From Cyanobacteria bacterium REEB459 (GTDB taxonomy: Bacteria > Cyanobacteriota > Cyanobacteriia > Phormidesmidales > Phormidesmidaceae): a stretch of 64,000 nucleotides of DNA. This document shows positions 1 through 64,000 of the stretch, piece by piece; positions within the stretch are counted from its first letter, which is position 1, and every line of letters starts with the position of its first letter. Where the stretch lies: NCBI GenBank assembly GCA_018970085.1, contig JAGWXD010000015.1, positions 1-64,000 of the forward strand. The letters run 5' to 3'. Both the position numbers and the translations under genes were made by a program. A model generated the notes under the pieces. It did no database searches. It was given only the letters and a program-made list of their open reading frames with translations, and was not told the DNA's origin.

Positions 1-199
1 ATCCGATCGTTAGAAAAGACCATGACTCCCTCTAGTTTTACCCCTGTCCCAACTGTAGCACTGGCTGCCCCCCTGCCCTACTCGAAATAGGTTGAGGGTT
101 GAGTTATGGCGGGCGGCTTTAGCCAGCCATCTCCGGGCAGGATGAATTGCTTAACAACAGAACCGGCTAGAGGTGCTGGGTCGCCCCCTCTGCTACACT

Positions 200-223
200 T
201 ATCTACGACTCTATCTACGACTC
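200..223. repeat. two perfect tandem copies of a 12-bp unit
   Basis: The 12-mer TATCTACGACTC occurs twice back to back, ending about 48 bases before the ATG of the DUF3611 gene. It may be a slippage duplication or a duplicated regulatory half-site in the promoter or leader. No other copy was noticed nearby, and no function can be assigned. Confidence 0.6.
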
Positions 224-271
224 CGACTTGGCCCAGAGACATCAACGCCTCAGCTTTAAAGTCAATTACCT

Positions 272-847
272 ATGACACCCGACCTAAACTACACCCTGCC
301 GCCCGCTGTCCGCCGAATTGCTAACGCCTTTCTGCTAAATGGCTGGATCAGTTTTTGGTGCCAGGCGGTCCTGGCAGTGATTGCCAGTCTGGTGTTGTTA
401 TTTGGCCTGGCTAATTTGGGTACCCGTTCTGGCGCTGCCAGTAATCCTGGCACTGCAGCCGGTTTAAGCCTCACCGCGATAGGTTTGATAGTGGTTTATC
501 TGACTACCTACTGGGCCTTTGGTTACACCCGCCTAGCTCGCCGTCTGCGCAGTCGAGACGGATCTCGCCGCCCCAGCCCTAAGGATGCTACTACATCCCT
601 ACGCCTGGGCATCATTATAAGCATGGCGGGTACCCTAGTCACCCTGCTGGGTAGTAACGCCCTGGTAGGGTCCCTGCTGGCGGTATCGCTGACGCCAGGA
701 GTCGCTTTTTTTGTGCCCGGCACCATGGGGCAGTTTGTCAGACCGGTTGATATTTTTGTGATGCAAGGCAATACCATTGTGCTTTTGGCCCACTTTATCT
801 TCCTGGCCTGTACCCTGTGGTTGCTGCGTACTATTAACCGGGCTTAA
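272..847 (+). CDS. DUF3611 family multi-spanning membrane protein
   Basis: This 191-residue protein resembles the cyanobacterial and plastid DUF3611 family, whose function is unknown. Four hydrophobic segments are visible at about residues 26-49, 61-85, 112-139 and 165-187. A basic loop rich in Arg (LARRLRSRDGSRRP) lies between the second and third. There is no cleavable signal peptide, so it is probably an integral protein of the thylakoid or plasma membrane. The ATG start follows a short leader containing a tandem 12-bp repeat. The next gene on the strand is a phycobilin lyase about 80 bases downstream, but a shared function cannot be inferred. Confidence 0.8.
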   Translation: MTPDLNYTLPPAVRRIANAFLLNGWISFWCQAVLAVIASLVLLFGLANLGTRSGAASNPGTAAGLSLTAIGLIVVYLTTYWAFGYTRLARRLRSRDGSRRPSPKDATTSLRLGIIISMAGTLVTLLGSNALVGSLLAVSLTPGVAFFVPGTMGQFVRPVDIFVMQGNTIVLLAHFIFLACTLWLLRTINRA

Positions 848-926
848 GGGGGCGGGTTTCCAGACCACAAGACCATGGTCTATGATCAAACCATAGTGTT
901 GTACCGTACCGGTTTACCCCTCACCT

Positions 927-1520
927 ATGGACGTAATGGACTTTTTCCGCCTGAGTGCGGGTCAATGGCATTCCCAGCGCACTACCCATCACTTGCCCTT
1001 TCGGCGGGCCGAACTGGGTGACTCAACCATCTTTGTAGAAGCCCTGGAGGAGGGCCACCCCAGGGTGGTGGAAATTTGTCAGCTCCATAGCGTCGATCCG
1101 GCCTTGGCGGTGGGTGGTGCCCTGGTTACCTGGCAAGGCTCCATGGCTTGGGACCGGGAGGATGAAAATCATACCGGTAATACTGTATTTGCCCTGGTAC
1201 CCGATCGCCATCAGCCGGGCACCGGTCAGCTATTACGGGAGCGAGGTTACGCCGAGATCGTGCCGGTGATCGGTCGTTATGATATTGACGCCGATCAGGC
1301 TCTGGTGCTGACCACCGAGTACGAAACCATGAGTTCTGTGGAACGGTTCTGGTTTGCCCATGCCAACCTGCGGTTGCGCACCAGTGTGGTAAAGCGGTTT
1401 GGCGGCTTTAACACCGCTTCTTTTTGTGCCGAAAGTCGAATTATGCCGGTTACTGCCCCAGCTACCGCAGAAACCCTTGATCTCTCCTCCCCTCCCCTGT
1501 TATCGGCCTTTGGCTGGTAA
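927..1520 (+). CDS. cpcS: phycobiliprotein lyase, CpcS/CpeS family
   Basis: Lyases of this family attach phycocyanobilin or a related bilin to a conserved cysteine of phycobiliprotein beta or allophycocyanin subunits, acting in the cytoplasm before phycobilisome assembly. The 197-residue product opens with the family's typical MDFFRLSAGQWHSQRTTHH, and continues with a lipocalin-like beta barrel pattern (GNTVFALVPD, YAEIVPVIGRYDID, TEYETMSSVERFWFAHANLRLRTS). The length is normal for CpcS. Two ATGs lie three codons apart, and the first (927) gives the family's MDxM start. Which phycobiliprotein it serves cannot be read from context, because no cpc or apc gene is in the window. Two stacked hairpins follow the stop codon. 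Confidence 0.88.
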   Translation: MDVMDFFRLSAGQWHSQRTTHHLPFRRAELGDSTIFVEALEEGHPRVVEICQLHSVDPALAVGGALVTWQGSMAWDREDENHTGNTVFALVPDRHQPGTGQLLRERGYAEIVPVIGRYDIDADQALVLTTEYETMSSVERFWFAHANLRLRTSVVKRFGGFNTASFCAESRIMPVTAPATAETLDLSSPPLLSAFGW

Positions 1521-1521
1521 A

Positions 1522-1569
1522 GTAACCGCCGGGTTACCAGGGGGCCGTTACCAGGCAGTTGCCCCCTGG
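1522..1569 (+). terminator. two tandem hairpins directly after cpcS
   Basis: Two bases after the TAA stop, GTAACC (1522-1527) pairs with GGTTAC (1532-1537) around a 4-base loop. A second stem, CCAGGGGGC (1537-1545) with GCCCCCTGG (1561-1569), follows immediately. There is no T tract, so this may act as an mRNA 3' stabiliser or a factor-assisted terminator. It sits between convergent genes. Confidence 0.55.
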
Positions 1570-1641
1570 GATTATTCTATTGGTGCGGTTTGCATTCTAG
1601 AGCCCTCGTTATCAACCCGATTGTCCTGGCTAGGCCCAGTC

Positions 1642-1998
1642 TCAGGCCCCAAAGGACTTGCCACACCCGCAGGTCTGGCTGGCATTGGGGTTGGTAAATT
1701 GAAAACCACCCCCAATTAGGGCATCGCTGTAGTCCAGCATTAACCCGTAGAGATAGAGCAGACTTTTCTTATCGCAGATTACCTGAAACCCATCGTAGTC
1801 ATAAACTTCGTCGTGGTCGTTGATATTTTCAGGCTTTTCAAAATCCATAGTGTAAGACATACCAGAGCATCCGCCCTGGCGTACCCCCACCCGCAGGCAA
1901 AGGGCTTGGTTACCCTGACTATGTTGCAAAGCCTTCACATGCTCCAGGGCTTTAGCGGAGAGTAAAATACCCCGTGACTGTTCCTTAACCTGAGCCAT
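1642..1998 (-). CDS. sufA: A-type iron-sulfur carrier, SufA/IscA family
   Basis: A-type carriers hold Fe-S clusters or iron and pass them to apoproteins. The 118-residue protein has the three ligands expected for the family: Cys44 in GGCSGMSY, and Cys110 and Cys112 in the C-terminal CGCG motif. The GGGFQFTNPNA segment is the usual stretch before the last cysteines. Length and architecture fit SufA/IscA without extensions. The gene stands alone between convergent cpcS and a divergent unassigned gene, not in a suf operon, as is common in cyanobacteria. SufA versus IscA cannot be separated from the sequence alone. Confidence 0.9.
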   Translation of the reverse strand: MAQVKEQSRGILLSAKALEHVKALQHSQGNQALCLRVGVRQGGCSGMSYTMDFEKPENINDHDEVYDYDGFQVICDKKSLLYLYGLMLDYSDALIGGGFQFTNPNASQTCGCGKSFGA

Positions 1999-2261
1999 AC
2001 CAACGCTCCTTTTGAGGATTAACAGCGATTAACCGCCTCAATTGAGCGGTTAGGCGCTACAACTAAGGGAGGAGAACAGCGCGATCGCATTGGTCTCACC
2101 CCGGGCTTCTGTCGCTTTTTTTAGTTTAGCTTAGCCTCTCGGAAACCACAGTTAGAAAACTTATAGGAAGACCTTGCCTACCCTTAAACTCGTCTATGCT
2201 GATCAAAGCCAAGGGCTAATTTAGGGCAACTGCTACCCCGTTTCCTAGTTTTTCCCGTACC

Positions 2262-3917
2262 ATGACTCGATTGAACCGTATTACTATTGACCGGCTCAAA
2301 CAAATACCCCGGATCGCAACGGTATGGGAAGGCGATCGTCGACCAATGCACCATCGGGCTGAAGCAGAGCCCATCCCCTGGGGACGGCAAGGTGAAGACA
2401 GCGACTGCATCATCTGGCTAGATAGTGGCCATGGTAAAGTGCGGGGAATTAGTATTGTGCCTGCCAGTAGTGGCTATGAGCCAGTGGTCAGGACCCTACT
2501 CCAGGCAATTGAAGCCCCCCAGGGAGGGTTGGCACCGGCTCGCCCGCAAAAGGTAATTGTGTGTAACCGGGAATTACAGTTTTATCTGCGGGGCGCCCTA
2601 CAAGATCTAGATATTGCGGTTGATTACGAAGCTGCTCTGCCCCTAATTGACGATCTGTTCAGTGCCCTCCAGCAACCCAAGTCTCTGGCCACCGCCCAAC
2701 TGCCCCAGCGCTACAGCCAGGCAATGCAGGCTAGGGCCATGGAAATTTGGGAACTGGCTCCCTGGCATAGCCTCAATGAGCAACAGATTTTAGCCGTCGA
2801 ACTGAACCACTGGGATCTCGATACCCTCTATATTTCCGTACTGGGTATGGGCGGAGTGGAGTACGGCCTGTTAATGTATCGCTCCCTGGCCTCCCTCACC
2901 CAGTTTCGAGAGCGGGTGCTGATGGGGGAGCAGTCCTCTAAGCAAATGCAGGAGGCCTTTCTAGAGCAGGACTGCCTGTTTCTCAATTTCGAGTTGTTTA
3001 CAGACCAAGACGCAACCCTACCATCTTTGCAGGATAGGCACTGGTCGAAGATGGTGGATGCCCCTGATATTGTCAAACCTGACTTCGGTAGTATCCATCC
3101 CCTGGAGGGGATGCGGGGTCAACTGGTGGAGCAAGAAGGGGCGGTACTGCTGGTGGTACTGGAGGCCATTAAACGCTTTTTTAGCAAGTATCGCTCTCAG
3201 TTAGAGTCCCCCGTCTGCGTCCCCCTCAAGGGTACCTATCAGATTGCCAATCCTGAAAAGACCCAGGCACCCTCCCTCAAGGTGACGGTGAAAACCCTAC
3301 CAGAGGTAACCCGAGTCCTCAGCGCCCAAACCAATCAGGCCATTGCTGACGACTTTGCTGGCTCTACAGGTGGTTCTGGGTTCCCCACCCTGCGGGATGA
3401 TTACATTCCCCAGGGTACCTTAATTTTGCTGGTTGAATTTGCCCTTAGCGAGCTAAACTACCTGCGACAGAATCGGCCCATCGTCTATCAAAGCCAATCC
3501 CAAGCCGATTACGGCCTAGCCCCCACGCTGCCGGCGGTAATTGTCCAAACCTCCCGGCCTAAGGCCAAGACCCTGGTGGGTCAGTTGCAACGGGCGGGCG
3601 GCATTCAATCGGTGTGTTTTAACTTTGGCCGCGATCCGAAGCAGCAGTTGAAGCTTAACCTGGGCTTGTTTCAGACCGGCGATGGGGAACTGCACCTGTT
3701 TGCCGAGTACGATGCCAGCCATCCCCTGGATCAACAGCTACTGAAGCACTGGGAATCCTGGCAAAAAGCTGCTAAGGGTCATTGTCTGGTGATTGTGGCT
3801 ACTGGTTTGACCGGCCAGAGTCAGGGTAAACCAACCCTGAAGGATATGGTGGCGGTTTTTGAGGCCCATTACCGCACTCCCAAGGATCTACAGTTACCCC
3901 CTCTGCTATTGAGTTAG
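2262..3917 (+). CDS. conserved cyanobacterial protein of unknown function (possibly DUF6930-related)
   Basis: This 551-residue soluble protein has no signal peptide or membrane segment. The N-terminal part (about residues 1-130) resembles a domain I associate, without certainty, with DUF6930: an IIWLDSGHGKVRGI strand, then KVIVCNRELQFYLRGALQDLDIAV. Further segments look like mixed alpha/beta folds, and no catalytic motif stands out. The ATG at 2262 gives a plausible start. The gene is single and is followed by an unrelated stress protein gene. I do not recognise a function. The reading frame is long, codon use matches the neighbours and there are no internal stops, so it is certainly coding. 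Confidence 0.7.
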   Translation: MTRLNRITIDRLKQIPRIATVWEGDRRPMHHRAEAEPIPWGRQGEDSDCIIWLDSGHGKVRGISIVPASSGYEPVVRTLLQAIEAPQGGLAPARPQKVIVCNRELQFYLRGALQDLDIAVDYEAALPLIDDLFSALQQPKSLATAQLPQRYSQAMQARAMEIWELAPWHSLNEQQILAVELNHWDLDTLYISVLGMGGVEYGLLMYRSLASLTQFRERVLMGEQSSKQMQEAFLEQDCLFLNFELFTDQDATLPSLQDRHWSKMVDAPDIVKPDFGSIHPLEGMRGQLVEQEGAVLLVVLEAIKRFFSKYRSQLESPVCVPLKGTYQIANPEKTQAPSLKVTVKTLPEVTRVLSAQTNQAIADDFAGSTGGSGFPTLRDDYIPQGTLILLVEFALSELNYLRQNRPIVYQSQSQADYGLAPTLPAVIVQTSRPKAKTLVGQLQRAGGIQSVCFNFGRDPKQQLKLNLGLFQTGDGELHLFAEYDASHPLDQQLLKHWESWQKAAKGHCLVIVATGLTGQSQGKPTLKDMVAVFEAHYRTPKDLQLPPLLLS

Positions 3918-4089
3918 CCAACGGTCTCTAAGGCACCCCACTAAAGAGACTCAGGATATGTGCCTTTGTTACAGCCCTGGTCCCCTTAGTGGAGTCCGTC
4001 CCATAATAGAAGCATAGCCTTCCTCTGAGACCAGTTAACCAGGCTCTCAAGGATGTCCGTCTCTTACAAATCCAACCAGGAGACTGACC

Positions 4090-4635
4090 ATGTTTAGCAA
4101 AATTTTGGTGGCCTTAGACAACTCACCCCTACGCGGCGTAGTCTTTAATCAGGCCCTGCAACTAGCCCAAAAAACCGGTGCCAGCCTTAGTTTGCTGCAC
4201 GTTCTATCGGCTTATGAAGAGGGTAGCCCAGTTGTACCTATCCACTCTTATCAGGCCTATTATCCAATCCTGGATGATGCCATTTGGAAAGATTACCAGG
4301 AACGCTGGGGAAAGTTTGAAACCGATCGCCTAGCCCGACTGCAGGCAGAAGCCGACCAGGCCCTGGCGGCAGGAATCTGTACGGAGTTTTCTCAGGTAGT
4401 GGGGGATCCGGCCCCAACCATTTGCGCCACGGCCCAGTCCTCCCAAGCCGATCTAATTGTGGTTGGCAGCCATGGCCGCAGGGGTCTCGAAGCCATTATG
4501 CTGGGCAGCGTCAGCAACTATGTCATGCATCGGGCTCCCTGCTCGGTGCTGGTGGTGCGTGGGGGGCTCACCCCCGCTGGCCTGACAACTGCGGCAATGG
4601 CCCAACCCCAGCCAGCACCTGCCTCTATGGGTTGA
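4090..4635 (+). CDS. universal stress protein, UspA family
   Basis: UspA-fold proteins bind ATP and help cells through starvation or redox stress. The 181-residue protein begins FSKILVALDNS and carries the nucleotide-binding signature near residues 126-141: GSHGRRG, nine residues, then GSVSNYV. It closes with the APCSVLVV strand. An insert of about 30 residues rich in Tyr and aromatic residues (SYQAYYPILDDAIWKDYQERWGKF) after the first helix is seen in many cyanobacterial members. A short Pro/Ala tail follows the fold. An AGGAG-like ribosome site sits just before the ATG. The target process is unknown. Confidence 0.9.
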   Translation: MFSKILVALDNSPLRGVVFNQALQLAQKTGASLSLLHVLSAYEEGSPVVPIHSYQAYYPILDDAIWKDYQERWGKFETDRLARLQAEADQALAAGICTEFSQVVGDPAPTICATAQSSQADLIVVGSHGRRGLEAIMLGSVSNYVMHRAPCSVLVVRGGLTPAGLTTAAMAQPQPAPASMG

Positions 4636-4813
4636 AAGATTAAAAAGAATTAGCTCAAGCCTCTAGCTGTAACCCTCTGGCCAGGGCTAGAGACACTCTG
4701 GCGTAGAGATGGCTATCAAACCACAAACCGGCCATGGCAAATCTCTCTTTGAGACCAAATGTATTCATACTGAGTCTTTTTCTGATACTGATTAGTCTGC
4801 AAAAGAGAGAACT

Positions 4814-4834
4814 AATGTCTTTTTATGAGACCAA
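4814..4834. repeat. 21-bp direct repeat, copy 1
   Basis: AATGTCTTTTTATGAGACCA(A) matches the copy at 5069-5089 at 20 of 21 positions; only A/G at the twelfth base differs. GTCT and AGAC near the ends form a small internal inverted repeat. Confidence 0.7.
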
Positions 4835-4918
4835 CAGGTCTATCATTAGGTCTAACCATGGTACCTATGAGACTTATTGTGGGCTATCAGGTTTCCTTCC
4901 CAGGATCGCTGGAGGCCA

Positions 4919-4959
4919 GAAGCCTGAATAGTTGCGTATGAAGCAACTATTCAGGCTTC
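4919..4959. repeat. perfect 17-bp inverted repeat (hairpin)
   Basis: Arms 4919-4935 and 4943-4959 are perfectly complementary (GAAGCCTGAATAGTTGC and its complement) around a 7-base loop. No T tract follows on either strand, so a simple intrinsic terminator is unlikely. It may be a palindromic repeat or a transposon end remnant. Confidence 0.75.
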
Positions 4960-5068
4960 AAGAATGCTTGTCCCTTAAAGGATTTAAGATACCAAGGATT
5001 TGTCCTGGACTAATTCTGGACTAAATTAGGTCCGTCAGGCAAAAGGGGGACAGGCAATCCGCAAAATA

Positions 5069-5089
5069 AATGTCTTTTTGTGAGACCAA
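5069..5089. repeat. 21-bp direct repeat, copy 2
   Basis: Second copy of the repeat at 4814-4834, in the same orientation and 255 bases away, with one mismatch. Confidence 0.7.
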
Positions 5090-5456
5090 TAAAGCTTGTC
5101 GCTAGACTTATCGGCAGAATGATTGGTCCAGGTACGAGACAGTTGATAGCACTCAGGGTTGGGTCGGCCCCCTGATGGTTAATACCATCATAAAAGAATA
5201 GATAGACTACGGGCCGCATCGTTTCTATTTCTGTTTCCACGCCCCAGCCCGCGCCATTGGCTGAGACCTCAGTCGAGACAATCGCTGGGAAATTGTCAAT
5301 ACTTGCCTGCCAGAGAGGTACCCTCCATCTGGAGGTATCAGCTCTTTTGCGGGTCGGGTCATGGTGGTGGTGGCGTGGCCAATTAAATGTCTTGAGATAA
5401 GACTCAATAGGTCAATAGCTAGACCCTTAGTGAAATCTATTGGTCTTATTTTAAGA

Positions 5457-6581
5457 TTATTGATCGCCGGGTAGACTCCTGGCGATCTCCAGGCACTCTG
5501 CTAGAGGGGCATTGGTCTTAATGGCCTGGGCCTCTAGGTGAGGTACGGCGGCCTCATAGCCGGCCTGGTGCAGGGCCTTTACCAGGCGATCACGGCGGGG
5601 TATATCCATTCCACCCCGATGGCCAATCTCGGCCAGGGTGTAATAGTAGGGGGGGAGATGGGCTTCCGCCGCCATGGCTTGCAGTAATCTGGCCGGGGTT
5701 GGCCAGCCCCAGGTAGAGGCCAGTTGCCCCATGGCAGTAAGGGTTGGCCGGTGATGGAGGGGCCCCAGCCAGAGGGGGCCACTGACTACGATCTTGGGCT
5801 GGGAGCAAGGGCAATTCACCTGTCCTAGCTGTCGCCAGGTTATGGTTTGAAACTCTCCGCAGCCATGGCAGTAGGCTAGAAAACCGTAGGTCTCAGGGGT
5901 AAGGGTGGAGGGTCTAACTACCCTCACCATTACCCGGTGGACCTGGCCAGTAAACAGGCTAAAACGGGGTTCGATGCCCAGCCCTCGGGCGGCCGCTACC
6001 TGGGCAATGTGACCCAGTAGTAGTCGTAGTCCCTGCTCGTGGGCGGCTGGGTGACATCGGGCATAAGCAGGATAAATTTGCAGGCTGCGCTGGGGGTCAT
6101 GGCCACTGCTGGAACGACCGTCGGTACTGGTTAGATACAGCAGCCCCCCCAGGCGTACCGCCCATAGCCCCGCTTCGGCGTGGGGGGCGGGGCTGCCAAA
6201 ATTATCAATATCAACTAAATCGTAAAAGTCCTGACGTTGGTAGCAATCCAGGCAAAGGCGAAGGCTATTATGCTGGGTGAGTCGATAGCGATCGCCGGGT
6301 AGACAGGCCAAATTGGCCGCCAGAATCGGCATCACCTCAGGGTTACCCTCATTGGCCCAGACCCAATCAGCCCCTGCCTCTAGCACGTAGCGCAGGGGCC
6401 TAACTCCACAGCCACTCATGGCATCTAGCACCCGGAGGCGAGCATGGGTCTGGCGATAGAGACTGGCACAGAGCACCGCCAGGTCTCGGGCGATGGCACT
6501 ACGGGGTCGGTAGAAAGCCGACCCCACCTGGAATCTAGCCTGACCTTCCCGCTGCTGTCGGGAATCCCCTGTGGTTGTCAC
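5457..6581 (-). CDS. trm1: tRNA (guanine26-N2)-dimethyltransferase, Trm1 family
   Basis: Trm1 enzymes use S-adenosylmethionine to make N2,N2-dimethylguanosine in tRNA, chiefly at G26. The 374-residue protein has the SAM-binding motif DAMSGCGVR (53-61) and an active-site block DIDNFGSP (124-131), where archaeal and eukaryal enzymes usually have D-x-DPFGSP. Four cysteines (238, 241, 257, 259) form the family's zinc site (CHGC and CPC). The start is GTG, one base after the upstream gene's TAG, which indicates coupled translation. Trm1 is uncommon in bacteria but known in cyanobacteria and Aquifex. The Pro-to-Asn change in the catalytic block may be lineage-specific. Confidence 0.88.
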   Translation of the reverse strand: MTTTGDSRQQREGQARFQVGSAFYRPRSAIARDLAVLCASLYRQTHARLRVLDAMSGCGVRPLRYVLEAGADWVWANEGNPEVMPILAANLACLPGDRYRLTQHNSLRLCLDCYQRQDFYDLVDIDNFGSPAPHAEAGLWAVRLGGLLYLTSTDGRSSSGHDPQRSLQIYPAYARCHPAAHEQGLRLLLGHIAQVAAARGLGIEPRFSLFTGQVHRVMVRVVRPSTLTPETYGFLAYCHGCGEFQTITWRQLGQVNCPCSQPKIVVSGPLWLGPLHHRPTLTAMGQLASTWGWPTPARLLQAMAAEAHLPPYYYTLAEIGHRGGMDIPRRDRLVKALHQAGYEAAVPHLEAQAIKTNAPLAECLEIARSLPGDQ

Positions 6582-6582
6582 C

Positions 6583-6879
6583 CTAGAGGGCCGCCATGGC
6601 TCGGGCGATCGCTGCCTCCAGGGTTGGTTTGGCCAGTTCCGTTAGGACAAAAACCTCCTGCACCGTTTTTCCCTTACGGGCGATTAACTTAAAACCACCC
6701 CGAATTGGTACCGATACCTTTACCCGCATGTCGGGGGAATGGGCTCGCACATTGGCAATCACCCCCGGGGTGACGGTGCCAATGCCTGGCTGCTCTAATA
6801 GCTTTTCGAGGATGGGGATCAATCCAGGTAAATGGGTAGAGTGGTTCCAAACCAGGCGGTTATCTGAAGCTTGAGTCAT
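6583..6879 (-). CDS. DUF2103 family protein
   Basis: This 98-residue basic protein resembles the cyanobacterial DUF2103 family (sometimes annotated as metal-binding). It begins with RLVWNHSTHLPGLIPILEKL and has an IRGGFKLIARKGKTVQEVFVLT stretch. The alternating basic and hydrophobic residues and the GGFKLIARKGK loop suggest nucleic-acid or ribosome contact, but this is inference. It starts at an ATG and ends one base before the GTG of trm1, so the two are almost surely one transcript and a role near tRNA is possible. ClpS lies 33 bases upstream on the same strand. Confidence 0.75.
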   Translation of the reverse strand: MTQASDNRLVWNHSTHLPGLIPILEKLLEQPGIGTVTPGVIANVRAHSPDMRVKVSVPIRGGFKLIARKGKTVQEVFVLTELAKPTLEAAIARAMAAL

Positions 6880-6912
6880 AAAAAAATCTTAAAAAAGCAG
6901 TTGCTTTTTGGA

Positions 6913-7230
6913 TTATGCCCGTTCAAGGGGGGCCATCGTCAAGCCAGCTCGAGTCAGTTGGCTATGGTAGAGCTCTGCCTGCTCAAGGGGGCCCACCCAG
7001 ACGACGGCCTGGCCCTCATGGTGAATTTGATTGGTTAAATTCCAGGCCTGGTCACTGCCCATACCAGGTATATACTTCATCAGACATTCGGCGACATGCT
7101 GAAAAGTATTGACGTCGTCATTGAGAACGATAATTTTGTAGTTAGGGTAGGGCTGGCGAGTGGCCTGACTGGTTTTTTCCGGTGCCAGGGCGGGAGCTGA
7201 AGCCATCCCCTCAGGTAGAACCAAAGTCAT
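6913..7230 (-). CDS. clpS: ATP-dependent Clp protease adaptor ClpS
   Basis: ClpS delivers N-degron substrates to the Clp chaperone (ClpC in cyanobacteria). The 105-residue protein has the family core: YKIIVLNDDVNTFQHVAECL, with the substrate-pocket NDD, then the Q-AWNLTNQIHHEGQAVVWVG segment and E-Q-AE-YHSQL near the end. About 30 poorly conserved residues precede the core, as is usual. The gene probably starts the clpS-DUF2103-trm1 transcript. ClpP3 and ClpR are also in the window but in a separate operon. A second ClpS paralogue is common in cyanobacteria, and which type this is was not resolved. Confidence 0.93.
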   Translation of the reverse strand: MTLVLPEGMASAPALAPEKTSQATRQPYPNYKIIVLNDDVNTFQHVAECLMKYIPGMGSDQAWNLTNQIHHEGQAVVWVGPLEQAELYHSQLTRAGLTMAPLERA

Positions 7231-7287
7231 GGCGTATAGGGCAAAGAACAGGTAAGGGTAACTAGACCATCTGGAGGTGAGTCCATC

Positions 7288-7393
7288 CTATAGCAGTTGT
7301 TCGTCCAATCGAGATTGTAGGCTAGGGCCATTGACCACAGGCTAAGGTCCAGAGGCTGGCTCGGCATCCTGCCCTCACCGACAACTGCTATAG
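7288..7393. mobile_element. MITE-like element with 13-bp terminal inverted repeats
   Basis: CTATAGCAGTTGT (7288-7300) is exactly complementary to ACAACTGCTATAG (7381-7393), bounding 106 bases with no coding capacity. The TA within each end could be a TA target duplication, as made by IS630/Tc1-mariner elements, in which case the element proper runs from TAGCAGTTGT to ACAACTGCTA. No longer target duplication is visible. I saw no second copy in the window. Assignment to IS630 is inference from end sequence and TA context. Confidence 0.6.
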
Positions 7394-7480
7394 TAACAAC
7401 ATAAATGAATCTAGCGAATTAGGCCAGAACCAATGCCGATCAGGTTAACCCCTGTGCTTACCTCAATGGTCATTCTCATC

Positions 7481-7500
7481 CTCAGTCTTGCAAGACTGAG
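7481..7500. promoter_or_regulatory. perfect 20-bp palindrome upstream of lepB
   Basis: CTCAGTCTTG is followed directly by its exact complement CAAGACTGAG, with no loop. It lies about 186 bases before the lepB start. A zero-loop palindrome suits a dimeric protein operator better than an RNA terminator. The binding factor is unknown. Confidence 0.5.
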
Positions 7501-7686
7501 ATGCACCCCATCTACCCAAGCTATGTCAGAAAGTTTTCTGCGCTGCTAAAATCTATCTAGCTACGGTTGCCGGCATTGGGCAAAGGCGGCTAAATACCTT
7601 ATCCGGTTTTGATGCCAGGCGGTTAAGTCCTTTAAACCTGCTCCGGCCTGTTAACCAAAGCTATGCATTTTATATCGAGTTAGAAC

Positions 7687-8247
7687 TTGTCTCCATCTTC
7701 TCCTCAGCCATCTTCCCGTCGCCCCAATCCCTGGGTTGAATTACTGCAAACCGTTGCCCTCAGCGTTGTTCTGGCGTTAGGGATTCGCCACTACATTGCC
7801 GAAGCTCGCTACATTCCATCGGGTTCGATGGAGCCCACCCTGCAAATCAATGATCGACTGGTGATAGAAAAAGTAACTTATCACTTCAATCCACCGCGCC
7901 GCGGAGATATTGTTGTGTTCTGGCCCCCCGCCAGCCTTACCCCCCCGGGTCAGCACCGCGACGCTTTCATTAAGCGAGTCATCGGCATTCCGGGCGATGT
8001 AGTAGAGGTTCGCAACGGTCAGGTTTATGTCAACGGCTCTGGCTTAAAAGAGGGCTACATCAAGGAAGCCCCCAATTACCAATGGGGACCTGAACGCGTT
8101 CCCGAGTCCTCCTACTTAGTGTTAGGAGACAACCGCAACAGCAGCTACGACAGCCACGCCTGGGGGTTTGTTCCTTCTCAAAATATCATTGGCAAGGCCA
8201 TGGTGAGATTCTGGCCGCCGCAACGGCTGGGATGGCTGGAGAATTAG
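7687..8247 (+). CDS. lepB: signal peptidase I
   Basis: The enzyme cleaves signal peptides from proteins exported across the plasma or thylakoid membrane. The 186-residue product has one N-terminal membrane segment (about 18-37), the nucleophile Ser47 in IPSGSMEPTL, the general base Lys96 in FIKRVIGIPGD, and the late motif LGDNRNSSYDSHAWGFVP. Length and order match the short cyanobacterial type. The start is TTG at 7687, the only start codon that keeps the full N terminus; no strong ribosome site is seen. A compact hairpin at 8256-8274 follows the stop. Confidence 0.93.
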   Translation: MSPSSPQPSSRRPNPWVELLQTVALSVVLALGIRHYIAEARYIPSGSMEPTLQINDRLVIEKVTYHFNPPRRGDIVVFWPPASLTPPGQHRDAFIKRVIGIPGDVVEVRNGQVYVNGSGLKEGYIKEAPNYQWGPERVPESSYLVLGDNRNSSYDSHAWGFVPSQNIIGKAMVRFWPPQRLGWLEN

Positions 8248-8255
8248 TTTAAAGG

Positions 8256-8274
8256 GCCAGGCACCCTGCCTGGC
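8256..8274 (+). terminator. hairpin after lepB
   Basis: GCCAGGCA (8256-8263) pairs perfectly with TGCCTGGC (8267-8274) across a CCC loop, 8 bases after the stop codon. There is no T tract. It is a likely 3' end structure for the lepB transcript. Confidence 0.5.
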
Positions 8275-8278
8275 GACC

Positions 8279-8657
8279 CTAGTGCCAATCGGTGAGAAAG
8301 CCCTGGTTGGCGGCTAGGGTGATCAGGGGGGCAGGGTTTTCTCGTAGGCGTTGGGGAGGTGTTCCAGGTTGAGCAGGTCGTGGTGGTTGGCTCTATCTAG
8401 CTGGTTACCCTTGCCCCGGTTGACCAGTCCAGGTCGGCTTCGAGGAAAGGGATAATCAGGCTTAAGGGGACCTAGCGGGGCAGGCGGGTGATAGTGTCTT
8501 TGAGATCTTGGCTGGCGATGGACTCCGACAGGAGTTTTTTGGCCAGGGCCTGTGCCCTGTTGTTGGCCCCTGGGGGTAAGGCCGTAGCAATCATCTGTAG
8601 GATATTGGCTGCGCTCTCCCTATGCCGGATAAAATAGAATCGTTTCATCAGGGCCAA
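8279..8657 (-). pseudogene. decayed gene of unknown function (in-frame stop plus frameshift)
   Basis: The frame opens with MKRFYFIRHRESAANIL at an ATG ending at 8648 (a TTG is possible at 8657) and runs to TRLPR, then a TAG at 8472-8474. The same frame goes on with VPLSLIIPFLEADLDW. A shift near 8420-8430 moves coding to the next frame, which reads VNRGKGNQLDRANHHDLL and on to LITLAANQGFLTDWH and a TAG at 8279-8281. Continuous protein-like sequence across one stop and one shift indicates a recently broken gene of about 125 codons. I do not recognise the family. It follows the DUF3782-type gene by about 41 bases on the same strand, so the two may once have been a pair. Confidence 0.6.
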
Positions 8658-8698
8658 GAAAAGTCGCGGCAGAAGGCCCGATGGAGGCCCGGGTTATT

Positions 8699-9286
8699 TC
8701 ACCAGGTCTTAGGCTGGAAACTATCGTCATTAATAATTGCTACCGTATCTCCTGAGGGTTTGATCACAAACAATCCCTTTTGGTAGGCACGGCGATCGAC
8801 CCCTTGGTCAATCTCAATCCCAGCAACGGCTCCATAGATGCGATAGGCGGCGAACTCAGGAAAGGCGGATTTAAAGCGGGGTAACTTTGCCAAAAACTCC
8901 TCTAGATCACCCTGGAACAGGCGAGATTCACATTCCACCGATACCACATCGGTGGAGTTAATCCCCAAAATATCAATCTCCATCTGTTTCGCCTCATCAG
9001 AGGCTCGCAGAAAGGTGTGTTTAAGATCAATTCCCCGAGCTCTAAACAAACTCACCACTGCGGGCCTGACTAGTTCCTCCACAAACCGGCCCCAACGGCT
9101 GGTGAGGCTATTAATCGCAGCGTTGGTAATTGCTATCAGTCGTTCAATTTCGGCATGACGGCGTTCGGCCTCAGCCTTTGAAGCTGCCAGGTTGTGTTCG
9201 AATAGCTGAAAAATATCCTCCAGGGTGATAGGTCGGTCCATGCCTAATGATGACGGGTATGGTGAGCCGATAGCAGTTACTCCCAT
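8699..9286 (-). CDS. DUF3782-type protein, PD-(D/E)XK nuclease-like
   Basis: The N-terminal third (about residues 20-65) is a helical or coiled-coil stretch (KAEAERRHAEIERLI). It leads into SRWGRFVEELVRP and then a nuclease-like core with EIDILGINSTDVVSVECESRL. The core recalls the D-x(n)-E-x-K pattern of PD-(D/E)XK folds, but the usual lysine position is occupied by Ser, so catalytic activity is uncertain. Such proteins are common, multi-copy and function-unknown in cyanobacteria. The longest frame starts at 9286; an internal ATG ending at 9241 (MDRPITLEDIFQLF) is equally plausible. The gene lies directly upstream of a decayed gene. Confidence 0.65.
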   Translation of the reverse strand: MGVTAIGSPYPSSLGMDRPITLEDIFQLFEHNLAASKAEAERRHAEIERLIAITNAAINSLTSRWGRFVEELVRPAVVSLFRARGIDLKHTFLRASDEAKQMEIDILGINSTDVVSVECESRLFQGDLEEFLAKLPRFKSAFPEFAAYRIYGAVAGIEIDQGVDRRAYQKGLFVIKPSGDTVAIINDDSFQPKTW

Positions 9287-9422
9287 TCCAGCCCAGGGAC
9301 TTAGGCTGCATAACAGAACTCCTGGCCATGCCCGACTAGATTGGTAGGTGTGCTACCCTAGGCCAAGCTTAGCCTAGCGATCGCCCTTAAAGCTAACCCT
9401 TCTGAGGGGCTCGGCGGGCTGC

Positions 9423-10058
9423 CTAGCCCACCACCGCCACGGCGGAGGCCAGTTCCTGGCTGCGATCTTCGATTACCCGGTCAATCAGGCCATAGGCTAC
9501 CGCTTCTTCGGCGGACATAAAGTAGTCGCGATCGGTATCTTTTTCGATTTGCTCGATTGGCTTACCGGTGTGGAGGGCCATCATTTCGTTGAGTTCCTGC
9601 CGCACCCGCAGAATTTCCTTGGCCTCGATCGCAATATCGCTGGCCTGGAGACGCTGGCGACCGGTGCCCCCCATGGGCTGGTGAATCATAATGCGGGAGT
9701 GGGGCAGGGCCAAACGCTTACCAGGGGTACCAGCGGCCAGTAAGAAGGCCCCCATGGAGGCCGCCAGGCCCAGACAAATGGTCACCACATCGGATTTGAT
9801 ATACTGCATGGTGTCATAGATGGCCATGCCCGCTGTCACTGACCCGCCGGGGGAGTTGATGTAGAGGTAGATGGGTTTGGTATTGTCGTCGGAGTCCAGG
9901 TAGAGCATGGCCGCCACAATGGAGTTGGCCAGGCTGTCGGTGACCTCCTGACCCAGGAAGATAATGCGTTCCTGGTTGAGGCGGGTGTAGATGTCGATCC
10001 ACTGACTGTATTGACTACCGGGAAGGCGATAGGGAACCTTAGGGGTACCGATGGGCAT
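9423..10058 (-). CDS. clpP: ATP-dependent Clp protease proteolytic subunit ClpP (ClpP3 type)
   Basis: This is a serine peptidase subunit of the Clp core. The 211-residue protein has Ser101 in [11 protein letters not shown], His126 in SRIMIHQP, and an acidic residue in EKDTDRDYF (near 174), the complete triad. It is encoded 68 bases downstream of clpR on the same strand. In cyanobacteria that arrangement marks ClpP3, which forms the essential mixed ClpP3/R core working with ClpC. The N terminus ([20 protein letters not shown]) resembles the cyanobacterial form. The ClpP3 subtype assignment rests mainly on the clpR linkage. Confidence 0.93.
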
Positions 10059-10126
10059 AGTGTTCTTGCAACCTTGAAGTAATGGGGGAGGAAAGAGGGC
10101 AGAGCTGGGGAGGAGGGGTTGGGGTC

Positions 10127-10816
10127 TTAACCAGCGGCAATCGCCGGTATCTTGGGCAATCCCTTGCGGCTTTCCAGGACTCGGTCGATAATGCCGTACT
10201 CCTTGGCCTCGTGGGGATTCATGTAAAACATCCGGTCCGTATCCTGCATTACCTGGTCTAGGGGTTTGCCCGTATGTTTAGCCAGAATCTCCATCATCGA
10301 TCGCTTGTTATCAATCACTTCCCGAGCGCGAATTTCAATGTCGGTGGCCTGCCCCTGGGCGCCACTGCGGGGCTGGTTGAGGACAATGCGAGCGTGGGGC
10401 AGGCTAGCCCGAAACCCCTTGGTGCCCGAGGCTAAAATTACCGCTGCCGAACCCATAGCCTGACCAATGCAGATGGTATGGACCGGCGGCTTGATGTAGT
10501 TAATGGTGTCGCAAATGGCAAAGGCTTCGGTGTCGTAGCCAATCATATTGCCGTCGTACCAAGAGGTGCCAGTGGAGTTGATGTAAAAATAAATGGGTTT
10601 GTCGGGGTCGTCGAACTGCAGATAAAGCAACTGAGCGATGATCAGCTCGGTCACGTCAATACCCACCTGCTGCTTAATGTCATCGCCAGAAAACAGGGGC
10701 AGCCCCAGGTAAACAATGCGCTCCTTGAGCAGCAAGGAGGGTAAGTCGGGGGGCGGCGTCCGATACATGGCATCGCCATAGTAGGGGGCCTGTACCGCTT
10801 TAATTTGCAAACTCAT
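10127..10816 (-). CDS. clpR: ClpR, catalytically inactive ClpP paralogue
   Basis: ClpR is a structural, non-proteolytic subunit that assembles with ClpP3 in cyanobacteria and plastids. The 229-residue protein aligns with ClpP throughout, but the nucleophile position is glycine (Gly122, in [11 protein letters not shown]) and the His position is asparagine (Asn147, in HARIVLNQP). Both changes are expected of ClpR. A short extra segment after the [20 protein letters not shown] strand is also typical. The gene precedes clpP in a two-gene operon. No promoter element was recognised upstream of 10816. Confidence 0.94.
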
Positions 10817-10962
10817 AGACCGAACCTGCCCAAATATCGCTGCCTAACAGTGTAACGTGGGAAGGAGTCGGCTTCCACGCTGGAACCAGACGGATATCCC
10901 CACCTGGAGTATGATAAGGCCGGGTTTTAGCCCCTAACTCCTGATTCCTGAGTTTTTATAAG

Positions 10963-11469
10963 ATGGCCATTATTCAACGCATCTACACCGACGGCGCCTG
11001 TTCTGGTAATCCTGGACCAGGGGGATGGGCGACGGTGCTCTACACAGCGGCAGGTCCTGCCCATGAGTTGGGCGGTAGGGCTGCCCAAACCACCAATAAC
11101 CGGATGGAGATGCAGGCCGCGATCGCCGGTCTCACCTGGCTAAGGGATCGGGGCCAGCGGGACGGGGTAACGGTCTACACCGACAGTGAGTACGTGCTCA
11201 AGGGTATTACCCAGTGGATCGCTGGTTGGAAGCGACGGGGCTGGGTCAATTCGGCTAAAAAGCCCGTGCTCAACCGCGACCTCTGGGAGGTGCTGGACAC
11301 CCTCACCCTTGACCTCAATCAACACCTGGATCAGCCCCTGCGCTGGGTCTATGTGCGGGGCCACAGCGGCGACCCTGGCAATGAACGCTGCGACGCCATT
11401 GCCCGTTCCTTTGCGGCGGGTCGCCCCATTCCCCTGAAAACCCTGGACTGTTCTACTCCTCCTGGGTGA
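10963..11469 (+). CDS. rnhA: ribonuclease HI
   Basis: The enzyme cleaves the RNA strand of RNA-DNA hybrids. The 168-residue protein shows the acidic residues needed for two-metal catalysis: Asp10 (YTDGACSGNPG), Glu49 (NNRMEMQAAI), Asp74 (YTDSEYV), and a late Asp in NERCDAIARSFA. The basic protrusion (WKRRGWVNSAKKPVLNRDLWE) and the GHSGDPGNERCD loop are intact. The ATG at 10963 gives the normal N terminus. It ends just ahead of gshA on the same strand, so co-transcription is possible. Confidence 0.95.
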   Translation: MAIIQRIYTDGACSGNPGPGGWATVLYTAAGPAHELGGRAAQTTNNRMEMQAAIAGLTWLRDRGQRDGVTVYTDSEYVLKGITQWIAGWKRRGWVNSAKKPVLNRDLWEVLDTLTLDLNQHLDQPLRWVYVRGHSGDPGNERCDAIARSFAAGRPIPLKTLDCSTPPG

Positions 11470-11528
11470 CCCCCAACCGATAGGATGGAAGAGAGAGTCA
11501 CAGGCCGTTGCGGCCATGGGGGTATACC

Positions 11529-12680
11529 GTGCTGCTATCGAAGGGTTTTGAAATCGAAATCTATACCGGTACCCCCGAGGGGGATATTGTTGGCCTCTCC
11601 GATCGCATCGTGGCCGACCTCCATGGCTTTGTGCGGGAGCCCGATAGCCGCAACGTGGAGTACACCACCCCGCCCCTGTGCCAGTACGAAAAACTGCTGT
11701 GTGAGCTGGTGCGCCCCCGTCACGAACTGCGCCGCTACCTCAAAACCCTGGGTAACTACACCCTGATTCCCGGCAGTACCCTGGCCCTGGGCCCCACCGA
11801 TCGGTTCTTTCGCTCCGATCCGGGTAACCCCTACCACAGCTATATCGAACACACCTACGGCACCACCGTAGTGACCGCCAGTGTACACATTAATATTGGC
11901 ATCGCCGACCCCGAACTGCTGATGCGGGCCTGCCGCCTGGTACGGGTCGAGGCCCCCCTCTACCTGGCCCTGACCGCCTCCTCCCCCTTTCTGAATGGCC
12001 AGGTAACCGGGTCCCACTCCAGCCGCTGGCAGGTATTTCCCAAGACCCCGGCCCTGGTGCCCCTGTTTGAGAGCCACCAGCACCATATTGACTGGATGGA
12101 AGCCCAACTGGCGGCGGGCGCCATGCAAAATGTCCGCCATCTATGGTCGGCAGTGCGGCCCAATGGCGATCGCCGCCCCTACAACCTCAATCGTCTGGAA
12201 CTACGCATTTGTGACCTGATTATTGACCCGGTGGCCCTGCTGGCGGTGACGGCCCTACTGGAGGCCCGCTTAATCCAACTGATGGAGACCCCCAGCCTCG
12301 ATCCCCTGGTCAGCAGTCAGTTCTCCGCCGCTACCCGGAACGCCGACCTGGTAGCCCTTAGCGATGCCAACGAAAGCGCCGCCGCCCGCCATAGCCTGGA
12401 CGCCACCCTGTACCACTGGCAAGACGGCCGCCCGATGATGGCCCGCGACTGGATCGGGGAACTCTATCAAGAGGTCTGGCCCATTGCCAAGGCCAACGGT
12501 ATAGGTTGCTTCCTCAGTCCCCTGCAGAAGATTTTGCGGGAGGGTAACGAAGCCCAACGCTGGCAAAGACAGGTAGAGCAGGGCCAATCCATCCGTCAAG
12601 TGGTGACCGCAGCGATTCAGACAGCCCAGGTCTACGAAGACGCCCTGGCCCGTGACCTCTGCCAGCCCTGTGCCGCCTGA
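11529..12680 (+). CDS. gshA: glutamate-cysteine ligase, cyanobacterial type
   Basis: This enzyme makes gamma-glutamylcysteine, the first step of glutathione synthesis. The protein starts LLSKGFEIEIYTGTPEGDIVGLSDRI and includes SRNVEYTTPP, TLALGPTDRFFRSDPGNPYHSYIEHTYG and HINIGI, hallmarks of the cyanobacterial enzyme family. I place the start at GTG 11529 (383 residues), because family members begin almost exactly there and GGGGG at 11517-11521 is a suitable ribosome site. An ATG at 11508 in the same frame would add seven residues. The gene lies 60 bases after rnhA. Confidence 0.9.
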   Translation: MLLSKGFEIEIYTGTPEGDIVGLSDRIVADLHGFVREPDSRNVEYTTPPLCQYEKLLCELVRPRHELRRYLKTLGNYTLIPGSTLALGPTDRFFRSDPGNPYHSYIEHTYGTTVVTASVHINIGIADPELLMRACRLVRVEAPLYLALTASSPFLNGQVTGSHSSRWQVFPKTPALVPLFESHQHHIDWMEAQLAAGAMQNVRHLWSAVRPNGDRRPYNLNRLELRICDLIIDPVALLAVTALLEARLIQLMETPSLDPLVSSQFSAATRNADLVALSDANESAAARHSLDATLYHWQDGRPMMARDWIGELYQEVWPIAKANGIGCFLSPLQKILREGNEAQRWQRQVEQGQSIRQVVTAAIQTAQVYEDALARDLCQPCAA

Positions 12681-12988
12681 AGACCCCAGTCATAGCCCCC
12701 TTAAACAGCCCAGGAAAAAAGTAAGGGGTCACACCAGGGTTTGGCGTGTAATAGATTAAACCTCTACCATTGGGCTGAGGTTATTTGGCCTGGGTGCGGG
12801 TATGGTCAATGTCCTCAATGGCGAGATAGATCTGGTACTCATGGTGACACTCCTAAGTTAGTACACGTTTACGCGGAGTCTCAGATAAAGTTCTAACTAT
12901 TGCAGGTGAGACGCTTGGCGTAATTGGTTACCCCCCCTACGCCTTTTCAAACATCCTCTAAGCGACCTGAACCAATCTGCGCTATTCT
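12681..12988. other. 308-bp intergenic region with a transposase relic
   Basis: Apart from the transposase fragment at 12781-12876, no gene is seen between gshA and the exported protein. The right part should hold the promoter of the exported-protein gene. Confidence 0.6.
12781..12876 (-). pseudogene. relic of an IS3/IS481-type transposase (rve integrase core)
   Basis: Read on the minus strand, the frame gives RVLT, a stop, then ECHHEYQIYLAIEDIDHTR, TQAK and a TAA at 12781-12783. HHEYQIYLAIEDIDHTRT matches the stretch just before SPQTNGICERFHK in cyanobacterial integrase-type transposases. RVLT would correspond to the RVLTDRGTEYC strand, with the intervening residues deleted. Only about 30 codons remain, with no ends or partner frame, so this is an old fragment. 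Confidence 0.6.
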
Positions 12989-13030
12989 GTGGGCAACGGC
13001 TTGATGGCACCCGATACTGGCAATCTATCT

Positions 13031-13600
13031 ATGATCAAACGGTGTAATTTTGTTTATCCCCTGATAGCAGTGGCGGCGGCAATGATCAGACTCACCGCCG
13101 CCAGCGATCCCATACTGGCCCAAACCCCGGCTGCTTCGATGCCACCCCTGGGTACCCTGTTGCAGGAATACGAACCCGTAGTCATGCCAGAGGCAACCGC
13201 CTATGCCCTATTTACCACTGACGATCGCCGCCCCCATCAAGTATGGTACCGGGTCGTAGGAGGAAGCGCCCTGTTTCAGCAACGATTGCGGGTATATCTG
13301 GAAAACGCCGCTCCCCGCCCCCCTCACCAACTTCCTCCAGAGGTGAATCGGTGGCAGGAATTAACTCCCAACACCCCGACTACATGGCTAGCCTTGCCGG
13401 CAGCAACCGGTATTTTCTCCTACTACTTCGATGGAGATCATAAATCTACCCCCAGTGCCTCCTGGCAGAACGGCCGCGGCATTAGGGTAAAACAGGTTGA
13501 TTTTGACAACGGTAGTCTTTACGAACTTGGCTTTGAAGACCAGATCAGTCTGGATGACTATAACGATCTGGTGGTGCAGGTGGCCGTTATTTCGCAGTAG
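13031..13600 (+). CDS. predicted exported protein with a DUF4114-like C terminus
   Basis: The ATG at 13031 opens MIKRCNFVYPLIAVAAAMIRLTAASD and on to ILAQTPA, a plausible signal peptide with cleavage near residue 31. An upstream GTG at 12989 would place 14 odd residues before it, so I prefer the later start (189 residues). The mature part ends GFEDQISLDDYNDLVVQVAVIS, recalling the acidic GFED-x-DYND-V pattern of DUF4114 modules, which often bind calcium. The protein is probably periplasmic or extracellular. SixA starts 17 bases after its stop. Function is unknown. Confidence 0.6.
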   Translation: MIKRCNFVYPLIAVAAAMIRLTAASDPILAQTPAASMPPLGTLLQEYEPVVMPEATAYALFTTDDRRPHQVWYRVVGGSALFQQRLRVYLENAAPRPPHQLPPEVNRWQELTPNTPTTWLALPAATGIFSYYFDGDHKSTPSASWQNGRGIRVKQVDFDNGSLYELGFEDQISLDDYNDLVVQVAVISQ

Positions 13601-13616
13601 TCTGCCAGGGTTATCC

Positions 13617-14135
13617 ATGGGCAAGCAACTGATTTTCTTTCGCCATGGCAAGTCTGACTGGGAAGCCCCCAGTGGGCTAGACCAGGACCGCCCCCTGGCT
13701 CCCCGGGGAATAAGGGCAGCCCAGTCCATGGGTAAATTACTGGCTAGCCTGGATTTTTTGCCAGACCATGCCCTGACTTCACCGGCGGTGCGAGCCCGCA
13801 CCACCCTGGCCTTATCCAGGACAGCGGGGAACTGGTCCTGTACCGTAGAAGAGGTGGCCGCACTGTACGAAGCTCACCCCCAGCAGGTGCTAGGGGTAAT
13901 TCAGGGGCAAAGCGATCGCCACCAGCGCATTCTGTTGGTGGGCCACCAACCCACCTGGTCTGAGACCACCAGCCTACTGATCGGCGGTGGACAGGTGCAG
14001 ATACCCACCGCCACCCTGGTTTGCCTGGACCTACAAGTCGATCACTGGAGCCAGGTCCAGCCGGGCCAGGCCATCCTACTCTGGCTACTGCCCCCCAAAC
14101 TGTTAAGTCCTCTTTTAAATCAACTGGATCGATAA
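13617..14135 (+). CDS. sixA: phosphohistidine phosphatase SixA-like
   Basis: This is a histidine phosphatase superfamily member; SixA removes phosphate from Hpt-domain histidines in some phosphorelays. The 172-residue protein has the RHGKSDW signature with catalytic His10, the LTSPAVRARTT arginine motif and the second catalytic histidine in LLVGHQPTWS. The ATG at 13617 gives the standard MGKQLIFFRHGKSDWE start. The frame is open upstream to 13497, but that part overlaps the previous gene. A link to the Hpt domain of the CheA hybrid in this window is possible but purely inferential. Confidence 0.88.
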   Translation: MGKQLIFFRHGKSDWEAPSGLDQDRPLAPRGIRAAQSMGKLLASLDFLPDHALTSPAVRARTTLALSRTAGNWSCTVEEVAALYEAHPQQVLGVIQGQSDRHQRILLVGHQPTWSETTSLLIGGGQVQIPTATLVCLDLQVDHWSQVQPGQAILLWLLPPKLLSPLLNQLDR

Positions 14136-14284
14136 GAAATCCCTAACCTATCGCTTTGGCTGGAACGCTTAGGCTAGGGCCGGCCAGGACTCGCCTAGAG
14201 CGGTAGGATAGGCACAGGTGACTCCTGAGCCTGACTAGCGATGGGGGACCCATTCGCCCGATTTATTACGGTTGTGCAGGCACT

Positions 14285-15184
14285 ATGATGGCTACCCCTA
14301 AGGCTGAGGTCTATACCTGGCAAGGCTATCGTTGCAGTTACGAGGTTTACCCAGGTTCCCCAGAGTTGCCGCCCCTACTGCTAATCCATCCCCTGGGAGT
14401 GGGGCTGGCGGGGTGGTTTTGGCATCGATTTTGTCAGCAGTGGCAACAGCAGGGTCAGCAAAACTCGATTTACAACCCTGACTTACTGGGTTGTGGCCAC
14501 AGCGATCAACCGGCGGTAGCCTACACTCCCCAGGATTGGGCTAATCAGTTGGCCTATTTTACCCGCCAGGTGATTCAAAAACCGGTAGTGGTAGTAGCCC
14601 AGGGCGCCACCCTGCCGATCGCCCTTAAACTACTGCACCATCCCCAGATGGAAGGACTGGTGCGGAGTCTGGTGCTGAGTGGACCACCGGGTTGGAAGTT
14701 GATCACCACCCCTAGCCCGACCTGGCGCCAGCACCTATTATGGAACCTGCTATTTAGCGGACCAGTGGGCTGGGGGCTATTTCGCTACGTGCGACGTCAG
14801 AGATTTCTGCGCTCCTTCTCCCGTCGCCAACTATTTGGGCGAGAGGCCGATATTGACCAGGAATGGCTGGATCACCTAGCCCAGGATGCCAAGCAAGCCC
14901 GGGGTCGCTACGCGGTCTATTCCTTCTTAGCAGGGTTCTGGCGAGAAGACTACACAGAGGCGATCTCCAACTTACAGGTGCCAACCCTGGTGCTGTTTGG
15001 CGATGCCGCCTCCGGTATTAGTCGTCTGAGTCAGACAGAGCAAGCCGGGCAGCGCCTGCAGGCCTACCTGGACCACCTGCCCCAGGCTAGGGGCGATATT
15101 ATCCCCGGACGCAACCTATTGCCCTACGAGTCAACTGCCAGCTTTATCTCCCACCTAGCCGATTGGCTTGCCTGCCCGGGCTAA
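14285..15184 (+). CDS. alpha/beta-hydrolase fold protein lacking the nucleophile serine
   Basis: The 299-residue protein has the fold's landmarks: LLLIHPLGVGLAGWFW (oxyanion loop region), YNPDLLGCGHSDQP, a nucleophile-elbow strand VVVVAQGATLPIAL, a helical cap, and LVLFGDA before the C terminus. At the elbow, G-x-S-x-G is replaced by A-Q-G-A-T (105-109), so the expected serine is Gly107. I recall cyanobacterial relatives with a similar VQGA elbow, so this may be a non-hydrolytic or differently acting subfamily. Either ATG at 14285 or 14288 could start it. Substrate or partner is unknown. Confidence 0.8.
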   Translation: MMATPKAEVYTWQGYRCSYEVYPGSPELPPLLLIHPLGVGLAGWFWHRFCQQWQQQGQQNSIYNPDLLGCGHSDQPAVAYTPQDWANQLAYFTRQVIQKPVVVVAQGATLPIALKLLHHPQMEGLVRSLVLSGPPGWKLITTPSPTWRQHLLWNLLFSGPVGWGLFRYVRRQRFLRSFSRRQLFGREADIDQEWLDHLAQDAKQARGRYAVYSFLAGFWREDYTEAISNLQVPTLVLFGDAASGISRLSQTEQAGQRLQAYLDHLPQARGDIIPGRNLLPYESTASFISHLADWLACPG

Positions 15185-15229
15185 ACCCCCGAGCTACGGG
15201 TTCCGGGTAATCCCTAGCCAACCTAAAAC

Positions 15230-15955
15230 TCAAAGCAATGGACGGTAATCCTGACTAAGATAGAGGGCTCGTTCTGCCTTGCGTCGACGCTGAAGACCAG
15301 GCATAATCTGGCCACCGGCGTACACCCAGCGGAGAAACTCGTCGGCAGCACCGGCAAAGTCTCCAGCATTGTGTTTCTTCAGCAGGGTTGAATCTCTAAG
15401 ACTATTGGTTCCGGCATTAAACGCAAAGGAAACCATGGCTGAGAACTGATCAGAAGAGGGCGTGCGAGTAACCACCTGGTTGACCGATCGCTCAAACTTT
15501 TCTAAATCACGCTTGAGGATGGTTTCGGCCTCTGCCACCGTAATGGTTAAGCCCGGGTAGACCGGCGGTGGACCCGCAGCAGAGGTATGGCCGTAGCCAA
15601 TGGTCCAGGGCTCTCCCCCGGTACCGGGGTCAGGGTAGGCTTTGGTTCTCAAGCCTTCAAAGGTTTTAATGATGGTCAGACCAGCCTGATTGATTTTGCC
15701 CTGAACCGGTTTCGGCGGTTGAGGTGGTGCCGGGGTCGACCCCGAAAACGGCTCAGGTTCGGGGGCCCCGGTGCCAATAGCAACGGTCATGCCCCTGGGA
15801 TAGTCAGGTCGGCTAAACCAATCCTTAAGACCAGTAATATTCACCACCTGCTCTTTGTTGTTAGAGGAAGAAGGATATTTTCTAATGCGAGAAATCCAGT
15901 ACGCTCCCTGCATCAGGTAGATGGCGACATCAGTTTCTTTAATCCAAGTTGCCAT
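15230..15955 (-). CDS. glycoside hydrolase family 24 lysozyme (phage-type) with an N-terminal extra domain
   Basis: The C-terminal 150 residues form a T4-lysozyme-type domain: IIKTFEGLRTKAYPDPGTGG and WTIGYGHT give the catalytic Glu, Asp and Thr. QFSAMVSFAFNAG and LQRRRKAERALYL follow as in endolysins. The N-terminal 80 residues (ETDVAIYLMQGAYWISRI, then TGLKDWFSRP) form a separate small domain joined by a Pro-rich linker. The best start is ATG 15955, preceded by GGGGA at suitable spacing; the frame stays open to 16018. No signal peptide is evident and no other phage gene is adjacent, so this is a domesticated or stand-alone lysozyme. Confidence 0.85.
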   Translation of the reverse strand: MATWIKETDVAIYLMQGAYWISRIRKYPSSSNNKEQVVNITGLKDWFSRPDYPRGMTVAIGTGAPEPEPFSGSTPAPPQPPKPVQGKINQAGLTIIKTFEGLRTKAYPDPGTGGEPWTIGYGHTSAAGPPPVYPGLTITVAEAETILKRDLEKFERSVNQVVTRTPSSDQFSAMVSFAFNAGTNSLRDSTLLKKHNAGDFAGAADEFLRWVYAGGQIMPGLQRRRKAERALYLSQDYRPLL

Positions 15956-16132
15956 GGATGTTTCCCCAGGAGAGTCCACATACCCGAAATTTACACCACT
16001 TTGAGTAGAATGAATCATATTGGATGTAATTTATTTTTCCAGCTCCGCTCCTAGGGGTTAGGTAGCAGGCCCAGCCTGCGGTAAAGCGGCAGAGTCGCTA
16101 CCATAGCTAAAGTACGTAACCCGAAAATTCCT

Positions 16133-17437
16133 ATGCCCTGGCCTTCAGTTGCTGCTGCCCCCCTGGTTTTTCCAAAGATTTGTCATTTTCCCAATGGGTT
16201 GACAGTGATCGCTGAGCAGATGCCCCTGGCAGTGGTCAACCTGAGTCTGTGGCTGCGGGTAGGTTCGGCGGTTGAAAGTGACGCTATTAATGGTATGGCT
16301 CACTTTTTAGAACATATGATCTTTAAGGGCACCCATGACCTGGGGTGTGGCGAATTTGAGCGGCGGGTAGAAGAGCGGGGCGGATTGGCCAACGCTGCCA
16401 CCAGTCAGGACTACACCAAATACTACATGACCGCCGCTCCTCAAGATTTCCCAGCCCTGGCTCCGTTGCAGATTCAGCTGGCTCTCAACCCCCGCCTTAA
16501 TGACGATGACTTTGAACGAGAACGCCCGGTAATTCTAGAAGAAATTCGTCGGGCCGAAGATAGCCCCCAGCGCCGTACCCATGCCCGGTCGATGGAGTTA
16601 GGCTTTGAGCACCTGCCCTACCGGCGACCGGTGTTGGGACCGGCTGCGGTGATTGAACATCTAACCCCAGAGCAAATGCGGAATTTTCATCAAATCTGGT
16701 ATCAACCCCAGCATATGACCGCCGTTGCGGTGGGTAATCTACCCGTTGAACAACTCATAGAAATCGTGGCCCAGGGATTTGAAGCCGCCCTCAACCAGCC
16801 GCCGCCCTATCCGGTAGATGGGCTTAGTGGCCTTTCATGCTTCCCCGATGGTTACGACCGAGAACTACCCTTTCGAGATATTACCCGGGTGGTTGAATCC
16901 GATCCGACCTTGACCCAGGCTCAATTGATACTGACCTGGCGTGTGCCTGGCATTACGGCTGGCCATGATACCTATGCCCTTGATATTTTAGCGGCAATTC
17001 TAGGGCGGGGGCGGACGTCTCGACTGGTTAGTGATTTGCGGGAAAACCGCCACTGGGTCAGTAGTATTGGCGCTAGCAATATGACCCTGGCCCATAAAGG
17101 ACTGTTTACAGTATCCGCCAGGTTGGAACCGCAGCACTTGCATCAGGTGGAAGGGGCGATCGCCGATCATGTCCGGCAACTGACCCAAACCCCGGTGAGT
17201 TTGGCCGAACTACGGCGGGTGCAAACTCAGGTCACCAACCGATTTATTTTTGCCAATGAAAGCCCTGGTGAGAGAGCCGGTCTCTACGGCTATTACCACA
17301 CCTTAACGGGGGATATTGGCGATGGCCTGCACTATCCCGAACGGATTCAAGCCCTCACCCTAGAAGACTTACAGGCGGTGGCTCAGCGCTATCTCAGCCC
17401 CAATGCCTATGGGTTAATCCTGTTACAACCCGCCTGA
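16133..17437 (+). CDS. M16 family zinc metallopeptidase (processing-peptidase-like)
   Basis: M16 enzymes are clam-shaped zinc peptidases. The 434-residue protein carries the inverted zinc motif HFLEH (57-61, in MAHFLEHMIFKGT) and the distal acidic region ERPVILEEIRRAED. It continues to the inactive C-terminal half with RTSRLVSDLRENRHWV. It is shorter than insulysin-type enzymes and typical of bacterial PqqL/YmxG-like proteins. A second copy and an inactive partner lie near 42-45 kb, so this chromosome has at least three M16 genes. The fructosamine kinase gene starts 32 bases downstream on the same strand. Confidence 0.9.
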   Translation: MPWPSVAAAPLVFPKICHFPNGLTVIAEQMPLAVVNLSLWLRVGSAVESDAINGMAHFLEHMIFKGTHDLGCGEFERRVEERGGLANAATSQDYTKYYMTAAPQDFPALAPLQIQLALNPRLNDDDFERERPVILEEIRRAEDSPQRRTHARSMELGFEHLPYRRPVLGPAAVIEHLTPEQMRNFHQIWYQPQHMTAVAVGNLPVEQLIEIVAQGFEAALNQPPPYPVDGLSGLSCFPDGYDRELPFRDITRVVESDPTLTQAQLILTWRVPGITAGHDTYALDILAAILGRGRTSRLVSDLRENRHWVSSIGASNMTLAHKGLFTVSARLEPQHLHQVEGAIADHVRQLTQTPVSLAELRRVQTQVTNRFIFANESPGERAGLYGYYHTLTGDIGDGLHYPERIQALTLEDLQAVAQRYLSPNAYGLILLQPA

Positions 17438-17469
17438 GCCCCGCCCTCTCTAGGTTAAGTGTCAGCCCC

Positions 17470-18339
17470 ATGTGGACCGCGATCGCCCAACACATCAGTG
17501 CTCAAACCGGCCAGCCCTTTTCGATTCAAGAGCGGTCTGTCGTCGCCGGCGGGTCAATTAATCAAACCCTGCAGATCAGGGAGGGGGACCGCTGTTTTTT
17601 CCTTAAACTCAATCAGCCCACCCGGCTGGCCATGTTTGCAGCAGAGGCCGCAGCCTTGGCCGAGATGCTAGCCACCGCCACTGTGCGGGTTCCCAGACCG
17701 ATTTGCTGGGGCCATACAGATACCTGGGCCTATCTGGTGCTGGAGTGGTTAGACCTGGGTTACGGCTCCAGGCAGAGCTGGCGACAGATGGGAGAACAAT
17801 TGGCTGCCATGCATCGGGTCAGCCAGCCCCAGGGCTTCGGCTGGCACCAATCTAACACCATCGGCAGCACGGCCCAGCCCAATCCCTGGACCCCCTCCTG
17901 GTTGGAATTCTACCGCGAGCATCGGCTGCGCCATCAATTTCGCCTGGCGGGGCGACGGGGGGGGCACTTTCCCCGGCAAGAGCAGCTTTTGGCCGCCCTA
18001 CCGGAGTTGCTAGCTGATCACCGGCCCTTGCCAGCGCTGGTTCACGGCGACCTGTGGTCTGGCAATGCCGCTATTACCCAGGCTGGTGAGCCCGTTATAT
18101 TTGATCCCGCTGCCTACGTTGCTGATCGAGAGGTGGACCTGGCGATGACAGAGCTATTTGGCGGTTTTCCGGCGGCTTTCTATGAGGGCTACCAGGCTGC
18201 CTATGCCGTGGAGCCAGGCTACGATAAACGCAAAATCCTCTACAATCTTTACCACGTGCTCAACCATTTCAATCTATTTGGTGGCAGCTACCAGGCCCAG
18301 GCCAATCATATGATTGAGGAACTTTTAGGGTGGCTTTGA
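17470..18339 (+). CDS. fructosamine/ketosamine-3-kinase family protein
   Basis: These kinases phosphorylate sugar adducts on proteins or small molecules and so promote deglycation. The 289-residue protein has the family pattern: AGGSINQTLQI near the N terminus, FFLKLN with the ATP-contacting Lys, YLVLEWLDLG hinge, catalytic HGDLWSGNAAI, and metal-binding IFDPAAYVADREVDLAMTELFGGF. Length is normal. It directly follows the M16 gene and is convergent with the WD40 kinase gene, with a CAGGGG/CCCCTG stem between them. Confidence 0.92.
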   Translation: MWTAIAQHISAQTGQPFSIQERSVVAGGSINQTLQIREGDRCFFLKLNQPTRLAMFAAEAAALAEMLATATVRVPRPICWGHTDTWAYLVLEWLDLGYGSRQSWRQMGEQLAAMHRVSQPQGFGWHQSNTIGSTAQPNPWTPSWLEFYREHRLRHQFRLAGRRGGHFPRQEQLLAALPELLADHRPLPALVHGDLWSGNAAITQAGEPVIFDPAAYVADREVDLAMTELFGGFPAAFYEGYQAAYAVEPGYDKRKILYNLYHVLNHFNLFGGSYQAQANHMIEELLGWL

Positions 18340-18384
18340 GGTTGGTAGGGAGGTAACAGGGGGCGAAGTTAACCAGGCCCCTGC

Positions 18385-20253
18385 TCAGGCGGCTGATAGG
18401 TCTGCCCCCAAGGACCAAAGCTGTAGGGTTTGGTCCTCACTGCTAACCACCAGGGTTTGACTATCGGGGCTGAACACTAACCCCTCTACATGCCAGGCGC
18501 TCAGATTACTGCCCTGGTTCCCCCAGGGCAGTTGATATAGCCTTAGTCCGCCGCCTTGCCAGCCCACCGCCAGCCACCGCCGGTCTGGGCTTAAAGCCAG
18601 CCCGGTAATCGCCGCCGGCAACCTTTGCAACAGACTGCCCTTGGTTATAGAACTAGAGCTCCAAACCTGGAGGCGGCCACCGGCATCTCCGCTCAGGATA
18701 CTGCCAGCCTGGGGATCCCAGGCGAGGGCGGTAATTGGATCCTGGGGGGCGGTCAGGGTCTGCAATAGTCGACCTGAGGGTAAGGCCCAGAGACGCAGGG
18801 TGCGATCGCGGCTGCCACTGATCAGCATCTGTCCCTGATCGCCCAGCGCCAGAGCGGTAATGCGATCCTGATGGTTAACCAATTGCCGCAGAGAATGGTC
18901 CTGATCAGCGGTAGCCAATGGCCATAGGTCAATGTGGCCGTCATCGCTACCCACCACCAGGGTCTGACCATCAGGGGTCACCACTAGCCTTGACACTGAC
19001 CAGGTCTTCAAGGGGAGACGCTGACTCTGACCATAGTCGGCCAAATTCCAGAAAATCAGTTGACCATCCTCTCCACCACTGACTAGAGCTTGCCCATCGG
19101 GGGTAAAGGCTAGAGCGGTCACCTCTCCCTGGTGCCCCACGCCCCATAGGCCCATGACCTTGCCAAAGCGGTGAATGGGTTCACCGTTGATAGAATCCCA
19201 CAGGTACACCGAAGCATTACGACAGGCGGTGGCGATCGCCCGTCCGTTGGGACTAATGGCCAAAGCCCTAACCCGCTTACCGGAGAGGTCCACCCTGAAG
19301 CGGCACTGCCAGGGTGGAGATGCAGAGGAAAGAGGCTGTGACCCTGTTGGCGGCGGCAATTGCCCCGTCTCAGGTCCAGCCCAGCGTAAATCCGCCAGCA
19401 CCTCCCCCACCCGGCTGTAGCGCTCCTGCAGCCGCCGGTTGACCATGCGATCAAGAATTCTAGCCAAGCCGGGGCTCACCGGAGTTTGCAGACAAGACCG
19501 CCATTGCCAGCTATCATCACTGACGGAATAGAGATCAAAGGGATGCAACCCAGTTAAGAGATAGAGGCAGGTTACCCCCAGAGCGAAGATATCGCTAGCG
19601 AAAACCGCCTGACCCAACACCTGTTCTGGGGCCCCATAGCCAGCACTACCGATAACTGTGTTGGGTTGCCCCAGCCGGGCTTGATCCTCAACGTATTTAG
19701 AGGCACCAAAATCTACCAGCACAAAGGGGCGAGGAGCGGGGGGAGAAATAATATTAGCGGGTTTAATATCTCGGTGGATAATCTGGTGGGCGTGGACAAA
19801 CTCCAGTACGGGTAAGATCTCCCCTAAAAGCTGGCGAATTTTGGCCTCTGTAAAGACCTCTGTTTGAGCCAATTGCTCCAGAGTCGGGCCAGGAATATAC
19901 TCCTGAATCAGGAACTGTCCCTGGAGGTTGTCTACTACCGCCAGTAATTCAGGAATCTGAGCATGGTGAGCCAGCCTGGTTAACTGCTGGGCTTCGAGTT
20001 GAAACCGCTGGGCAGAATAGCGATCGCCCCGCCCCTGGTCGCCAGGGATCAGTTGCTTAATGACACATTGGCGGGCAGGAGTGGCATGCCTATCTAGACC
20101 CAGATAGGTTCGCCCAAAGCCACCCTGGCCCAGAATTTTCTGGCAAAAATAGCGGTCCTGCAAGGCCAGCTTAGCCCCACAGTGATGACAAAGGGTGGCA
20201 TCGGGCAGGTTTACAGGTTGGCAACAGGCAAGGTTAAAACAGAATACGCTCAA
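18385..20253 (-). CDS. Ser/Thr protein kinase with zinc-ribbon and WD40 repeats
   Basis: The protein opens with a four-cysteine zinc ribbon (Cys5, 10, 22, 25), then a Hanks-type kinase domain (ILGQGGFGRTYLG, CVIKQL, HRDIKPANI, DFGASKY) to about residue 310. A C-terminal beta propeller of about six WD40 units follows (VRALAISPNGRAIATAC, VTALAFTPDGQALVSGG and so on). I set the start at TTG 20253, with GGGGA at 20261-20265 as ribosome site. This puts the zinc ribbon at the N terminus, as in family members, and avoids ycf34. The frame remains open to 20445. It is a cyanobacterial signalling kinase of unknown target. Confidence 0.88.
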   Translation of the reverse strand: MSVFCFNLACCQPVNLPDATLCHHCGAKLALQDRYFCQKILGQGGFGRTYLGLDRHATPARQCVIKQLIPGDQGRGDRYSAQRFQLEAQQLTRLAHHAQIPELLAVVDNLQGQFLIQEYIPGPTLEQLAQTEVFTEAKIRQLLGEILPVLEFVHAHQIIHRDIKPANIISPPAPRPFVLVDFGASKYVEDQARLGQPNTVIGSAGYGAPEQVLGQAVFASDIFALGVTCLYLLTGLHPFDLYSVSDDSWQWRSCLQTPVSPGLARILDRMVNRRLQERYSRVGEVLADLRWAGPETGQLPPPTGSQPLSSASPPWQCRFRVDLSGKRVRALAISPNGRAIATACRNASVYLWDSINGEPIHRFGKVMGLWGVGHQGEVTALAFTPDGQALVSGGEDGQLIFWNLADYGQSQRLPLKTWSVSRLVVTPDGQTLVVGSDDGHIDLWPLATADQDHSLRQLVNHQDRITALALGDQGQMLISGSRDRTLRLWALPSGRLLQTLTAPQDPITALAWDPQAGSILSGDAGGRLQVWSSSSITKGSLLQRLPAAITGLALSPDRRWLAVGWQGGGLRLYQLPWGNQGSNLSAWHVEGLVFSPDSQTLVVSSEDQTLQLWSLGADLSAA

Positions 20254-20341
20254 GAGTAACTCCCCGGGGTCAATGTCTATGCCCCTAGAGGGCATCAGGG
20301 AAAGGGCAAGCCTAGGGCTGCGAGGGTTTTTACAGGCTGGC

Positions 20342-20590
20342 TCAGGTGGGCAACTGCTGGCCAGGGCGCAGGCGGGCCCATTTCCCCAACTCTTGCCTGA
20401 AGCTCTGGCACCCGACCACGTCCCACTCCATGCCAATTTCCCCATCTTGATGGCGAATATTTACATTAATGGTGGGCTCAACTGGCTCAAAGGTGGGCAG
20501 GGGAGTGAGGTGGGGTTGCTGATGTTGATCTTCAACCGCATGGTAGGTGGTGCAAGCGTCAACGTAATGGCAGTTTATACAAATGCACAT
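20342..20590 (-). CDS. ycf34: Ycf34, iron-sulfur-associated photosynthesis protein
   Basis: Ycf34 is conserved in cyanobacteria and red-lineage plastids. Work on Synechocystis links it to an Fe-S cluster and to photosynthetic electron flow (established knowledge). The 82-residue protein begins MCICINCHYVDACTTYHAVE with Cys2, 4, 7 and 13, followed by QHQQPHLT and FEPVEPTINVNI, all diagnostic. Its 3' end overlaps only the spurious upstream extension of the WD40 kinase frame. The two genes are on the same strand about 90 bases apart and may be co-transcribed. Confidence 0.93.
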   Translation of the reverse strand: MCICINCHYVDACTTYHAVEDQHQQPHLTPLPTFEPVEPTINVNIRHQDGEIGMEWDVVGCQSFRQELGKWARLRPGQQLPT

Positions 20591-20921
20591 GGGTCTGGCG
20601 TTTTTCCTCAGTAAAATCCTATAGTTAAAGCTGGGAAAGATTAGCGTTTTAATTTTAGCAATTGCCTATGGAAACGAATTTAGGGCTAGACGGTCGGCTA
20701 CCCCGGTTATCTGTTGGGTCGACTCAAACCTTCTCAGTCTGCCGGCAACCAAGCCCAGGTAAGCCGGCACCGTTGCTGAGCTGACCAGATCTTTACCGAA
20801 AACTAGAGCTATACTGGCAAGCCTGCGGGAACTGTTTCAACCCTACCCCAATGAGGCTTTCTATTGCTGGGTAGACTTCATCATTGCCATGCCGTTGTCA
20901 TAGAAAATAATTAATAGTTCA
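20591..20921. other. 331-bp divergent spacer between ycf34 and the CCA enzyme gene
   Basis: No gene, tRNA or strong hairpin was seen. It should contain the promoters of both divergent genes. Confidence 0.5.
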
Positions 20922-22217
20922 TTGAGTTCGACCCCAACCTTCCTGAGCACCTCTGGTACTAGAGATTTTCAACCAGCCCTCTCTCCCCAAAGCTGGCCCT
21001 TTAGTCTGACCTGCCTACCCCCCCAGGCCTATCTGGTGGGGGGTACCGTGCGGGACGCTCTATTGCATCGTCAGGCTGATTATCTTGATCTGGATTTTGT
21101 CTTGCCAGAGAAAGCTATAGAAACCGCCGAGCAGATTGCCCAGTCCTACGGCGCCGGCTTTGTGGTGCTTAATAGCGAACATGAAATTGCCCGGGTTGTG
21201 TTTCCCAATGCCACGGTTGACTTTGCCCAACAAATTGGGGCTAGCATCACGGCAGATTTACAGCGTCGAGACTTTACTGTTAACGCCATTGCCTACAGTC
21301 CCCATAGTGAAACCCTGGTAGACCCCCTGAATGGCTATGCCGATCTGCAGCGCCATACCCTCTGCATGGTGTCAGAGGAAAATCTCAGGGAAGACCCCCT
21401 GCGCCTGTTACGGGCCTACCGTCAGGCGGCTCAGTTGGGCTTTCAGCTGGATGCGGCTACCCAAACTGCGATTCGTGCCCTTGCGCCCCGTCTCGAAGCC
21501 GTGGCGGCGGAGCGGGTACGCAGTGAACTCGATTGTCTGCTTAGCCTGCCAGAGGGCTCCCGTTTCTTGACTTTGGCCTGGCAAGACGGTCTGTTGAACA
21601 CCTGGCTCCCTGGCCTTAGCTCCAATAAACTGGAGAAGCTGGCAGTTATTGATCGGCTGGTAGCCCGGATTGACCAGCAGTACCCTGAGTATGCATCCCG
21701 ACTGCGTAGCTGGGTTAAGGACCCTGCTGGCCCAGGATTGCACCGTAGCTGGTTGAAACTGACTAAGCTGAGTCAGTTATTGGACGGCCCTTTAGCGATC
21801 GCCGAAGCTACCCTGGCGGCCTTAAAGTATAGCCGCCTAGAGCAACAGGGGGTGTTGGCCATGGTCAAGGGCTGGCATTACCTCCAGGAACAGCTGCTGC
21901 CCCTCTCTCCAGCTCAACGCTATGGTTTATTTAAGCTGGCCGGAGTCGGATTTATGGGGATTCCCCTACTTGCCTGGGCCCATGGCCTTCCCGAGACCTT
22001 GGTGGAAACCTTGTTAGGCCATTATCTCAACCCAGAAGATGCCATTGCCCATCCCCAAACCCTGGTTTCTGGTCGTGACCTGATTCAAGGCCTGGGGATG
22101 AAGCCGGGCCCTGACATTGGGCGGCTGTTAGAGGCAGTGCAACTGGCTCAAGCCGAGGGGCTACTGACTAACCGGGCTGAGGCCCTGGCCTGGGTACAGG
22201 CCCAGCCCCGTCCTTAA
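20922..22217 (+). CDS. cca: CCA tRNA nucleotidyltransferase family protein
   Basis: Class II enzymes of this family add CCA, or only the A or CC part, to tRNA 3' ends. The 431-residue protein has AYLVGGTVRDALL (nucleotide loop), the metal pair in YLDLDFVL, QRRDFTVNAIAYSP, and REDPLRLLRAYRQAAQLGF. These are the classic head and neck motifs; a helical tail follows. Cyanobacteria often have separate CC- and A-adding enzymes, and which activity this has was not decided. The start is TTG at 20922, giving the expected distance to the first motif. Confidence 0.88.
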   Translation: MSSTPTFLSTSGTRDFQPALSPQSWPFSLTCLPPQAYLVGGTVRDALLHRQADYLDLDFVLPEKAIETAEQIAQSYGAGFVVLNSEHEIARVVFPNATVDFAQQIGASITADLQRRDFTVNAIAYSPHSETLVDPLNGYADLQRHTLCMVSEENLREDPLRLLRAYRQAAQLGFQLDAATQTAIRALAPRLEAVAAERVRSELDCLLSLPEGSRFLTLAWQDGLLNTWLPGLSSNKLEKLAVIDRLVARIDQQYPEYASRLRSWVKDPAGPGLHRSWLKLTKLSQLLDGPLAIAEATLAALKYSRLEQQGVLAMVKGWHYLQEQLLPLSPAQRYGLFKLAGVGFMGIPLLAWAHGLPETLVETLLGHYLNPEDAIAHPQTLVSGRDLIQGLGMKPGPDIGRLLEAVQLAQAEGLLTNRAEALAWVQAQPRP

Positions 22218-22469
22218 GATGGCCTAAGCCCCCTTAACTCGCCCTGGATGGATGCCGCGATCGCGATGCCTAAAGGCTTTTGCCATCACCTGCCATGTCT
22301 TAGAGAAAAATTGCTTAGATCGGGGCCTTGGAGCGCTAACCCGCAGAGTTTTCATAGTCTCGCCTCCCTCAGTCCTAGAGGCTACACTCCTATTATGACC
22401 TATTTTGCCTATGCCCTATTTGACCATGGCCTTTTGTCTAGTCCTCAAACTTGCCCCAGTTTGGCAGAA

Positions 22470-25400
22470 CTAGGGCCCCACCGACAGGTGCCGGCTTTTT
22501 CCAGCTAACATTTGCTGGGCAGCCTCCAAAAGCACCTCCTCTAAATAGGGCTTGGTAAAGTAGGCTTTAGCCCCCAGATCCAGGGCCATCTGGCGGTGGC
22601 GATCGGCACCACGGGAGGTTAGCATCGCTACGGGAATCTGGCTCAGAGTGGGGTCTTGCTGCATTCGCGACAATAACTCTAGCCCATCCATACGAGGCAT
22701 TTCAATATCGCAGAAAACCAGGTCACAGGGCAGACCAGAGCGTAACTTGGCCAGGGCTTCCTGACCATCTCGAGCCTGTTCAACCCGATAACCCACCTTA
22801 TTAAAGGTAACGGACAGCAACTCCCGTACGGTAATAGAATCATCAACAATTAAGACAGTCGGCTCAGTTGCCTGGGGAATTTCCCCGGGTACCTCTGCCA
22901 ATGGTTGGGTCCAGAGAGAAGAGAGGCTATCACTGCGAATCCGACCGGTAGCCAGATCAATTAACTCCAACACATCGGCAATGGGCATGACCCGCCCATC
23001 TCCCAAAACAGTGGCCCCGGCAATGCCAGTTGGTTTGGGGACAGGTCCCTCCAACTGTTTAATCACAATTTCCTGCTCTCCAATCACTTGATCTACCTGG
23101 AGGCCAATACAGGTGGTGGTGCTTCTCAGCACAATTACCGACACCATAGAATCATCCTGAGGACCCCCGTAAACTCGCCCCCGACCCAGGCTACGATTAA
23201 ACTTCAAGAGGGTGCCCAGGGGCCACAGTGGCAGTTGTCCGCCGCGCCAGGGAATTGCCATCTGATGGGCCTGATCGACGTAAAGATCAGCCCTAGGTAC
23301 GTCTACCATGTCTTCTACCCCATCCATGGGAAAGGCAATCAGGGCTTGATTATTTAAGCAGCTCAAAGCTTTGGTAATGCTTAAGGTGAGGGGCAGTCGA
23401 ATGGTAAAACTAGTGCCACGACCGATCTCAGACTCAATCGCAATGGATCCGCGAATATCCCTCAAGGCGGTGTTTACTACATCTAGCCCCACTCCCCGAC
23501 CAGAAAAGGCATCAGCCCGATCACGGGTGGTAAATTGGGGCAAAAATAGCAGATCATAGATTTCTGCGGTAGACAGGTGGTGGGCTTCTGAGCTGGTAAT
23601 TAAGCCCTGCTCAAGGGCTTTGGCCTTGACCGCAGCCGGGTCTATACCGTTGCCGTCGTCAGCAATATAAATAACGGTCTGGTTACCCTGATAAAAAGCC
23701 CGAATGGTAATGGTGCCCTGCCTGGCTTTGCCTGCAGCTAGTCGGTCCTCTGGTGATTCAATACCGTGGGTCAGAGCATTGTTGACCAGGTGAATCAGTG
23801 GATCATAAAGGCGTTCTACAAGCATTTGGTCGATCAGGGTGTCTTCCCCTTCTACAACCAGTCGAGCTTCTCTACCGCATTTGAGAGAAATATCTCGAAT
23901 CGCCCTGGGCAGGTGATTAACCGTTTGCCCAAAGGGGACCATTCTCGCCTTATTCAAGCCCTCTTGCAGTTGGGTAGTGACCTGGCGAAATTGACGAGCA
24001 ACCTGTTCGGTGGAATCAATGGTTATTTCAATATCAGAGGATGACTCCCGCACCCGGACAATCAACTCAATCATTTCCTGGGATAGGGTATGGAAGTCTG
24101 TGAATCGGTCCATCTCCAAGGCATCGAAGGTGACGCCGGTAGCATGGCCGCTGGGGACCCCAGAACCAGCAAAATCAAAGGGACGGCGATTGGTCATCAG
24201 GGTACTTTCCAGCAGCGATCGCTCATACAGGTTACGCATACGCTGCCCGACGTCATTGAGTTGCTGTACCTGGTGAAGCAGTTTGTCAAGGGACTGCCGC
24301 AAGCGGTCCTGGTCCTGTTCTAGAGAGTTACGGTTAACCACCAGTTCTCCCACCAGGTTAGCCAGGTTGTCCAGGTTGCTTACAGCAACCCGCATCGTTT
24401 GATCGATACTGGGCCTGGGCAGGCGCTGGTTAGGGGCGCCAAATCGCCGCCGCCCTGCAGAGGTTGGTCCTGGTCCCCCGATCTGGTTGGCTGCTTCCAG
24501 CAGCTTCTCCAAATCCCCAAAGTCGTGATCAACCTCTGCCCCCAACTCCGATCCGGGCTGGGGCAATTCACCCTCTAACTCCTGGGAGTCTAAGGCGCCT
24601 GCTGCTAGAGCCGCTGCCCTCAACTCAGCCAGCCCATTGGCGGTCTCTAAGGAGGGTACTAACCCGGAGGACTCCGGCTGTAGGGCAGATTCGGGCCCGG
24701 CGTTGAAGTCCTGTCCATCGTCCAGCCAGGTGGCTGTGAAGTCATCCAAAATTGCAGATAGGGAATCCAGGTCTGCCGCCGCTTCCCCGGTTAGAGAGTC
24801 TGGGGAGGGCTGGGCGGTCTCGCTGGTCAGCCAGTCGACTAATTCTTGATCGAGAAAGCTGCCGCCCTGGTTAAGCCCCGCGGCTTCCGCCTCAATTGGA
24901 GCAGGCATTGACTGCTGCGGGCTTTCCTCTTGCCAGAGGCTATCTAAAAGGGTTTCCTGAGACTCAAACAAATCCGCCAGGCTATTGAGCTCTGCTGAAG
25001 CCATCTGGGGCTCTCTGCTGCCATTGGAAAGGGAAGGCAGCGTTTGCCCAGCAGCAGGGTGTTGCCAAAGATCTAGAGCCTCAGGGGTTGACTCTAGGTC
25101 TGTAATGAACTCTACCCCAGGTCTTAGAACTGGGTCTTTAGATGTCAGCCCAATCAGGTCGGCAGATGGCCCAATCTCTCGCGAACGACCTGCCAGAACC
25201 AAATCCTGGGACATCTTTAAGTTCTTAATAATCACCTCTGCCAGGCTGCGAAAGGTATAGTCTGGGTTAACCACAGCCTGTCGCACTGTATCTAGCAGGG
25301 CGCACCACTCCAATAAGTCGAATTGCTCACCCAGACGATAAAGGCGTTGACAAATTTGTTCCAAACGCTGACGAGATCGCGGGTCGTCAATGCCTTTAAA

Positions 25401-25970
25401 GGTGCCCAGCATTTCTCGTAACAACCGGGGTACATCACTGCGAAATACCAGTTGCAAGGCGCTGGTTTCAGGATGGGCAGAGACTACAGCAGGCACTACC
25501 GGCAAGGGGCTAATCGCTCTGGGGAGAGCCTCGGAATTACTCAACAGGCCATTCAGGTGGGCTTCGGTTTGATTGAAAACCGGCTCTAACTCAACCAGCA
25601 TGGCCTGGGCCTGGGCTTCACTCAAGCCAAAGGGACCCTGCAACTGATTAACCTGTTCCTGCAGGGCATCAAAAACTTTCAACAGCATTGATTCCAGGTC
25701 TTGATCCGGCTTAGCGCCAGAATCCTTTAGCAGTTTAAAGAAATCCTCCAGCCGGTGGGAAATGCGATGGATGCTATTGAGGCCTAACATGGCGGCTCCG
25801 CCCTTGACGGAGTGGGCAGCCCGAAATAATTCATTCATCATTTCGGTGTCATTCACGGTGGATTGCAGATTAACCAACCCCTGTTCAATGGTACGCAGGT
25901 GGTCCCTGGCTTCTTCGATAAAGTACCCTAAGATTCGTTGTTGGTCTTCAGGCAGCATAACGGTACTCAT
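22470..25970 (-). CDS. pilL: CheA-type hybrid histidine kinase of the pilus taxis system
   Basis: The protein (about 1166 residues from ATG 25970) has an N-terminal Hpt domain with phospho-acceptor His in RAAHSVKGGAAMLG. A long acidic linker is followed by a dimerisation segment, a GHKL ATPase (VNNALTHGIESPEDR, DDGNGID, FSGRGVGLDVV), a CheW-like domain and a C-terminal receiver (VLIVDDSITVRELL, FCDIEMPRMDG). This order matches PilL-C/HmpE of cyanobacteria. The frame extends to 26012, but MSTVMLPEDQQRILGYF at 25970 is the family-like start. It is last in the operon and closes the cascade from PilJ and CheW. The kinase sets pilus activity in phototaxis or gliding (established for homologues). 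Confidence 0.92.
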   Translation of the reverse strand: MSTVMLPEDQQRILGYFIEEARDHLRTIEQGLVNLQSTVNDTEMMNELFRAAHSVKGGAAMLGLNSIHRISHRLEDFFKLLKDSGAKPDQDLESMLLKVFDALQEQVNQLQGPFGLSEAQAQAMLVELEPVFNQTEAHLNGLLSNSEALPRAISPLPVVPAVVSAHPETSALQLVFRSDVPRLLREMLGTFKGIDDPRSRQRLEQICQRLYRLGEQFDLLEWCALLDTVRQAVVNPDYTFRSLAEVIIKNLKMSQDLVLAGRSREIGPSADLIGLTSKDPVLRPGVEFITDLESTPEALDLWQHPAAGQTLPSLSNGSREPQMASAELNSLADLFESQETLLDSLWQEESPQQSMPAPIEAEAAGLNQGGSFLDQELVDWLTSETAQPSPDSLTGEAAADLDSLSAILDDFTATWLDDGQDFNAGPESALQPESSGLVPSLETANGLAELRAAALAAGALDSQELEGELPQPGSELGAEVDHDFGDLEKLLEAANQIGGPGPTSAGRRRFGAPNQRLPRPSIDQTMRVAVSNLDNLANLVGELVVNRNSLEQDQDRLRQSLDKLLHQVQQLNDVGQRMRNLYERSLLESTLMTNRRPFDFAGSGVPSGHATGVTFDALEMDRFTDFHTLSQEMIELIVRVRESSSDIEITIDSTEQVARQFRQVTTQLQEGLNKARMVPFGQTVNHLPRAIRDISLKCGREARLVVEGEDTLIDQMLVERLYDPLIHLVNNALTHGIESPEDRLAAGKARQGTITIRAFYQGNQTVIYIADDGNGIDPAAVKAKALEQGLITSSEAHHLSTAEIYDLLFLPQFTTRDRADAFSGRGVGLDVVNTALRDIRGSIAIESEIGRGTSFTIRLPLTLSITKALSCLNNQALIAFPMDGVEDMVDVPRADLYVDQAHQMAIPWRGGQLPLWPLGTLLKFNRSLGRGRVYGGPQDDSMVSVIVLRSTTTCIGLQVDQVIGEQEIVIKQLEGPVPKPTGIAGATVLGDGRVMPIADVLELIDLATGRIRSDSLSSLWTQPLAEVPGEIPQATEPTVLIVDDSITVRELLSVTFNKVGYRVEQARDGQEALAKLRSGLPCDLVFCDIEMPRMDGLELLSRMQQDPTLSQIPVAMLTSRGADRHRQMALDLGAKAYFTKPYLEEVLLEAAQQMLAGKSRHLSVGP

Positions 25971-26027
25971 GTAAAGGTTGATTAATCCCTCAGGGTGTCC
26001 TGGGGGCAACATCTGAGGCGAACTCAG

Positions 26028-28499
26028 TTATCCGTCAGTTTTCTCCACCTTAAATCGATCCACCAGGGTCAACAAATCTCGAGCTACCCCCACCAGACTC
26101 TGTAAGGAGCCCGATACTCGCTGGGCTTCCTGGGAGGTTTCCTGAGCGGTGAGCTCAACGGACTGCATAACCTGGGCTACAGCTCGAGAGGTTTCCGTTT
26201 GCTCAACAGTGTCCGTTGTAATCGATCGCACCAGTACGTCAATCCGATTAGACACTTGGATGATATCCTCTAGCGATCGCTTGGCCTGTTCCGCCAGATG
26301 GGTGCCTTCAATCACCTGTTGGGTGCCCTCTTCCATGGCGGTCATCACCCCACTGGTTTCAGTCTGAATTTGCCGCACAATCTGCTCAATTTCCTTAGAA
26401 GCCTTAGCCGCCCGGTCAGCCAGCTGGCGAACTTCATCGGCTACAATGGCGAAACCCCGGCCAGCTTCTCCAGCTCGAGCCGCCTCAATACTGGCATTTA
26501 GGGCCAGCAGGTTGGTGCGGGAAGCGATTTGGGAAATAACCGCAACAATTTTAGAAATCTCCTGGGAAGACTCCGCCAAGCGCTTAACCTTGCGGGTAGT
26601 CTCAGCAACGGTTTCACGAATGCCTAAAATCCCAGCCACGGTCCGCTCCACCGACTCCCCCCCCTTGAGGGCAGTAGAAGAGGCAGAACGGGCCACCTCC
26701 TCGGCCTCGCGAGCGCTTTCAGCCACCCGTTGAATCGAATCTGTCATCACCTGCACTGAGTTCAGGGTCACCGCCAACTCCTCAGCCTGCCGTAAAGCAT
26801 CGGCAGACAGGCCGCGAGCAAAAATTTCATTTTCCGTAGAGCCTCGACTGACCTGCCGGGCAGCCAGACTAACCTGTTCTACAATTTCCCGCAGATTTTG
26901 AATGGTCAGGTTAAAGGAGTCAGCCACAGCCCCCAACACATCAGCAGTGACTTCCGCCTGAACGGTCAGGTCGCCCCGGGCTGCTCCTTCCACATCATCT
27001 AGCAGGCGGATCACCTGACGCTGCAAGTCCTCCTTGGCCTGTTCCTGCTCTTGGGCCTTTCTCTGCGCCTCACTGGTGGTTGTTAAAATTACCCGAGACA
27101 TTTTATTAAAGCTACTAGCCAGATGGCCTAACTCATCTTCAGAAAACACGGTAGCTCGAACCGAAAGGTTGCCCCGCACAACCGCATCAAACTGGTGCTG
27201 AAGATCCTGCAGGCTAGAGCGCATCCGACGTTGGGCCAAATGTCCTGTGGTTAGAGCAACACCAAAGCCAACTAGCCCGGCTGAGAGCGCCATGACGCTG
27301 TGGACAGCCCTGGACGTATTTTGATTGGGCTGTAGGGTAGCCGCTGTAAAACTAACCACCCCTACCGCTAGGGTAGAGGCAACCCCAGCGGCCATGGCCA
27401 CCACTAAGTTTTTAGTGGGCAGGGAGGCATTAACCAAGGGCAGCAGCCAGCCAGACTCAGGATGGGTGACCACAGGACTATCGTCAATCTGGGTAAAGGT
27501 AGGCAGGCTGTCGGTGGCGGCGGAAATGTTAAACAGGTCTTCGTCGCTAATTTGCAGTTGTCCATCCTGCTCGTCTAGAGCAAAGGCCGACGATGGATTA
27601 TGCTCTAGACTGGGGTCTTCTCTGGCATTTTGGCCTGAAGAGCCCGGGGCAGGACTAGCAAACCCGGCAGAACTATCGGATAGTTGAAAATCTGGCAAGC
27701 TGCCCAGGTCATCAAATTCACCGAACTCATCTAGGAAATCCAGGTTATCGGTTGAAGCGGTCTCTTCTTCTAGATTGGTGCCGGAATACTGATCATGCCC
27801 GCGGCCATTGTTAATCTGAGGCTCGGCAGACCCTTGCCGATTAAAGGGCGACGGTCCTGTCGCTAGAGCGGAGTTAGGAGCAAAAATGGTAATATCGTCT
27901 TGGCTGTCGTCCTTCAGACCAGGCCAGATGCCAGAGCCATCATTGGCTCCGCCTTCTGGCATCGGCCAGGGAAAGTCAAGGGTAGCCTCACCCGGCAAGT
28001 TTAAGGAGTCTAGCCCCTCCACAGAATCAAGTTGAAAACTGCCAAAAGGATCTAGGAAATCGTCGTCCGTAGGGCTGGGGTCCAGGGCGATCGCTCCATC
28101 GACCCCAGTTGCCCTACTTTGAAGCCCGACAGCGTCAACCTCAGGGGTAGTCTCAGGGCCAAGGTCTTCTCTGGCGAGTTCCTCTCTGGCTATAATGTCA
28201 TCGTTGCCTGAGACTGGAGTGGCGATCAATTGACTAGCATGTTTCAAGCCGTCATTAGCGTAGTCCACATACTCCGGCTGAGATGTATGGTCTAAAACCG
28301 CCCTGTATTGTTGTTGGGCAATCTGGTACTGCTGTAGACCGTAGCAGTAAATGTGCCCCCGCAGTAGCAACACCCTGGGGTCATGGGGATGCTCATGGAC
28401 TAGGCGATCAACAATACTGGCAGCATCTTGATAGTTACCCTGAATATAGGCCCTCTCGGCTTGCTGATAAGCCTGGGAATAATCAATGCCTGAGGCCAT
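26028..28499 (-). CDS. pilJ: methyl-accepting chemotaxis protein of the pilus taxis system, PilJ/HmpD type
   Basis: This 823-residue receptor begins with a TPR-like helical region (about 5-115: [24 protein letters not shown]). A long acidic low-complexity linker follows, then two membrane segments near 358-380 and 395-415, HAMP domains, and a full MCP signalling domain (about 560-820). The signalling tip includes [20 protein letters not shown] and [14 protein letters not shown]. No GAF or bilin-binding domain is present, so it resembles PilJ/HmpD rather than the blue-light receptor PixJ. It is third from the 3' end of the five-gene array. The input signal is unknown. Confidence 0.92.
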
Positions 28500-28570
28500 A
28501 ACGTTCTCCTGCCAATATCAAATCTGGGGATAGGTTCATTAATGATGAAAAATATAAAACCTTAACCAGA

Positions 28571-29110
28571 CTAAGCCGCCCAACGAGCTGAGCGAATTAC
28601 AGCCAGGTGGTCTAGTAACCGGAGGCTAACCGCTTGAGATCCATCGGTAGATAGCACCCATTCACCCTTGACAAGGGGATTCATCGGTGTCTCTGTGCCT
28701 ATAGCAACCATTCGGGTGGCTTCAGGGTTAAGCCATTGTGTACCAACAATTCGATTGATCGCTAAGCCTAACATAGTTCCCTGGTCTTCTACTACAATTA
28801 CTGATATTTCTGGTTTATCTGCATTTAACGTTGAAGGATAACCCAAAAAATGGGCCAGATCAGCTATCCAAACCACTCGACCCTGCTCGTTTAGAGTACC
28901 CAGCAAGAGAGGAGAGACATTGGGAATTGGGGTAATTCGGTCTTGAGAACACTCAATAATCCGATGAATACCCGTAGCTCCTAAGGCGAACTCATCGGTG
29001 GAGGTGACAAAGAAGCGTAAAAATAGCTCACCCTCCGCAGGGCTTGAGAGGGCCGGGTCGGAAAATTGATTGGTAGCAGCTGGGTCGAGTTGATTAGAAT
29101 CAGGAGTCAT
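28571..29110 (-). CDS. pilI: CheW-like coupling protein of the pilus taxis system
   Basis: CheW-type adaptors bridge the receptor and the CheA kinase. The 179-residue product shows the CheW fold: FFVTSTDEFALGATGIHRIIEC, ITPIPNVSPLLLGTLNEQGRVVWIADLAHFLG, and VIVVEDQGTMLGLAINRIVG. A short acidic N-terminal extension precedes it. Its position between the CheY and MCP genes matches PilI/HmpC of cyanobacteria. The reading frame is complete with no anomalies. Confidence 0.92.
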   Translation of the reverse strand: MTPDSNQLDPAATNQFSDPALSSPAEGELFLRFFVTSTDEFALGATGIHRIIECSQDRITPIPNVSPLLLGTLNEQGRVVWIADLAHFLGYPSTLNADKPEISVIVVEDQGTMLGLAINRIVGTQWLNPEATRMVAIGTETPMNPLVKGEWVLSTDGSQAVSLRLLDHLAVIRSARWAA

Positions 29111-29134
29111 CGCTTAAATTCAGGGTCTCTTGCC

Positions 29135-29500
29135 CTAGGGTCGCAATAGTTGTCTAACCGTACCGACCAACTCCGCAGGCTGAAAGGGCTTGGCAATATA
29201 GGCATCAGCACCTTGTTTAATACCCCAATAGCGATCGAATTCTTCCCCTTTAGAGGAGCACATAACGATAGGCAAATGTTGAGTAACGGGATCGGCCTTA
29301 AGCCTCCGACACAGCTCATAGCCATTCATTCTAGGCATAACAATATCTAGCACAACCACATCCGGGCGAGTTGCTTGAATCTGCTCTAGAGCCTCCATGC
29401 CATCTCCAGCGGTAGCTACGTCAAAACCTTTACCTTGAAGTAGTTCGACAATCATTTCCCGCTGGGAAATACTATCTTCAACTACCAAAATCTTACTCAT
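29135..29500 (-). CDS. pilH: CheY-like response regulator of the pilus taxis system
   Basis: This is a single receiver domain of 121 residues. MSKILVVEDSISQREMIVELL gives the acidic pair, VVLDIVMPRMNGYELC the phospho-acceptor Asp, and PIVMCSSKGEEFDRYWG and AYIAKPF the Ser and Lys switch residues. It starts at ATG 29500; the frame is open to 29572 but those residues look non-coding. It corresponds to PilH/HmpB. With the PatA-like regulator upstream, the system has two receivers competing for CheA phosphate. Confidence 0.92.
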   Translation of the reverse strand: MSKILVVEDSISQREMIVELLQGKGFDVATAGDGMEALEQIQATRPDVVVLDIVMPRMNGYELCRRLKADPVTQHLPIVMCSSKGEEFDRYWGIKQGADAYIAKPFQPAELVGTVRQLLRP

Positions 29501-29882
29501 AGATAGCGTACTAAGCCAAAAGGGGGTGAACCGTCTATCCGGGTATAGCCGACTGGAACCATCCATTTCCATCTAAGCGTACCAAGGGGCTGACAATAGC
29601 GCCTCTACGCCAAGTGTGGTTAAAAACCTCTTATCGTAGACACTTTAACTATAGGCTTAATTATATTAAAAAATTAAATTTAGAAAGGTCAGGACCCTCT
29701 CTGAAAAAGTTGGCTCCTAGACCGCTTGAGGACCCAGTTGTCTAACCGCTCTGCATATGTAGTCTGTTGTGCCTTTAAGCCCAGCTAGAGTGGTTACCTT
29801 GCTAAAGGCTGGCCAGTTCCAGTTGAGGGGATAAACCGAAGCCCTAACAGTCGGCATCGCTACCAACCCCGGCGATGGGACT
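29501..29882. other. 382-bp gap between the PatA-like regulator and CheY genes
   Basis: The gap contains an A+T-rich patch near 29640-29690, suitable for a promoter in front of the CheY gene. It also contains a small open frame at 29717-29857 on the minus strand, treated separately. The spacing suggests that the first gene may be transcribed apart from the other four. Confidence 0.5.
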
Positions 29883-31142
29883 TTATCGACCCAGATCCAG
29901 GTCCCACTCCGCAGCAATTGAGTCTGTCAACAGCCTGTCAGCCTGGACATTAGCCAGTACACCAGAGCCAACATACTTCTCAACCAGGGTAATCAACTCT
30001 GCCGGGCCAAAGGGCTTGGTCAGGTAGTCGCTTGCTCCCACCATGCGGGCTTTGACCCGATCTAAAAAAGCTTCTTTACCGGTTAACATAACAATCGGAG
30101 TTTGGCGAAATACATTGGCCTGACGGAGCATGGCGCAGAGCTCATAACCATCCAATTCAGGCATGGCAATATCGCATAGAATTAAATCTGGCTGTAGCTG
30201 AAACAGCAGTCCCAGCGCCTTCAATGGATTGGCAATGGAGGTAGCCTCGTAGCCCTGGGTGGACAGAATGCTCTCAACGGTTTCTCGAATGGTGAGGCTA
30301 TCGTCTACGCAAACTATCCGGGGTAGGCGATCGCACCATCCTTGATGCCCCGCAGCGACTGGGGATGACCTGATGGGCGGTGGTCTAACGGTTAAGTATT
30401 CCAGTTGAATAGGCACCAATAAGGTTTCAGCCACCGTTACCAGATCTTGTCTAAGAAAACGGGCCAGTTGGCGCAGGGAAGTTTGACCATCTAATTGCTC
30501 CACCAGGGCTCTATCGGCAGGGTCGGTGACACAGGATGCAAACCCCTCTTTATCTACCACCAGCAGCAATTGGTCTGGGGATTGCCATTGACTATGGAGT
30601 TGATGCCAGGTCTGAATCCTTTGGGTTAAGCCCGTTATCAGGCTGCTTAGGCTGCGGGTCATCAGTTGGGGGCTGAGGGCAGGGCTAAGCTGAAACACAA
30701 AGGAACCATGGTGCAGACTGAGAAGCTCAAACAGAGTCTCTTCTATCATATGACTGAGGATGGCTCGACCCTGCTCAAGGGTTAACAGGTGTTGCTCCAG
30801 CATCAGCCATAGGGTGCCGTACTCGAGGGAGTTTAAAGTCGAGATCGCAGAGATTGATCGGGGCTCCGGCAGAAACCGGCTGAGGTCATAGGCTTGTAGA
30901 TGGTCCTGTAAACGACTTAGGGAGTTGTCATTAGGGCCAGCATAGACCACCGCGCCATTAGAGAAAAAAACCAGCCATGACTGCTTAACCTCCAGGGAAT
31001 CCAGCCCCAAATCTCCGTGACGACTGGCCAGGGTAGCCGGGTTTGCTCCATAACTTTCCAGATAAAGTATCCCCGTCCGCTGACCCAATTCGATCAACTG
31101 TAGGATGCTGCGAATATCAATTTCAGACAGATAACCCTGCAT
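29883..31142 (-). CDS. pilG: PatA-like response regulator (DUF4388/PATAN plus receiver), PilG/HmpA type
   Basis: The 419-residue protein starts with a PATAN (DUF4388) domain (YLSEIDIRSILQLIELGQRTGILYLES) and continues through a helical middle. It ends with a receiver domain: PRIVCVDDSLTIRETVESIL, LILCDIAMPELDGYELC with the phospho-Asp, and DYLTKPFGPAEL. PATAN-receiver proteins control pilus-based movement direction in cyanobacteria (established for PixG/PixE-type proteins). It heads the cluster and faces hmpF across an 854-bp spacer. The start ATG at 31142 gives the usual MQGYLSEIDIR N terminus. Confidence 0.92.
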   Translation of the reverse strand: MQGYLSEIDIRSILQLIELGQRTGILYLESYGANPATLASRHGDLGLDSLEVKQSWLVFFSNGAVVYAGPNDNSLSRLQDHLQAYDLSRFLPEPRSISAISTLNSLEYGTLWLMLEQHLLTLEQGRAILSHMIEETLFELLSLHHGSFVFQLSPALSPQLMTRSLSSLITGLTQRIQTWHQLHSQWQSPDQLLLVVDKEGFASCVTDPADRALVEQLDGQTSLRQLARFLRQDLVTVAETLLVPIQLEYLTVRPPPIRSSPVAAGHQGWCDRLPRIVCVDDSLTIRETVESILSTQGYEATSIANPLKALGLLFQLQPDLILCDIAMPELDGYELCAMLRQANVFRQTPIVMLTGKEAFLDRVKARMVGASDYLTKPFGPAELITLVEKYVGSGVLANVQADRLLTDSIAAEWDLDLGR

Positions 31143-31996
31143 AGGGAATAGGCAGCTAAGGGGAAAGATAGGGTCGCTACAAAATTGGGCTTAGCCTAAA
31201 GCATACTCGGATACAAACAACAAGGGGGATGCCCTTTTCCCATGGGGTAACCTGATACTAGATCAAGTCAGGTATTCCAGGGCTCTAATTGACTCCGGGG
31301 CAGCTATGACAGGGTTAGGAAGGGCGGTAAGCCTGACATACCCCCTTAGGGAACACTAGCATAAGCTAGCCCTGGGTCTCAGTTTAGATCGGTTTAGATC
31401 TTAGATCGGTTGATTCTTTTAGGCAGGTTCTTTATGCCTAGTTTAGCAAGCCTACCTCCCCCTCGTTGGGGAGGGTCTAGATCCAACCTTGGTGTCTCAG
31501 GTTCTACAGCCTTTCAGCCAACTGGGCTAAGGGTCCCAGCCCGACCAGGATAGCAAAAGATATCACCCTCGAACCATGGTGATGGGACCTAGATCACAAC
31601 CTGGCAGCCAAGCCCTCAGTAAAATTACTCAACCCAAATTGGAGAGAGTTTATAAATGCCAGGAGAAATGTTAACTTACCTCTCATGTCAACCACTCATG
31701 GGTAGGTTGCCTCTGGCGGCTAGCTATCCTTTAGTTGGAACAGTTTACAGACCTGGAGCTATACTCATAGCTAACGGACACCTGAATTGCAAAAACCCTT
31801 AAAACCTTTAAAATTTTTAATTTTATTTAAATTGTCTGGGGAGATAGATTTTGACTATTACAGAGTCTTTTTAACAACCACAGTGGAAAACTCATCTTTC
31901 ACATCCTACTGGCATTTAATTCTATTTAGAAATTATTAGCCTGTTAATTCAATTTTATGTTGATTTAGCCGATTTCATTTAAAGAGGATCAACAGC
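31143..31996. other. 854-bp divergent spacer between pilG/hmpA and hmpF
   Basis: This unusually long gene-free spacer should hold promoters for both motility transcripts. The right 200 bases are strongly A+T-rich (runs of TTTAAAATTTTTAATTTTA type), next to the hmpF start. The middle holds a TTAGATC repeat cluster (31384-31411) and a 48-codon open frame with a good ribosome site (31656-31802). Confidence 0.6.
31384..31411. repeat. TTAGATC repeat cluster in the motility spacer
   Basis: TTAGATCGGTT occurs at 31384-31394 and 31401-31411, with a shorter TTAGATC at 31394-31400 between them. Iterated heptamers at 7- to 10-base spacing in a divergent promoter region resemble a cooperative regulator site. 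No known factor is recognised. Confidence 0.5.
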
Positions 31997-33655
31997 GTGC
32001 TGTATCTTGCGGAAGTCCAGAAGAAGTCAGGATTCATTGGTGGCGGTAGACCAGAGTTCAGGTTGTTGGCCTGCCAGCGCAGTGAATATCTCTGGACTGC
32101 AGTCACCGGCGATGAGGTGATCTCAGCTCCCGACGATGCCTCCTACAATAGTGGTGCTCTGGTCATGATTGAGGTGAATGGTAACCGCCAGGTACAGCGA
32201 CATTATGAAGCCGGACGAAGTCTCACTAACATTTTGCAAACCTTTTCTAACCTGAGCAAAAAGTCTAAAACCCAGGAAGAAGAAATTGAACAGTGGAAAC
32301 AATCCCTCACCTATCAAAGTCAAGAGTTAAATCGACGGGAATTAGATATTGAGTCCCGGCAGGAGCAGCTAGAACGGGCTGAAGCTGATCTAGAACAACT
32401 TGAAACCCAACGTCAGGAGGTCGAATACCTACGGCAAACCCTAGAGCAGCAGCAGGCCGAGCTAATCCGGAAAAATCACGATTTAGAAGGAGCCTGGGCC
32501 CATTTAAAGGGAGAGATGCGACGCCTGGAAGAAAACCAGGGAACCAGACTGAGCTCCATCAACGATCAAGGCCAGATTGATCAGACCCAGGTGACTTTGC
32601 CACTAGAAGGGCTACGGGAACCCTTAACTAAAGCCCATGATGACTTGGGGGCCTACCAGGAATTTCTGGGTGGTTACCGGCAAAATTTAACGGCGCAGGA
32701 GCGAGAGTTAGAACAACACCAGCAACAGTTAAAGCATCACCAGGGCGACCTGGCTCAACGGTGGGCTAATTGGCACCAATCCGAGGCCGTACTGATGCAA
32801 AAGAAGGAGGAGCTTAAGCTGTGTCAGCAGTCCATCAGGTTGCAGCAGGAGGAAATTCAAATCCTCTCCCAGACCCTGCGCTATCAGGCCAACCTGCATC
32901 GCCAGCTCTATAGTCTGTTGAGCCCTGGCGATAAGGTGCGACTCAGTAAAAAGGTAGATGTAGATAGGCTAGAAGCCATGGCCTTGGATGCCCTGGAAGC
33001 CCTCATTCAGGATTTGGAAAAGGATTTAGATAAAGCTTCTCGCTTTGTTTCTGAGCAGGAAGAAGAACTGACTCTGGAACAACAGGCGATCGAGGCTATC
33101 AAACTGAATATTGGCACCGTTGAAGATGCTCAGCGCTCAGAGTTGGAAGCCAAATTGGCAGAAGAACAGGACCGCTACCAGATGTTAAATGAGACCCTGG
33201 TGGGGCAGCGGCGAAACTTAATTGAGAGAGAGGAGATTCTGGGTCAGCATCAGGCCGTCCTCAAGCGTCGCCAGGGATTGCCCCTGGCAGCACAGGCACC
33301 GGCTGCGGGTATTGATTTAGAGCCTCACTTGAATACCATTGATGAAGAGCGACAACGAATCACTGAAACTCTCCATCAACTAGAGCTACACATTAACCAG
33401 ACTCAAGTCGCCATTAACCAACTGAAACAAGACATCCCTACCCTGGAAGCAGAGCTGGTATCTAGTCGGGCTGAAATTGAAGCCTTTGAAGCCCAACTAC
33501 GCCAACAGCAACAGGCTGTGGCTGGGTTAGCCGGCAAGGTGGAGGTCTACCAGGACCTGATCAGTCCGGCTCAACACACTGCCAATAGTCTGGAGCGATC
33601 CCTGGCAGAACTAGCCAAGGCGGTAGAGCAACTGCAGGTGTTCAAGGACCTGTAA
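31997..33655 (+). CDS. hmpF: pilus motility taxis protein HmpF-like, coiled coil
   Basis: HmpF is a filament-forming coiled-coil protein needed for type IV pilus motility in filamentous cyanobacteria, linked to the Hmp chemotaxis system (established for Nostoc). The 552-residue protein has the family N terminus (MLYLAEVQKKSGFIGGGRPE, then LLACQRSEYLWTAVTGDEVI, about 80 residues). Long heptad-repeat coiled coils rich in Glu, Gln and Leu occupy most of the rest. The start is GTG 31997, preceded by AGAGGA. Its divergent placement beside the five taxis genes supports the assignment. Its 3' end abuts an IS256 relic. Confidence 0.88.
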   Translation: MLYLAEVQKKSGFIGGGRPEFRLLACQRSEYLWTAVTGDEVISAPDDASYNSGALVMIEVNGNRQVQRHYEAGRSLTNILQTFSNLSKKSKTQEEEIEQWKQSLTYQSQELNRRELDIESRQEQLERAEADLEQLETQRQEVEYLRQTLEQQQAELIRKNHDLEGAWAHLKGEMRRLEENQGTRLSSINDQGQIDQTQVTLPLEGLREPLTKAHDDLGAYQEFLGGYRQNLTAQERELEQHQQQLKHHQGDLAQRWANWHQSEAVLMQKKEELKLCQQSIRLQQEEIQILSQTLRYQANLHRQLYSLLSPGDKVRLSKKVDVDRLEAMALDALEALIQDLEKDLDKASRFVSEQEEELTLEQQAIEAIKLNIGTVEDAQRSELEAKLAEEQDRYQMLNETLVGQRRNLIEREEILGQHQAVLKRRQGLPLAAQAPAAGIDLEPHLNTIDEERQRITETLHQLELHINQTQVAINQLKQDIPTLEAELVSSRAEIEAFEAQLRQQQQAVAGLAGKVEVYQDLISPAQHTANSLERSLAELAKAVEQLQVFKDL

Positions 33656-34084
33656 TCGCTCGATCTCCTTGAGTCCAGACCAGTCCGGACTGGAATTTGT
33701 AAGAGACATAGCTAAGGGAATTGCGCACTTTATGGACGATGCACAATTGCACCCGAGTTTGGGGTAAGACCGTTTCAATCGCCTCAGGCAAGCCAGTAAG
33801 CCCATCCACGGGAAATGCTCCTGGAAATTTTTCCCAAAGATACCATCGGACTCTGGCAACTGGCTATGGTCTGGCAGGGAGGCCGCCAGGGGTGAGGCAG
33901 GTACATAGCAGTCGATCTACCTGGCCATCTCTGGGGAAGGCAGGGATCTTTTTTACGATAGCTAGCCCGGGCCCATCAGGGTAGTACCCTATGGGGAATA
34001 GGGGGAGAAAAGTAAGATCCCCATGGTTGACACTGTGAAGGGTGGTGACCCCTTCACCTCCATTCTTGATTCAATTCATCCTCA
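33656..34084. other. 429-bp intergenic region with transposase remains
   Basis: The left part holds the IS256-family fragment at 33690-33854. The right part has no gene, but contains an 8-bp stem GTGAAGGG/CCCTTCAC near 34037-34059, possibly an old element end or a structured leader of the next gene. Confidence 0.5.
33690..33854 (-). pseudogene. relic of an IS256-family transposase
   Basis: The minus strand encodes VDGLTGLPEAIETVLPQTRV, QLCIVHKVRNSLSYVSYK and a short tail at 33690-33809. This is the conserved core around the second DDE aspartate of Mutator/IS256 transposases (VDGLKGFPEAIEAVFP, CIVH-RNS). About 15 codons upstream stay open (RVRWYLWEKFPGAFP) but do not match the family well. 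Both ends are lost, and no terminal repeats were identified. Confidence 0.8.
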
Positions 34085-34669
34085 ATGGCTGCTCGAAAAC
34101 CTACCCAGGCTCAATCTATCTATCAACTTAAAATCACCCTCAAGGACTGTCGTCCCCCGATCTGGCGACGGGTGCAGGTGCTTAGCAATAGTACCCTGGC
34201 GGATTTGCACTGGGTCATACAGCTTTCTATGGGATGGACAAACTCCCATCTCCACTCTTTTACCATTCGCGGCACTGAATATGGCGTGCCCATGCCTGAA
34301 TTTGGCTTCGATGAGGGGGATTTGCGGGATGAGCAGCCGGTCAAGTTGAGTAAGGTGATTTCAGGGGAAACGTTTAAATTCTTCTACATTTATGACTTTG
34401 GCGATAGCTGGGAGCACGAGGTCCTGGTGGAGAAGGTGCTACAGGCGGATCCTGAAATCAGCTACCCGATTTGCCTTAAGGCCCGGCGAGCTTGCCCACC
34501 TGAAGACTGCGGTGGAGCTTGGGGCTATCAGAGTTTCCTGGGGTCGATTCAAGACCCAGGTCATCCTGAACACGATGAAATGCTGGAATGGATTGGGGGG
34601 AGTTTTGACCCGGAAGCGGTTAACCTAGAGGAGATTAATTTTTCATTAAGAGAATTTTCTACGGATTAA
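34085..34669 (+). CDS. plasmid pRiA4b ORF-3 family protein
   Basis: The 194-residue protein has the family features: YQLKITLKDCRPPIWRRVQV, DLHWVIQLSMGWTNSHLHSF and FFYIYDFGDSWEHEVLVEKV. The last third contains CPPEDCGGAWGYQSFL, ending in HDEMLEWIGGSFDPE. The family is widespread on plasmids and in accessory DNA and its role is unsettled. The gene lies between an IS256 relic and an orphan zinc-finger gene, so it was probably gained horizontally. The reading frame is intact with an ATG at 34085. Confidence 0.9.
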   Translation: MAARKPTQAQSIYQLKITLKDCRPPIWRRVQVLSNSTLADLHWVIQLSMGWTNSHLHSFTIRGTEYGVPMPEFGFDEGDLRDEQPVKLSKVISGETFKFFYIYDFGDSWEHEVLVEKVLQADPEISYPICLKARRACPPEDCGGAWGYQSFLGSIQDPGHPEHDEMLEWIGGSFDPEAVNLEEINFSLREFSTD

Positions 34670-34758
34670 GGAGAATTCCCGTTGAAGGAAGGCCCGTACC
34701 GTCGGGACTAGCAGGTAGGCTTGGGCGATGCAGGTGTATATATTCCCAGACTAAAGGG

Positions 34759-35262
34759 TTAGCCAAATATTAACCCCAGGAAGGCAAGGCTGGCCATCAG
34801 CCAAAGCCAACCGCCGCCGCCGCTCTGGGGAGGCGGTTCTGGAGCGATCTGCCCTTTACCACCGCACAGGGGACAGTCCTCAGCGGTTCCCAGGAAGGAT
34901 CCGGGGACCTTGCCCGTACCATTGCAGTAGGCACATAGCTGGGTTGCCGAGTCTGCTGACCTGGGGATGGCAGCCATGGCAAGGGTCCTATGGCTTTTCC
35001 CTGATCCATGGGTAGGGGCATGGGAACAATCATCATGACTGGGCCTGAAGCCAGAACCCTGACAGACCGCGCAGCCCCGGTGAATGACGCCGTGACATTT
35101 CAAGCATTCGGCGTCCCCCGTACCCTTGCAGAGCTGACAATGCTCAAAGATGAGCCTCTTACCGCAGTGGGGGCAATATTCACCGATTTTGGGAAAGCCA
35201 TGGCGATGGGCCTGGCAAGTGCAAACTTTGGCGGTTTCCTGAGTTGATCTAGGGTTTTCCAT
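34759..35262 (-). CDS. DnaJ-type zinc-finger protein with a C-terminal membrane anchor
   Basis: From the ATG at 35262 (MENPRSTQETAKVC) the product is 167 residues. It holds a zinc ribbon (YCPHCGKR) and repeated CxxCxGxG-like units: CQLCKGTG, CAVCQGSG, CAYCNGTG and CPLCGGKG, plus CLKCHG. This resembles the cysteine-rich domain of DnaJ without a J domain. The C terminus is a single hydrophobic segment (WLWLMASLAFLGLIFG), so it is likely tail-anchored with the zinc domain in the cytoplasm. The frame is open to 35334, but those residues overlap an inverted-repeat element. The partner is unknown; an assembly or chaperone role is only a guess. Confidence 0.65.
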   Translation of the reverse strand: MENPRSTQETAKVCTCQAHRHGFPKIGEYCPHCGKRLIFEHCQLCKGTGDAECLKCHGVIHRGCAVCQGSGFRPSHDDCSHAPTHGSGKSHRTLAMAAIPRSADSATQLCAYCNGTGKVPGSFLGTAEDCPLCGGKGQIAPEPPPQSGGGGWLWLMASLAFLGLIFG

Positions 35263-35323
35263 AATGCCTCCTGAAAACAGAGGGCCTATGGAATCATCAT
35301 AAAATGGATGACTGGAGCTCAAA

Positions 35324-35384
35324 GGGTGAGTCAACGTTTCTTAGCACTGAGGTTTGAAGGATTAATGGCAGGGTTGACTCACCC
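35324..35384. repeat. 61-bp element with perfect 12-bp inverted ends
   Basis: GGGTGAGTCAAC (35324-35335) is exactly complementary to GTTGACTCACCC (35373-35384), enclosing 37 bases. It lies between the zinc-finger gene and pstB, in a patch containing transposon remains. It could be a tiny non-autonomous element or a regulator-binding palindrome pair. No target duplication is evident. Confidence 0.65.
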
Positions 35385-35525
35385 AAGGCCGATAGCTTAA
35401 ACAAAATGCCTGGTGGTCAGTCAACCAATGATCGATAGCAATGGGAGGAGCGATAGCCAGCTTTCTGAGGCAGCAGCAGGTCATGGCTGCAGTGCCTTGA
35501 GCCAGCTGTAGTATGAACCGGAAGC

Positions 35526-36365
35526 TTACCCAAACCGACCGGTGACGTAGTCGCGGGTTTCGGGCTGGACGGGGTCGCTGAAGATTTTTTGGGTTTCGTC
35601 AAACTCCGCCAGGTACCCCACCTTACCGCCGGCCCCCTCCACCACCTCCGCATTAAAGAAGGCGGTGTAGTCGGCCACCCGGGTAGCCTGCTGCATATTG
35701 TGGGTGACGATAATAATGGTGTAATCCTGAATCAGCTCCTTCATCAACTCCTCTACCTTCAGGGTGGAGATCGGATCCAGGGCTGAGCAGGGTTCATCCA
35801 TCAGTACCACCTCCGGCTGTACCGCGATGGTGCGGGCAATACAGAGGCGCTGTTGCTGCCCACCGGAGAGGGAAAAGCCACTCTCCTGTAGCTTATCCTT
35901 CACCTCATCCCAGAGGGCGGCCCGGCGCAGGGAGGTCTCCACCAGCTCATCCATATCCCCCTGGTAGTTACTAATGCGGGGGCCGTAGGCGATGTTGTCG
36001 TAGATGGTCTTCGGGAAGGGGTTGGGCTTTTGGAATACCATGCCAATCCGCCGCCGCACCTCCACCGGATCAACATCAGCGGCATAGAGATCCTGACCGT
36101 GGTAGGTCATTTTCCCCTTCAGGTGAAAAACCTCAATTAAATCATTGAGACGGTTAAAGCACCTGAGCACCGTACTTTTACCACAGCCGGAAGGGCCGAT
36201 AAAGGCGGTCACCTTATGCTGGGGGATGTCAACGGACACATCTCGCACGGCCCGGTAGGCCCCGTAGTAAATGTCACAGTCCTTAGCGCGCAGGACAACA
36301 TCGTTGGCAATGGAGGTGGGGTTCATAATCGACTCAACAATTCTACGGAGACCTGGCTCTATCAT
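35526..36365 (-). CDS. pstB: phosphate ABC transporter ATP-binding protein PstB
   Basis: PstB powers high-affinity phosphate import. The 279-residue protein has Walker [10 protein letters not shown], the Q-loop [11 protein letters not shown], the signature [15 protein letters not shown], Walker [14 protein letters not shown] and the switch His in IIVTHNMQQ. The stop of pstA and the ATG at 36365 overlap (ATGA), arguing for translational coupling. An internal ATG ending at 36326 ([16 protein letters not shown]) is the usual family start and may also be used. It is the last gene of pstSCAB. Confidence 0.96.
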
Positions 36366-37249
36366 CGTTTACGGGTGACCAAACGGGCAGTAATGCTGGA
36401 GGCTAGCACCAACAGTACCAGAATTAGAGAGGCTGCCCAGGCTAGCTCTTGTTGGGGCTTAAAGGGCAGAGTGGCAAAGTTGTAGACCAATACCGCCAGG
36501 CTAGCGATGGGATTGGTGATGCCGTTGGGCCAGAAGGGGGAGAACAGGGCGGTGAAGATTAAGGGGGCGGTTTCCCCGGCGGCCCTGGCCACCGCCAGGG
36601 TAACCCCGGTCAAAATGGCGGGAACGGCGGCGGGCAACACCACCTTGAGCACCATTTGGTACTTGGAGGCCCCCACCCCCAGGGCGGCCCAGCGGATATC
36701 CTGGGGTACGATTTTCAAGGCCTCATCGGTGGTGCGGATGATGGTGGGTAACATCAACACCGCCAGGGCCACCCCCCCCGCCAGGGCAGAGTAGCCCGGT
36801 AGGGCGGGCTTCACCATTAGACCGTAGATGAATACCCCAGAAATAATCGAGGGCACCCCCGCCAGAATATTCACACCAAACCGCACCCACTCGTCAATGG
36901 AGGTGTCATCACCGCCAAACTCTGCCAGCCAGATGGCGCACATGACGCCGATGGGGACAGCAATCAGGGTGGCGATCGCCACCACGATCAGGGTACCAGC
37001 AATGGCGTTAGCAATGCCGCCCCCCTGTAGACCGGGGGCCGGGGGTAGTTGAGTAAACAGGTCCAGGTCTAGGCGGTTGAACCCATTGACGGTGACGTAG
37101 AACAACACCAGAGCCAGAGGCACCAGGGCCGTCAGAATGCAAGCGGCGGACAGCCCGGTCATAATCGCATTGAAAAGGCTGCGACGACTGGCTTTATTGA
37201 TTTTCAGACTCTGGCTATTAAAATTATCCATGGAGAAATTGGCGAGCAT
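36362..37249 (-). CDS. pstA: phosphate ABC transporter permease PstA
   Basis: This is an inner-membrane permease subunit that pairs with PstC. The 295-residue protein shows six hydrophobic segments and the conserved coupling-loop pattern [40 protein letters not shown]. An N-terminal stretch of about 25 residues precedes the first membrane segment. It starts at ATG 37249, or 37231 (MDNFNSQ). The 3' end overlaps pstB by four bases. Confidence 0.94.
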
Positions 37250-37345
37250 GGGGAGCAGTTAGGTAGGGAGTGGAATCCACCTACAACAAAAAATCTGAAC
37301 TACTGACTACCTTTTCAAGGATTGCAGAATGTAGGCTGCGCTCGA

Positions 37346-38278
37346 CTAGTCGTACTTGGCCTGCAGCTTGCGCACAATCCAATCGGCCAGAATATTGACG
37401 ATCAGGGTCAGGATCACCAGGATGAAAGCAGCGTACATCAGGGCCGCCACCTGAATACCCTTGGCCTCGGCAAACTGGTTGGCCAGCAGGGAGGCAATGG
37501 TATTGCCGGGCTGCAGCAGGGAAGAACTAATGGTGTTGGCATTGCCCACCAGCATGGTCACCGCCATGGTTTCCCCCATGGCTCGCCCCAGGGCCAGCAT
37601 CACCCCGCCGACAATGCCGGAGATGGCGGCAGGAATCAACACCCGAAAGATCGTGCCCCAGCGGGTGGCCCCCAGACCATAGGAACCCTGGCGCAACTCC
37701 GGCGGTAGGGCCGCCAGGGAATCTCGGGAAATGGCGGTAATAATCGGCAAAATCATCACCGACAGCACCAGGGAAGCGGCCAGAATGCTGGGCCCGGTAA
37801 AGCTGACCCCAAATAGGCCAAAGCACCACTTGAGGGCCGGAATCAGAACGAAGATACCCCACAGACCGTAGACCACACTGGGAATGGCCGCCAGCAACTC
37901 CACTAAAAACACTAGAACGGTGCGAATCTTCAGGGGAATAAAGTTTTCACTCAAGAATAGAGCCGTCCCCAGGCCCAGGGGCACCGCTATGAGCAAAGAT
38001 AGAGCAGAGGTCAGCAGGGTGCCATAGACCATCGGTAGCACCCCAAAGGCCTGCCTTCCCTCCACCGGGTTCCAGGCACTGGTCCAGAGAAAGCTGAGGC
38101 CGTACTCCTTGACGGCGGGCCAGGCCTGCACCAGCACCAGCAGGCCAATGGCCACCAACAGCAACAAAATAAATAGGGCGAAGGTCAAGGCCGTGCCTTC
38201 AAACAAACGGTCCAGTTCTTTTTCCGTGGCCGACCGACTACGGGAACTGGGGGGAGGGGAGGGGATACCAACAGTCAC
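37346..38278 (-). CDS. pstC: phosphate ABC transporter permease PstC
   Basis: PstC is the second permease of the phosphate importer. The 310-residue protein has six membrane spans and the typical AAIPSVVYGLWGIFVLIP and SLAALPPELRQGSYGLGATRWGTIFRVLIPAAISGI coupling helix. The start is GTG at 38278, with a short cytoplasmic head rich in Ser and Arg. A strong hairpin separates pstC from pstS, which may lower permease expression relative to the binding protein. Confidence 0.94.
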   Translation of the reverse strand: MTVGIPSPPPSSRSRSATEKELDRLFEGTALTFALFILLLLVAIGLLVLVQAWPAVKEYGLSFLWTSAWNPVEGRQAFGVLPMVYGTLLTSALSLLIAVPLGLGTALFLSENFIPLKIRTVLVFLVELLAAIPSVVYGLWGIFVLIPALKWCFGLFGVSFTGPSILAASLVLSVMILPIITAISRDSLAALPPELRQGSYGLGATRWGTIFRVLIPAAISGIVGGVMLALGRAMGETMAVTMLVGNANTISSSLLQPGNTIASLLANQFAEAKGIQVAALMYAAFILVILTLIVNILADWIVRKLQAKYD

Positions 38279-38321
38279 GGTGACCTCGTCAGGACATTAC
38301 TAAAGGGAGAGATCCGCTAAA

Positions 38322-38353
38322 AGGGGATGGGGAAAGGTATTTCCCCATCCCCT
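38322..38353 (-). terminator. strong hairpin between pstS and pstC
   Basis: AGGGGATGGGGAAA and its exact complement (38322-38335 and 38340-38353) form a 14-bp stem with a 4-base loop. On the minus strand four T residues end and follow the stem. It probably acts as a partial terminator or RNase barrier after pstS, giving more PstS than permease. Confidence 0.75.
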
Positions 38354-38358
38354 CAGGC

Positions 38359-39471
38359 CTACTTCAGCTTAATCGTATACTCTGAGCTAATGGCATCGGC
38401 GGCGACCGCCACTTTCTCCCGTACACTCTTAGGCAGAGGCACATAGCCTAGGGTAGAGGCGATCGCCTGACCTTCGTTGAGACCGTACTCGATCATCATT
38501 TCCATGGCCTTGGCCTTAGCTACATCTGGGTAGTTCTTGTAGGCCAGAATCCAGGTGTAGGTAACGGCAGGGTAAGCCCCTTCTCCCTCTGGATCGGTCA
38601 CAGAAACCCTCAAGTCCGGTGGCATTTTAGCCGCACCCAAGCTGATGCCGGCACTTTCATCGGAGGGAACCACGAACTTACCGGCTTTATTTTGCAGCGC
38701 CGCAAAGGTCAGGTTGTTTTGTTTGGCGTAGCCGTACTCGATATAGCCTATGGACCCTTCGGTCTGCTGAATTTGGGCGGTCACCCCTTCGTTGCCCTTA
38801 GCACCCACAAAGGTACCGGTCTTGGGCCATTCCACACTCTTGCCGCTGCCGACTTCCTTGTCAAAGTCGGGGGAAATCTTGCTCAGGTGCTTGGTAAACA
38901 CACTGGTGGTACCGCTGCCATCGGAACGATGGATAAAGGTAATGGGTTTATCGGGTAGTTTCGCACCGGGGTTGGCCGCAGCGATTTTAGGATCATTCCA
39001 CTTGGTGATTTTGCCTCTGGCAATATCGACGTAGGTTTGTCGGGCTAGCTTCAGATCCGTTACCCCCGGCAGGTTGTAGGCCAGTACGATGCTACCAGCG
39101 GTCATGGGCAGCAGAATCACTCCGCGCTTGACCTTGGCAATTTCTTCGTCTTTCATGCCGGTATCACTGGCACCAAAGTCTACGGTTTCAGCGGTGAACT
39201 GCTCTACCCCAGCCCCACTACCGACGGATTGGTAATTAACCTGTAGATCGGGTACGGCCTTATTCAGCTCAATGAACCAATTTTGGTACAGGGGAGCGGG
39301 GAAAGAGGCCCCAGCCCCGGTCAGGGCCACCTTGCCTCCCAGGGGAGAGGTTTTGTCCATGATACCGGTGCTGGTAGTGGTGCCGCCACCGCAGGCAGCT
39401 AAACCTGCAACCAGCAATACTGATGCGGTTAGTCGCAGGTCAATACGGAATTTGGAAAGGTTCTGAAGCAT
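38359..39471 (-). CDS. pstS: phosphate-binding lipoprotein PstS
   Basis: PstS captures phosphate outside the plasma membrane for the PstCAB channel. From ATG 39471 the protein has a lipoprotein signal peptide ending in LVAGLAAC, then the binding fold: LTGAGASFPAPLYQNWF, SVGSGAGVEQF, VDFGASDTGM, and HRSDGSGTTSVFTKHLS. These are the loops that hold phosphate. The frame is open to 39561, but those 30 residues are not signal-like. A CTTAACCT-like tandem lies about 230 bases upstream, as expected for phosphate control. Confidence 0.95.
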   Translation of the reverse strand: MLQNLSKFRIDLRLTASVLLVAGLAACGGGTTTSTGIMDKTSPLGGKVALTGAGASFPAPLYQNWFIELNKAVPDLQVNYQSVGSGAGVEQFTAETVDFGASDTGMKDEEIAKVKRGVILLPMTAGSIVLAYNLPGVTDLKLARQTYVDIARGKITKWNDPKIAAANPGAKLPDKPITFIHRSDGSGTTSVFTKHLSKISPDFDKEVGSGKSVEWPKTGTFVGAKGNEGVTAQIQQTEGSIGYIEYGYAKQNNLTFAALQNKAGKFVVPSDESAGISLGAAKMPPDLRVSVTDPEGEGAYPAVTYTWILAYKNYPDVAKAKAMEMMIEYGLNEGQAIASTLGYVPLPKSVREKVAVAADAISSEYTIKLK

Positions 39472-39697
39472 AATTTTGCAACCAATTAACTTGTGACTAA
39501 AGGTGTTCAAAACTTCAACTTTGATTTGCCATAACGCAGATGGACTCTTTTGATCAGGCATTTAGCCCTGCAAAATCATGGAGCCCTCGCCTGCTGATGT
39601 GATCATCATGGGCAGCTGAATCTAAAGGCTAAATCGGCTTGAGAATAGTCCCTAGCTGGGCTGCACAGAAATACCATAGTTCTTAGATAGCCGATTC

Positions 39698-39716
39698 AGG
39701 TAAAGGAAAGGTTATC
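39698..39716 (-). promoter_or_regulatory. candidate Pho box upstream of pstS
   Basis: On the minus strand, GATAACCT (39709-39716), a 3-base spacer and CTTTACCT (39698-39705) match two CTTAACCT half-sites at 6 of 8 and 7 of 8 positions, with the required 11-bp period. It lies about 227 bases before the pstS ATG. SphR is the expected regulator in cyanobacteria (knowledge of the family); binding here is inference. Confidence 0.6.
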
Positions 39717-39826
39717 AATTACTTGGCCAACCTCAGGTTAGGGGTATAGGATGCTGATAGCTGTCGGCCCAGTTAGCCCGGGAACCAGGGGCGACTAACT
39801 GTGTCGCACTGGAGTGAGTAAGCGCC

Positions 39827-41509
39827 ATCGAAACCATCTACGGCAACTTAAAGGGGCTTAAGCCCAGCCAGCTAAAGCAGCTACAACGGCTTTACCATTT
39901 ACGATTGCCGGCAAACTGCGTGGTCACCCCCGAGTTGGCTCAGCGGGTGGCGGCCATCAGTACCGATATTAATAGCCCCCTTTGTGTATTTATGAATCGA
40001 CGAGGGCAGATAGTTCGGGTTGGGGTGGGTAGTCTCAGGCAAACCCAAATTCCCCTGGTGGAATTACCCCGCTACGGCGACGATCGCCTCTGTGGACTAC
40101 GCTGTCTTGTCACCCAGACCGAGGCGGAGCCCCCCTCCCAGGCGATTCTGACTACCATGGCGTTGCAGCGATTAGACCTGCTGGGGGTCATGGTGCTGAC
40201 AGGGGCTGGCTCTCGGGGGCGAGGCGGTCGGGTCAGCGGCTATATTGAACATACCTACCTGGCCCACCTGGTGCCCCAGGCAGAGTCACCCTGGAGGGTG
40301 GCGGCAATGGCTTTAGATCAGCTCTGTAGTCAGGATTTTTTAGCCCTGGTGGAGGGCCTAGAGGCAGAGTTTCGGCGGGCTTTTACGGCCCGCCAGGTCG
40401 ACCAGCACAGCGATCTCGTGGTGATTGTAGGGCTGCTTACCCAAAATCTAACATCGGATCATTTTCTGCACCGCTTTGAGGAATTGGCCCGGTTGGTGGA
40501 AAGCGCAGGCGGTCAGGTCTTAGAAACTATTTATCAGCGGCGACCCCGTCCCCACCCCCAAACGGTCTTGGGTACAGGCAAAGTCCAGGAAGTAGCCCTG
40601 GTGGCCCAGACGGCTGGCGCTAATCTGGTGGTCTTTGATCGGGATTTATCTCCAGTCCAGGTACGTAACCTGGAAAACCTGATGGGGTTGCGGGTGGTAG
40701 ACCGTACGGAACTAATTCTAGATATTTTTGCCCAACGGGCAAGAACCGGAGCGGGCAAACTTCAGGTAGAACTAGCCCAACTAGAATATCAAATGCCCCG
40801 CCTCACCGGACGAGGACGGGCGATGTCGCGACTAGGCGGGGGAATTGGCACCAGGGGTCCTGGCGAAACCAAACTGGAGACCGAGCGCCGCACGATTCAG
40901 CGCCGCATTAATAGGCTACAGCAGGAGGTTAATCAACTGCAGGCCCATCGATCGCGCCTGCGTCATCAGCGTCAGTCGGACAACCTGCCCTCCATCGCTA
41001 TCGTCGGCTACACTAACGCTGGCAAATCTAGCCTGGTTAATGCCCTCACCAACGCCCAGGTCTACGCCGCCGATCAACTGTTTGCCACCCTCGATCCCAC
41101 CACCCGGCGATTAACCATTCCCGATCCGGTCACCCAGCGGCCGATTTCCCTGGTGCTCACCGATACGGTTGGTTTTATTGAGGAGTTACCGGCTTCCCTG
41201 ATGGATGCCTTTCGCGCCACCCTGGAGGAGGTGACCGAGGCAGACGCCCTCATTCAGGTGGTGGATATTTCCCATCCAGCCTGGCCCGATCAGATTAACT
41301 GGGTGATGGAGATTCTGAAGTCCATGCCCGTTACCCCAGGTCCGATGTTACTGGTATTCAACAAAAGTGACCGGGTTGATGCCGCCGCCCTGGCCGTAGT
41401 TCAGAGTCGCTATCCCCAGGCTGTGTTTATCTCGGCAACGGAACGCTGGGGACTAGAGGTGCTGCGCGATCGCCTGCTACAACTGATTGCCTATGCCGGA
41501 GCCGGATAG
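39827..41509 (+). CDS. hflX: GTPase HflX, start codon unclear (apparent AUC)
   Basis: HflX is a ribosome-associated GTPase that splits stalled or stressed ribosomes. The protein has an HflX N domain (TIYQRRPRPHPQTVLGTGKVQEV), then LTGRGRAMSRLGGGIGTRGPGETKLETERR, and a G domain (GYTNAGKSSLVNAL, TDTVGF, NKSD). Homologues begin METIYGNLKGLK. Here, in the same frame, the sequence reads IETIYGNLKGLKPSQLKQLQ, with ATC (39827-39829) where ATG is expected. No ATG, GTG or TTG precedes the TTG at 39905. Either AUC initiates, or a truncated protein starts at TTG 39905 (534 residues). The coordinates here include the conserved N terminus. Confidence 0.8.
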   Translation: METIYGNLKGLKPSQLKQLQRLYHLRLPANCVVTPELAQRVAAISTDINSPLCVFMNRRGQIVRVGVGSLRQTQIPLVELPRYGDDRLCGLRCLVTQTEAEPPSQAILTTMALQRLDLLGVMVLTGAGSRGRGGRVSGYIEHTYLAHLVPQAESPWRVAAMALDQLCSQDFLALVEGLEAEFRRAFTARQVDQHSDLVVIVGLLTQNLTSDHFLHRFEELARLVESAGGQVLETIYQRRPRPHPQTVLGTGKVQEVALVAQTAGANLVVFDRDLSPVQVRNLENLMGLRVVDRTELILDIFAQRARTGAGKLQVELAQLEYQMPRLTGRGRAMSRLGGGIGTRGPGETKLETERRTIQRRINRLQQEVNQLQAHRSRLRHQRQSDNLPSIAIVGYTNAGKSSLVNALTNAQVYAADQLFATLDPTTRRLTIPDPVTQRPISLVLTDTVGFIEELPASLMDAFRATLEEVTEADALIQVVDISHPAWPDQINWVMEILKSMPVTPGPMLLVFNKSDRVDAAALAVVQSRYPQAVFISATERWGLEVLRDRLLQLIAYAGAG

Positions 41510-41773
41510 ATCCCTCGACACCGATGATATTGGCTAGGAGGAACTTCCTCCCTAAAGACCACTTATGTAACTGGACCACTGACAGAGCAGTAGGCTAAGC
41601 CCCTAAGTCGCCTTGGTCTGGGGCTGACGATGGGAAGCACCACGGGGGGAATCGGACCAGGGCTAGAGGTGGTATACTAAGCCTTCCTGCTTTTTCTGGC
41701 TTTAGATGGGGGTATAGACCCGATCCCTGGAGTGGTCTTATCCAAATCTTTTGCTTTAACCCTAGAGCAACCC

Positions 41774-42133
41774 ATGGCCTTACTGGTTTATGGCATTCCC
41801 ACCTGTGGTACCTGTAAAAAGGCGCTGGCCTGGCTTAACCAGGCAGGATTAACCTACGAATTTGTAGATACCCGCCTCACGCCTCCCGATCTCCAGACCA
41901 TCTCCGCCTGGGTCAAGCGTCTGGGGTTAAAGCCCATGATCAATACCAGTGGCCAAGCCTATCGCAGTCTAGGGAGCGAAAGACAGACCTGGACCGAAGC
42001 CCAGTGGGTTGACGCCTTTGCCCAAAACCCCATGCTGTTGAAGCGGCCCCTGTTTGTTAAAGATGGAGAAGCGGTTATGGCGGGCTTTCGTAACCCGTCG
42101 CAGCTACTACAGGTAGGGTTGGATGGGAACTGA
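41774..42133 (+). CDS. Spx/ArsC-family thioredoxin-like protein
   Basis: This is a 119-residue thioredoxin-fold protein with redox motif CGTC (Cys11 and Cys14 in YGIPTCGTCKKALAWL). RPLFVKDGEAVMAGFRNP late in the chain matches the family's RPI-x-G loop. It belongs to the Spx/MgsR/arsenate-reductase-like group; the exact activity is not predictable. I start at ATG 41774 rather than the GTG at 41732. Its 3' end overlaps the start of the next gene by 11 bases, so translation is probably coupled to the M16 gene. Confidence 0.8.
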   Translation: MALLVYGIPTCGTCKKALAWLNQAGLTYEFVDTRLTPPDLQTISAWVKRLGLKPMINTSGQAYRSLGSERQTWTEAQWVDAFAQNPMLLKRPLFVKDGEAVMAGFRNPSQLLQVGLDGN

Positions 42134-43379
42134 TTACGCCAGTGATTACCATGTTCTACGACTGGATAACGGCCTGACTCTGGTTCACCATGAACTGGCA
42201 GCCACCCCCGTGGTAGTAGCCGATGTCTGGATTCGGGCGGGGGCAGGCATGGAACCCCTGGAGTGGACGGGGATGGCCCACTTTTTGGAGCATATGATCT
42301 TTAAGGGCACCCCGACTCTAGCGCCAGGCATCTTTGATCATCTGGTTGAAACCCAGGGAGGTATGACCAATGCGGCCACCAGCCACGACTATGTTCACTT
42401 TTTTATTACCATTGCCGCCGATCGACTTGCCCATGCCCTTCCCCACCTGGCGGACCTCTTACTCCATGCGGTGATTCCAGCCGATGAGTTTGACCGGGAG
42501 CGCCTGGTAGTTCTAGAGGAAATTCGTCAAGCCGAAGATGATCCCGATTGGCTGGGTTTTCAGGCTATGGCAGAACAGGTTTACCAAGATCATCCCTACG
42601 GACGATCGGTGTTGGGGGCGGCAGCCACCTTAGAATCGCGATCGCCAGCCGAAATGCGCTGTTTTCACCAGGCTCACTACCAACCCGAAAATATGACGGT
42701 GGTCATTACCGGGGGTATTTCCCTGGAGCAAACGGTAGAAATTGTCAGCCAATCCTTTCAAGACTTTCCCGATCCTTGCCCCTGCCCCGCCCCGCCCACT
42801 CCCCTTATTCCCACAATTCAGGGGGTGCGACGGGAACAACTGACCCTGCCTTACCTGGAACAGTCCCGACTGTCTATGGCCTGGTTGGGACCCGGCATTG
42901 ATAATCTTAAGGATGGCTACGGTCTCGATTTAATCTCCGCCCTGCTGGGACAAGGCAGGAGTTCGCGGCTGGTGCGGGAATTACGGGAAGAACGCCAGTT
43001 GGTACAGGATGTGACCGCGGGGTTTTCTCTGCAACGGGATTGCAGCCTGTTCACAATTCAGGCCTGGCTAGATCGGCAGCAGGTAGACCGGGTAGAGGCG
43101 ATTATTTGCGATCGCCTCAGCCAACTGGCCGCCCAACCCATCCCTCGCCATCATCTGAACCGGGCTAAGCGCCTGCTGAGCAACGACTATACCTTTTCTA
43201 TAGAGGCCCCGGCCCCCCTGGCCGGGCTCTATGGCTACTACAGCACCATCGCCAGGCCAGAGCAGTGTTTTACCTATATTCCCACCATTCAACAGTACGA
43301 TGAAACTACCCTGCGTCAACTGGCCAGTCGATACCTGACTCCCCTCCATTATGTCTCTACCATTGTTCATCCCAGCTAA
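42123..43379 (+). CDS. M16 family zinc metallopeptidase (active subunit)
   Basis: The 418-residue protein has the zinc motif HFLEH (53-57, in MAHFLEHMIFKGTP), a distal Glu region (ERLVVLEEIRQAEDD) and the second-half motif GQGRSSRLVRELREERQLV. It closely resembles the M16 protein at 16.1 kb. It overlaps the Spx-like gene by 11 bases and is followed by an M16 protein lacking the zinc motif. Adjacent active and inactive M16 subunits often form a heterodimer, as in mitochondrial processing peptidase; here that is inference. Confidence 0.92.
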   Translation: MGTDYASDYHVLRLDNGLTLVHHELAATPVVVADVWIRAGAGMEPLEWTGMAHFLEHMIFKGTPTLAPGIFDHLVETQGGMTNAATSHDYVHFFITIAADRLAHALPHLADLLLHAVIPADEFDRERLVVLEEIRQAEDDPDWLGFQAMAEQVYQDHPYGRSVLGAAATLESRSPAEMRCFHQAHYQPENMTVVITGGISLEQTVEIVSQSFQDFPDPCPCPAPPTPLIPTIQGVRREQLTLPYLEQSRLSMAWLGPGIDNLKDGYGLDLISALLGQGRSSRLVRELREERQLVQDVTAGFSLQRDCSLFTIQAWLDRQQVDRVEAIICDRLSQLAAQPIPRHHLNRAKRLLSNDYTFSIEAPAPLAGLYGYYSTIARPEQCFTYIPTIQQYDETTLRQLASRYLTPLHYVSTIVHPS

Positions 43380-43420
43380 GCAGCCATGGGCCATAGTGGT
43401 CATCACGACGATGGCTAGGG

Positions 43421-44818
43421 GTGGTTTCGCCCTACTTGGTCGGGCTTTGCTATAGACCTGCCCCGGCGACCAGGGTCATAGGTCTTCTAGTTCTCTTAGT
43501 GATTACCGGTTTTTCTGTGACAGCATCCCTTCTCTCTACATCCCGTTTATACCGTACCGTTCTAAGCAATGGCCTGACACTGATTGGGCTTGAAAATCCA
43601 GCGGCAGATATTATTGCTGCCCGCCTCTTCATTGGTACTGGGCAAATTCTGGAAACCCCTGAAACCCACGGCTTAGTGAGCTTTCTGATGGCGTTACTAA
43701 CCAAGGGGACCACGACCCTATCGGCCCTGGCCATCGCTGACCGGGTAGAGTCTGTGGGGGCCAGTCTGGGTACCGACGCCGCCCCTGATTACAGCGTCAT
43801 TAGCCTGAAAACCGTCTCTGCAGATTTTGAGGAGATCTTTACCCTGGCCACCCAACTGCTGCGGTACCCGAGTTTTCCTGAGGCCGAAATCGACCTGGAA
43901 CGACGGCTGGCCCTCCAGTACCTGCGGTCCCTGCAAGAGCAGCCCTTTACCGTTGCCTTTAACCATCTGCGCCAGCAGCTCTATGGCGATCATCCCTACG
44001 CCCTCTCTGGCCAGGGCTCTGAAACCAGCCTCGGAGCCCTGACCCAGGCCGACCTGATGGCGTTCCATCGGCAGCAGTTTGGGCCCGACAATCTGGTGGT
44101 CACCATCGTTGGACGCATTCCCCCGGAACAGGCGGTGGACCTGGTGGAACGAACCCTGGGGGATTGGCCAGGGACCAATCAACCCCGCCCCCAGCCAACC
44201 CTACCCAGTCTCACCCCCAGGGCTAACTGTCGGGTGATTCCCCAGAACACCCACCAGGCCATCGTGATGGTGGGGTACACCGCTGCTTCAATTCAGGCCC
44301 CTGGGTTTGCAGCCCTGAAACTTTTAAATACCTATCTAGGTAGTGGCCTCTCCAGTCGGTTGTTTGTAGAACTGCGAGAAAAACGGGGCCTGGCCTACGA
44401 TGTCTCGGCCCTCTATCCCACCCGGCTGGGAGCATCTCAATTTATTACCTACATGGGAACCGCCCCTGAGAATACGGCGATCGCCCTGGCAGGGCTACGG
44501 GCCGAGGTGGAGCGCCTGAGCCACTCCCTCCTCAGTGAGGCCGAACTACAGGCTGCCAAAAATAAACTGCTGGGCCAGTACGCCCTGGGTAAGCAAACCA
44601 ATGCCCAGCTAGCTCAAATTCTTGGCTGGTACGAGATTTTGGGCCTGGGGGTTGAATTTGACCAGCGATTTCCAGCCCAGGTGGCCGCCGTCACGGCCCT
44701 GGATGCCCAGCTGATTGCCCAACAATACCTGAGGGAACCCAGCATCACCCTGCTGGGTCCAGAGGCGGCTGTAACCCCAGTGGGTGAGGCTGAGGGTGCT
44801 GATAGAGAATTTGCATAA
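43421..44818 (+). CDS. M16 family protein without the zinc motif (inactive subunit)
   Basis: The fold is M16 throughout (RTVLSNGLTLIGLENPAADI, SSRLFVELREKRGLAYDVSALYP), but where HxxEH is expected the protein reads GLVSFLMALLTKGT, so zinc cannot be bound. It is probably the partner of the active subunit just upstream. The frame starts at GTG 43421 with a hydrophobic stretch (VIGLLVLLVITGFSV) that could anchor it. A GTG at 43517 (MTASLLSTSRLYRTVLSNG) would give the compact family start. Its 3' end overlaps the convergent aspartoacylase-like gene by 74 bases. Confidence 0.9.
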   Translation: MVSPYLVGLCYRPAPATRVIGLLVLLVITGFSVTASLLSTSRLYRTVLSNGLTLIGLENPAADIIAARLFIGTGQILETPETHGLVSFLMALLTKGTTTLSALAIADRVESVGASLGTDAAPDYSVISLKTVSADFEEIFTLATQLLRYPSFPEAEIDLERRLALQYLRSLQEQPFTVAFNHLRQQLYGDHPYALSGQGSETSLGALTQADLMAFHRQQFGPDNLVVTIVGRIPPEQAVDLVERTLGDWPGTNQPRPQPTLPSLTPRANCRVIPQNTHQAIVMVGYTAASIQAPGFAALKLLNTYLGSGLSSRLFVELREKRGLAYDVSALYPTRLGASQFITYMGTAPENTAIALAGLRAEVERLSHSLLSEAELQAAKNKLLGQYALGKQTNAQLAQILGWYEILGLGVEFDQRFPAQVAAVTALDAQLIAQQYLREPSITLLGPEAAVTPVGEAEGADREFA

Positions 44819-45818
44819 TTCGGGATCCAGGTTCACTGAGGGCATCCCGAGCAATGGTGGCGACCTGCCCCGTCACAGTGGCCCGGTACTCCCCAACCTG
44901 GTCGCCAAAGGCGTTGTACTGACGAGCCACCACCTGACCCGGACTGACCCGGGCTTGAATATCCACCAGCAACTCTAGAAACCCCCCGGTGCTGGAGCGA
45001 ATGGTTTCAAAGGCATTGCCGTAGAAGGTGCCGACGTCCTGGGCGGTACGCCCTAGGGGAGCCTCAATTATCTGGTAGTGCTTAAATAAATTCAAGGTAC
45101 CTTCCACCGCCAGGGCGATCTGGGGGTGATCAAAAATCCGGGGACTGCCGATCTCCAGGGTTAGGGCAGGAATACCCGCCTGGATCAGGGCCATTTCCAG
45201 GGTCCCCTGCTCTCCAGCGTCATCCTTAATCTGTTCAACCGGAAACAGCTCCGCCATCTGGCGCAGGTCGGGCTGGCTTAGGTCGGCATAGATAAATAGG
45301 GTGAAATCACTACCGGTGGAAACGGTGTGAAAGTCAATTGCCCGGTCCAAGTTAGGTTGGAGCAAGCGCTGCCACAACAGAGCCGCGTGGCGACTGGCAG
45401 GGGTATCGCCATGGTCATCGCCAGGCCAAACCCGATTCATATCGACGCTGCGACCGCCGCCGTAGGCCATGGGCCAGTGGGCCTGGGTAAACTCTAGAGC
45501 CGCCCGGGAAAGCCCCAGCACAGCGATCGCACTACCGGCCATAGCGGTGGGGTCAAGGGCGGCCATCACCTGCTGGACTGCCCTCAGGGAGCTCAGTTCA
45601 TCGCCGTGTACCCCGGCGATCAGGCCAAGGCGTGGCCCCGGGCGCACTCCCCTGGCCACCAAAAGGGGCACGTACCAGTATTGACCTGTGCCCATGGCCA
45701 CTCCCTGGAAGAAGAAGCGGTGAGTTTGCCCCGGTGGTAGATCTTCCAGGTTGAGGTGACTAATCACCGGTACCCCCTGGAGGGTATCGCCAGTATAGGT
45801 AGTGGGGGCAACGACCAT
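44745..45818 (-). CDS. succinylglutamate desuccinylase/aspartoacylase-family zinc enzyme
   Basis: The 357-residue protein belongs to the AstE/AspA branch of zinc carboxypeptidases. GVHGDELSS supplies the first zinc ligands (His and Glu), DFHTVSTG the third (His), and LTLEIGSPR the catalytic acidic residue. A C-terminal beta region (GGFLELLVDIQARVSPGQVVARQYN) is typical. The substrate cannot be named; deacylation of an N-acyl amino acid is the family role. It starts 11 bases downstream of dnaX on the same strand. Confidence 0.85.
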   Translation of the reverse strand: MVVAPTTYTGDTLQGVPVISHLNLEDLPPGQTHRFFFQGVAMGTGQYWYVPLLVARGVRPGPRLGLIAGVHGDELSSLRAVQQVMAALDPTAMAGSAIAVLGLSRAALEFTQAHWPMAYGGGRSVDMNRVWPGDDHGDTPASRHAALLWQRLLQPNLDRAIDFHTVSTGSDFTLFIYADLSQPDLRQMAELFPVEQIKDDAGEQGTLEMALIQAGIPALTLEIGSPRIFDHPQIALAVEGTLNLFKHYQIIEAPLGRTAQDVGTFYGNAFETIRSSTGGFLELLVDIQARVSPGQVVARQYNAFGDQVGEYRATVTGQVATIARDALSEPGSRIMQILYQHPQPHPLGLQPPLDPAG

Positions 45819-45829
45819 GGTCCTAGCTT

Positions 45830-47716
45830 TTAAAACGGTACATCTTTATCGGGGTGGGAGGGTTGTTTAGCCCCCGCTTCCGATGGCCGTAGGGGACCCT
45901 CTGCCAGCCAATTTAGATCATCCCCCAAGTCGACCACCTGGCCATTAAAAAATTGGGCAAAGGTTTTGACGGCGCGCTCAAAATCAGTGGCGATTTCCGG
46001 CGGTGGAGGAGCTTGGGGCTCTACCCAGGCCGCCTCTCCAGTGACCTGACCCCTGGAAACCGGTGGAGATGGTGGCGGGGGCGAGGGGTCATCTCTAATC
46101 TCAGGGGGTGGGGCGGGAACCTGGGTGTGGTTAATGGTTGGTACGGGACTGGCCTCTGGGGCCTCAGGCTTTGGGTCGGGCAGTACCTCCAGGGAAACCT
46201 GGACCTTTCGCCCCAGCACCTTGACAAAGGCGGCGGCAATGTTGTCGACCCGGCCCTGGGCCATCTTAAACAAAGGGCGGGAGTTGATGCCAATGCGAGC
46301 CACAGCGTCGTCTAAAAAGAGCAAACTACCCTGCTGTTGCATCAACGCCCGGGTTCCCAGGGGCTCTAGCACGGTAATCACCTGGGCCCAGAGTAGGTCT
46401 AGGGAAACCCCGGGGCCGGCCTCTAGGGCCACAGCTGGCGGGCTGGCAACTAGCTCGGGCTCGGGCTGCTCAGACACCGGCGGGGCCAGGGGGCGATCGC
46501 CCAGACTCGGGGGCCGGGCCGGCGCTGTTGCCGGTGGGGCGGTAGCTGGCTCCGATCCAATCTTGATCGGGGCAGCTTTGACTGGAGCAGCCTTGATCGG
46601 GGCGGTCAGAGCCCCAGCCGGGGCCACGGCCCCAGGGAGTAAGCCCAGCAGGGTCACCTCTAACCACAGCCGTGGTTGGGTGGTGTTTTTCACCTGTACT
46701 TCGGCGCTGCGCAGGTGCTGTTGCCCTAGTAACAACCAGGGGGCGTCCAGTTCTGCCACCAGGGATTGCATCTCGCTCCAGGTGGGGGGGGTGACCGCCA
46801 CCAGATCCTGGCGATCGGGGGCGGTTTTGGCAATCAGTAAATCGCGGTAGAAACCCGCCAGATTTTGCAATACAGTCAGGGGCTCCCGGCCCCGATCCAT
46901 CAGTTTACGAGCCTGCTGTAGGAGAGCGGCGCTGTCCTCCCTTAAAATGGCTGTTGCCAGAGCCAGCAGGTCTCGCTCTGGGACTGCCCCCACCAGGTCC
47001 CACACGGTTTCCACCTTGACTGGAGGGTCTAGTAAGCTCAGTTGATCCAGCAGGCTCTGGGCGTCCCGTAGCCCCCCCTGGGACATCTGGGCTACTAGCC
47101 GAAGGGCCGTCTCCTCAATGGCGATCGCCTCAGTCTGGGCAATTGCTCCCAGATGGGCCAGCATCGGCTCCAGGGGAATACGGCGGTAATCAAAGCGCTG
47201 GCAGCGAGAAATAATCGTAGGTAAGACTCGCTGCGGGTCGGTGGTGGCCAGCACAAACACCACCCGGGCCGGGGGTTCCTCCAGGGTTTTGAGCAAGGCG
47301 TTAAAGGCGGCAGTACTGAGCATGTGGCACTCATCAATCACGTAAACCTTGTAACGACACTGCACCGGCGCAAATTGGGCTCGCTCAATCAGTTCTCGAA
47401 TATTGTCAACGCCGGTATTACTGGCTGCATCAATTTCAATAAAATCCAGGGCTGAGCCGTTGGTAATAGAGCGACAGGTTTCACAACCACCACAGGGCTC
47501 GGGGGTGGGATGGTCCTGGGCTATGCAATTGAGGGACTTAGCCAGAATTCGGGCGCTGGAGGTTTTACCCGTGCCCCGGGGACCACAAAACAAATAGGCA
47601 GGAGCAATGCGGCCCTGGCGCAGGGCATTACCCAGGGTGGTGGCAATGGCATCTTGACCCACCAGTTGACCAAAGGTTTGGGGGCGATACTTGTGGTGTA
47701 GAGGTTCGTAGGCCAT
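45830..47716 (-). CDS. dnaX: DNA polymerase III subunits gamma/tau
   Basis: DnaX is the clamp-loader motor of the replisome. The protein (628 residues from ATG 47716) has Walker A GPRGTGKTSS, the zinc module C-x8-CGGCETC, Walker B VYVIDECHMLS, and SRCQRFDYRRI. The second half is Pro-rich with a tau-like C terminus. There is no intein, unlike some cyanobacterial dnaX genes. The frame is open to 47767, but MAYEPLHHKYRPQTFGQLVG is the standard start. It precedes the aspartoacylase-like gene in an apparent two-gene unit. Confidence 0.95.
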   Translation of the reverse strand: MAYEPLHHKYRPQTFGQLVGQDAIATTLGNALRQGRIAPAYLFCGPRGTGKTSSARILAKSLNCIAQDHPTPEPCGGCETCRSITNGSALDFIEIDAASNTGVDNIRELIERAQFAPVQCRYKVYVIDECHMLSTAAFNALLKTLEEPPARVVFVLATTDPQRVLPTIISRCQRFDYRRIPLEPMLAHLGAIAQTEAIAIEETALRLVAQMSQGGLRDAQSLLDQLSLLDPPVKVETVWDLVGAVPERDLLALATAILREDSAALLQQARKLMDRGREPLTVLQNLAGFYRDLLIAKTAPDRQDLVAVTPPTWSEMQSLVAELDAPWLLLGQQHLRSAEVQVKNTTQPRLWLEVTLLGLLPGAVAPAGALTAPIKAAPVKAAPIKIGSEPATAPPATAPARPPSLGDRPLAPPVSEQPEPELVASPPAVALEAGPGVSLDLLWAQVITVLEPLGTRALMQQQGSLLFLDDAVARIGINSRPLFKMAQGRVDNIAAAFVKVLGRKVQVSLEVLPDPKPEAPEASPVPTINHTQVPAPPPEIRDDPSPPPPSPPVSRGQVTGEAAWVEPQAPPPPEIATDFERAVKTFAQFFNGQVVDLGDDLNWLAEGPLRPSEAGAKQPSHPDKDVPF

Positions 47717-47886
47717 AGCACTAAGATACCGCGCTCCCCCGGAATTGAGCACAGCGGATCGATACAATAGCGACCCCGGCCAGTAGCCGAGAATAATCAG
47801 CCAACAGAATTTGATTCGAGTTGCCTTTTCTTAGTAGGATGCAGGAATGACAACTCGATATAGAAAAGCATAGGTCTGGAAACACT

Positions 47887-48612
47887 GTGGGAAACATTAT
47901 TATTGCTGGCAACTGGAAAATGTATAAAACCCAGGCAGAATCCCTGGTTTTCCTGAAATCCTTTTTACCCCTGGTGAGTGATACCCCCAGCGATCGCCAG
48001 ATTGTTCTCTGTGCCCCCTTTACCGCCCTGGCGGTGCTATCTCAGGGGTTACATGGTTCCAGGGTGGCCGTCGGCGCCCAGAATATCCACTGGGAGTTGG
48101 AGGGTGCCTATACCGGTGAAATTTCTGCCGAAATGCTGCGGGAACTGGGGGTACGCTATGTGATTGTGGGCCACAGTGAGCGTCGCCAGTACTTTGGCGA
48201 CACCGATGAAACCGTTAACCAGCGGCTGAAACGGGCTCAGCAATCCGGCCTCACCCCAATTTTATGCGTGGGAGAAACCAAACAGCAGCGAGACGCTGGA
48301 GACACAGAACGGGTGATTAGCACCCAGATTGACCAGGGGCTGATGGGGGTGAATCAAGACAATCTGGTGATTGCCTACGAACCAATTTGGGCAATTGGTA
48401 CCGGTGATACCTGTGAAGCCAAGGAGGCTAATCGGGTGATTGGGGGCATTCGCAAGCGACTTGACAATGCCGCCGTGCCCATCCAGTATGGTGGGTCAGT
48501 CAAGCCCTCTAACGTTGACGAACTGATGGCCCAGCCGGAAATTGACGGGGCCCTGGTGGGGGGGGCTAGCTTGGAGGCGGACACTTTTGCCCGAATTGTT
48601 AACTTTCAGTAG
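47887..48612 (+). CDS. tpiA: triose-phosphate isomerase
   Basis: The enzyme interconverts dihydroxyacetone phosphate and glyceraldehyde 3-phosphate in glycolysis and the Calvin cycle. The 241-residue protein has [12 protein letters not shown] (catalytic Asn9 and Lys11), [14 protein letters not shown] (catalytic His), [13 protein letters not shown] (catalytic Glu) and [11 protein letters not shown] plus ALVGGASLE (phosphate loops). The start is GTG at 47887. It is divergent from dnaX. Confidence 0.97.
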
Positions 48613-48717
48613 CAAAGTCTGCTACTCCGGGGCCAGATCAGCCATCCGCGACTATGTTGAAGCCATGGCAGCATGGGCCCCTAAGGCAGAGTGTGGATGG
48701 TGTACTTACGGTGAACG

Positions 48718-49422
48718 ATGGAATTGCTAGGACGCCTAAGGATACCTCTGGGTGGGGCGGGGAGCCTAATGGCTCTGCTATTGCTATGGGGCTGTCGCCC
48801 TGTCACCGGGGGAGCACCCCAACCGGCCCCAGCTGGTCAGCCCTCCCCCCGTCCCCAGGATCAAGTCACCGCCCTGCAGCCGCCCCGCCCAGCCAGCCTG
48901 GCTAGTCAAAATGCCCAGGCCCAAATTAACCTGCGATCCCAACCTAGCCTCGAGGCCGACGTGGTGGCCCAGGGGCGATCGGGGGAAACGATGCAATTAC
49001 TGTCCCTGAAGCAGGCCGATGGCGGGTATACCTGGTACTACGGTCAACTCCAGGGTGGCCAAAAGGGCTGGGTGCGAGGGGATCTGCTCAAGCTAGAGCC
49101 GGCTCCGGCTGGGGTGGGTACTGCTCCGGTCCCGCCGGGCTCAGCTCTGTCCTGTGGTGCCGATCTCCAGGAGGCTCGCTTTGAAACCCCTTCTTTTACC
49201 ATCGACATCTGTAACGCCCAGGGAAACCTGCGTTACCTCAGCACCAACAAAACCACCCGGGCCGGGATTGTGATCCAGACCGTCATCCATAATCAGGGCA
49301 CCTACATTGCCATTGACGGCGATCGCCAGTACCACATTAACAATCAAAGTTTAGGGGTTTACCAGGTGAACAACGGCAACTATAGTCAACTAGCAGCAGA
49401 AAAGGTGCTGAAGTCCCCCTAG
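48718..49422 (+). CDS. SH3b-domain lipoprotein of unknown function
   Basis: The N terminus has a signal-type hydrophobic run ending LLLLWGC, a good lipobox. A Pro/Gln-rich linker follows, then a bacterial SH3 module (INLRSQPSLEADVVAQGRSGE to GWVRGDLLKLE, about 70-125). The last 85 residues form a separate beta-rich domain with Cys at both ends of its first part (ALSCGADLQEARFET and FTIDICNAQGN). It probably sits at the cell envelope, and its ligand is unknown. RidA follows 54 bases downstream. Confidence 0.8.
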   Translation: MELLGRLRIPLGGAGSLMALLLLWGCRPVTGGAPQPAPAGQPSPRPQDQVTALQPPRPASLASQNAQAQINLRSQPSLEADVVAQGRSGETMQLLSLKQADGGYTWYYGQLQGGQKGWVRGDLLKLEPAPAGVGTAPVPPGSALSCGADLQEARFETPSFTIDICNAQGNLRYLSTNKTTRAGIVIQTVIHNQGTYIAIDGDRQYHINNQSLGVYQVNNGNYSQLAAEKVLKSP

Positions 49423-49476
49423 ACGATCGCAGCCATCCATACTGCCTGTTTCTATAGCTTAAAAGGATACCAATCT

Positions 49477-49866
49477 ATGGAACGAACCATCATCCATACC
49501 GACCAGGCTCCGGCTCCGGTTGGCCCTTACAACCAGGCGGTGGTTGCCAGCGGTCAGATGATCTTTGTAGCCGGTCAAATCGCCCTTGATCCCGCCACTG
49601 CAGAGCTGGTAGGCAGGGGCGATGTGGCGGCCCAAACCCATCAGGCGATCGCTAATCTGGCGGCCATTCTGACGGCGGCGGGGGCCAGCTTTGACAATGT
49701 GGTCAAAACGTCGATCTTTCTCAAAAATATGGAGGATTTCGCCACCGTCAACCAGGTCTACGGGCAATACTTTGGTGGCCCCAGTGCCCCTGCCCGAGCC
49801 TGTGTGGAGGTGGCCCGCCTGCCCCGAGACGGGATGGTGGAAATCGAGTGTATTGCGGTGATCTAG
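49477..49866 (+). CDS. ridA: RidA family enamine/imine deaminase
   Basis: RidA hydrolyses reactive 2-aminoacrylate and related imines formed by PLP enzymes. The 129-residue protein has the family layout: [52 protein letters not shown], and the active-site Arg in [25 protein letters not shown]. Length is exactly typical. The ATG is preceded by an AAAAGGA-type ribosome site. Its stop overlaps the convergent map gene by four bases. Confidence 0.96.
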
Positions 49867-50720
49867 GCACCAGCCAGGGCTGGGCCTACCCGCTCGCGAT
49901 CGGTGAGAATTTCGTAGCCGGTTTCACTGACTAAAACCGTATGTTCAAACTGGGCCGACAGCCCCCGATCAACGGTCACCACCGTCCATTGGTCCTTTAA
50001 GGTGCGGGTGTGCTTGGAGCCGGCATTGAGAATTGGCTCGATCGCCAGGGTCATACCGGGGCGAAGCGTCAGGTTAGGCAGCTGGCGAGTACGAAAATTA
50101 AAGACCGAAGGAGCTTCGTGGAGATTGCGGCCGACTCCATGGCCGGTAAAATCCTCCACAATACTAAAACCCGAGTCCTTGACACAGTCCTCAATGGCTC
50201 CGGCAATATCCAGCAGGGTATTGCCGGGCTTTACCTGGTTAATGCCGGCATAGAGAGCCGCTTCGGCGGCGCTCATCAGCCGGGTGGCCTGGGGAGAAAT
50301 GTCTCCCACCGCCAGGGTAATGCAGGAGTCCCCATGAAACCCCTGGTAGTAGGCACCGGTATCTACCTTGAGCAGATCACCCCGGCGTAGAACCTGACGC
50401 CGATGGGGAATGCCATGCACCACCTGGTCGTTAACACTGGCACAGATAGAGGCCGGAAACCCATGGTAGCCCTTGAAGCTGGGGGTTGCCCCCAGGGCTC
50501 GAATCCGGGCCTCGGCGTAGGCATCCAGATCGGCTGTAGACAAACCCGGCTTCACCATCGCCTGAATTTCCTTCAGGACTGTAGCCACAATGGTGGCAGC
50601 CTGGCGCATAATGTCTATTTCAACGGCAGTTTTTAACTCCACCCCCTGGACTCGTCGGGACCGCGTCGGTAGGGTGGGGCGATCGCTGTGGGGAGAAACT
50701 AACCTGGCCAAAAAATTCAT
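49863..50720 (-). CDS. map: methionine aminopeptidase type I
   Basis: The enzyme removes N-terminal methionine from new proteins. All metal and substrate residues are visible: [19 protein letters not shown] (two Asp), [12 protein letters not shown] (His), AIEPILN (Glu) and QFEHTVLV (Glu and His). The N terminus carries about 30 extra basic residues before the catalytic domain. I start at ATG 50720 ([13 protein letters not shown]); the frame is open to 50735. It follows aroQ in the same direction. Confidence 0.95.
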
Positions 50721-50763
50721 AGAGGGCGGGGGCACGAATACACATCTCTATAGTGTAGTTGGT

Positions 50764-51240
50764 TTACCGGGCGGCCCCCACCGCAGGCGATGCCGATCCA
50801 GATTTTTTTTTCAGGTACTGCACCAAAGCCCTTAAGCCCAGGTCATAGCTGTCAGCCCCAAAGCCAGAAATCTGCCCAATCGCCAGGGGAGCAATGTAGG
50901 AGTGGTGGCGAAAGGACTCCCGTTTATAAAGGTTACTGAGGTGGACCTCTACTACGGGTAAGGCCACGGCGGCGATCGCATCGGCCAGGGCCACACTGGT
51001 ATGGGTATAGGCACCGGGATTAATCAAAATACCGTGTTTTTGATTTAGGGTGGACTGAATACAGTCCACCAGGGCCCCTTCGCTATTGGATTGAAAAAAA
51101 TCAACGCTCACCCCCAGGGCAGTAGCGGTGTGCAGCAATGCAGCATTAATATCAGCTAGGGTCTGGGTACCGTATAGGTGAGGTTCCCGTAACCCCAGAA
51201 GATTAAGATTAGGGCCGTGGATAACTTGAAGCCTGAACAC
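50764..51240 (-). CDS. aroQ: 3-dehydroquinate dehydratase type II
   Basis: This is the third enzyme of the shikimate pathway. The 158-residue protein has [18 protein letters not shown] with the catalytic Arg and Tyr, [27 protein letters not shown], and [18 protein letters not shown] with the catalytic His. The C-terminal tail has a run of lysines and small residues ([10 protein letters not shown]). It lies upstream of map, probably in one transcript. Confidence 0.97.
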
Positions 51241-51365
51241 CTCTTCAGCTCCTGGACATAGCTCCTAAAACGAAGACAGAACTAGCCTTTGATCAAGGCT
51301 GGTTAAACCGGTGACAGCGGCAAAGCAACCCCTTGTCCCGGCTATCATCAAGGTAACCAAATGGG

Positions 51366-51497
51366 TCAACGACGATTCTCTTCCACCGGAATCGGGATTA
51401 GATCTGGCTCCTGCTGTGGCTCTGAACCAAAAAGAGCATCGATGATACGATCCAGCCACTCACGCAACTTATCGAGAGCCTTATCGATGTAATCCAT
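51366..51497 (-). CDS. small 43-residue protein, function unknown
   Basis: This short frame starts at ATG 51497 with AGGAG upstream and ends in TGA at 51366. It encodes an amphipathic helix (MDYIDKALDKLREWLDRI) followed by IDALFGSEPQQ and a Pro-rich tail (PDLIPIPVEENRR). The helix plus PIPV tail matches a pattern I recall in small conserved cyanobacterial proteins, though no name can be given. A coding role is supported by the ribosome site and composition. It sits 125 bases upstream of aroQ on the same strand. It may bind a membrane or a partner protein through the helix. Confidence 0.6.
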   Translation of the reverse strand: MDYIDKALDKLREWLDRIIDALFGSEPQQEPDLIPIPVEENRR

Positions 51498-51651
51498 TAG
51501 GTACTAACTCCTGAAAGAAGGGGACCCCACCTTTAATTGATCTTAGTAAGATAGATCAGGCTAGTCCCTAAAACCTTTACATAATCTTATCATAACCAAA
51601 CCTGAGTCGGTAGATAAACATTCTAAAATGTACCCCCTGGGCGGCAGTTAA

Positions 51652-52908
51652 TCAGTCTGCCTGGAGGTGACGGCGCAGAATATCCAGGGCGGTGTGGGCA
51701 CTCAGATGGCGCACCCAGTCCCGCCCCCGAAAGGCCGAAAACTCATGGCGAAAGCAGATCGCCTGGCGATCAGGAGTGGCCAGACCGATGTAGACCAGAC
51801 CCACGGGTTTGGTCGCTGTTCCCCCCTCGGGCCCGGCAATGCCGGTGACGCTCAGGGCCCAGTCGGTTTGTAAAATAGTCTGCACGGCGATCGCCATCTG
51901 GCTGGCCACGGCCTCACTAACGGCCCCAACCCGCTCTAGCAGGGCAGCATCTACCTGCAACACGCCGGTCTTAACCCGGTTGTCGTAAGCAATCACTCCG
52001 CCTCGAAAGTAGGCCGAACTACCCGCCACAGTGGTGATCAGCTGGCCGATCCCCCCCCCAGTACAGGATTCAGCCACCGCCAGGGTCTCACCCCGCTGGC
52101 GCAGCAGGTTGCCGACTACGGTAGCCAGGTTGTCCCCATCGATGCCGTAGCAGTCCAAACCCAACAGGGCTTTAATCTCCTGCTCTACTGGTGTAATCAA
52201 ATCCAGAGCGGCATCCCGGCAATTTGCCCGGGCGGTAATGCGTAGTTTGGCTTCACCATGGCTGGCGTAGGGAGCGACGGTAGGATTACTCAGGGCTAAG
52301 TAGGTTTGGACTTTCTCTGCCATGGCCGATTCACTGATGCCCCAGCAACGCAACATTCGACTGACGAAGGTTTGCTGTACCCAGCCCTGCTCCCGCAGGT
52401 AGGGAACAGCGGTACAGCGCCACATTTCCTGCATTTCTCGGGGCACACCTGGAAAGGTCATCAGCGTCAGGCTGGGACGGGGCTGCCAGATGACGCCGGG
52501 AGCGGTGCCCAGGGGATTGGGTAGAACCTCGGCTGTTGCGGGTAAACGTGCCTGTTTGCGATTGCTGGGGGGCATTTCTCGTCCCCGTTGGCTGAATTTA
52601 GCCCTAATGTCTGCCAGAATCTCTGGGTGCTCCACCAGGGGCACAGCAAAGAAATCCGCCAGGGTTTCCAGCGTCAGATCGTCAGGGGTAGGACCTAGTC
52701 CGCCGGTAAATAGAAGTAACTGCGATCGCTCGCAGGCCAGAGCCACTACCTCCTTAATGCGGCTGGGGTTATCCCCCACTACCGTTTGGTAAAAGTGAGA
52801 AATACCCAGATTAGCCAGTTCTCTGGCTAGAAACTGGGCGTTGCTATTGAGAATATCCCCCAATAGCAGTTCAGTGCCTACGCAAATTATTTCAGCGCCC
52901 ATCGTCAT
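51652..52908 (-). CDS. cinA: CinA family protein (competence/damage-inducible, NMN amidohydrolase type)
   Basis: It contains an N-terminal MoCF-like domain (IICVGTELLLGDILNSN, TGGLGPTPDDLTLE) and a C-terminal CinA amidase domain (LAVAESCTGGGIGQLI, VTGIAGPEGGTATKPVGLVYIGL). The latter in homologues hydrolyses NMN or pyridine-nucleotide derivatives. From ATG 52908 it has 418 residues; the frame is open to 52935. The full two-domain form is common in cyanobacteria. It is not in an operon with other genes here. Confidence 0.94.
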   Translation of the reverse strand: MTMGAEIICVGTELLLGDILNSNAQFLARELANLGISHFYQTVVGDNPSRIKEVVALACERSQLLLFTGGLGPTPDDLTLETLADFFAVPLVEHPEILADIRAKFSQRGREMPPSNRKQARLPATAEVLPNPLGTAPGVIWQPRPSLTLMTFPGVPREMQEMWRCTAVPYLREQGWVQQTFVSRMLRCWGISESAMAEKVQTYLALSNPTVAPYASHGEAKLRITARANCRDAALDLITPVEQEIKALLGLDCYGIDGDNLATVVGNLLRQRGETLAVAESCTGGGIGQLITTVAGSSAYFRGGVIAYDNRVKTGVLQVDAALLERVGAVSEAVASQMAIAVQTILQTDWALSVTGIAGPEGGTATKPVGLVYIGLATPDRQAICFRHEFSAFRGRDWVRHLSAHTALDILRRHLQAD

Positions 52909-53004
52909 AGTCGGCTTCCTAATCCCTGGCAACAATCACAGTTATTAAATCAGATGGCTTACCAGTTAAGTTGATAGACTGGGAAGGTTAAATCCTGGCG
53001 TTCT

Positions 53005-54639
53005 ATGATCCGATGGCTAGCCGATAAATCGTTCTGGAGTCCTACGGTCCTGGCCATACTGGTAGGTGGCCTGGTTTACCGCACTATTGTAGCAATCTGG
53101 CTACCCGTCGGCTTTGATGAAGCCTACTACTATCTCTATAGTCGTTACCTACACTGGAGCTACTTTGATCATCCCGCCATGGTCGCCCTGGTCACCGGGG
53201 TGGGGTGGTGGCTAACGGGGATCATTTCTCCCCTAACTATTCGCCTGGGAGCTCTGGGCCTCTACTGCCTTAGTCTGCTGCTGCTCTATCGGTCAGCCTG
53301 CCACCTGTATTCTCTGGCTGTCGGTCAGATGACCCTGGCCCTGGCCAGTCTGATTCCCCTGTTTACCATCGGCTTTGGCATTTTAACCTCCCCTGACAAT
53401 GGGTTGATTCTGTTCTGGAGCGCCACATTATTAGTGGCCCTGCAGGAGTTTTTTCCCCGCTCTGGCACAGCCACAGATTGGCAACCCTACACCCCTTCCT
53501 GGCGTATTGCCCTGCTGGGATTGGTGGTGGGCTTGGCCTGTCTGAGTAAATACCATGGCTTTATTTTGGGGCTCAGCCTGGTGGGGTTTTGTCTAAGTTG
53601 TCGGCCCTATCGCCGGGCTCTGCTATCTCCCTGGGTTTTAGCGGCCCTGGCTGTATTTATTCTCAGTCTCTTTCCCCTGTGGTACTGGAACAGTCAGCAT
53701 GACTGGATTTCCTTTCGGTTTCAGTTAGGTATGCGGTTCGATAGAGATAGCAGTAGCAGTCATTTCAACCTGCTGCAAATGCTGGTCTACTGGTTAGTCT
53801 CCAATGCCTACCTGTTTCCCCTCTTTGGCCTACCCCTCTGGTGGGTGGTGATGGATAAGACGGGAAGGCTGCTGGCGGCTACTTGCCGTTCCCAGGGTAG
53901 CCAGCAATCCTATCCCCTAGCCCTGTTACTTTGGCTATCTTTGCCGATTATGCTGTTGTTTACCGTTCTGGGAGGTAAACAACAGGTCTTTCCTGCCTGG
54001 CCAGCACCGGGCTATTGGGGGGCAACCATTTTACTGGCAGCCCAAGCCGTAGCTTGGCAACAGCAGCGGCCCCAATGGGTGCGGCGGTGGCTGTGGGGTT
54101 CGGGGGGATTCCTGGCCCTACTGTCTCTGCTGGCCCTGCTCCACATCAATCAAGGGTTATTCCAAAAGCCCAACTCCTATGTTCCCTGGGCGGGATTAAT
54201 GCCTGTAAAACAGGACGGTTCTACAGAATTACTGGATATTCTCCAATTGAGGCGATCGCTGCAGCACCACCCTGCCCTGCAAAGGGTCTTGCCAGAGATT
54301 GGCTTTGTCTTCACCAACCAGTACTATCTGGGGGGATACCTGGCGATGGCTCTCCACCCCCTGGCGGCAATGCCAGTCACCGCCTTCAGCCAGGACCCGC
54401 GGGGATTTGCCTTCTGGTTTAACCAATCCCAATGGCTGGGTCAAGATGCCCTATTTATGACCCTGGAACGCTTTGCCAGCCAACCCGGGGGGCTCGATCC
54501 CTACCGGCCCCTATTTAGAGATATTCAACCCCTGACCACCATTCCCCTGTATCGGGCCGGTCAGGTCACCGAAACCATCCATATCTTTTGGGCCAGGGAT
54601 TTTCGTCAGCAATACCCTTACCCCTACGGCACTGGTTAA
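53005..54639 (+). CDS. GT39/ArnT-like membrane glycosyltransferase
   Basis: The 544-residue protein has about eleven hydrophobic spans. Its N-terminal loop PVGFDEAYYYLYSRYLHWSYFDHPAMVA carries the Asp-Glu catalytic-type motif of dolichyl/undecaprenyl-phosphate-sugar transferases (GT39/PMT and ArnT). These enzymes move a sugar from a polyprenyl phosphate to protein or lipid acceptors at the outer face of the membrane. The acceptor is unknown. The neighbouring WecA-like gene, convergent at the 3' end, makes polyprenyl-linked sugars, so a shared lipid-carrier pathway is plausible. Confidence 0.85.
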   Translation: MIRWLADKSFWSPTVLAILVGGLVYRTIVAIWLPVGFDEAYYYLYSRYLHWSYFDHPAMVALVTGVGWWLTGIISPLTIRLGALGLYCLSLLLLYRSACHLYSLAVGQMTLALASLIPLFTIGFGILTSPDNGLILFWSATLLVALQEFFPRSGTATDWQPYTPSWRIALLGLVVGLACLSKYHGFILGLSLVGFCLSCRPYRRALLSPWVLAALAVFILSLFPLWYWNSQHDWISFRFQLGMRFDRDSSSSHFNLLQMLVYWLVSNAYLFPLFGLPLWWVVMDKTGRLLAATCRSQGSQQSYPLALLLWLSLPIMLLFTVLGGKQQVFPAWPAPGYWGATILLAAQAVAWQQQRPQWVRRWLWGSGGFLALLSLLALLHINQGLFQKPNSYVPWAGLMPVKQDGSTELLDILQLRRSLQHHPALQRVLPEIGFVFTNQYYLGGYLAMALHPLAAMPVTAFSQDPRGFAFWFNQSQWLGQDALFMTLERFASQPGGLDPYRPLFRDIQPLTTIPLYRAGQVTETIHIFWARDFRQQYPYPYGTG

Positions 54640-54652
54640 GCCCGGCTCCAGC

Positions 54653-55711
54653 CTAGCGAGTTTGCTGCCGCAGCCGCCAGCCAACATAACTGAGTAGGGC
54701 CGTTGCCCCCAGGGCATAGGCCAGGCCGCTGGGAATACCCGAGAAAGCCAGGGCCAAGCTGCCCACCCAAAGGGTCAAAATGTAGATAAACACCACCGTT
54801 ACCCGATGGGATAAACCAGCCTTTAACAGCCGGTGATGAAGATGGCGTTTATCTGCCACAAAGGGAGACTTGCCGGAGCGAATTCGGTCTACAATCACCG
54901 CCGACATATCTAAGATAGGGACCGCCAGAATCAGGTAAGGCAGGAGGACAGCAGCGGTGGTGACAATCTTAACTAATCCAATCACCCCAACTCCAGCCAG
55001 GGTGAAGCCCATAAAGTAAGCACCCCCATCTCCCATAAAAATTTTTGCCGGATTAAAGTTATAACGCAGAAAACCCAGGGCTCCTCCAGCCAGAGCCGCT
55101 GCAATTAAGGCAGCCGCCGGTTGGTTCATAAACAAGCAGACCACTAGCATAACGGCAGCGGCAATTCCTGAGACCCCAGCAGCCAGGCCGTCTAGGCCAT
55201 CAATCCAGTTGATAGCATTAGCCATGCCCACCAGCCAGATCACCGTAATGGGCAGACTAATAACCGCTGGCAGGGAAACCAGCCCGTAGAAGGGAATAGT
55301 CAGAAAGGTAATGCTGACCCCGACCTGCCAGGCCAGGGCTGACACCACCGACTGCATCACTAATCGGGTGAGGGGCGAAAGACCAAATAAATCATCAGTG
55401 AGGCCAATCAGGAAAAAGGCTAGCCCACCAATGGTGACCCCCCAAATTTGGTACTCCTCAGGTGGCGCCAGATGGTGCCCGCCGCTATCAAGAAAGCCCC
55501 CACTAAACCAAACCACCAGTAGGGCGATCAGGGTACCCAGAAAAATCGACACTCCCCCCAGGCGAACCATAGGCTTTTGGTGCACTTTGCGGCCCCCTGG
55601 CATATCCACCTGGCCGCTTTGCAGACCTAGCCGCCGCACAATCGGCGTGGTTACAAGGACGACCCCGGCAGAGATGAGGAATGCAAAAAAATGATGCAGA
55701 TGAAATGGCAT
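54653..55711 (-). CDS. WecA/MraY-family polyprenyl-phosphate sugar-1-phosphate transferase
   Basis: The 352-residue protein has about ten membrane spans and the family motifs: LGGVSIFLGT, GLTDDLFGLSPLTRL (catalytic Asp pair), NAINWIDGLDGLAAG, KIFMGDGGAYFMGF and KRHLHHRLLKAGLSH. The His-rich last motif matches WecA/TagO more than MraY. It probably transfers GlcNAc-1-P or a similar sugar to undecaprenyl phosphate, starting a surface polysaccharide. It is downstream of glyA. Confidence 0.9.
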   Translation of the reverse strand: MPFHLHHFFAFLISAGVVLVTTPIVRRLGLQSGQVDMPGGRKVHQKPMVRLGGVSIFLGTLIALLVVWFSGGFLDSGGHHLAPPEEYQIWGVTIGGLAFFLIGLTDDLFGLSPLTRLVMQSVVSALAWQVGVSITFLTIPFYGLVSLPAVISLPITVIWLVGMANAINWIDGLDGLAAGVSGIAAAVMLVVCLFMNQPAAALIAAALAGGALGFLRYNFNPAKIFMGDGGAYFMGFTLAGVGVIGLVKIVTTAAVLLPYLILAVPILDMSAVIVDRIRSGKSPFVADKRHLHHRLLKAGLSHRVTVVFIYILTLWVGSLALAFSGIPSGLAYALGATALLSYVGWRLRQQTR

Positions 55712-55930
55712 CTGAACTCCTAGCTGGAGAGACCCTGATATGACGACTTAGCCTGCTGTCAGGTAGCCCGATAGCTAGGCTGGAACCGGTGAGGTCAGGC
55801 AAAACCGGCGCTGCTGAGCTGCCCCCAAGGGCAGTCAAACCCCATGCAGATTATGACAGATGATACCGCCCTAAAGCCTAAATTCTGGCTATTCACCCCA
55901 ACCCGCCGCCGCCTAGCTCGACCAGCAGGG

Positions 55931-57214
55931 CTAGGCCAGGGCAGGCACTAATTCGGTGAGGTGGGCATAGAGGGGAAAGCCTTCGCACAGCGAGGCAACT
56001 CTCTTCAAGCACTGCTTTTCCATGGCTGAATCCAGGGGATTGAGGAGGCGATTGGCGATGATATCGGCAATCAGGGTAAATTCCTGGCTCCCCATACCCC
56101 GGCTGGTCATAGCCGGGGAGCCCAGGCGCAGCCCGCTGGTGACAAAGGGAGATTCAGGGTCGTAGGGCACGGTATTCTTATTGGCGGTGATATTAACGGT
56201 GCTGACCAGTTGGTCAGCCTGTTTACCGGTCATGCCAATGGAGCGCAGGTCCACCAGCACCAGATGGTTATCGGTGCCATTGGAGACAATCTTAAAGCCC
56301 CGATTTTGCAGCTGCCTAGCTAGAGCCTGGGCGTTTTCAATCACCTGGGCCGAATAGGTACGAAACTCGGGGCGCAAAGCCTCTCCAAAGGCCACGGCCT
56401 TAGCGGCAATGACATGTTCTAGGGGGCCCCCCTGGGTGCCCGGAAACACCGCCTTGTCAAATTGTTTACCCAGCTCGCTATCACGGGTCAAAATCAGTCC
56501 TCCCCGGGGGCCCCGCAGGGTTTTGTGGGTGGTGGTGGTCACGACGTCACAAAAGGGCAAGGGGTTGGGGTGTAAACCGGCGGCCACCAGTCCGGCAATG
56601 TGAGCAATATCTGCCATCAAGTAGGCGCCTACTTCATCGGCGATCGCCCTAAAGCGGCTGAAGTCAATCTGGCGAGGATAGGCTGAATAGCCACAAATAA
56701 TCAGCTTGGGACGATGTTCAAGGGCCAGGGCGCGAATTTGATCGAAGTCAAGCTGCTCTGTCTCCCGGTTGACCCCGTACTGGCAAACCTTAAACCACTT
56801 ACCAGAAACATTGACCGGGGAGCCGTGGGTGAGGTGCCCGCCATGGGATAGATCCATGCCCATGATGGTATCTCCGGGTTGGAGCAGGGCTAGAAAAACA
56901 GCGAAGTTAGCCTGGGCTCCAGAGTGGGGTTGGACGTTGGCATGGGCCGCCCCAAATAGTTGCTTAGCCCGATCAATGGCTAATTGTTCGGCTTCATCTA
57001 CAAAGCTGCACCCACCGTAGTAGCGCTTGTAGGGCAGGCCCTCAGCATACTTATTGGTCAGAACCGACCCCTGGGCCGCCATCACTGCCGCTGATGTGAA
57101 GTTTTCGCTAGCAATTAATTCCAAATGATCGCGCTGGCGTTGCAACTCCTGCTGCAAAATCTTAGCCAGTAAGGGGTCGGACTTAACTAAAAAATCAAAG
57201 TTGGTTTCAGGCAT
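55931..57214 (-). CDS. glyA: serine hydroxymethyltransferase
   Basis: The PLP enzyme interconverts serine and glycine with tetrahydrofolate. The 427-residue protein has [21 protein letters not shown], the PLP-binding Lys in [37 protein letters not shown] and [27 protein letters not shown]. Length is standard for bacteria. It is divergent from crtB over a 361-base spacer. Confidence 0.97.
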
Positions 57215-57575
57215 AGGTAAGGCTCTTGGTGATAAGGGTGAATATAACTAGGGCCACCGGCAGCCGGGCCTCAGCTGGGGCCGATAGCAGAGCAGCCTAG
57301 CCGAAACTGAAAGGCTGACTGCGGTGGGATAGGCGGGCTAAAACCCAATAAAATGGCTAGGGAAACCTAGGGCCATAGGTTTATAACAGCAGAGGCTATT
57401 AAAATCTCCAAGGTCAGTGTTACAGTCTGTAACATATAATGTAATGCCATAACTGTGCTTTTATTCTATCGGTTCAGGCAGTTTTGTCGAAATCGGGTGC
57501 AGTTGTGAGAGTCTAGTTTAGGTAAATACACCTCTAGTCAGCTTAAGGTTTACCTTATTTAGGTTTGGAATATTA
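57215..57575. other. 361-bp divergent spacer between glyA and crtB
   Basis: No gene is seen. The right half carries a well-defined crtB promoter with an adjacent palindrome (57418-57440). The left half should hold the glyA promoter. Confidence 0.6.
57418..57440 (+). promoter_or_regulatory. crtB promoter with HLR1-like palindromic operator and TATAAT
   Basis: TGTTACAGTCTGTAACA (57418-57434) is a perfect palindrome with 8-bp arms. TATAAT (57435-57440) follows directly. The pair GTTACA and GTAACA at 10-bp spacing also fits the HLR1 element read by RpaB with two mismatches. No -35 box is seen. The crtB start lies 136 bases downstream of TATAAT. Confidence 0.6.
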
Positions 57576-58502
57576 ATGCTGCAATTGACTGATGCTGCCC
57601 CCGGCCAAACTCTCTCCTCGATTGAGGAGGCCTATGAATTATGTCGTCAGGTAACGGCTAAGTATTCCAAAACCTTTTATATGGGCACCCTGCTGATGGC
57701 TCCGGCTAAGCGGCGGGCGATTTGGGCGATTTATCTGTGGTGCCGGCGAACCGACGAATTGGTCGATGGACCCCAGGCCCAGTTTACCAGCGAGGCCACC
57801 CTGGACCGCTGGGAAGCCCGGCTAGAATCCCTCTTCTCTGGTTGCCCGGTAGATGACGAAGACGTGGCCCTGGTAGATACCCTGGAGCATTTCCCCCTGG
57901 ATATTCAGCCCTTCAGGGACATGATCGCAGGGCAGAGAATGGATTTGCGCCGCTCTCGCTACGATACCTTTACCGAGCTGGAACTCTATTGTTATCGGGT
58001 GGCGGGCACGGTGGGGCTGATGTCAACCACCGTTATGGGCGTTGACCCCCAGTTAAGAACCGCACCCTGGTGTAAGCACCATACCCTTGACCCTACCCGG
58101 GAAGCGATCGCCCTCGGTATTGCCAACCAGCTCACCAATATTCTTCGAGATGTGGGAGAAGATGCCCGCCGCGGCAGAATTTACCTGCCCCTAGAGGATC
58201 TGAACCGCTTTAATTATAGTGAGGCGGATTTAATGGCCGGGGTGATCGACGATCGCTGGTGTCGCCTGATGGCCTTTGAAATTGAGCGGGCCCGAGAGTT
58301 TTACCGCGCTGCCGAGGCCGGCATTAGCCTCCTTAGTCCTGACGCCCGCTGGCCGGTGTGGGCCGCCAGCGACCTTTACAAACAAATTCTCGACGTGATT
58401 GAACGTAATCACTACGATGTGTTTAATCGCCGCGCCTACGTCCCCTCCTGGCAGAAGTTGATTACCCTGCCGGGGGCGTTGCTCAAGGCTAAGGTGTTGT
58501 AA
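57576..58502 (+). CDS. crtB: phytoene synthase
   Basis: This enzyme condenses two geranylgeranyl diphosphates to phytoene, the first carotenoid step. The 308-residue protein has both Asp-rich motifs: RRTDELVDGP and NILRDVGEDARRGRIYLP. The N-terminal AYELCRQVTAKYSKTFY and ERAREFYRAAEAGISLL are also typical. The ATG at 57576 lies in the expected position. In many cyanobacteria crtB follows the desaturase gene crtP; here it is not so, and trmFO starts six bases after the crtB stop codon on the same strand. Confidence 0.96.
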   Translation: MLQLTDAAPGQTLSSIEEAYELCRQVTAKYSKTFYMGTLLMAPAKRRAIWAIYLWCRRTDELVDGPQAQFTSEATLDRWEARLESLFSGCPVDDEDVALVDTLEHFPLDIQPFRDMIAGQRMDLRRSRYDTFTELELYCYRVAGTVGLMSTTVMGVDPQLRTAPWCKHHTLDPTREAIALGIANQLTNILRDVGEDARRGRIYLPLEDLNRFNYSEADLMAGVIDDRWCRLMAFEIERAREFYRAAEAGISLLSPDARWPVWAASDLYKQILDVIERNHYDVFNRRAYVPSWQKLITLPGALLKAKVL

Positions 58503-58508
58503 TCACTG

Positions 58509-59897
58509 ATGGTAACCTTAAGCGAACCGATTCAGGTGATTGGCGGCGGCCTGGCTGGTACTGAAGCCGCCTGGCAGATCGCCCAGGCGGGTCTACCTGT
58601 GATTCTCTGGGAAATGCGCCCCCTCACCCCATCTCCGGCCCACCATAGCGAAGAACTGGCGGAGTTGGTGTGTAGCAATTCCTTTGGCGCCCAGGCCAGC
58701 GATCGGGCCTCGGGGCTACTGCAAGAAGAGCTGCGACGCCTGGGGTCAGTGGTGATTGCCAAGGCCGACCAGCATCAGGTGCCGGCGGGAGCCGCCCTGG
58801 CAGTGGACCGGGCCCTGTTTAGCCGGGACCTGACCCTCACCCTGGAGCGCCATCCGCTGATTCAGTTACGCCGCCAGGAGGTCACCCAGATCCCCTGCGC
58901 TGGTCTGGTGGTGCTAACTACCGGCCCCCTCACAAGCCCCGCTCTGGCTGCCCAGTTGCAGCACTTTACTGGCGAAGCCTACATGAGCTTCTTTGATGCC
59001 GCCAGTCCGATCGTGGTGGGAGACAGCATTGATCGATCAGTGGCCTTTATGGCATCCCGCTACGATCGCGGTGAGGCCGCCTATTTAAATTGCCCCATGG
59101 ATCGGCAACAGTACCAACAGTTTCGTGCGGCCCTTTGTCAGGCTGAGCAGGCCGAATTAAAAGAGTTTGAACGGGAAACCGCTAAATTTTTCGAAGCCTG
59201 TCTGCCGATCGAGGAAATGGCTCGACGGGGAGAAGACACCATGCGCTACGGCCCCCTCAAACCAGTGGGGCTGTTTGATAGTCGCCTGGGGGATTTTCAA
59301 GACCCTGCCAACCGCTGCCACCGCCCCTATGCGGTGGTACAGCTGCGCCAGGAAGACCGCCACGGCCAGCTGTGGAACATGGTGGGGTTTCAAACCAATC
59401 TCCGCTGGGGTGAACAGCAGCGGGTATTTCGCCTGATTCCGGGCCTAGAAAAGGCAGAGTTTGTGCGCATGGGGGTGATGCACCGCAACACCTTTCTCAA
59501 CTCTCCCCAACTTTTGGCAGCAACCCTACAGTTCAAAACCCGCCCGCATCTGCTGGCTGCCGGGCAGTTGGTGGGTACCGAGGGCTATGGGGCGGCGGTG
59601 GCCGGTGGCTGGCTAGCGGGCACCAATGCCGCCCGTTTGGCCCTGGGGCAACCGCCCCTGAGCCTGCCTCCCACCACCATGATGGGTGCCCTGATGCACT
59701 TCATTAGCGCTTCGGAGGCAAAACATTTTCAACCCATGCCCCCTAACTTTGGGATTTTTCCGCCCTTGGAAGAAAAAATTCGCAACAAGCGACAGCGCTA
59801 TGGCGGCTATCGCGATCGCAGCCTCAGGGACTTGCAGAACTGGATTGTAGACCATGATCTGCCCCCGGTCCGGCAGCCCATGGCAGCGGTGGGATAG
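58509..59897 (+). CDS. trmFO: methylenetetrahydrofolate-tRNA-(uracil54-C5)-methyltransferase
   Basis: TrmFO makes ribothymidine 54 in the tRNA T loop using FAD and methylene-tetrahydrofolate. The 462-residue protein has an FAD-binding start ([21 protein letters not shown]), [24 protein letters not shown] with a catalytic-type Cys, and [24 protein letters not shown]. It follows crtB by six bases, so transcription is probably shared, although the functions are unrelated. Confidence 0.96.
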
Positions 59898-60023
59898 GCA
59901 ATGGCCATCACCAGGGTGACTGGCTCCGCCGCCCTCCAACCTGTCTACAGCTATTGGCGGTAGGCCTTGACTATAATTAAGGGAAACCTATAATAAGATT
60001 AAAAACAGGTTAAGAAGACTGTC

Positions 60024-60272
60024 GTGACTAACTCCCCTTCATCTCCAGACTACTCCGATCTCGATGCTTTTCTCTGTCCGCGTAGCCGTTACTACGGCCA
60101 GTTTTCTCCTCAAAGACTGACCTTCAACGCCAACCTGCAAGAGTTTGCCCACCGGGTTAGTTACATCTCGGGGTTGCAAACCGGTGGCAAGCTCTCCTCT
60201 GAAGACGCCTATCAACAGATTAGGGGGCTATACAAGCAATTAAAGCAGAGCAAAAAAGGGCTGGAACTCTAA
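60024..60272 (+). CDS. small conserved cyanobacterial protein, DUF7219-like
   Basis: The 82-residue protein has DLDAFLCPRSRYYGQFSPQRLTFNANLQEFAHRVSYISGLQTGGKLS, then a helical end (EDAYQQIRGLYKQLKQSKKGLEL). The SRYYG-F-P-LTFNANLQEFA pattern fits a widespread cyanobacterial family that I tentatively equate with DUF7219. The start is GTG at 60024. A hairpin with a short T run follows. The function is unknown. Confidence 0.75.
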   Translation: MTNSPSSPDYSDLDAFLCPRSRYYGQFSPQRLTFNANLQEFAHRVSYISGLQTGGKLSSEDAYQQIRGLYKQLKQSKKGLEL

Positions 60273-60284
60273 TCCTGCCCCCAA

Positions 60285-60325
60285 CCCTGGAGCCGACCGC
60301 CTATCGCGGCCAACTCCAGGGCTTT
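60285..60325 (+). terminator. hairpin terminator after the DUF7219-like gene
   Basis: CCCTGGAG (60285-60292) pairs exactly with CTCCAGGG (60314-60321), followed by CTTTT. It probably ends the plus-strand transcript ahead of the convergent phoX gene. Confidence 0.6.
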
Positions 60326-60341
60326 TGAGGCCGGGGAGCGA

Positions 60342-62552
60342 CTAGGCTAGGGGCTTACCATCTAGCCGCCGAATTGCCACCACCGCTGGGCGGGGGGCCG
60401 CATTGGCGGTCTTAGCAGGCCAATTAGAGCCGACCGGTACCTGGCGTTCTTGAATAAACTGAGCACCGTCGGTGGTTTTCATCGCAAAGGTGCGAGTTTC
60501 GGTAGCCATATTCTTACGCACGCCATTCACTTCCCCAGGGTGCTGGGCCGAGATAAACAGGGTCTCCATATCCTGGGTCATGAAGGGACCGGTCATTTCT
60601 GCCTCCATGGGGCCGTAGCCAAAGGCAAAGGTCTTGCCTGCGTGTCTGCCCCGCAGCGGCATATACCAGATGGCATTGTTACCAAACAAGCCCCGCAGGT
60701 TAGACTGGCTAACCGGCTTACCTTCTTTGTCAACGCGACTGGGAATGGCCTTGTTGAGCTTGTCTGAAGACATGTCGTTTACCATCCACAAGTTGCCACT
60801 GGCGTCGACCTCCAGGTTGTCGGGGTTAGCAAAACCCAGACCGCCTTCAGCCGGTTCGCCACCGGCGTGGAGAACATCCCAACGGAAGCTCATGGCTCCG
60901 GCGTTTTTGCCGTCTTCCATCAGCTTCACAATCCAGCCGTACTCATAGGCGGTTTCTCCCCTGGGGCCTTTGAAGACAGCCTTGTTGGGGCCACCGTCGC
61001 TACTGCTGGAACTGCCGGAGGTAAAGGTAATAAACAGGGTGCCATCGGCGGCGATATCGGTATCCTCTGGACGGGCGGTATGGGTAGCTCCCGCTGCATT
61101 GGCGGCAAAGTGGGCATCAATTAGAATTGCCCCCTGTTGCTCCATGGCGTTACCGGTGTACAGATCGCCCAGGGTCTTAAATTGGGCCTTGAAGGCGGCG
61201 ATTTTCTCGTCGCTATCAATCTTGAGGACGCCGCCATCGGGGCGCTTGGGTAGGGTCACCATGCCGCCAACCACCTGGCTGGGTAGGTCGGGATTGACCG
61301 GGGTATCGGCCTTTAGGGGAATCCAGCGACCGGTACCGTCGGGGTTAAACTTGGCGGCGTAGAGCATGCCATCTTCTAGTAAGCGGGAGTTGGCCTTGTC
61401 CTTGGGATTTTTAACCGTAGCGGTGCTGACAAACTTGTACAGGTGCCCCCCCCGGCGATCGCAACCCGAATACATAGCCAGCTTTTGATTGGCCACCGCT
61501 CGAATCGCCACCGCCTCATGGCGAAACCGCCCCAGCCAGGTGTGCTTGGTGCCGTAGTCCTTGAGATTAGCGGGGTCTACCTCTACCACCCAACCGTATT
61601 TATTACCGGCTAGGCCCAGAGCACTCCCTAGCCCGGCTGTGTCATCGGGTTCTAGCTTAAAGGGTTTTTTGGTCGGACTGAGGGAGGTGCCATCGCTATG
61701 GACCCCTTCTGGAACAAAGGACTGGTAGTTCTCTTCGGCGCTCAACATGGTGCCCCAGGGGGTGGTGCCGCCGGAGCAGTTGCTGAAGGTGCCTATGATG
61801 CGATCGCCCAGTTTATCGGTATAGCCCGCCCCGCTGGTCTTGCGGAACACCGCCGTCGCCGGCCCGGTGGATTTCAGATAGCGGCCATCCTTGAGGCCAG
61901 AAATACCCGTAATACGGCGATCGGTGCGGCCCTGAATACGCTCCCAGCTACCATTGGCGGTTTTACGTACCGAAATCACCCCAATACCCATGTCAACCAG
62001 GGCTTCTTCGGCGATCGCCTGAATTTGACCCTTAAGGGGATCACCGTTAGGCAAACTATAGACATCAATGCCGTCATCCCCCGCTGCCTTTACCGCCGCC
62101 TTAACCGCGTCAAAGGGCAGGGTTTTGCCGAGCACCTCGCTGTAGGTAGCCATCCAGGTCGAGGCGCTAACGTATTCAAAGTTAACCCCCAGGTAACCCT
62201 GACCCGGAGCAGTTTCCACGTAGGAGAGGTAGTCGTTGTTATAGCCGAAACGAGAGTCACCCACCGGGTCTCCCCAGGCGGCAATAACGTTGTAGGTGTA
62301 GCCCTGGGGCAGTACCAGGTCATCAACCAGTTTAAAGGTGGCATATTCAGCGGCTTGGCGATCCAGGCCAATACCCGCTGAACTCAAGGGCATGGGCAAC
62401 TTCACTGGGTTAAAAGCCAACTGGGGACTGGTGGCAGCGCTGGCGGCATCCAAACCCAGGGGACTGCCTGATTGGCCGGGTAAGGAGCCGAGGGCGACCG
62501 TACCAGCGGTGGCCCCAAAGAAGACCAGGACTTGTCTGCGGCTTAGGCTCAT
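60342..62552 (-). CDS. phoX: PhoX-type alkaline phosphatase (DUF839 family)
   Basis: PhoX-like enzymes release phosphate from organic esters outside the cytoplasm using Fe and Ca. The 736-residue protein starts with a twin-arginine signal (LSRRQVLVFFGATAGTVAL). Conserved propeller motifs follow: WGDPVGDSRFGYNNDYLSYV, NCSGGTTPWGTMLSAEENYQ, RFRHEAVAIRAV and PDNLEVDASGNLWMVNDM. The length fits large cyanobacterial members. A CTTAACCT-like array lies upstream, consistent with phosphate control as for pstS. Confidence 0.88.
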   Translation of the reverse strand: MSLSRRQVLVFFGATAGTVALGSLPGQSGSPLGLDAASAATSPQLAFNPVKLPMPLSSAGIGLDRQAAEYATFKLVDDLVLPQGYTYNVIAAWGDPVGDSRFGYNNDYLSYVETAPGQGYLGVNFEYVSASTWMATYSEVLGKTLPFDAVKAAVKAAGDDGIDVYSLPNGDPLKGQIQAIAEEALVDMGIGVISVRKTANGSWERIQGRTDRRITGISGLKDGRYLKSTGPATAVFRKTSGAGYTDKLGDRIIGTFSNCSGGTTPWGTMLSAEENYQSFVPEGVHSDGTSLSPTKKPFKLEPDDTAGLGSALGLAGNKYGWVVEVDPANLKDYGTKHTWLGRFRHEAVAIRAVANQKLAMYSGCDRRGGHLYKFVSTATVKNPKDKANSRLLEDGMLYAAKFNPDGTGRWIPLKADTPVNPDLPSQVVGGMVTLPKRPDGGVLKIDSDEKIAAFKAQFKTLGDLYTGNAMEQQGAILIDAHFAANAAGATHTARPEDTDIAADGTLFITFTSGSSSSSDGGPNKAVFKGPRGETAYEYGWIVKLMEDGKNAGAMSFRWDVLHAGGEPAEGGLGFANPDNLEVDASGNLWMVNDMSSDKLNKAIPSRVDKEGKPVSQSNLRGLFGNNAIWYMPLRGRHAGKTFAFGYGPMEAEMTGPFMTQDMETLFISAQHPGEVNGVRKNMATETRTFAMKTTDGAQFIQERQVPVGSNWPAKTANAAPRPAVVAIRRLDGKPLA

Positions 62553-62656
62553 CTGTAGGTTGAATCCTTATTCAAATAGAAACATTAGGGGGGTAATGAT
62601 TGAAAGAGGGACTGATCCGCTCAAGGTTCCACCCTTATTTTCAGTATTGAGGGGTT

Positions 62657-62686
62657 CTTTAAAGCCCGGCTTAAGACCAGGTAATG
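62657..62686 (-). promoter_or_regulatory. candidate Pho box upstream of phoX
   Basis: On the minus strand, CATTACCT (62679-62686) and CTTAAGCC (62668-62675) each match CTTAACCT at 6 of 8 positions, at exact 11-bp spacing. A weak third unit, CTTTAAAG, occupies 62657-62664. The array is 105-134 bases before the phoX ATG. It is weaker than the pstS site. Confidence 0.4.
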
Positions 62687-62756
62687 GCCAGCCTAAGACC
62701 TCTGGACATGTCTGCAAAGGTTGACCGTCAATCTGCCGGCTCTAATTAAAGTCAGA

Positions 62757-62802
62757 TTAAAAAAACAACCGGGGCCAGAAAGGTTTCTTTCTGGCCCCGG
62801 TT
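62757..62802 (-). terminator. intrinsic terminator after rbcS
   Basis: A perfect 16-bp stem (62767-62782 with 62787-62802, GC-rich, ending AACCGGGG/CCCCGGTT) with a GTTT/AAAC loop is followed on the minus strand by TG and seven T residues. It is a textbook rho-independent terminator for the rbcL-rbcX-rbcS operon. Confidence 0.93.
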
Positions 62803-62831
62803 AGGGCTACTACCGATGGCTATCGCCAGAA

Positions 62832-63182
62832 TTAATATCGATAGGTGCTGGTGCTACTGGCGCCGGGCTTGTGCACAATGAAACTCAAGACCTGACATTG
62901 TTTGACGTTGTCAAAGCCCACCACCCGGATATAGCAGTTGGAGTATTCCGAACGGCAAGCCTGCACTTCACTCAAGACTTCCTGGGTGGAACTGGCGTTG
63001 AACAGAGGCAGTTTCCACATGGTCCAGTAGTAGACCTCAGGATCGGAGTTTTCGTTGAACTCCACGGCGGGAATAAAGCCCATTTTTAAAATGTAGGCAA
63101 TTTGCCGTTCAATCTGGGCATCGGTTAAGGCCGGCAGGTAAGACAGGGTCTCAAACCGACGCTCTTTAGGCAGAGTTTTCAT
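62832..63182 (-). CDS. rbcS: RuBisCO small subunit
   Basis: Eight small subunits cap the form I RuBisCO octamer that fixes CO2. The 116-residue protein starts [21 protein letters not shown] and contains [65 protein letters not shown]. All are standard for cyanobacterial form IB. It is third in the rbcL-rbcX-rbcS operon, 56 bases after rbcX, and is followed by a strong terminator. Confidence 0.98.
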
Positions 63183-63238
63183 GGTTCCTCGCTTAGATAA
63201 AGGATGGGAGGTCGATGGGTATCGACGGTACAGCGCTA

Positions 63239-63658
63239 TCAGTCAGGGGCATCGGGGGGGAAGGCGGCCGGGGAATCCTGAGGTTGCTCAGGTTCGCCAT
63301 CTAGGCTGGGTTCTCCTCCCCCCAGGCGGGTAAGGCGCTCTAGGTGCTGGCGGCGATGGTCTGTATTGGCCTGTTGAATACCGGTGACTACCATTTCTGG
63401 CAAAAATTCACAGATATCCTCAGCAATATGTTGCCTCACCGTCATAATTCGCATGGCTAGATCAGCCCGTTCCTGCAGCAGAGTCTTTAGATAGGTCTCG
63501 CCATCTTGCAACGCTGCCTGGGTGGAAAAGCTGTTAAGCCAGTAGGCCTCAGCGGGATTGGTCTCCTTAAGCTGACCCAGGACTGTTTTGACAGCCTGAA
63601 AGGTCAGGTAGCTAGTGATCACCCTGGCGGTGTCTTTAGCTGCTTGCTTAAAGTCCAT
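63239..63658 (-). CDS. rbcX: RuBisCO assembly chaperone RbcX
   Basis: RbcX binds the RbcL C-terminal tail and aids assembly of the L8 core. The 139-residue protein has the helical family pattern: [37 protein letters not shown], and [25 protein letters not shown]. The C-terminal tail is acidic and Pro-rich. It sits between rbcL and rbcS, the usual place. Confidence 0.96.
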
Positions 63659-63802
63659 GGGTATGTTCCAAGGGCTGACCTGAACCCACCGGGTCGGTTG
63701 GTAGCCTGATTTAAGCCGGAAGCCTGGGTAGACTTCCCTAACCTAGGCCGTCATTCTGGCGATCGCCAGGAGCGGCAACTACCGACCGATGCCCAGCCAT
63801 GG

Positions 63803-63823
63803 AAAACAGGAGAGCGACTCCTG
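63803..63823 (-). terminator. short hairpin with T run between rbcL and rbcX
   Basis: On the minus strand CAGGAG, a 5-base loop and CTCCTG are followed by TTTT, starting seven bases after the rbcL stop. The stem is only 6 bp, so it is likely a partial terminator or processing site that keeps rbcX below rbcL. Confidence 0.5.
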
Positions 63824-63829
63824 GCCACC

Positions 63830-64000
63830 CTAGAGGGTGTCGACGGTGTCGAATTCGAACTTGATTTCCTTCCACAGTTCGCAGGCTGCCGCCAGTTCGG
63901 GAGACCATTTGCAGGCTTCCCGAATGATGTCGCCCCCTTCTCTGGTCAGGTTACGGCCTTCGTTACGGGCCTGGACGCAGGCTTCTAGGGCGACCCGGTT
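63830..64000 (-). CDS. rbcL: RuBisCO large subunit, C-terminal 56 residues (partial)
   Basis: The frame enters from beyond the window and ends in TAG at 63830-63832. The visible residues [40 protein letters not shown] and [16 protein letters not shown] are the conserved C-terminal tail of form IB RbcL. The terminal [12 protein letters not shown] segment is the RbcX-binding site. It is the first gene of the operon; its 5' part is outside this window. Confidence 0.98.

Follow-up and report, generated by a model that had tools for sequence, protein, structure and literature searches.

The window, by which we mean the whole 64,000-nucleotide stretch analyzed here, carries an hflX gene with no canonical start codon at the head of its conserved reading frame, which raises the question of where its translation begins and what an irregular start would mean for the cell. 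The gene is identified as hflX by a profile match to TIGR03156 (464.6 bits; cut-off 216.75) spanning the G domain and the HflX domain, and it is the only full-length copy in the window's genome. On the forward strand, the hflX frame reads TGA GTA AGC GCC ATC GAA ACC ATC TAC GGC. An earlier note on this DNA had described an in-frame TGA just upstream, an ATC in place of ATG, and no ATG, GTG, or TTG before a TTG at 39905, and each of these observations held. The TGA at 39815–39817 bounds the reading frame upstream, the ATC lies at 39827–39829, and the hflX frame contains no ATG, GTG, or TTG between that TGA and the TTG at 39905–39907, which is the first canonical in-frame start and lies 26 codons downstream of the ATC. 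The other nearby start codons, GTG 39801 and GTG 39814, are all out of frame. Translation from ATC 39827 gives IETIYGNLKGLKPSQLKQLQRLYHLR, and the coding sequence from this ATC to the stop (39827–41509) specifies an HflX GTPase of 560 residues whose N-terminal domain is long. The note had left open initiation at AUC, the loss of about 26 residues, or a sequencing error. We assign a probability of roughly 0.85 to the reading that AUC is a genuine but weak start, probably controlled by IF3 in the manner of the AUU start of infC; the start itself is drawn from sequence comparison and the IF3 step from analogy.

An ATH codon at the hflX start position across cyanobacteria

We compared approximately 280 homologous loci with a usable leader, taken from the phylum and the class, and collapsed them at 85% nucleotide identity over the first 45 codons to a non-redundant set of 150 hflX representatives. 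The codon at the start position was ATC in 104, ATA in 23, ATT in 5, and something else in 18, such that 132 of 150 carry ATH (ATC, ATA, or ATT). The codon is conserved across relatives, being present in 34 of the 39 coded families sampled. Within the window's own family, every fetched orthologue has ATC except one, which has an ATC one codon earlier. Where the earlier note had suggested looking for relatives with ATG at this codon, the opposite emerged: orthologues bear ATC or ATA at the same codon, in support of initiation at AUC, and only a separate paralogue, hflX2, has ATG.

Beyond its conservation, the site does not behave as an isoleucine codon, given that ATT is rare there despite being the commonest isoleucine codon in the same genes (ATT 57%, ATC 38%, ATA 5.5%). 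The contrast between 5 of 132 start positions and 57% of isoleucine codons corresponds to a binomial p of ~1e-39, a value from which the relatedness of the loci has not been removed. At least 11 interchanges between ATC and ATA were counted on the tree; although ATC to ATT is the easier mutation, the interchanges seen are between ATC and ATA.

A sequencing or assembly error that replaced ATG at 39827–39829, or an indel in 39814–39827, has nothing to recommend it but the oddity itself. The same codon or AUA recurs in independent isolates and complete genomes, including Nodosilinea nodulosa PCC 7104, Calothrix sp. PCC 7716, Moorena bouillonii PNG, and Fischerella thermalis PCC 7521. This excludes the error that the earlier note had allowed for, and we give it practically no weight. 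The presence of AUC or AUA at the hflX start in almost all cyanobacteria examined thus indicates a real, long-conserved feature.

The non-photosynthetic sister class contributed five loci that reach the N-terminus, of which three have ATH and two ATG. In two of the ATH loci (L110, ATC; L111, ATT), the ATH codon follows a TATAAT-like box and an AGGAGG, in that order, and is the only start available; the third has ATT, with in-frame GTG and ATG codons a short way before it. Separately, one contig labeled as a Tatlockia (Legionellaceae) metagenome-assembled genome (L192) encodes a cyanobacterial hflX with an AUA start and a cyanobacterial-type leader and was probably mis-binned.

The ATH codon as the probable start of the protein

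Protein-level constraint distinguishes the two sides of the ATH codon. In between-species comparison, codons 2–24 differ at positions 1/2/3 with frequencies of 0.25/0.11/0.61, the mark of purifying selection, whereas the triplets upstream of ATH are flat at 0.72/0.73/0.68, with no purifying selection. In 87 of 132 loci, the stretch from the upstream stop to the ATH codon holds no canonical start in frame, and in 28 loci that stop lies only 2–4 codons away. The -10-like boxes of the relatives' leaders cluster at -55 to -33 relative to ATH, implying leaders of about 20–45 nucleotides with little room for a distant start. In the paralogue hflX2, an ATG stands exactly at the ATH position (L078–L081 and L117). 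This second hflX, which starts with ATG and is 57–60% identical, occurs in several genomes, both within the window's family and outside it (L078–L081, L117, and L288).

The ATH-less representatives are instructive as well. A canonical NTG occurs at codons -3 to -1 in 13 of these 18 loci versus 23 of the 132 with ATH (Fisher p 4.6e-6). The other five comprise two with ATC or ATT one codon upstream (L025, L057), one with ATC two codons upstream (L283), one with CTG one codon upstream (L101), and one with GTG one codon downstream (L279). For L101, from a single genome of family f6, that CTG is apparently the sole near-start codon of hflX. Some lineages have a GTG or ATG two codons upstream of ATH, and translation may start there in those cases.

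Initiation at TTG 39905 or another downstream canonical codon, with the first 26 residues (39827–39904) lost, is what a gene finder restricted to ATG, GTG, and TTG would choose, as this TTG is the first canonical in-frame start. The earlier note had already recognized the region upstream of that TTG as the conserved N terminus of cyanobacterial HflX, and residues 2–24 are indeed conserved in relatives, with synonymous drift. The first downstream NTG in relatives falls anywhere from codon 4 to codon 111, so no alternative start is conserved. An AlphaFold2 model of the 560-residue HflX (mean pLDDT 80) places a strand at residues 4–6 and a helix at 13–23, with pLDDT of 91–93 over residues 11–40; starting at the TTG would strip a domain predicted with confidence of its strand 1 and helix 1. 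Given this conservation and predicted fold, loss of the N-terminal residues is very improbable. Solved HflX chains align from residue 172 onward, and the N-terminal ~170 residues (39827–40340) are unmatched at the sequence level by any solved HflX structure.

A further alternative would have ribosomes start at a canonical codon out of frame and then shift frame, or use a different near-cognate codon, for example ACG at -2. GTG 39814 does open a 15-codon out-of-frame reading frame across the window's ATC, and G is a frequent last base of codon -2 (ACG 19, GTG 11, AAG 10, GCG 10, and ATG 7 of 132). However, 58 of 132 loci have out-of-frame starts whose reading frames run across the site; these are evenly divided between frames (35/35) and never conserved, while in some loci codon -2 is a stop (TAA 3, TGA 1, TAG 1) or AAG, a poor start. 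Because the invariant element is the ATH codon, we regard this alternative as improbable, if slightly less so than the downstream TTG. AUC as the start codon of hflX is therefore well supported by the comparison of homologous sequences.

Sequence context and leader structure

Among the 132 ATH loci, U precedes the codon at -1 in 79%, and CCU occupies -3 to -1 in 43%. By comparison, CCT precedes 3.5% of 113 unambiguous starts taken as background from 400 kb of a Nostocales genome, which marks the CCU context as specific to hflX. Weak starts reportedly benefit when a U at -1 contacts A37 of the initiator tRNA, with which it can pair. The window departs from this consensus, with GCC at 39824–39826 and C at -1, where relatives mostly have CCU. 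A four-base Shine-Dalgarno core at -20 to -4 was found in 60 of 132 ATH loci, against 26 in shuffled sequences. In the window, GGAG at 39811–39814 is the only Shine-Dalgarno-like element and lies rather distant from the ATC, at a spacing of 12 nucleotides. A strong extended Shine-Dalgarno of the S. aureus kind is confined to the sister-class loci L110 and L111.

In a clade of Nostocales, Oculatellaceae, and relatives, a hairpin of 5–8 bp ends approximately 10 nucleotides before the start. The end falls at -11 in 18 representatives and at -10 in 7, where about one per position is expected. In an alignment of 30 loci, each of the six pairs varies on both sides, giving 10 cells versus 3.4 when shuffled, a value reached in 0 of 500 shuffles, and sliding the hairpin partner destroys the signal. 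Possession of a stem was one reason for choosing these 30 loci, which biases the paired percentage. The covariation across these leaders supports the hairpin as real in this one large clade. Its stems are varied (GACCAG/CTGGTC, GATCAA/TTGATC, GACTC/GAGTC, GGATCGG/CCGATCC), unlike what would be expected of a protein-binding operator.

Other leader features were sought with less result. A GCGAC/GTCGC hairpin can be drawn in the window's leader, but its fold is no better than that of shuffled sequences (z 0.01), and it was rejected. Pairing of CCU (-3 to -1) with an upstream AGG or Shine-Dalgarno element was likewise set aside, since it was not convincingly more frequent than after triplets had been permuted among loci. 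Alifold on ungapped alignments gave no conserved structure extending into the coding region, the window's leader and those of six relatives matched no Rfam 15 family, no promoter or terminator reached the scan's threshold in the window's hflX leader, and no conserved uORF was seen in cyanobacterial hflX leaders. One locus of family f47 (L247) has a perfect inverted repeat of 16 bp, TACTCAGTATAATTGT/ACAATTATACTGAGTA, that overlaps its hflX leader just before the ATC.

Probable weak initiation and its possible control by IF3

In the reading we favor, hflX would be translated from AUC, or in some lineages from AUA and rarely AUU, in the window's genome, which its relatives place in the genus Nodosilinea, and in nearly all cyanobacteria. 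The normal initiator tRNA, with its CAU anticodon, would read the codon, and the protein would begin fMet-ETIYGNL. An anticodon-arm pattern search of 35 genomes found CAU in all true copies of the initiator tRNA, implying a mismatch at the third position whenever AUC or AUA is read. If a dedicated initiator tRNA instead had a different anticodon (GAU or UAU) and read AUC and AUA efficiently, the tolerance of both codons would be explained. Set against this, CAU was present in all hits but one across the 35 genomes, four of which had no exact-pattern match, and we consider such a tRNA highly improbable, more so than the downstream TTG. The exceptional hit, with a TAT anticodon in genome G033, is not a tRNA according to ARAGORN.

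With the normal CAU initiator, weak initiation would follow from a third base that cannot pair properly with the anticodon and would keep HflX at a low level. The start codon is thus a hint that the cell deliberately limits or controls how fast HflX is produced. The preferred U at -1 may aid the weak codon by pairing with A37, and the hairpin ~10 nucleotides upstream in one large clade would occupy the usual place of the Shine-Dalgarno sequence.

HflX splits ribosomes, and IF3 keeps the 30S subunit apart; a link between the two would therefore be sensible. IF3 discriminates against AUU, AUC, and AUA (PMC4611024), and in S. aureus, where infC starts with AUA, conserved AUU and AUA starts give ~10% of AUG output (PMC13009471). 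Together, these properties lead us to think that the start codon makes HflX scarce and its synthesis dependent on the supply of IF3 and subunits. By analogy with infC, pcnB, and the staphylococcal AUU and AUA starts, IF3 would set the HflX level by rejecting such starts, and HflX synthesis would rise whenever free IF3 became scarce compared with 30S subunits.

A serious rival, to which we give somewhat less than an even chance, accepts AUC as the start but holds that it merely ensures constant low expression, with no regulation by IF3 or ribosome state, as has been proposed for pcnB. The regulatory step draws on analogy, two of three S. aureus AUU/AUA reporters showed little or no change with medium (PMC13009471), and the pcnB AUU, at least as cited in PMC1780047, is described as simply limiting expression. 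However, a precise CCU context, against a background of 3.5%, and a hairpin at fixed distance exceed what mere low expression would need. Control of the weak AUC start by IF3 remains the reading we prefer. More tentatively, and with the balance of likelihood against it, AUC/AUA, CCU, and the hairpin of one clade ~10 nucleotides upstream might jointly form a dedicated hflX control element that senses the balance of IF3 and ribosomal subunits, having arisen before cyanobacteria and their sister class split and been kept since.

Comparison with known systems

Gvozdjak and Samanta have reportedly described genes that prefer non-AUG starts. In the literature searched, with subscription papers and arXiv outside its scope, we found no report of an AUC or AUA start for cyanobacterial hflX. 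Conserved AUH starts are already known for infC, pcnB, cvfC1, and ccpN and suggested for lepA, and hflX appears, from that literature, to be an addition to them. On the sequences compared, it would stand out for unusual breadth and for a preference for AUC and AUA over AUU. A start that is normally a rare exception would be standard, throughout a phylum, for one translation-factor gene. Gene finders that accept only ATG, GTG, and TTG would misplace the HflX N-terminus in most cyanobacteria, and a ribosome-splitting factor would be linked to start-codon fidelity. Lineages that switched to ATG or GTG offer natural controls, making the old question of why some genes retain poor start codons directly testable.

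In E. coli, pcnB (AUU) resembles hflX in having a weak AUH start thought to keep its protein scarce. To our knowledge, the pcnB AUU is not phylum-wide, and we know of no CCU context or hairpin associated with it. The cvfC1 (AUU) and ccpN (AUA) genes of S. aureus likewise have conserved AUH starts found by comparison, and also by footprinting, with reduced output (PMC13009471). They rely on an extended Shine-Dalgarno (PMC13009471), whereas even the four-base core is present in less than half of the hflX loci (60/132). For lepA of Borrelia burgdorferi and Bacillus licheniformis, an AUU start has been proposed; lepA is also a translation-related GTPase, and its full length there requires that AUU (PMC1780047). 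The lepA AUU occurs in isolated species, however, while the AUH of hflX is conserved phylum-wide. A translation-linked leader element of hflX itself is known from Bacillales, where the uORFC-6-1 motif is an upstream ORF with structure inside (PMC8632094); in cyanobacterial hflX, by contrast, the odd element is the start codon.

A further parallel is infC (AUU in E. coli, AUA in S. aureus), likewise a translation-factor gene with a conserved AUH start, no canonical alternative, and discrimination by IF3. As with infC and pcnB, the AUH start position of hflX in the window has no canonical in-frame alternative. In the sampled cyanobacteria, infC itself seems to use GTG or ATG rather than AUU. It often has GTG in the context ACGCCTGTG (L289, L292, L311, L313, and others), with the same four pre-start bases as hflX. 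Four genomes (G000, G047, G054, G014), one from the wider family and the rest from the genus to which the window belongs, are without the high-scoring infC (~240 bits) found in other cyanobacteria and have only divergent IF3 copies at ~150 bits; many other cyanobacteria have both. Two differences separate the systems: hflX prefers AUC and AUA and avoids AUU, and whereas infC is autoregulated, control of hflX would be indirect, through IF3 acting on the start codon of another gene.

Follow-up and report, generated by a model that had tools for sequence, protein, structure and literature searches.

Background

The closest described system is HLR1, the RpaB-bound motif, which is given as KTTACAWW-N2-KTTACAWW in the accessible part of a review (PMC13421787). 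The same part of that review names crtP (pds) among the RpaB targets of PCC 7942 and 6803, states that HLR1 close to the start site represses, and includes a table giving both RpaB and RppA for crtP; an RppA site, AAMAWCTCYYWCCCC, is reported there for crtP/crtB in PCC 6803 (PMC13421787). In Synechocystis, TTAACA-type half-sites are tabulated as HLR1 for scpB and mrgA in the part of PMC6331805 that holds Table 1, a table which is itself a motif prediction. By term search, the main text of one RpaB paper (PMC5785211) does not name crtP, and the main text of another (PMC13139465) names neither crtP nor crtB.

The palindrome and -10 box upstream of crtB

The window, i.e. the whole 64-kb stretch of DNA that was analysed, contains the following features around crtB.

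55931-57214, minus strand: glyA, divergent, across the element from crtB
57418-57434, plus strand: 17-bp element, a perfect palindrome in this genome and a TGTWACR-N3-TGCAACR direct repeat in other genera
57418-57424, plus strand: upstream half-site TGTTACA
57428-57434, plus strand: downstream half-site TGTAACA, 10 bp from the first; TGCAACR in most relatives
57435-57440, plus strand: -10 box TATAAT, 0 bp from the palindrome; kept in 25/25 Nodosilinea loci
57494-57575, plus strand: crtB leader, a second conserved block directly 5' of the start codon (12 of 25 loci aligned)
57576-58502, plus strand: crtB, phytoene synthase (NCBIfam NF045686, 558 bits)
58509-59897, plus strand: trmFO, 6 bp downstream of crtB; adjacency not conserved

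The letters at 57418-57434 are TGTTACAGTCTGTAACA, or TGTTACAG-T-CTGTAACA, symmetric about the central T. An earlier note on this DNA had described a 17-bp perfect palindrome adjoining TATAAT at 57418-57440 with no recognisable -35 box, and its coordinates were right on the first point; on the second, a sigma-70 pair scan of 57200-57600 found no plus-strand -35/-10 pair. Perfect 8+1+8 palindromes occur twice in the window, including this one, and TATAAT occurs four times on its plus strand. The second perfect 17-bp palindrome is GTTGGTGGGCCACCAAC at 13934-13950. Transcription of crtB is predicted to start at about 57446-57449. No Rfam element was found in 57000-58000 at the gathering threshold.

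Conservation of the element in Nodosilinea

When 57 genomes (the source genome included) were searched, crtB was detected in 55, with one weak match. The genus sample consisted of 26 Nodosilinea genomes and gave 25 loci with crtB, the source locus among them. TGTTAC-N4-TGYAAC-ATATAAT (TGTTAC-N5-GYAACATATAAT) was found upstream of crtB in all 25 loci, at a variable distance of 158 to 368 bp from the start codon. In a genome-wide search the element together with its -10 box was present exactly in 25 of the 26 genomes; G014, the sole genome lacking it, gave no crtB match either. The commonest reading among the Nodosilinea relatives is TGTTACGGATTGCAACATATAAT, a form with a palindrome symmetry of 5/8. 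Since most relatives read so, the perfect palindrome is peculiar to the source genome among the 25.

Distribution of the element among cyanobacteria

Conservation in related genomes, a point that the earlier note had raised, extends from the 25/25 same-genus loci across the class. The general form is TGTAACR-N3-TGCAACR-TATAAT, a direct repeat with a 10-bp period that typically lies before crtP (phytoene desaturase). When 291 class genomes were searched with at most one mismatch, 50 genomes from 27 of 130 genera had one match each; the reversed control pattern gave 2 matches in the same genomes. Thirty of the 50 matches were listed by locus, and 29 of these lie before crtP (reading frame MRVAIAG...), 55-273 bp from its start. 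One such frame was identified as 15-cis-phytoene desaturase by NCBIfam TIGR02731. The odd locus out (L139) looks like a chance match. The other 20 matches consist of 12 from Nodosilinea, five before crtP, two before crtB (G043 and G091) and one judged from its coordinates alone (G032).

For a count that does not select by the element, every crtP gene above the family cut-off in 155 class genomes was taken (131 genes), and the 400 bp upstream of each gene (shorter at contig ends) were scored against a 23-position pattern. Scores of at least 19/23 were observed for 61 of the 131 upstream regions, from 18 of 30 families, with a perfect score in 27; the maximum in 2,620 shuffled upstreams (20 each) was 18, where the pattern was partly derived from the genomes it scored and the control was mononucleotide shuffling. 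The remaining 70 regions scored below 19, including every member of families f2 (15/15), f16 (8/8) and f3 (4/4). The same repeats are found with the -10 box one base off in f18, f28 and two members of f26, and with an altered -10 box in f5.

Over 45 genera the invariant positions are G2, T3, A5, G12, A14, A15 and the first TA of the -10 box. With one site per genus, mean paired-column identity was 0.73 for the direct and 0.46 for the inverted arrangement, a comparison that leans somewhat towards the former because the sites were picked with a direct-repeat-shaped pattern. What has been conserved is a tandem repeat that abuts the -10 box, and the palindrome is incidental; as a functional unit it was rejected by this class-wide comparison.

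By pattern script, 11 of the 80 relatives' crtB loci lack the element. Three of them are too short upstream, another six reach 17-18 of 23 (within the shuffle range), one scores 19/23 and one 15. When the main text of the open literature was searched for the element strings, no cyanobacterial title appeared among the matches listed, which says little.

Absence of crtP and position of the element before crtB

No crtP over the family cut-off was found in any of the 25 Nodosilinea genomes searched, and tblastn revealed no crtP remnant at the 25 loci (best E-value 2.2). A CrtI-family protein over the cut-off is encoded in 24 of the 25 genomes, one of them as a fragment with stop codons; that of the source genome (G000:C102:8777-10075) scores 537 bits. 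The CrtI-family model also matches the crtP-bearing control Synechococcus elongatus, so a match alone is no proof of a phytoene desaturase. Judged from gene content, the CrtI-family protein of Nodosilinea would stand in place of the CrtP-type desaturase.

In the family-mates that keep crtP (L215, L216 and L221) the gene order is glyA, element, crtP, crtB, whereas in all 18 named Nodosilinea loci it is glyA, element, crtB. In Nodosilinea the element would stand before crtB because crtP is absent there, and presumably was lost in this genus. The element also lies directly before crtB in two f11 genomes without crtP over the cut-off (G043 and G091). In these two, across the element from crtB, there is a reading frame that resembles crtP weakly over a short stretch (E-values of about 3e-6 and 7e-6) and may encode another desaturase. 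Judged from local synteny only, the element precedes crtB without crtP in Phormidesmis (L271) and Calothrix (L259, L265) as well.

Six Leptothoe/Adonisia loci with no adjacent crtP (L217, L219, L220, L223, L224 and L243) keep TGTAAC and TATAAT, and their second half-site has decayed; singly, none of their scores (17-18) exceeds the shuffles.

Comparison with HLR1 and other known motifs

In the HLR1 register GTTACAGT-CT-GTAACATA (57419-57436), two of the 16 specified bases are mismatched, the number that the earlier note had counted. The window has two sites that fit HLR1 as well as this, and ten 64-kb first-order Markov sequences had none. The strict consensus is missed throughout the genus, as the better strand has two mismatches in 24 of 25 loci and three in the other. 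This strand is the plus strand in the source genome and the minus strand in the relatives, in which the plus strand shows 3-4 mismatches.

The likeness to HLR1 consists of tandem half-sites with a 10-bp period (by the pattern-picked 45-genus comparison above), a predicted core-promoter location, a gene encoding RpaB in this genome (NF045944, 360 bits, cut-off 330) and the entry of crtP as an RpaB target in the accessible part of the review (PMC13421787). HLR1 positions comprise the core promoter at about -38 to +23, or -66 to -45, and the element would be at about -29 to -13 given a predicted start near 57447. It differs from HLR1 in its half-sites, TGTWACR and TGYAACR, the second of which departs from KTTACA, in abutting TATAAT, and in having close to one copy of the full element per genome. 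Since the published consensus is missed, we class the element as HLR1-like and not as a proven HLR1 member. The sites tabulated for Synechocystis scpB and mrgA share the third-position A seen here in GTAACA, but they have no GCAACR half and belong to other genes (PMC6331805, Table 1). Of the HLR1-like palindrome that had been proposed, the resemblance to HLR1 holds, and the palindromic symmetry is not the conserved feature: HLR1 sites are direct repeats, and across genera the direct arrangement is what has been kept.

The RppA site acts on the same genes, crtP and crtB, according to the accessible part of the review (PMC13421787). The RppA motif was not found upstream of crtB in 57151-57580, where the best fit had 4 of 15 positions mismatched. 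OmpR-type DNA-binding domains occur in 10 proteins of the source genome, and none of the six of these that were scanned reached the RppA model cut-off.

NtcA sites have the form GTA-N8-TAC and CrtJ/PpsR sites the form TGT-N12-ACA. At 57418-57434 the spacing differs from both, with GTT-N9-AAC and TGT-N11-ACA, respectively.

Related repeats elsewhere in Nodosilinea

A census of 12 Nodosilinea genomes with the pattern TGTTRC-N5-GYAACA, a pattern chosen regardless of light genes, found 40 sites, and the reversed pattern found 4. Twelve sites are at crtB, 12 are of the hisF type, six lie before hli and 10 elsewhere. Among these last ten, three represent one site in three genomes, which is within a reading frame in the one locus read (L091), and seven are single. 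In the 9 of 12 genomes read, the hisF-type site lies after hisF and is followed by a small membrane protein gene; the other three were assigned by site sequence alone. This small membrane protein gene (L033, L059-L063, L089, L090, L094, L099, L104 and L105) has no Pfam or NCBIfam match. With the palindromic repeat upstream, it is a candidate high-light gene.

The palindromic form was also observed at hli, upstream of 15 of the 30 loci that were scanned out of 47 matches; in the remaining loci of these 30 the second halves range from GTTTACA-like to GCAACATA-like, and the hli variants GTTAAGATTTGCAACATA have TTTGCAACATA in common with the crtP elements. None of the 30 hli upstreams (L106-L135, of 47 matches) has a site with two or fewer HLR1 mismatches, so RpaB control of these hli genes would likewise be by analogy. 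The deviation from the consensus may reflect a lineage-specific RpaB site.

Before sigD, a site with at most two HLR1 mismatches was found in 23 of 24 genus loci, with three mismatches in the source genome. Relative to possible -10 boxes, the sigD repeats are placed differently from those at crtB. A reading frame of 48 residues separates the promoter site of sigD from the gene (G000:C58:20128). At crtI, a GTAACA- or GTAAAC-type half-site is present about 15-25 bp before the start in all six loci read of the 8 listed, together with a looser partner half-site 9-10 bp further upstream; the crtI sites are weaker evidence.

Proposed function and alternative explanations

We consider it likely that TGTAACR-N3-TGCAACR-TATAAT is a widespread, non-canonical operator for RpaB (or a sister OmpR regulator), fused to the -10 box, which controls the entry into carotenoid synthesis and is kept before the gene that opens the operon, i.e. 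before crtB where crtP is missing. For the locus studied here, we estimate a probability of about 0.6 that the element acts, within the promoter, as an RpaB operator of an HLR1-like kind, driving crtB where crtP is absent. The RpaB reading of the earlier note gains from the conserved promoter element, the RpaB gene, the hli and sigD sites and the listing of crtP as a target in the accessible part of PMC13421787, while the missed consensus speaks against it. By analogy, the element is most likely a putative light-stress switch.

In most crtP-bearing cyanobacteria sampled that have the element, it would serve as the promoter/operator opening a crtP-crtB operon; in Nodosilinea, where crtP is absent and presumably lost, it would drive crtB. 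The two half-sites of the form TGYAACR are spaced by 10 bp and reach TATAAT directly, with no -35 box; together they would be bound in tandem by a dimer of the OmpR family. RpaB is the most likely such protein, and its binding is proposed on the grounds given above. In low light, RpaB on the site would block RNA polymerase, by analogy with published HLR1 sites at about -38 to +23; in high light it would leave the site and crtB would be induced. The same analogy suggests repression as the direction of control.

The element with its -10 box (23 bp) occurs about once per genome, unlike a broad regulon motif, and a dedicated factor is therefore possible. Thus, the operator could belong to a different crtP/crtB-specific protein, either another OmpR-family member such as RpaA or one not yet recognised. 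This explanation is possible but rather unlikely: it would fit the single copy, with 29 of the 30 listed loci before crtP or crtB, the unlikeness of the GTAAC/GCAAC half-sites to KTTACA, and the choice of 10 OmpR-type proteins in this genome, but the hli and sigD promoters of the same genus carry graded intermediates between both forms, and of the two regulators that the accessible review table names for crtP, RpaB and RppA (PMC13421787), the latter has no motif here. A core promoter without any operator, in which an unusual sigma factor would use the repeats in place of the -35 box, agrees with the constant distance between the repeats and TATAAT at the Nodosilinea loci and with the lacking -35 box. 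We regard it as improbable, because repeats of 10 bp with the nearer one touching the -10 box clash with a 16-18 bp sigma-70 spacer and because the sigD repeats are placed differently relative to possible -10 boxes.

It is very improbable that the palindrome is the site of a repressor which binds inverted repeats and is peculiar to this genome or genus. The 8+1+8 symmetry is indeed perfect in the source genome and palindromic forms recur after hisF and before half of the scanned hli loci (15/30, of 47 matches), but symmetry falls to 5/8 in the common Nodosilinea form and the 45-genus mean favours the direct arrangement (0.73 against 0.46). As for a chance palindrome beside a chance TATAAT, nothing beyond the small size of the site speaks for it, and it was ruled out by the 25/25 same-genus loci and the class-wide conservation, which leaves it next to no probability. 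Returning to the RpaB operator, the earlier note was correct in its observation and largely right in direction, and it gave too much weight to the palindrome and to trmFO.

The new points are that a promoter element of crtP/crtB is widespread, that it is built as a direct repeat, and that it stands before crtB when crtP is missing. The element provides a sequence handle on how light may switch carotenoid synthesis in cyanobacteria of at least 18 of the 30 sampled families that bear crtP, and the crtP-less lineages, which retain the switch before crtB, represent a natural experiment. As the half-sites are unlike the published HLR1 consensus, genome scans with the strict consensus would miss the crtP/crtB promoter.

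Downstream gene and leader of crtB

Co-transcription of trmFO with crtB had also been suggested. In the source genome trmFO begins 6 bp after crtB, but it was not found in any of the 80 relatives' crtB loci (74 with at least 1000 bp beyond crtB and six with less), and it was rejected as a conserved partner of crtB. In the four relatives' loci inspected, reading frames other than trmFO follow crtB. In the crtB leader (57494-57575; 12 of 25 loci aligned), evidence of RNA structure is weak, with two-sided change in 3 of 27 predicted pairs and a covariation term of -0.59; mean identity within Nodosilinea is 88 %.
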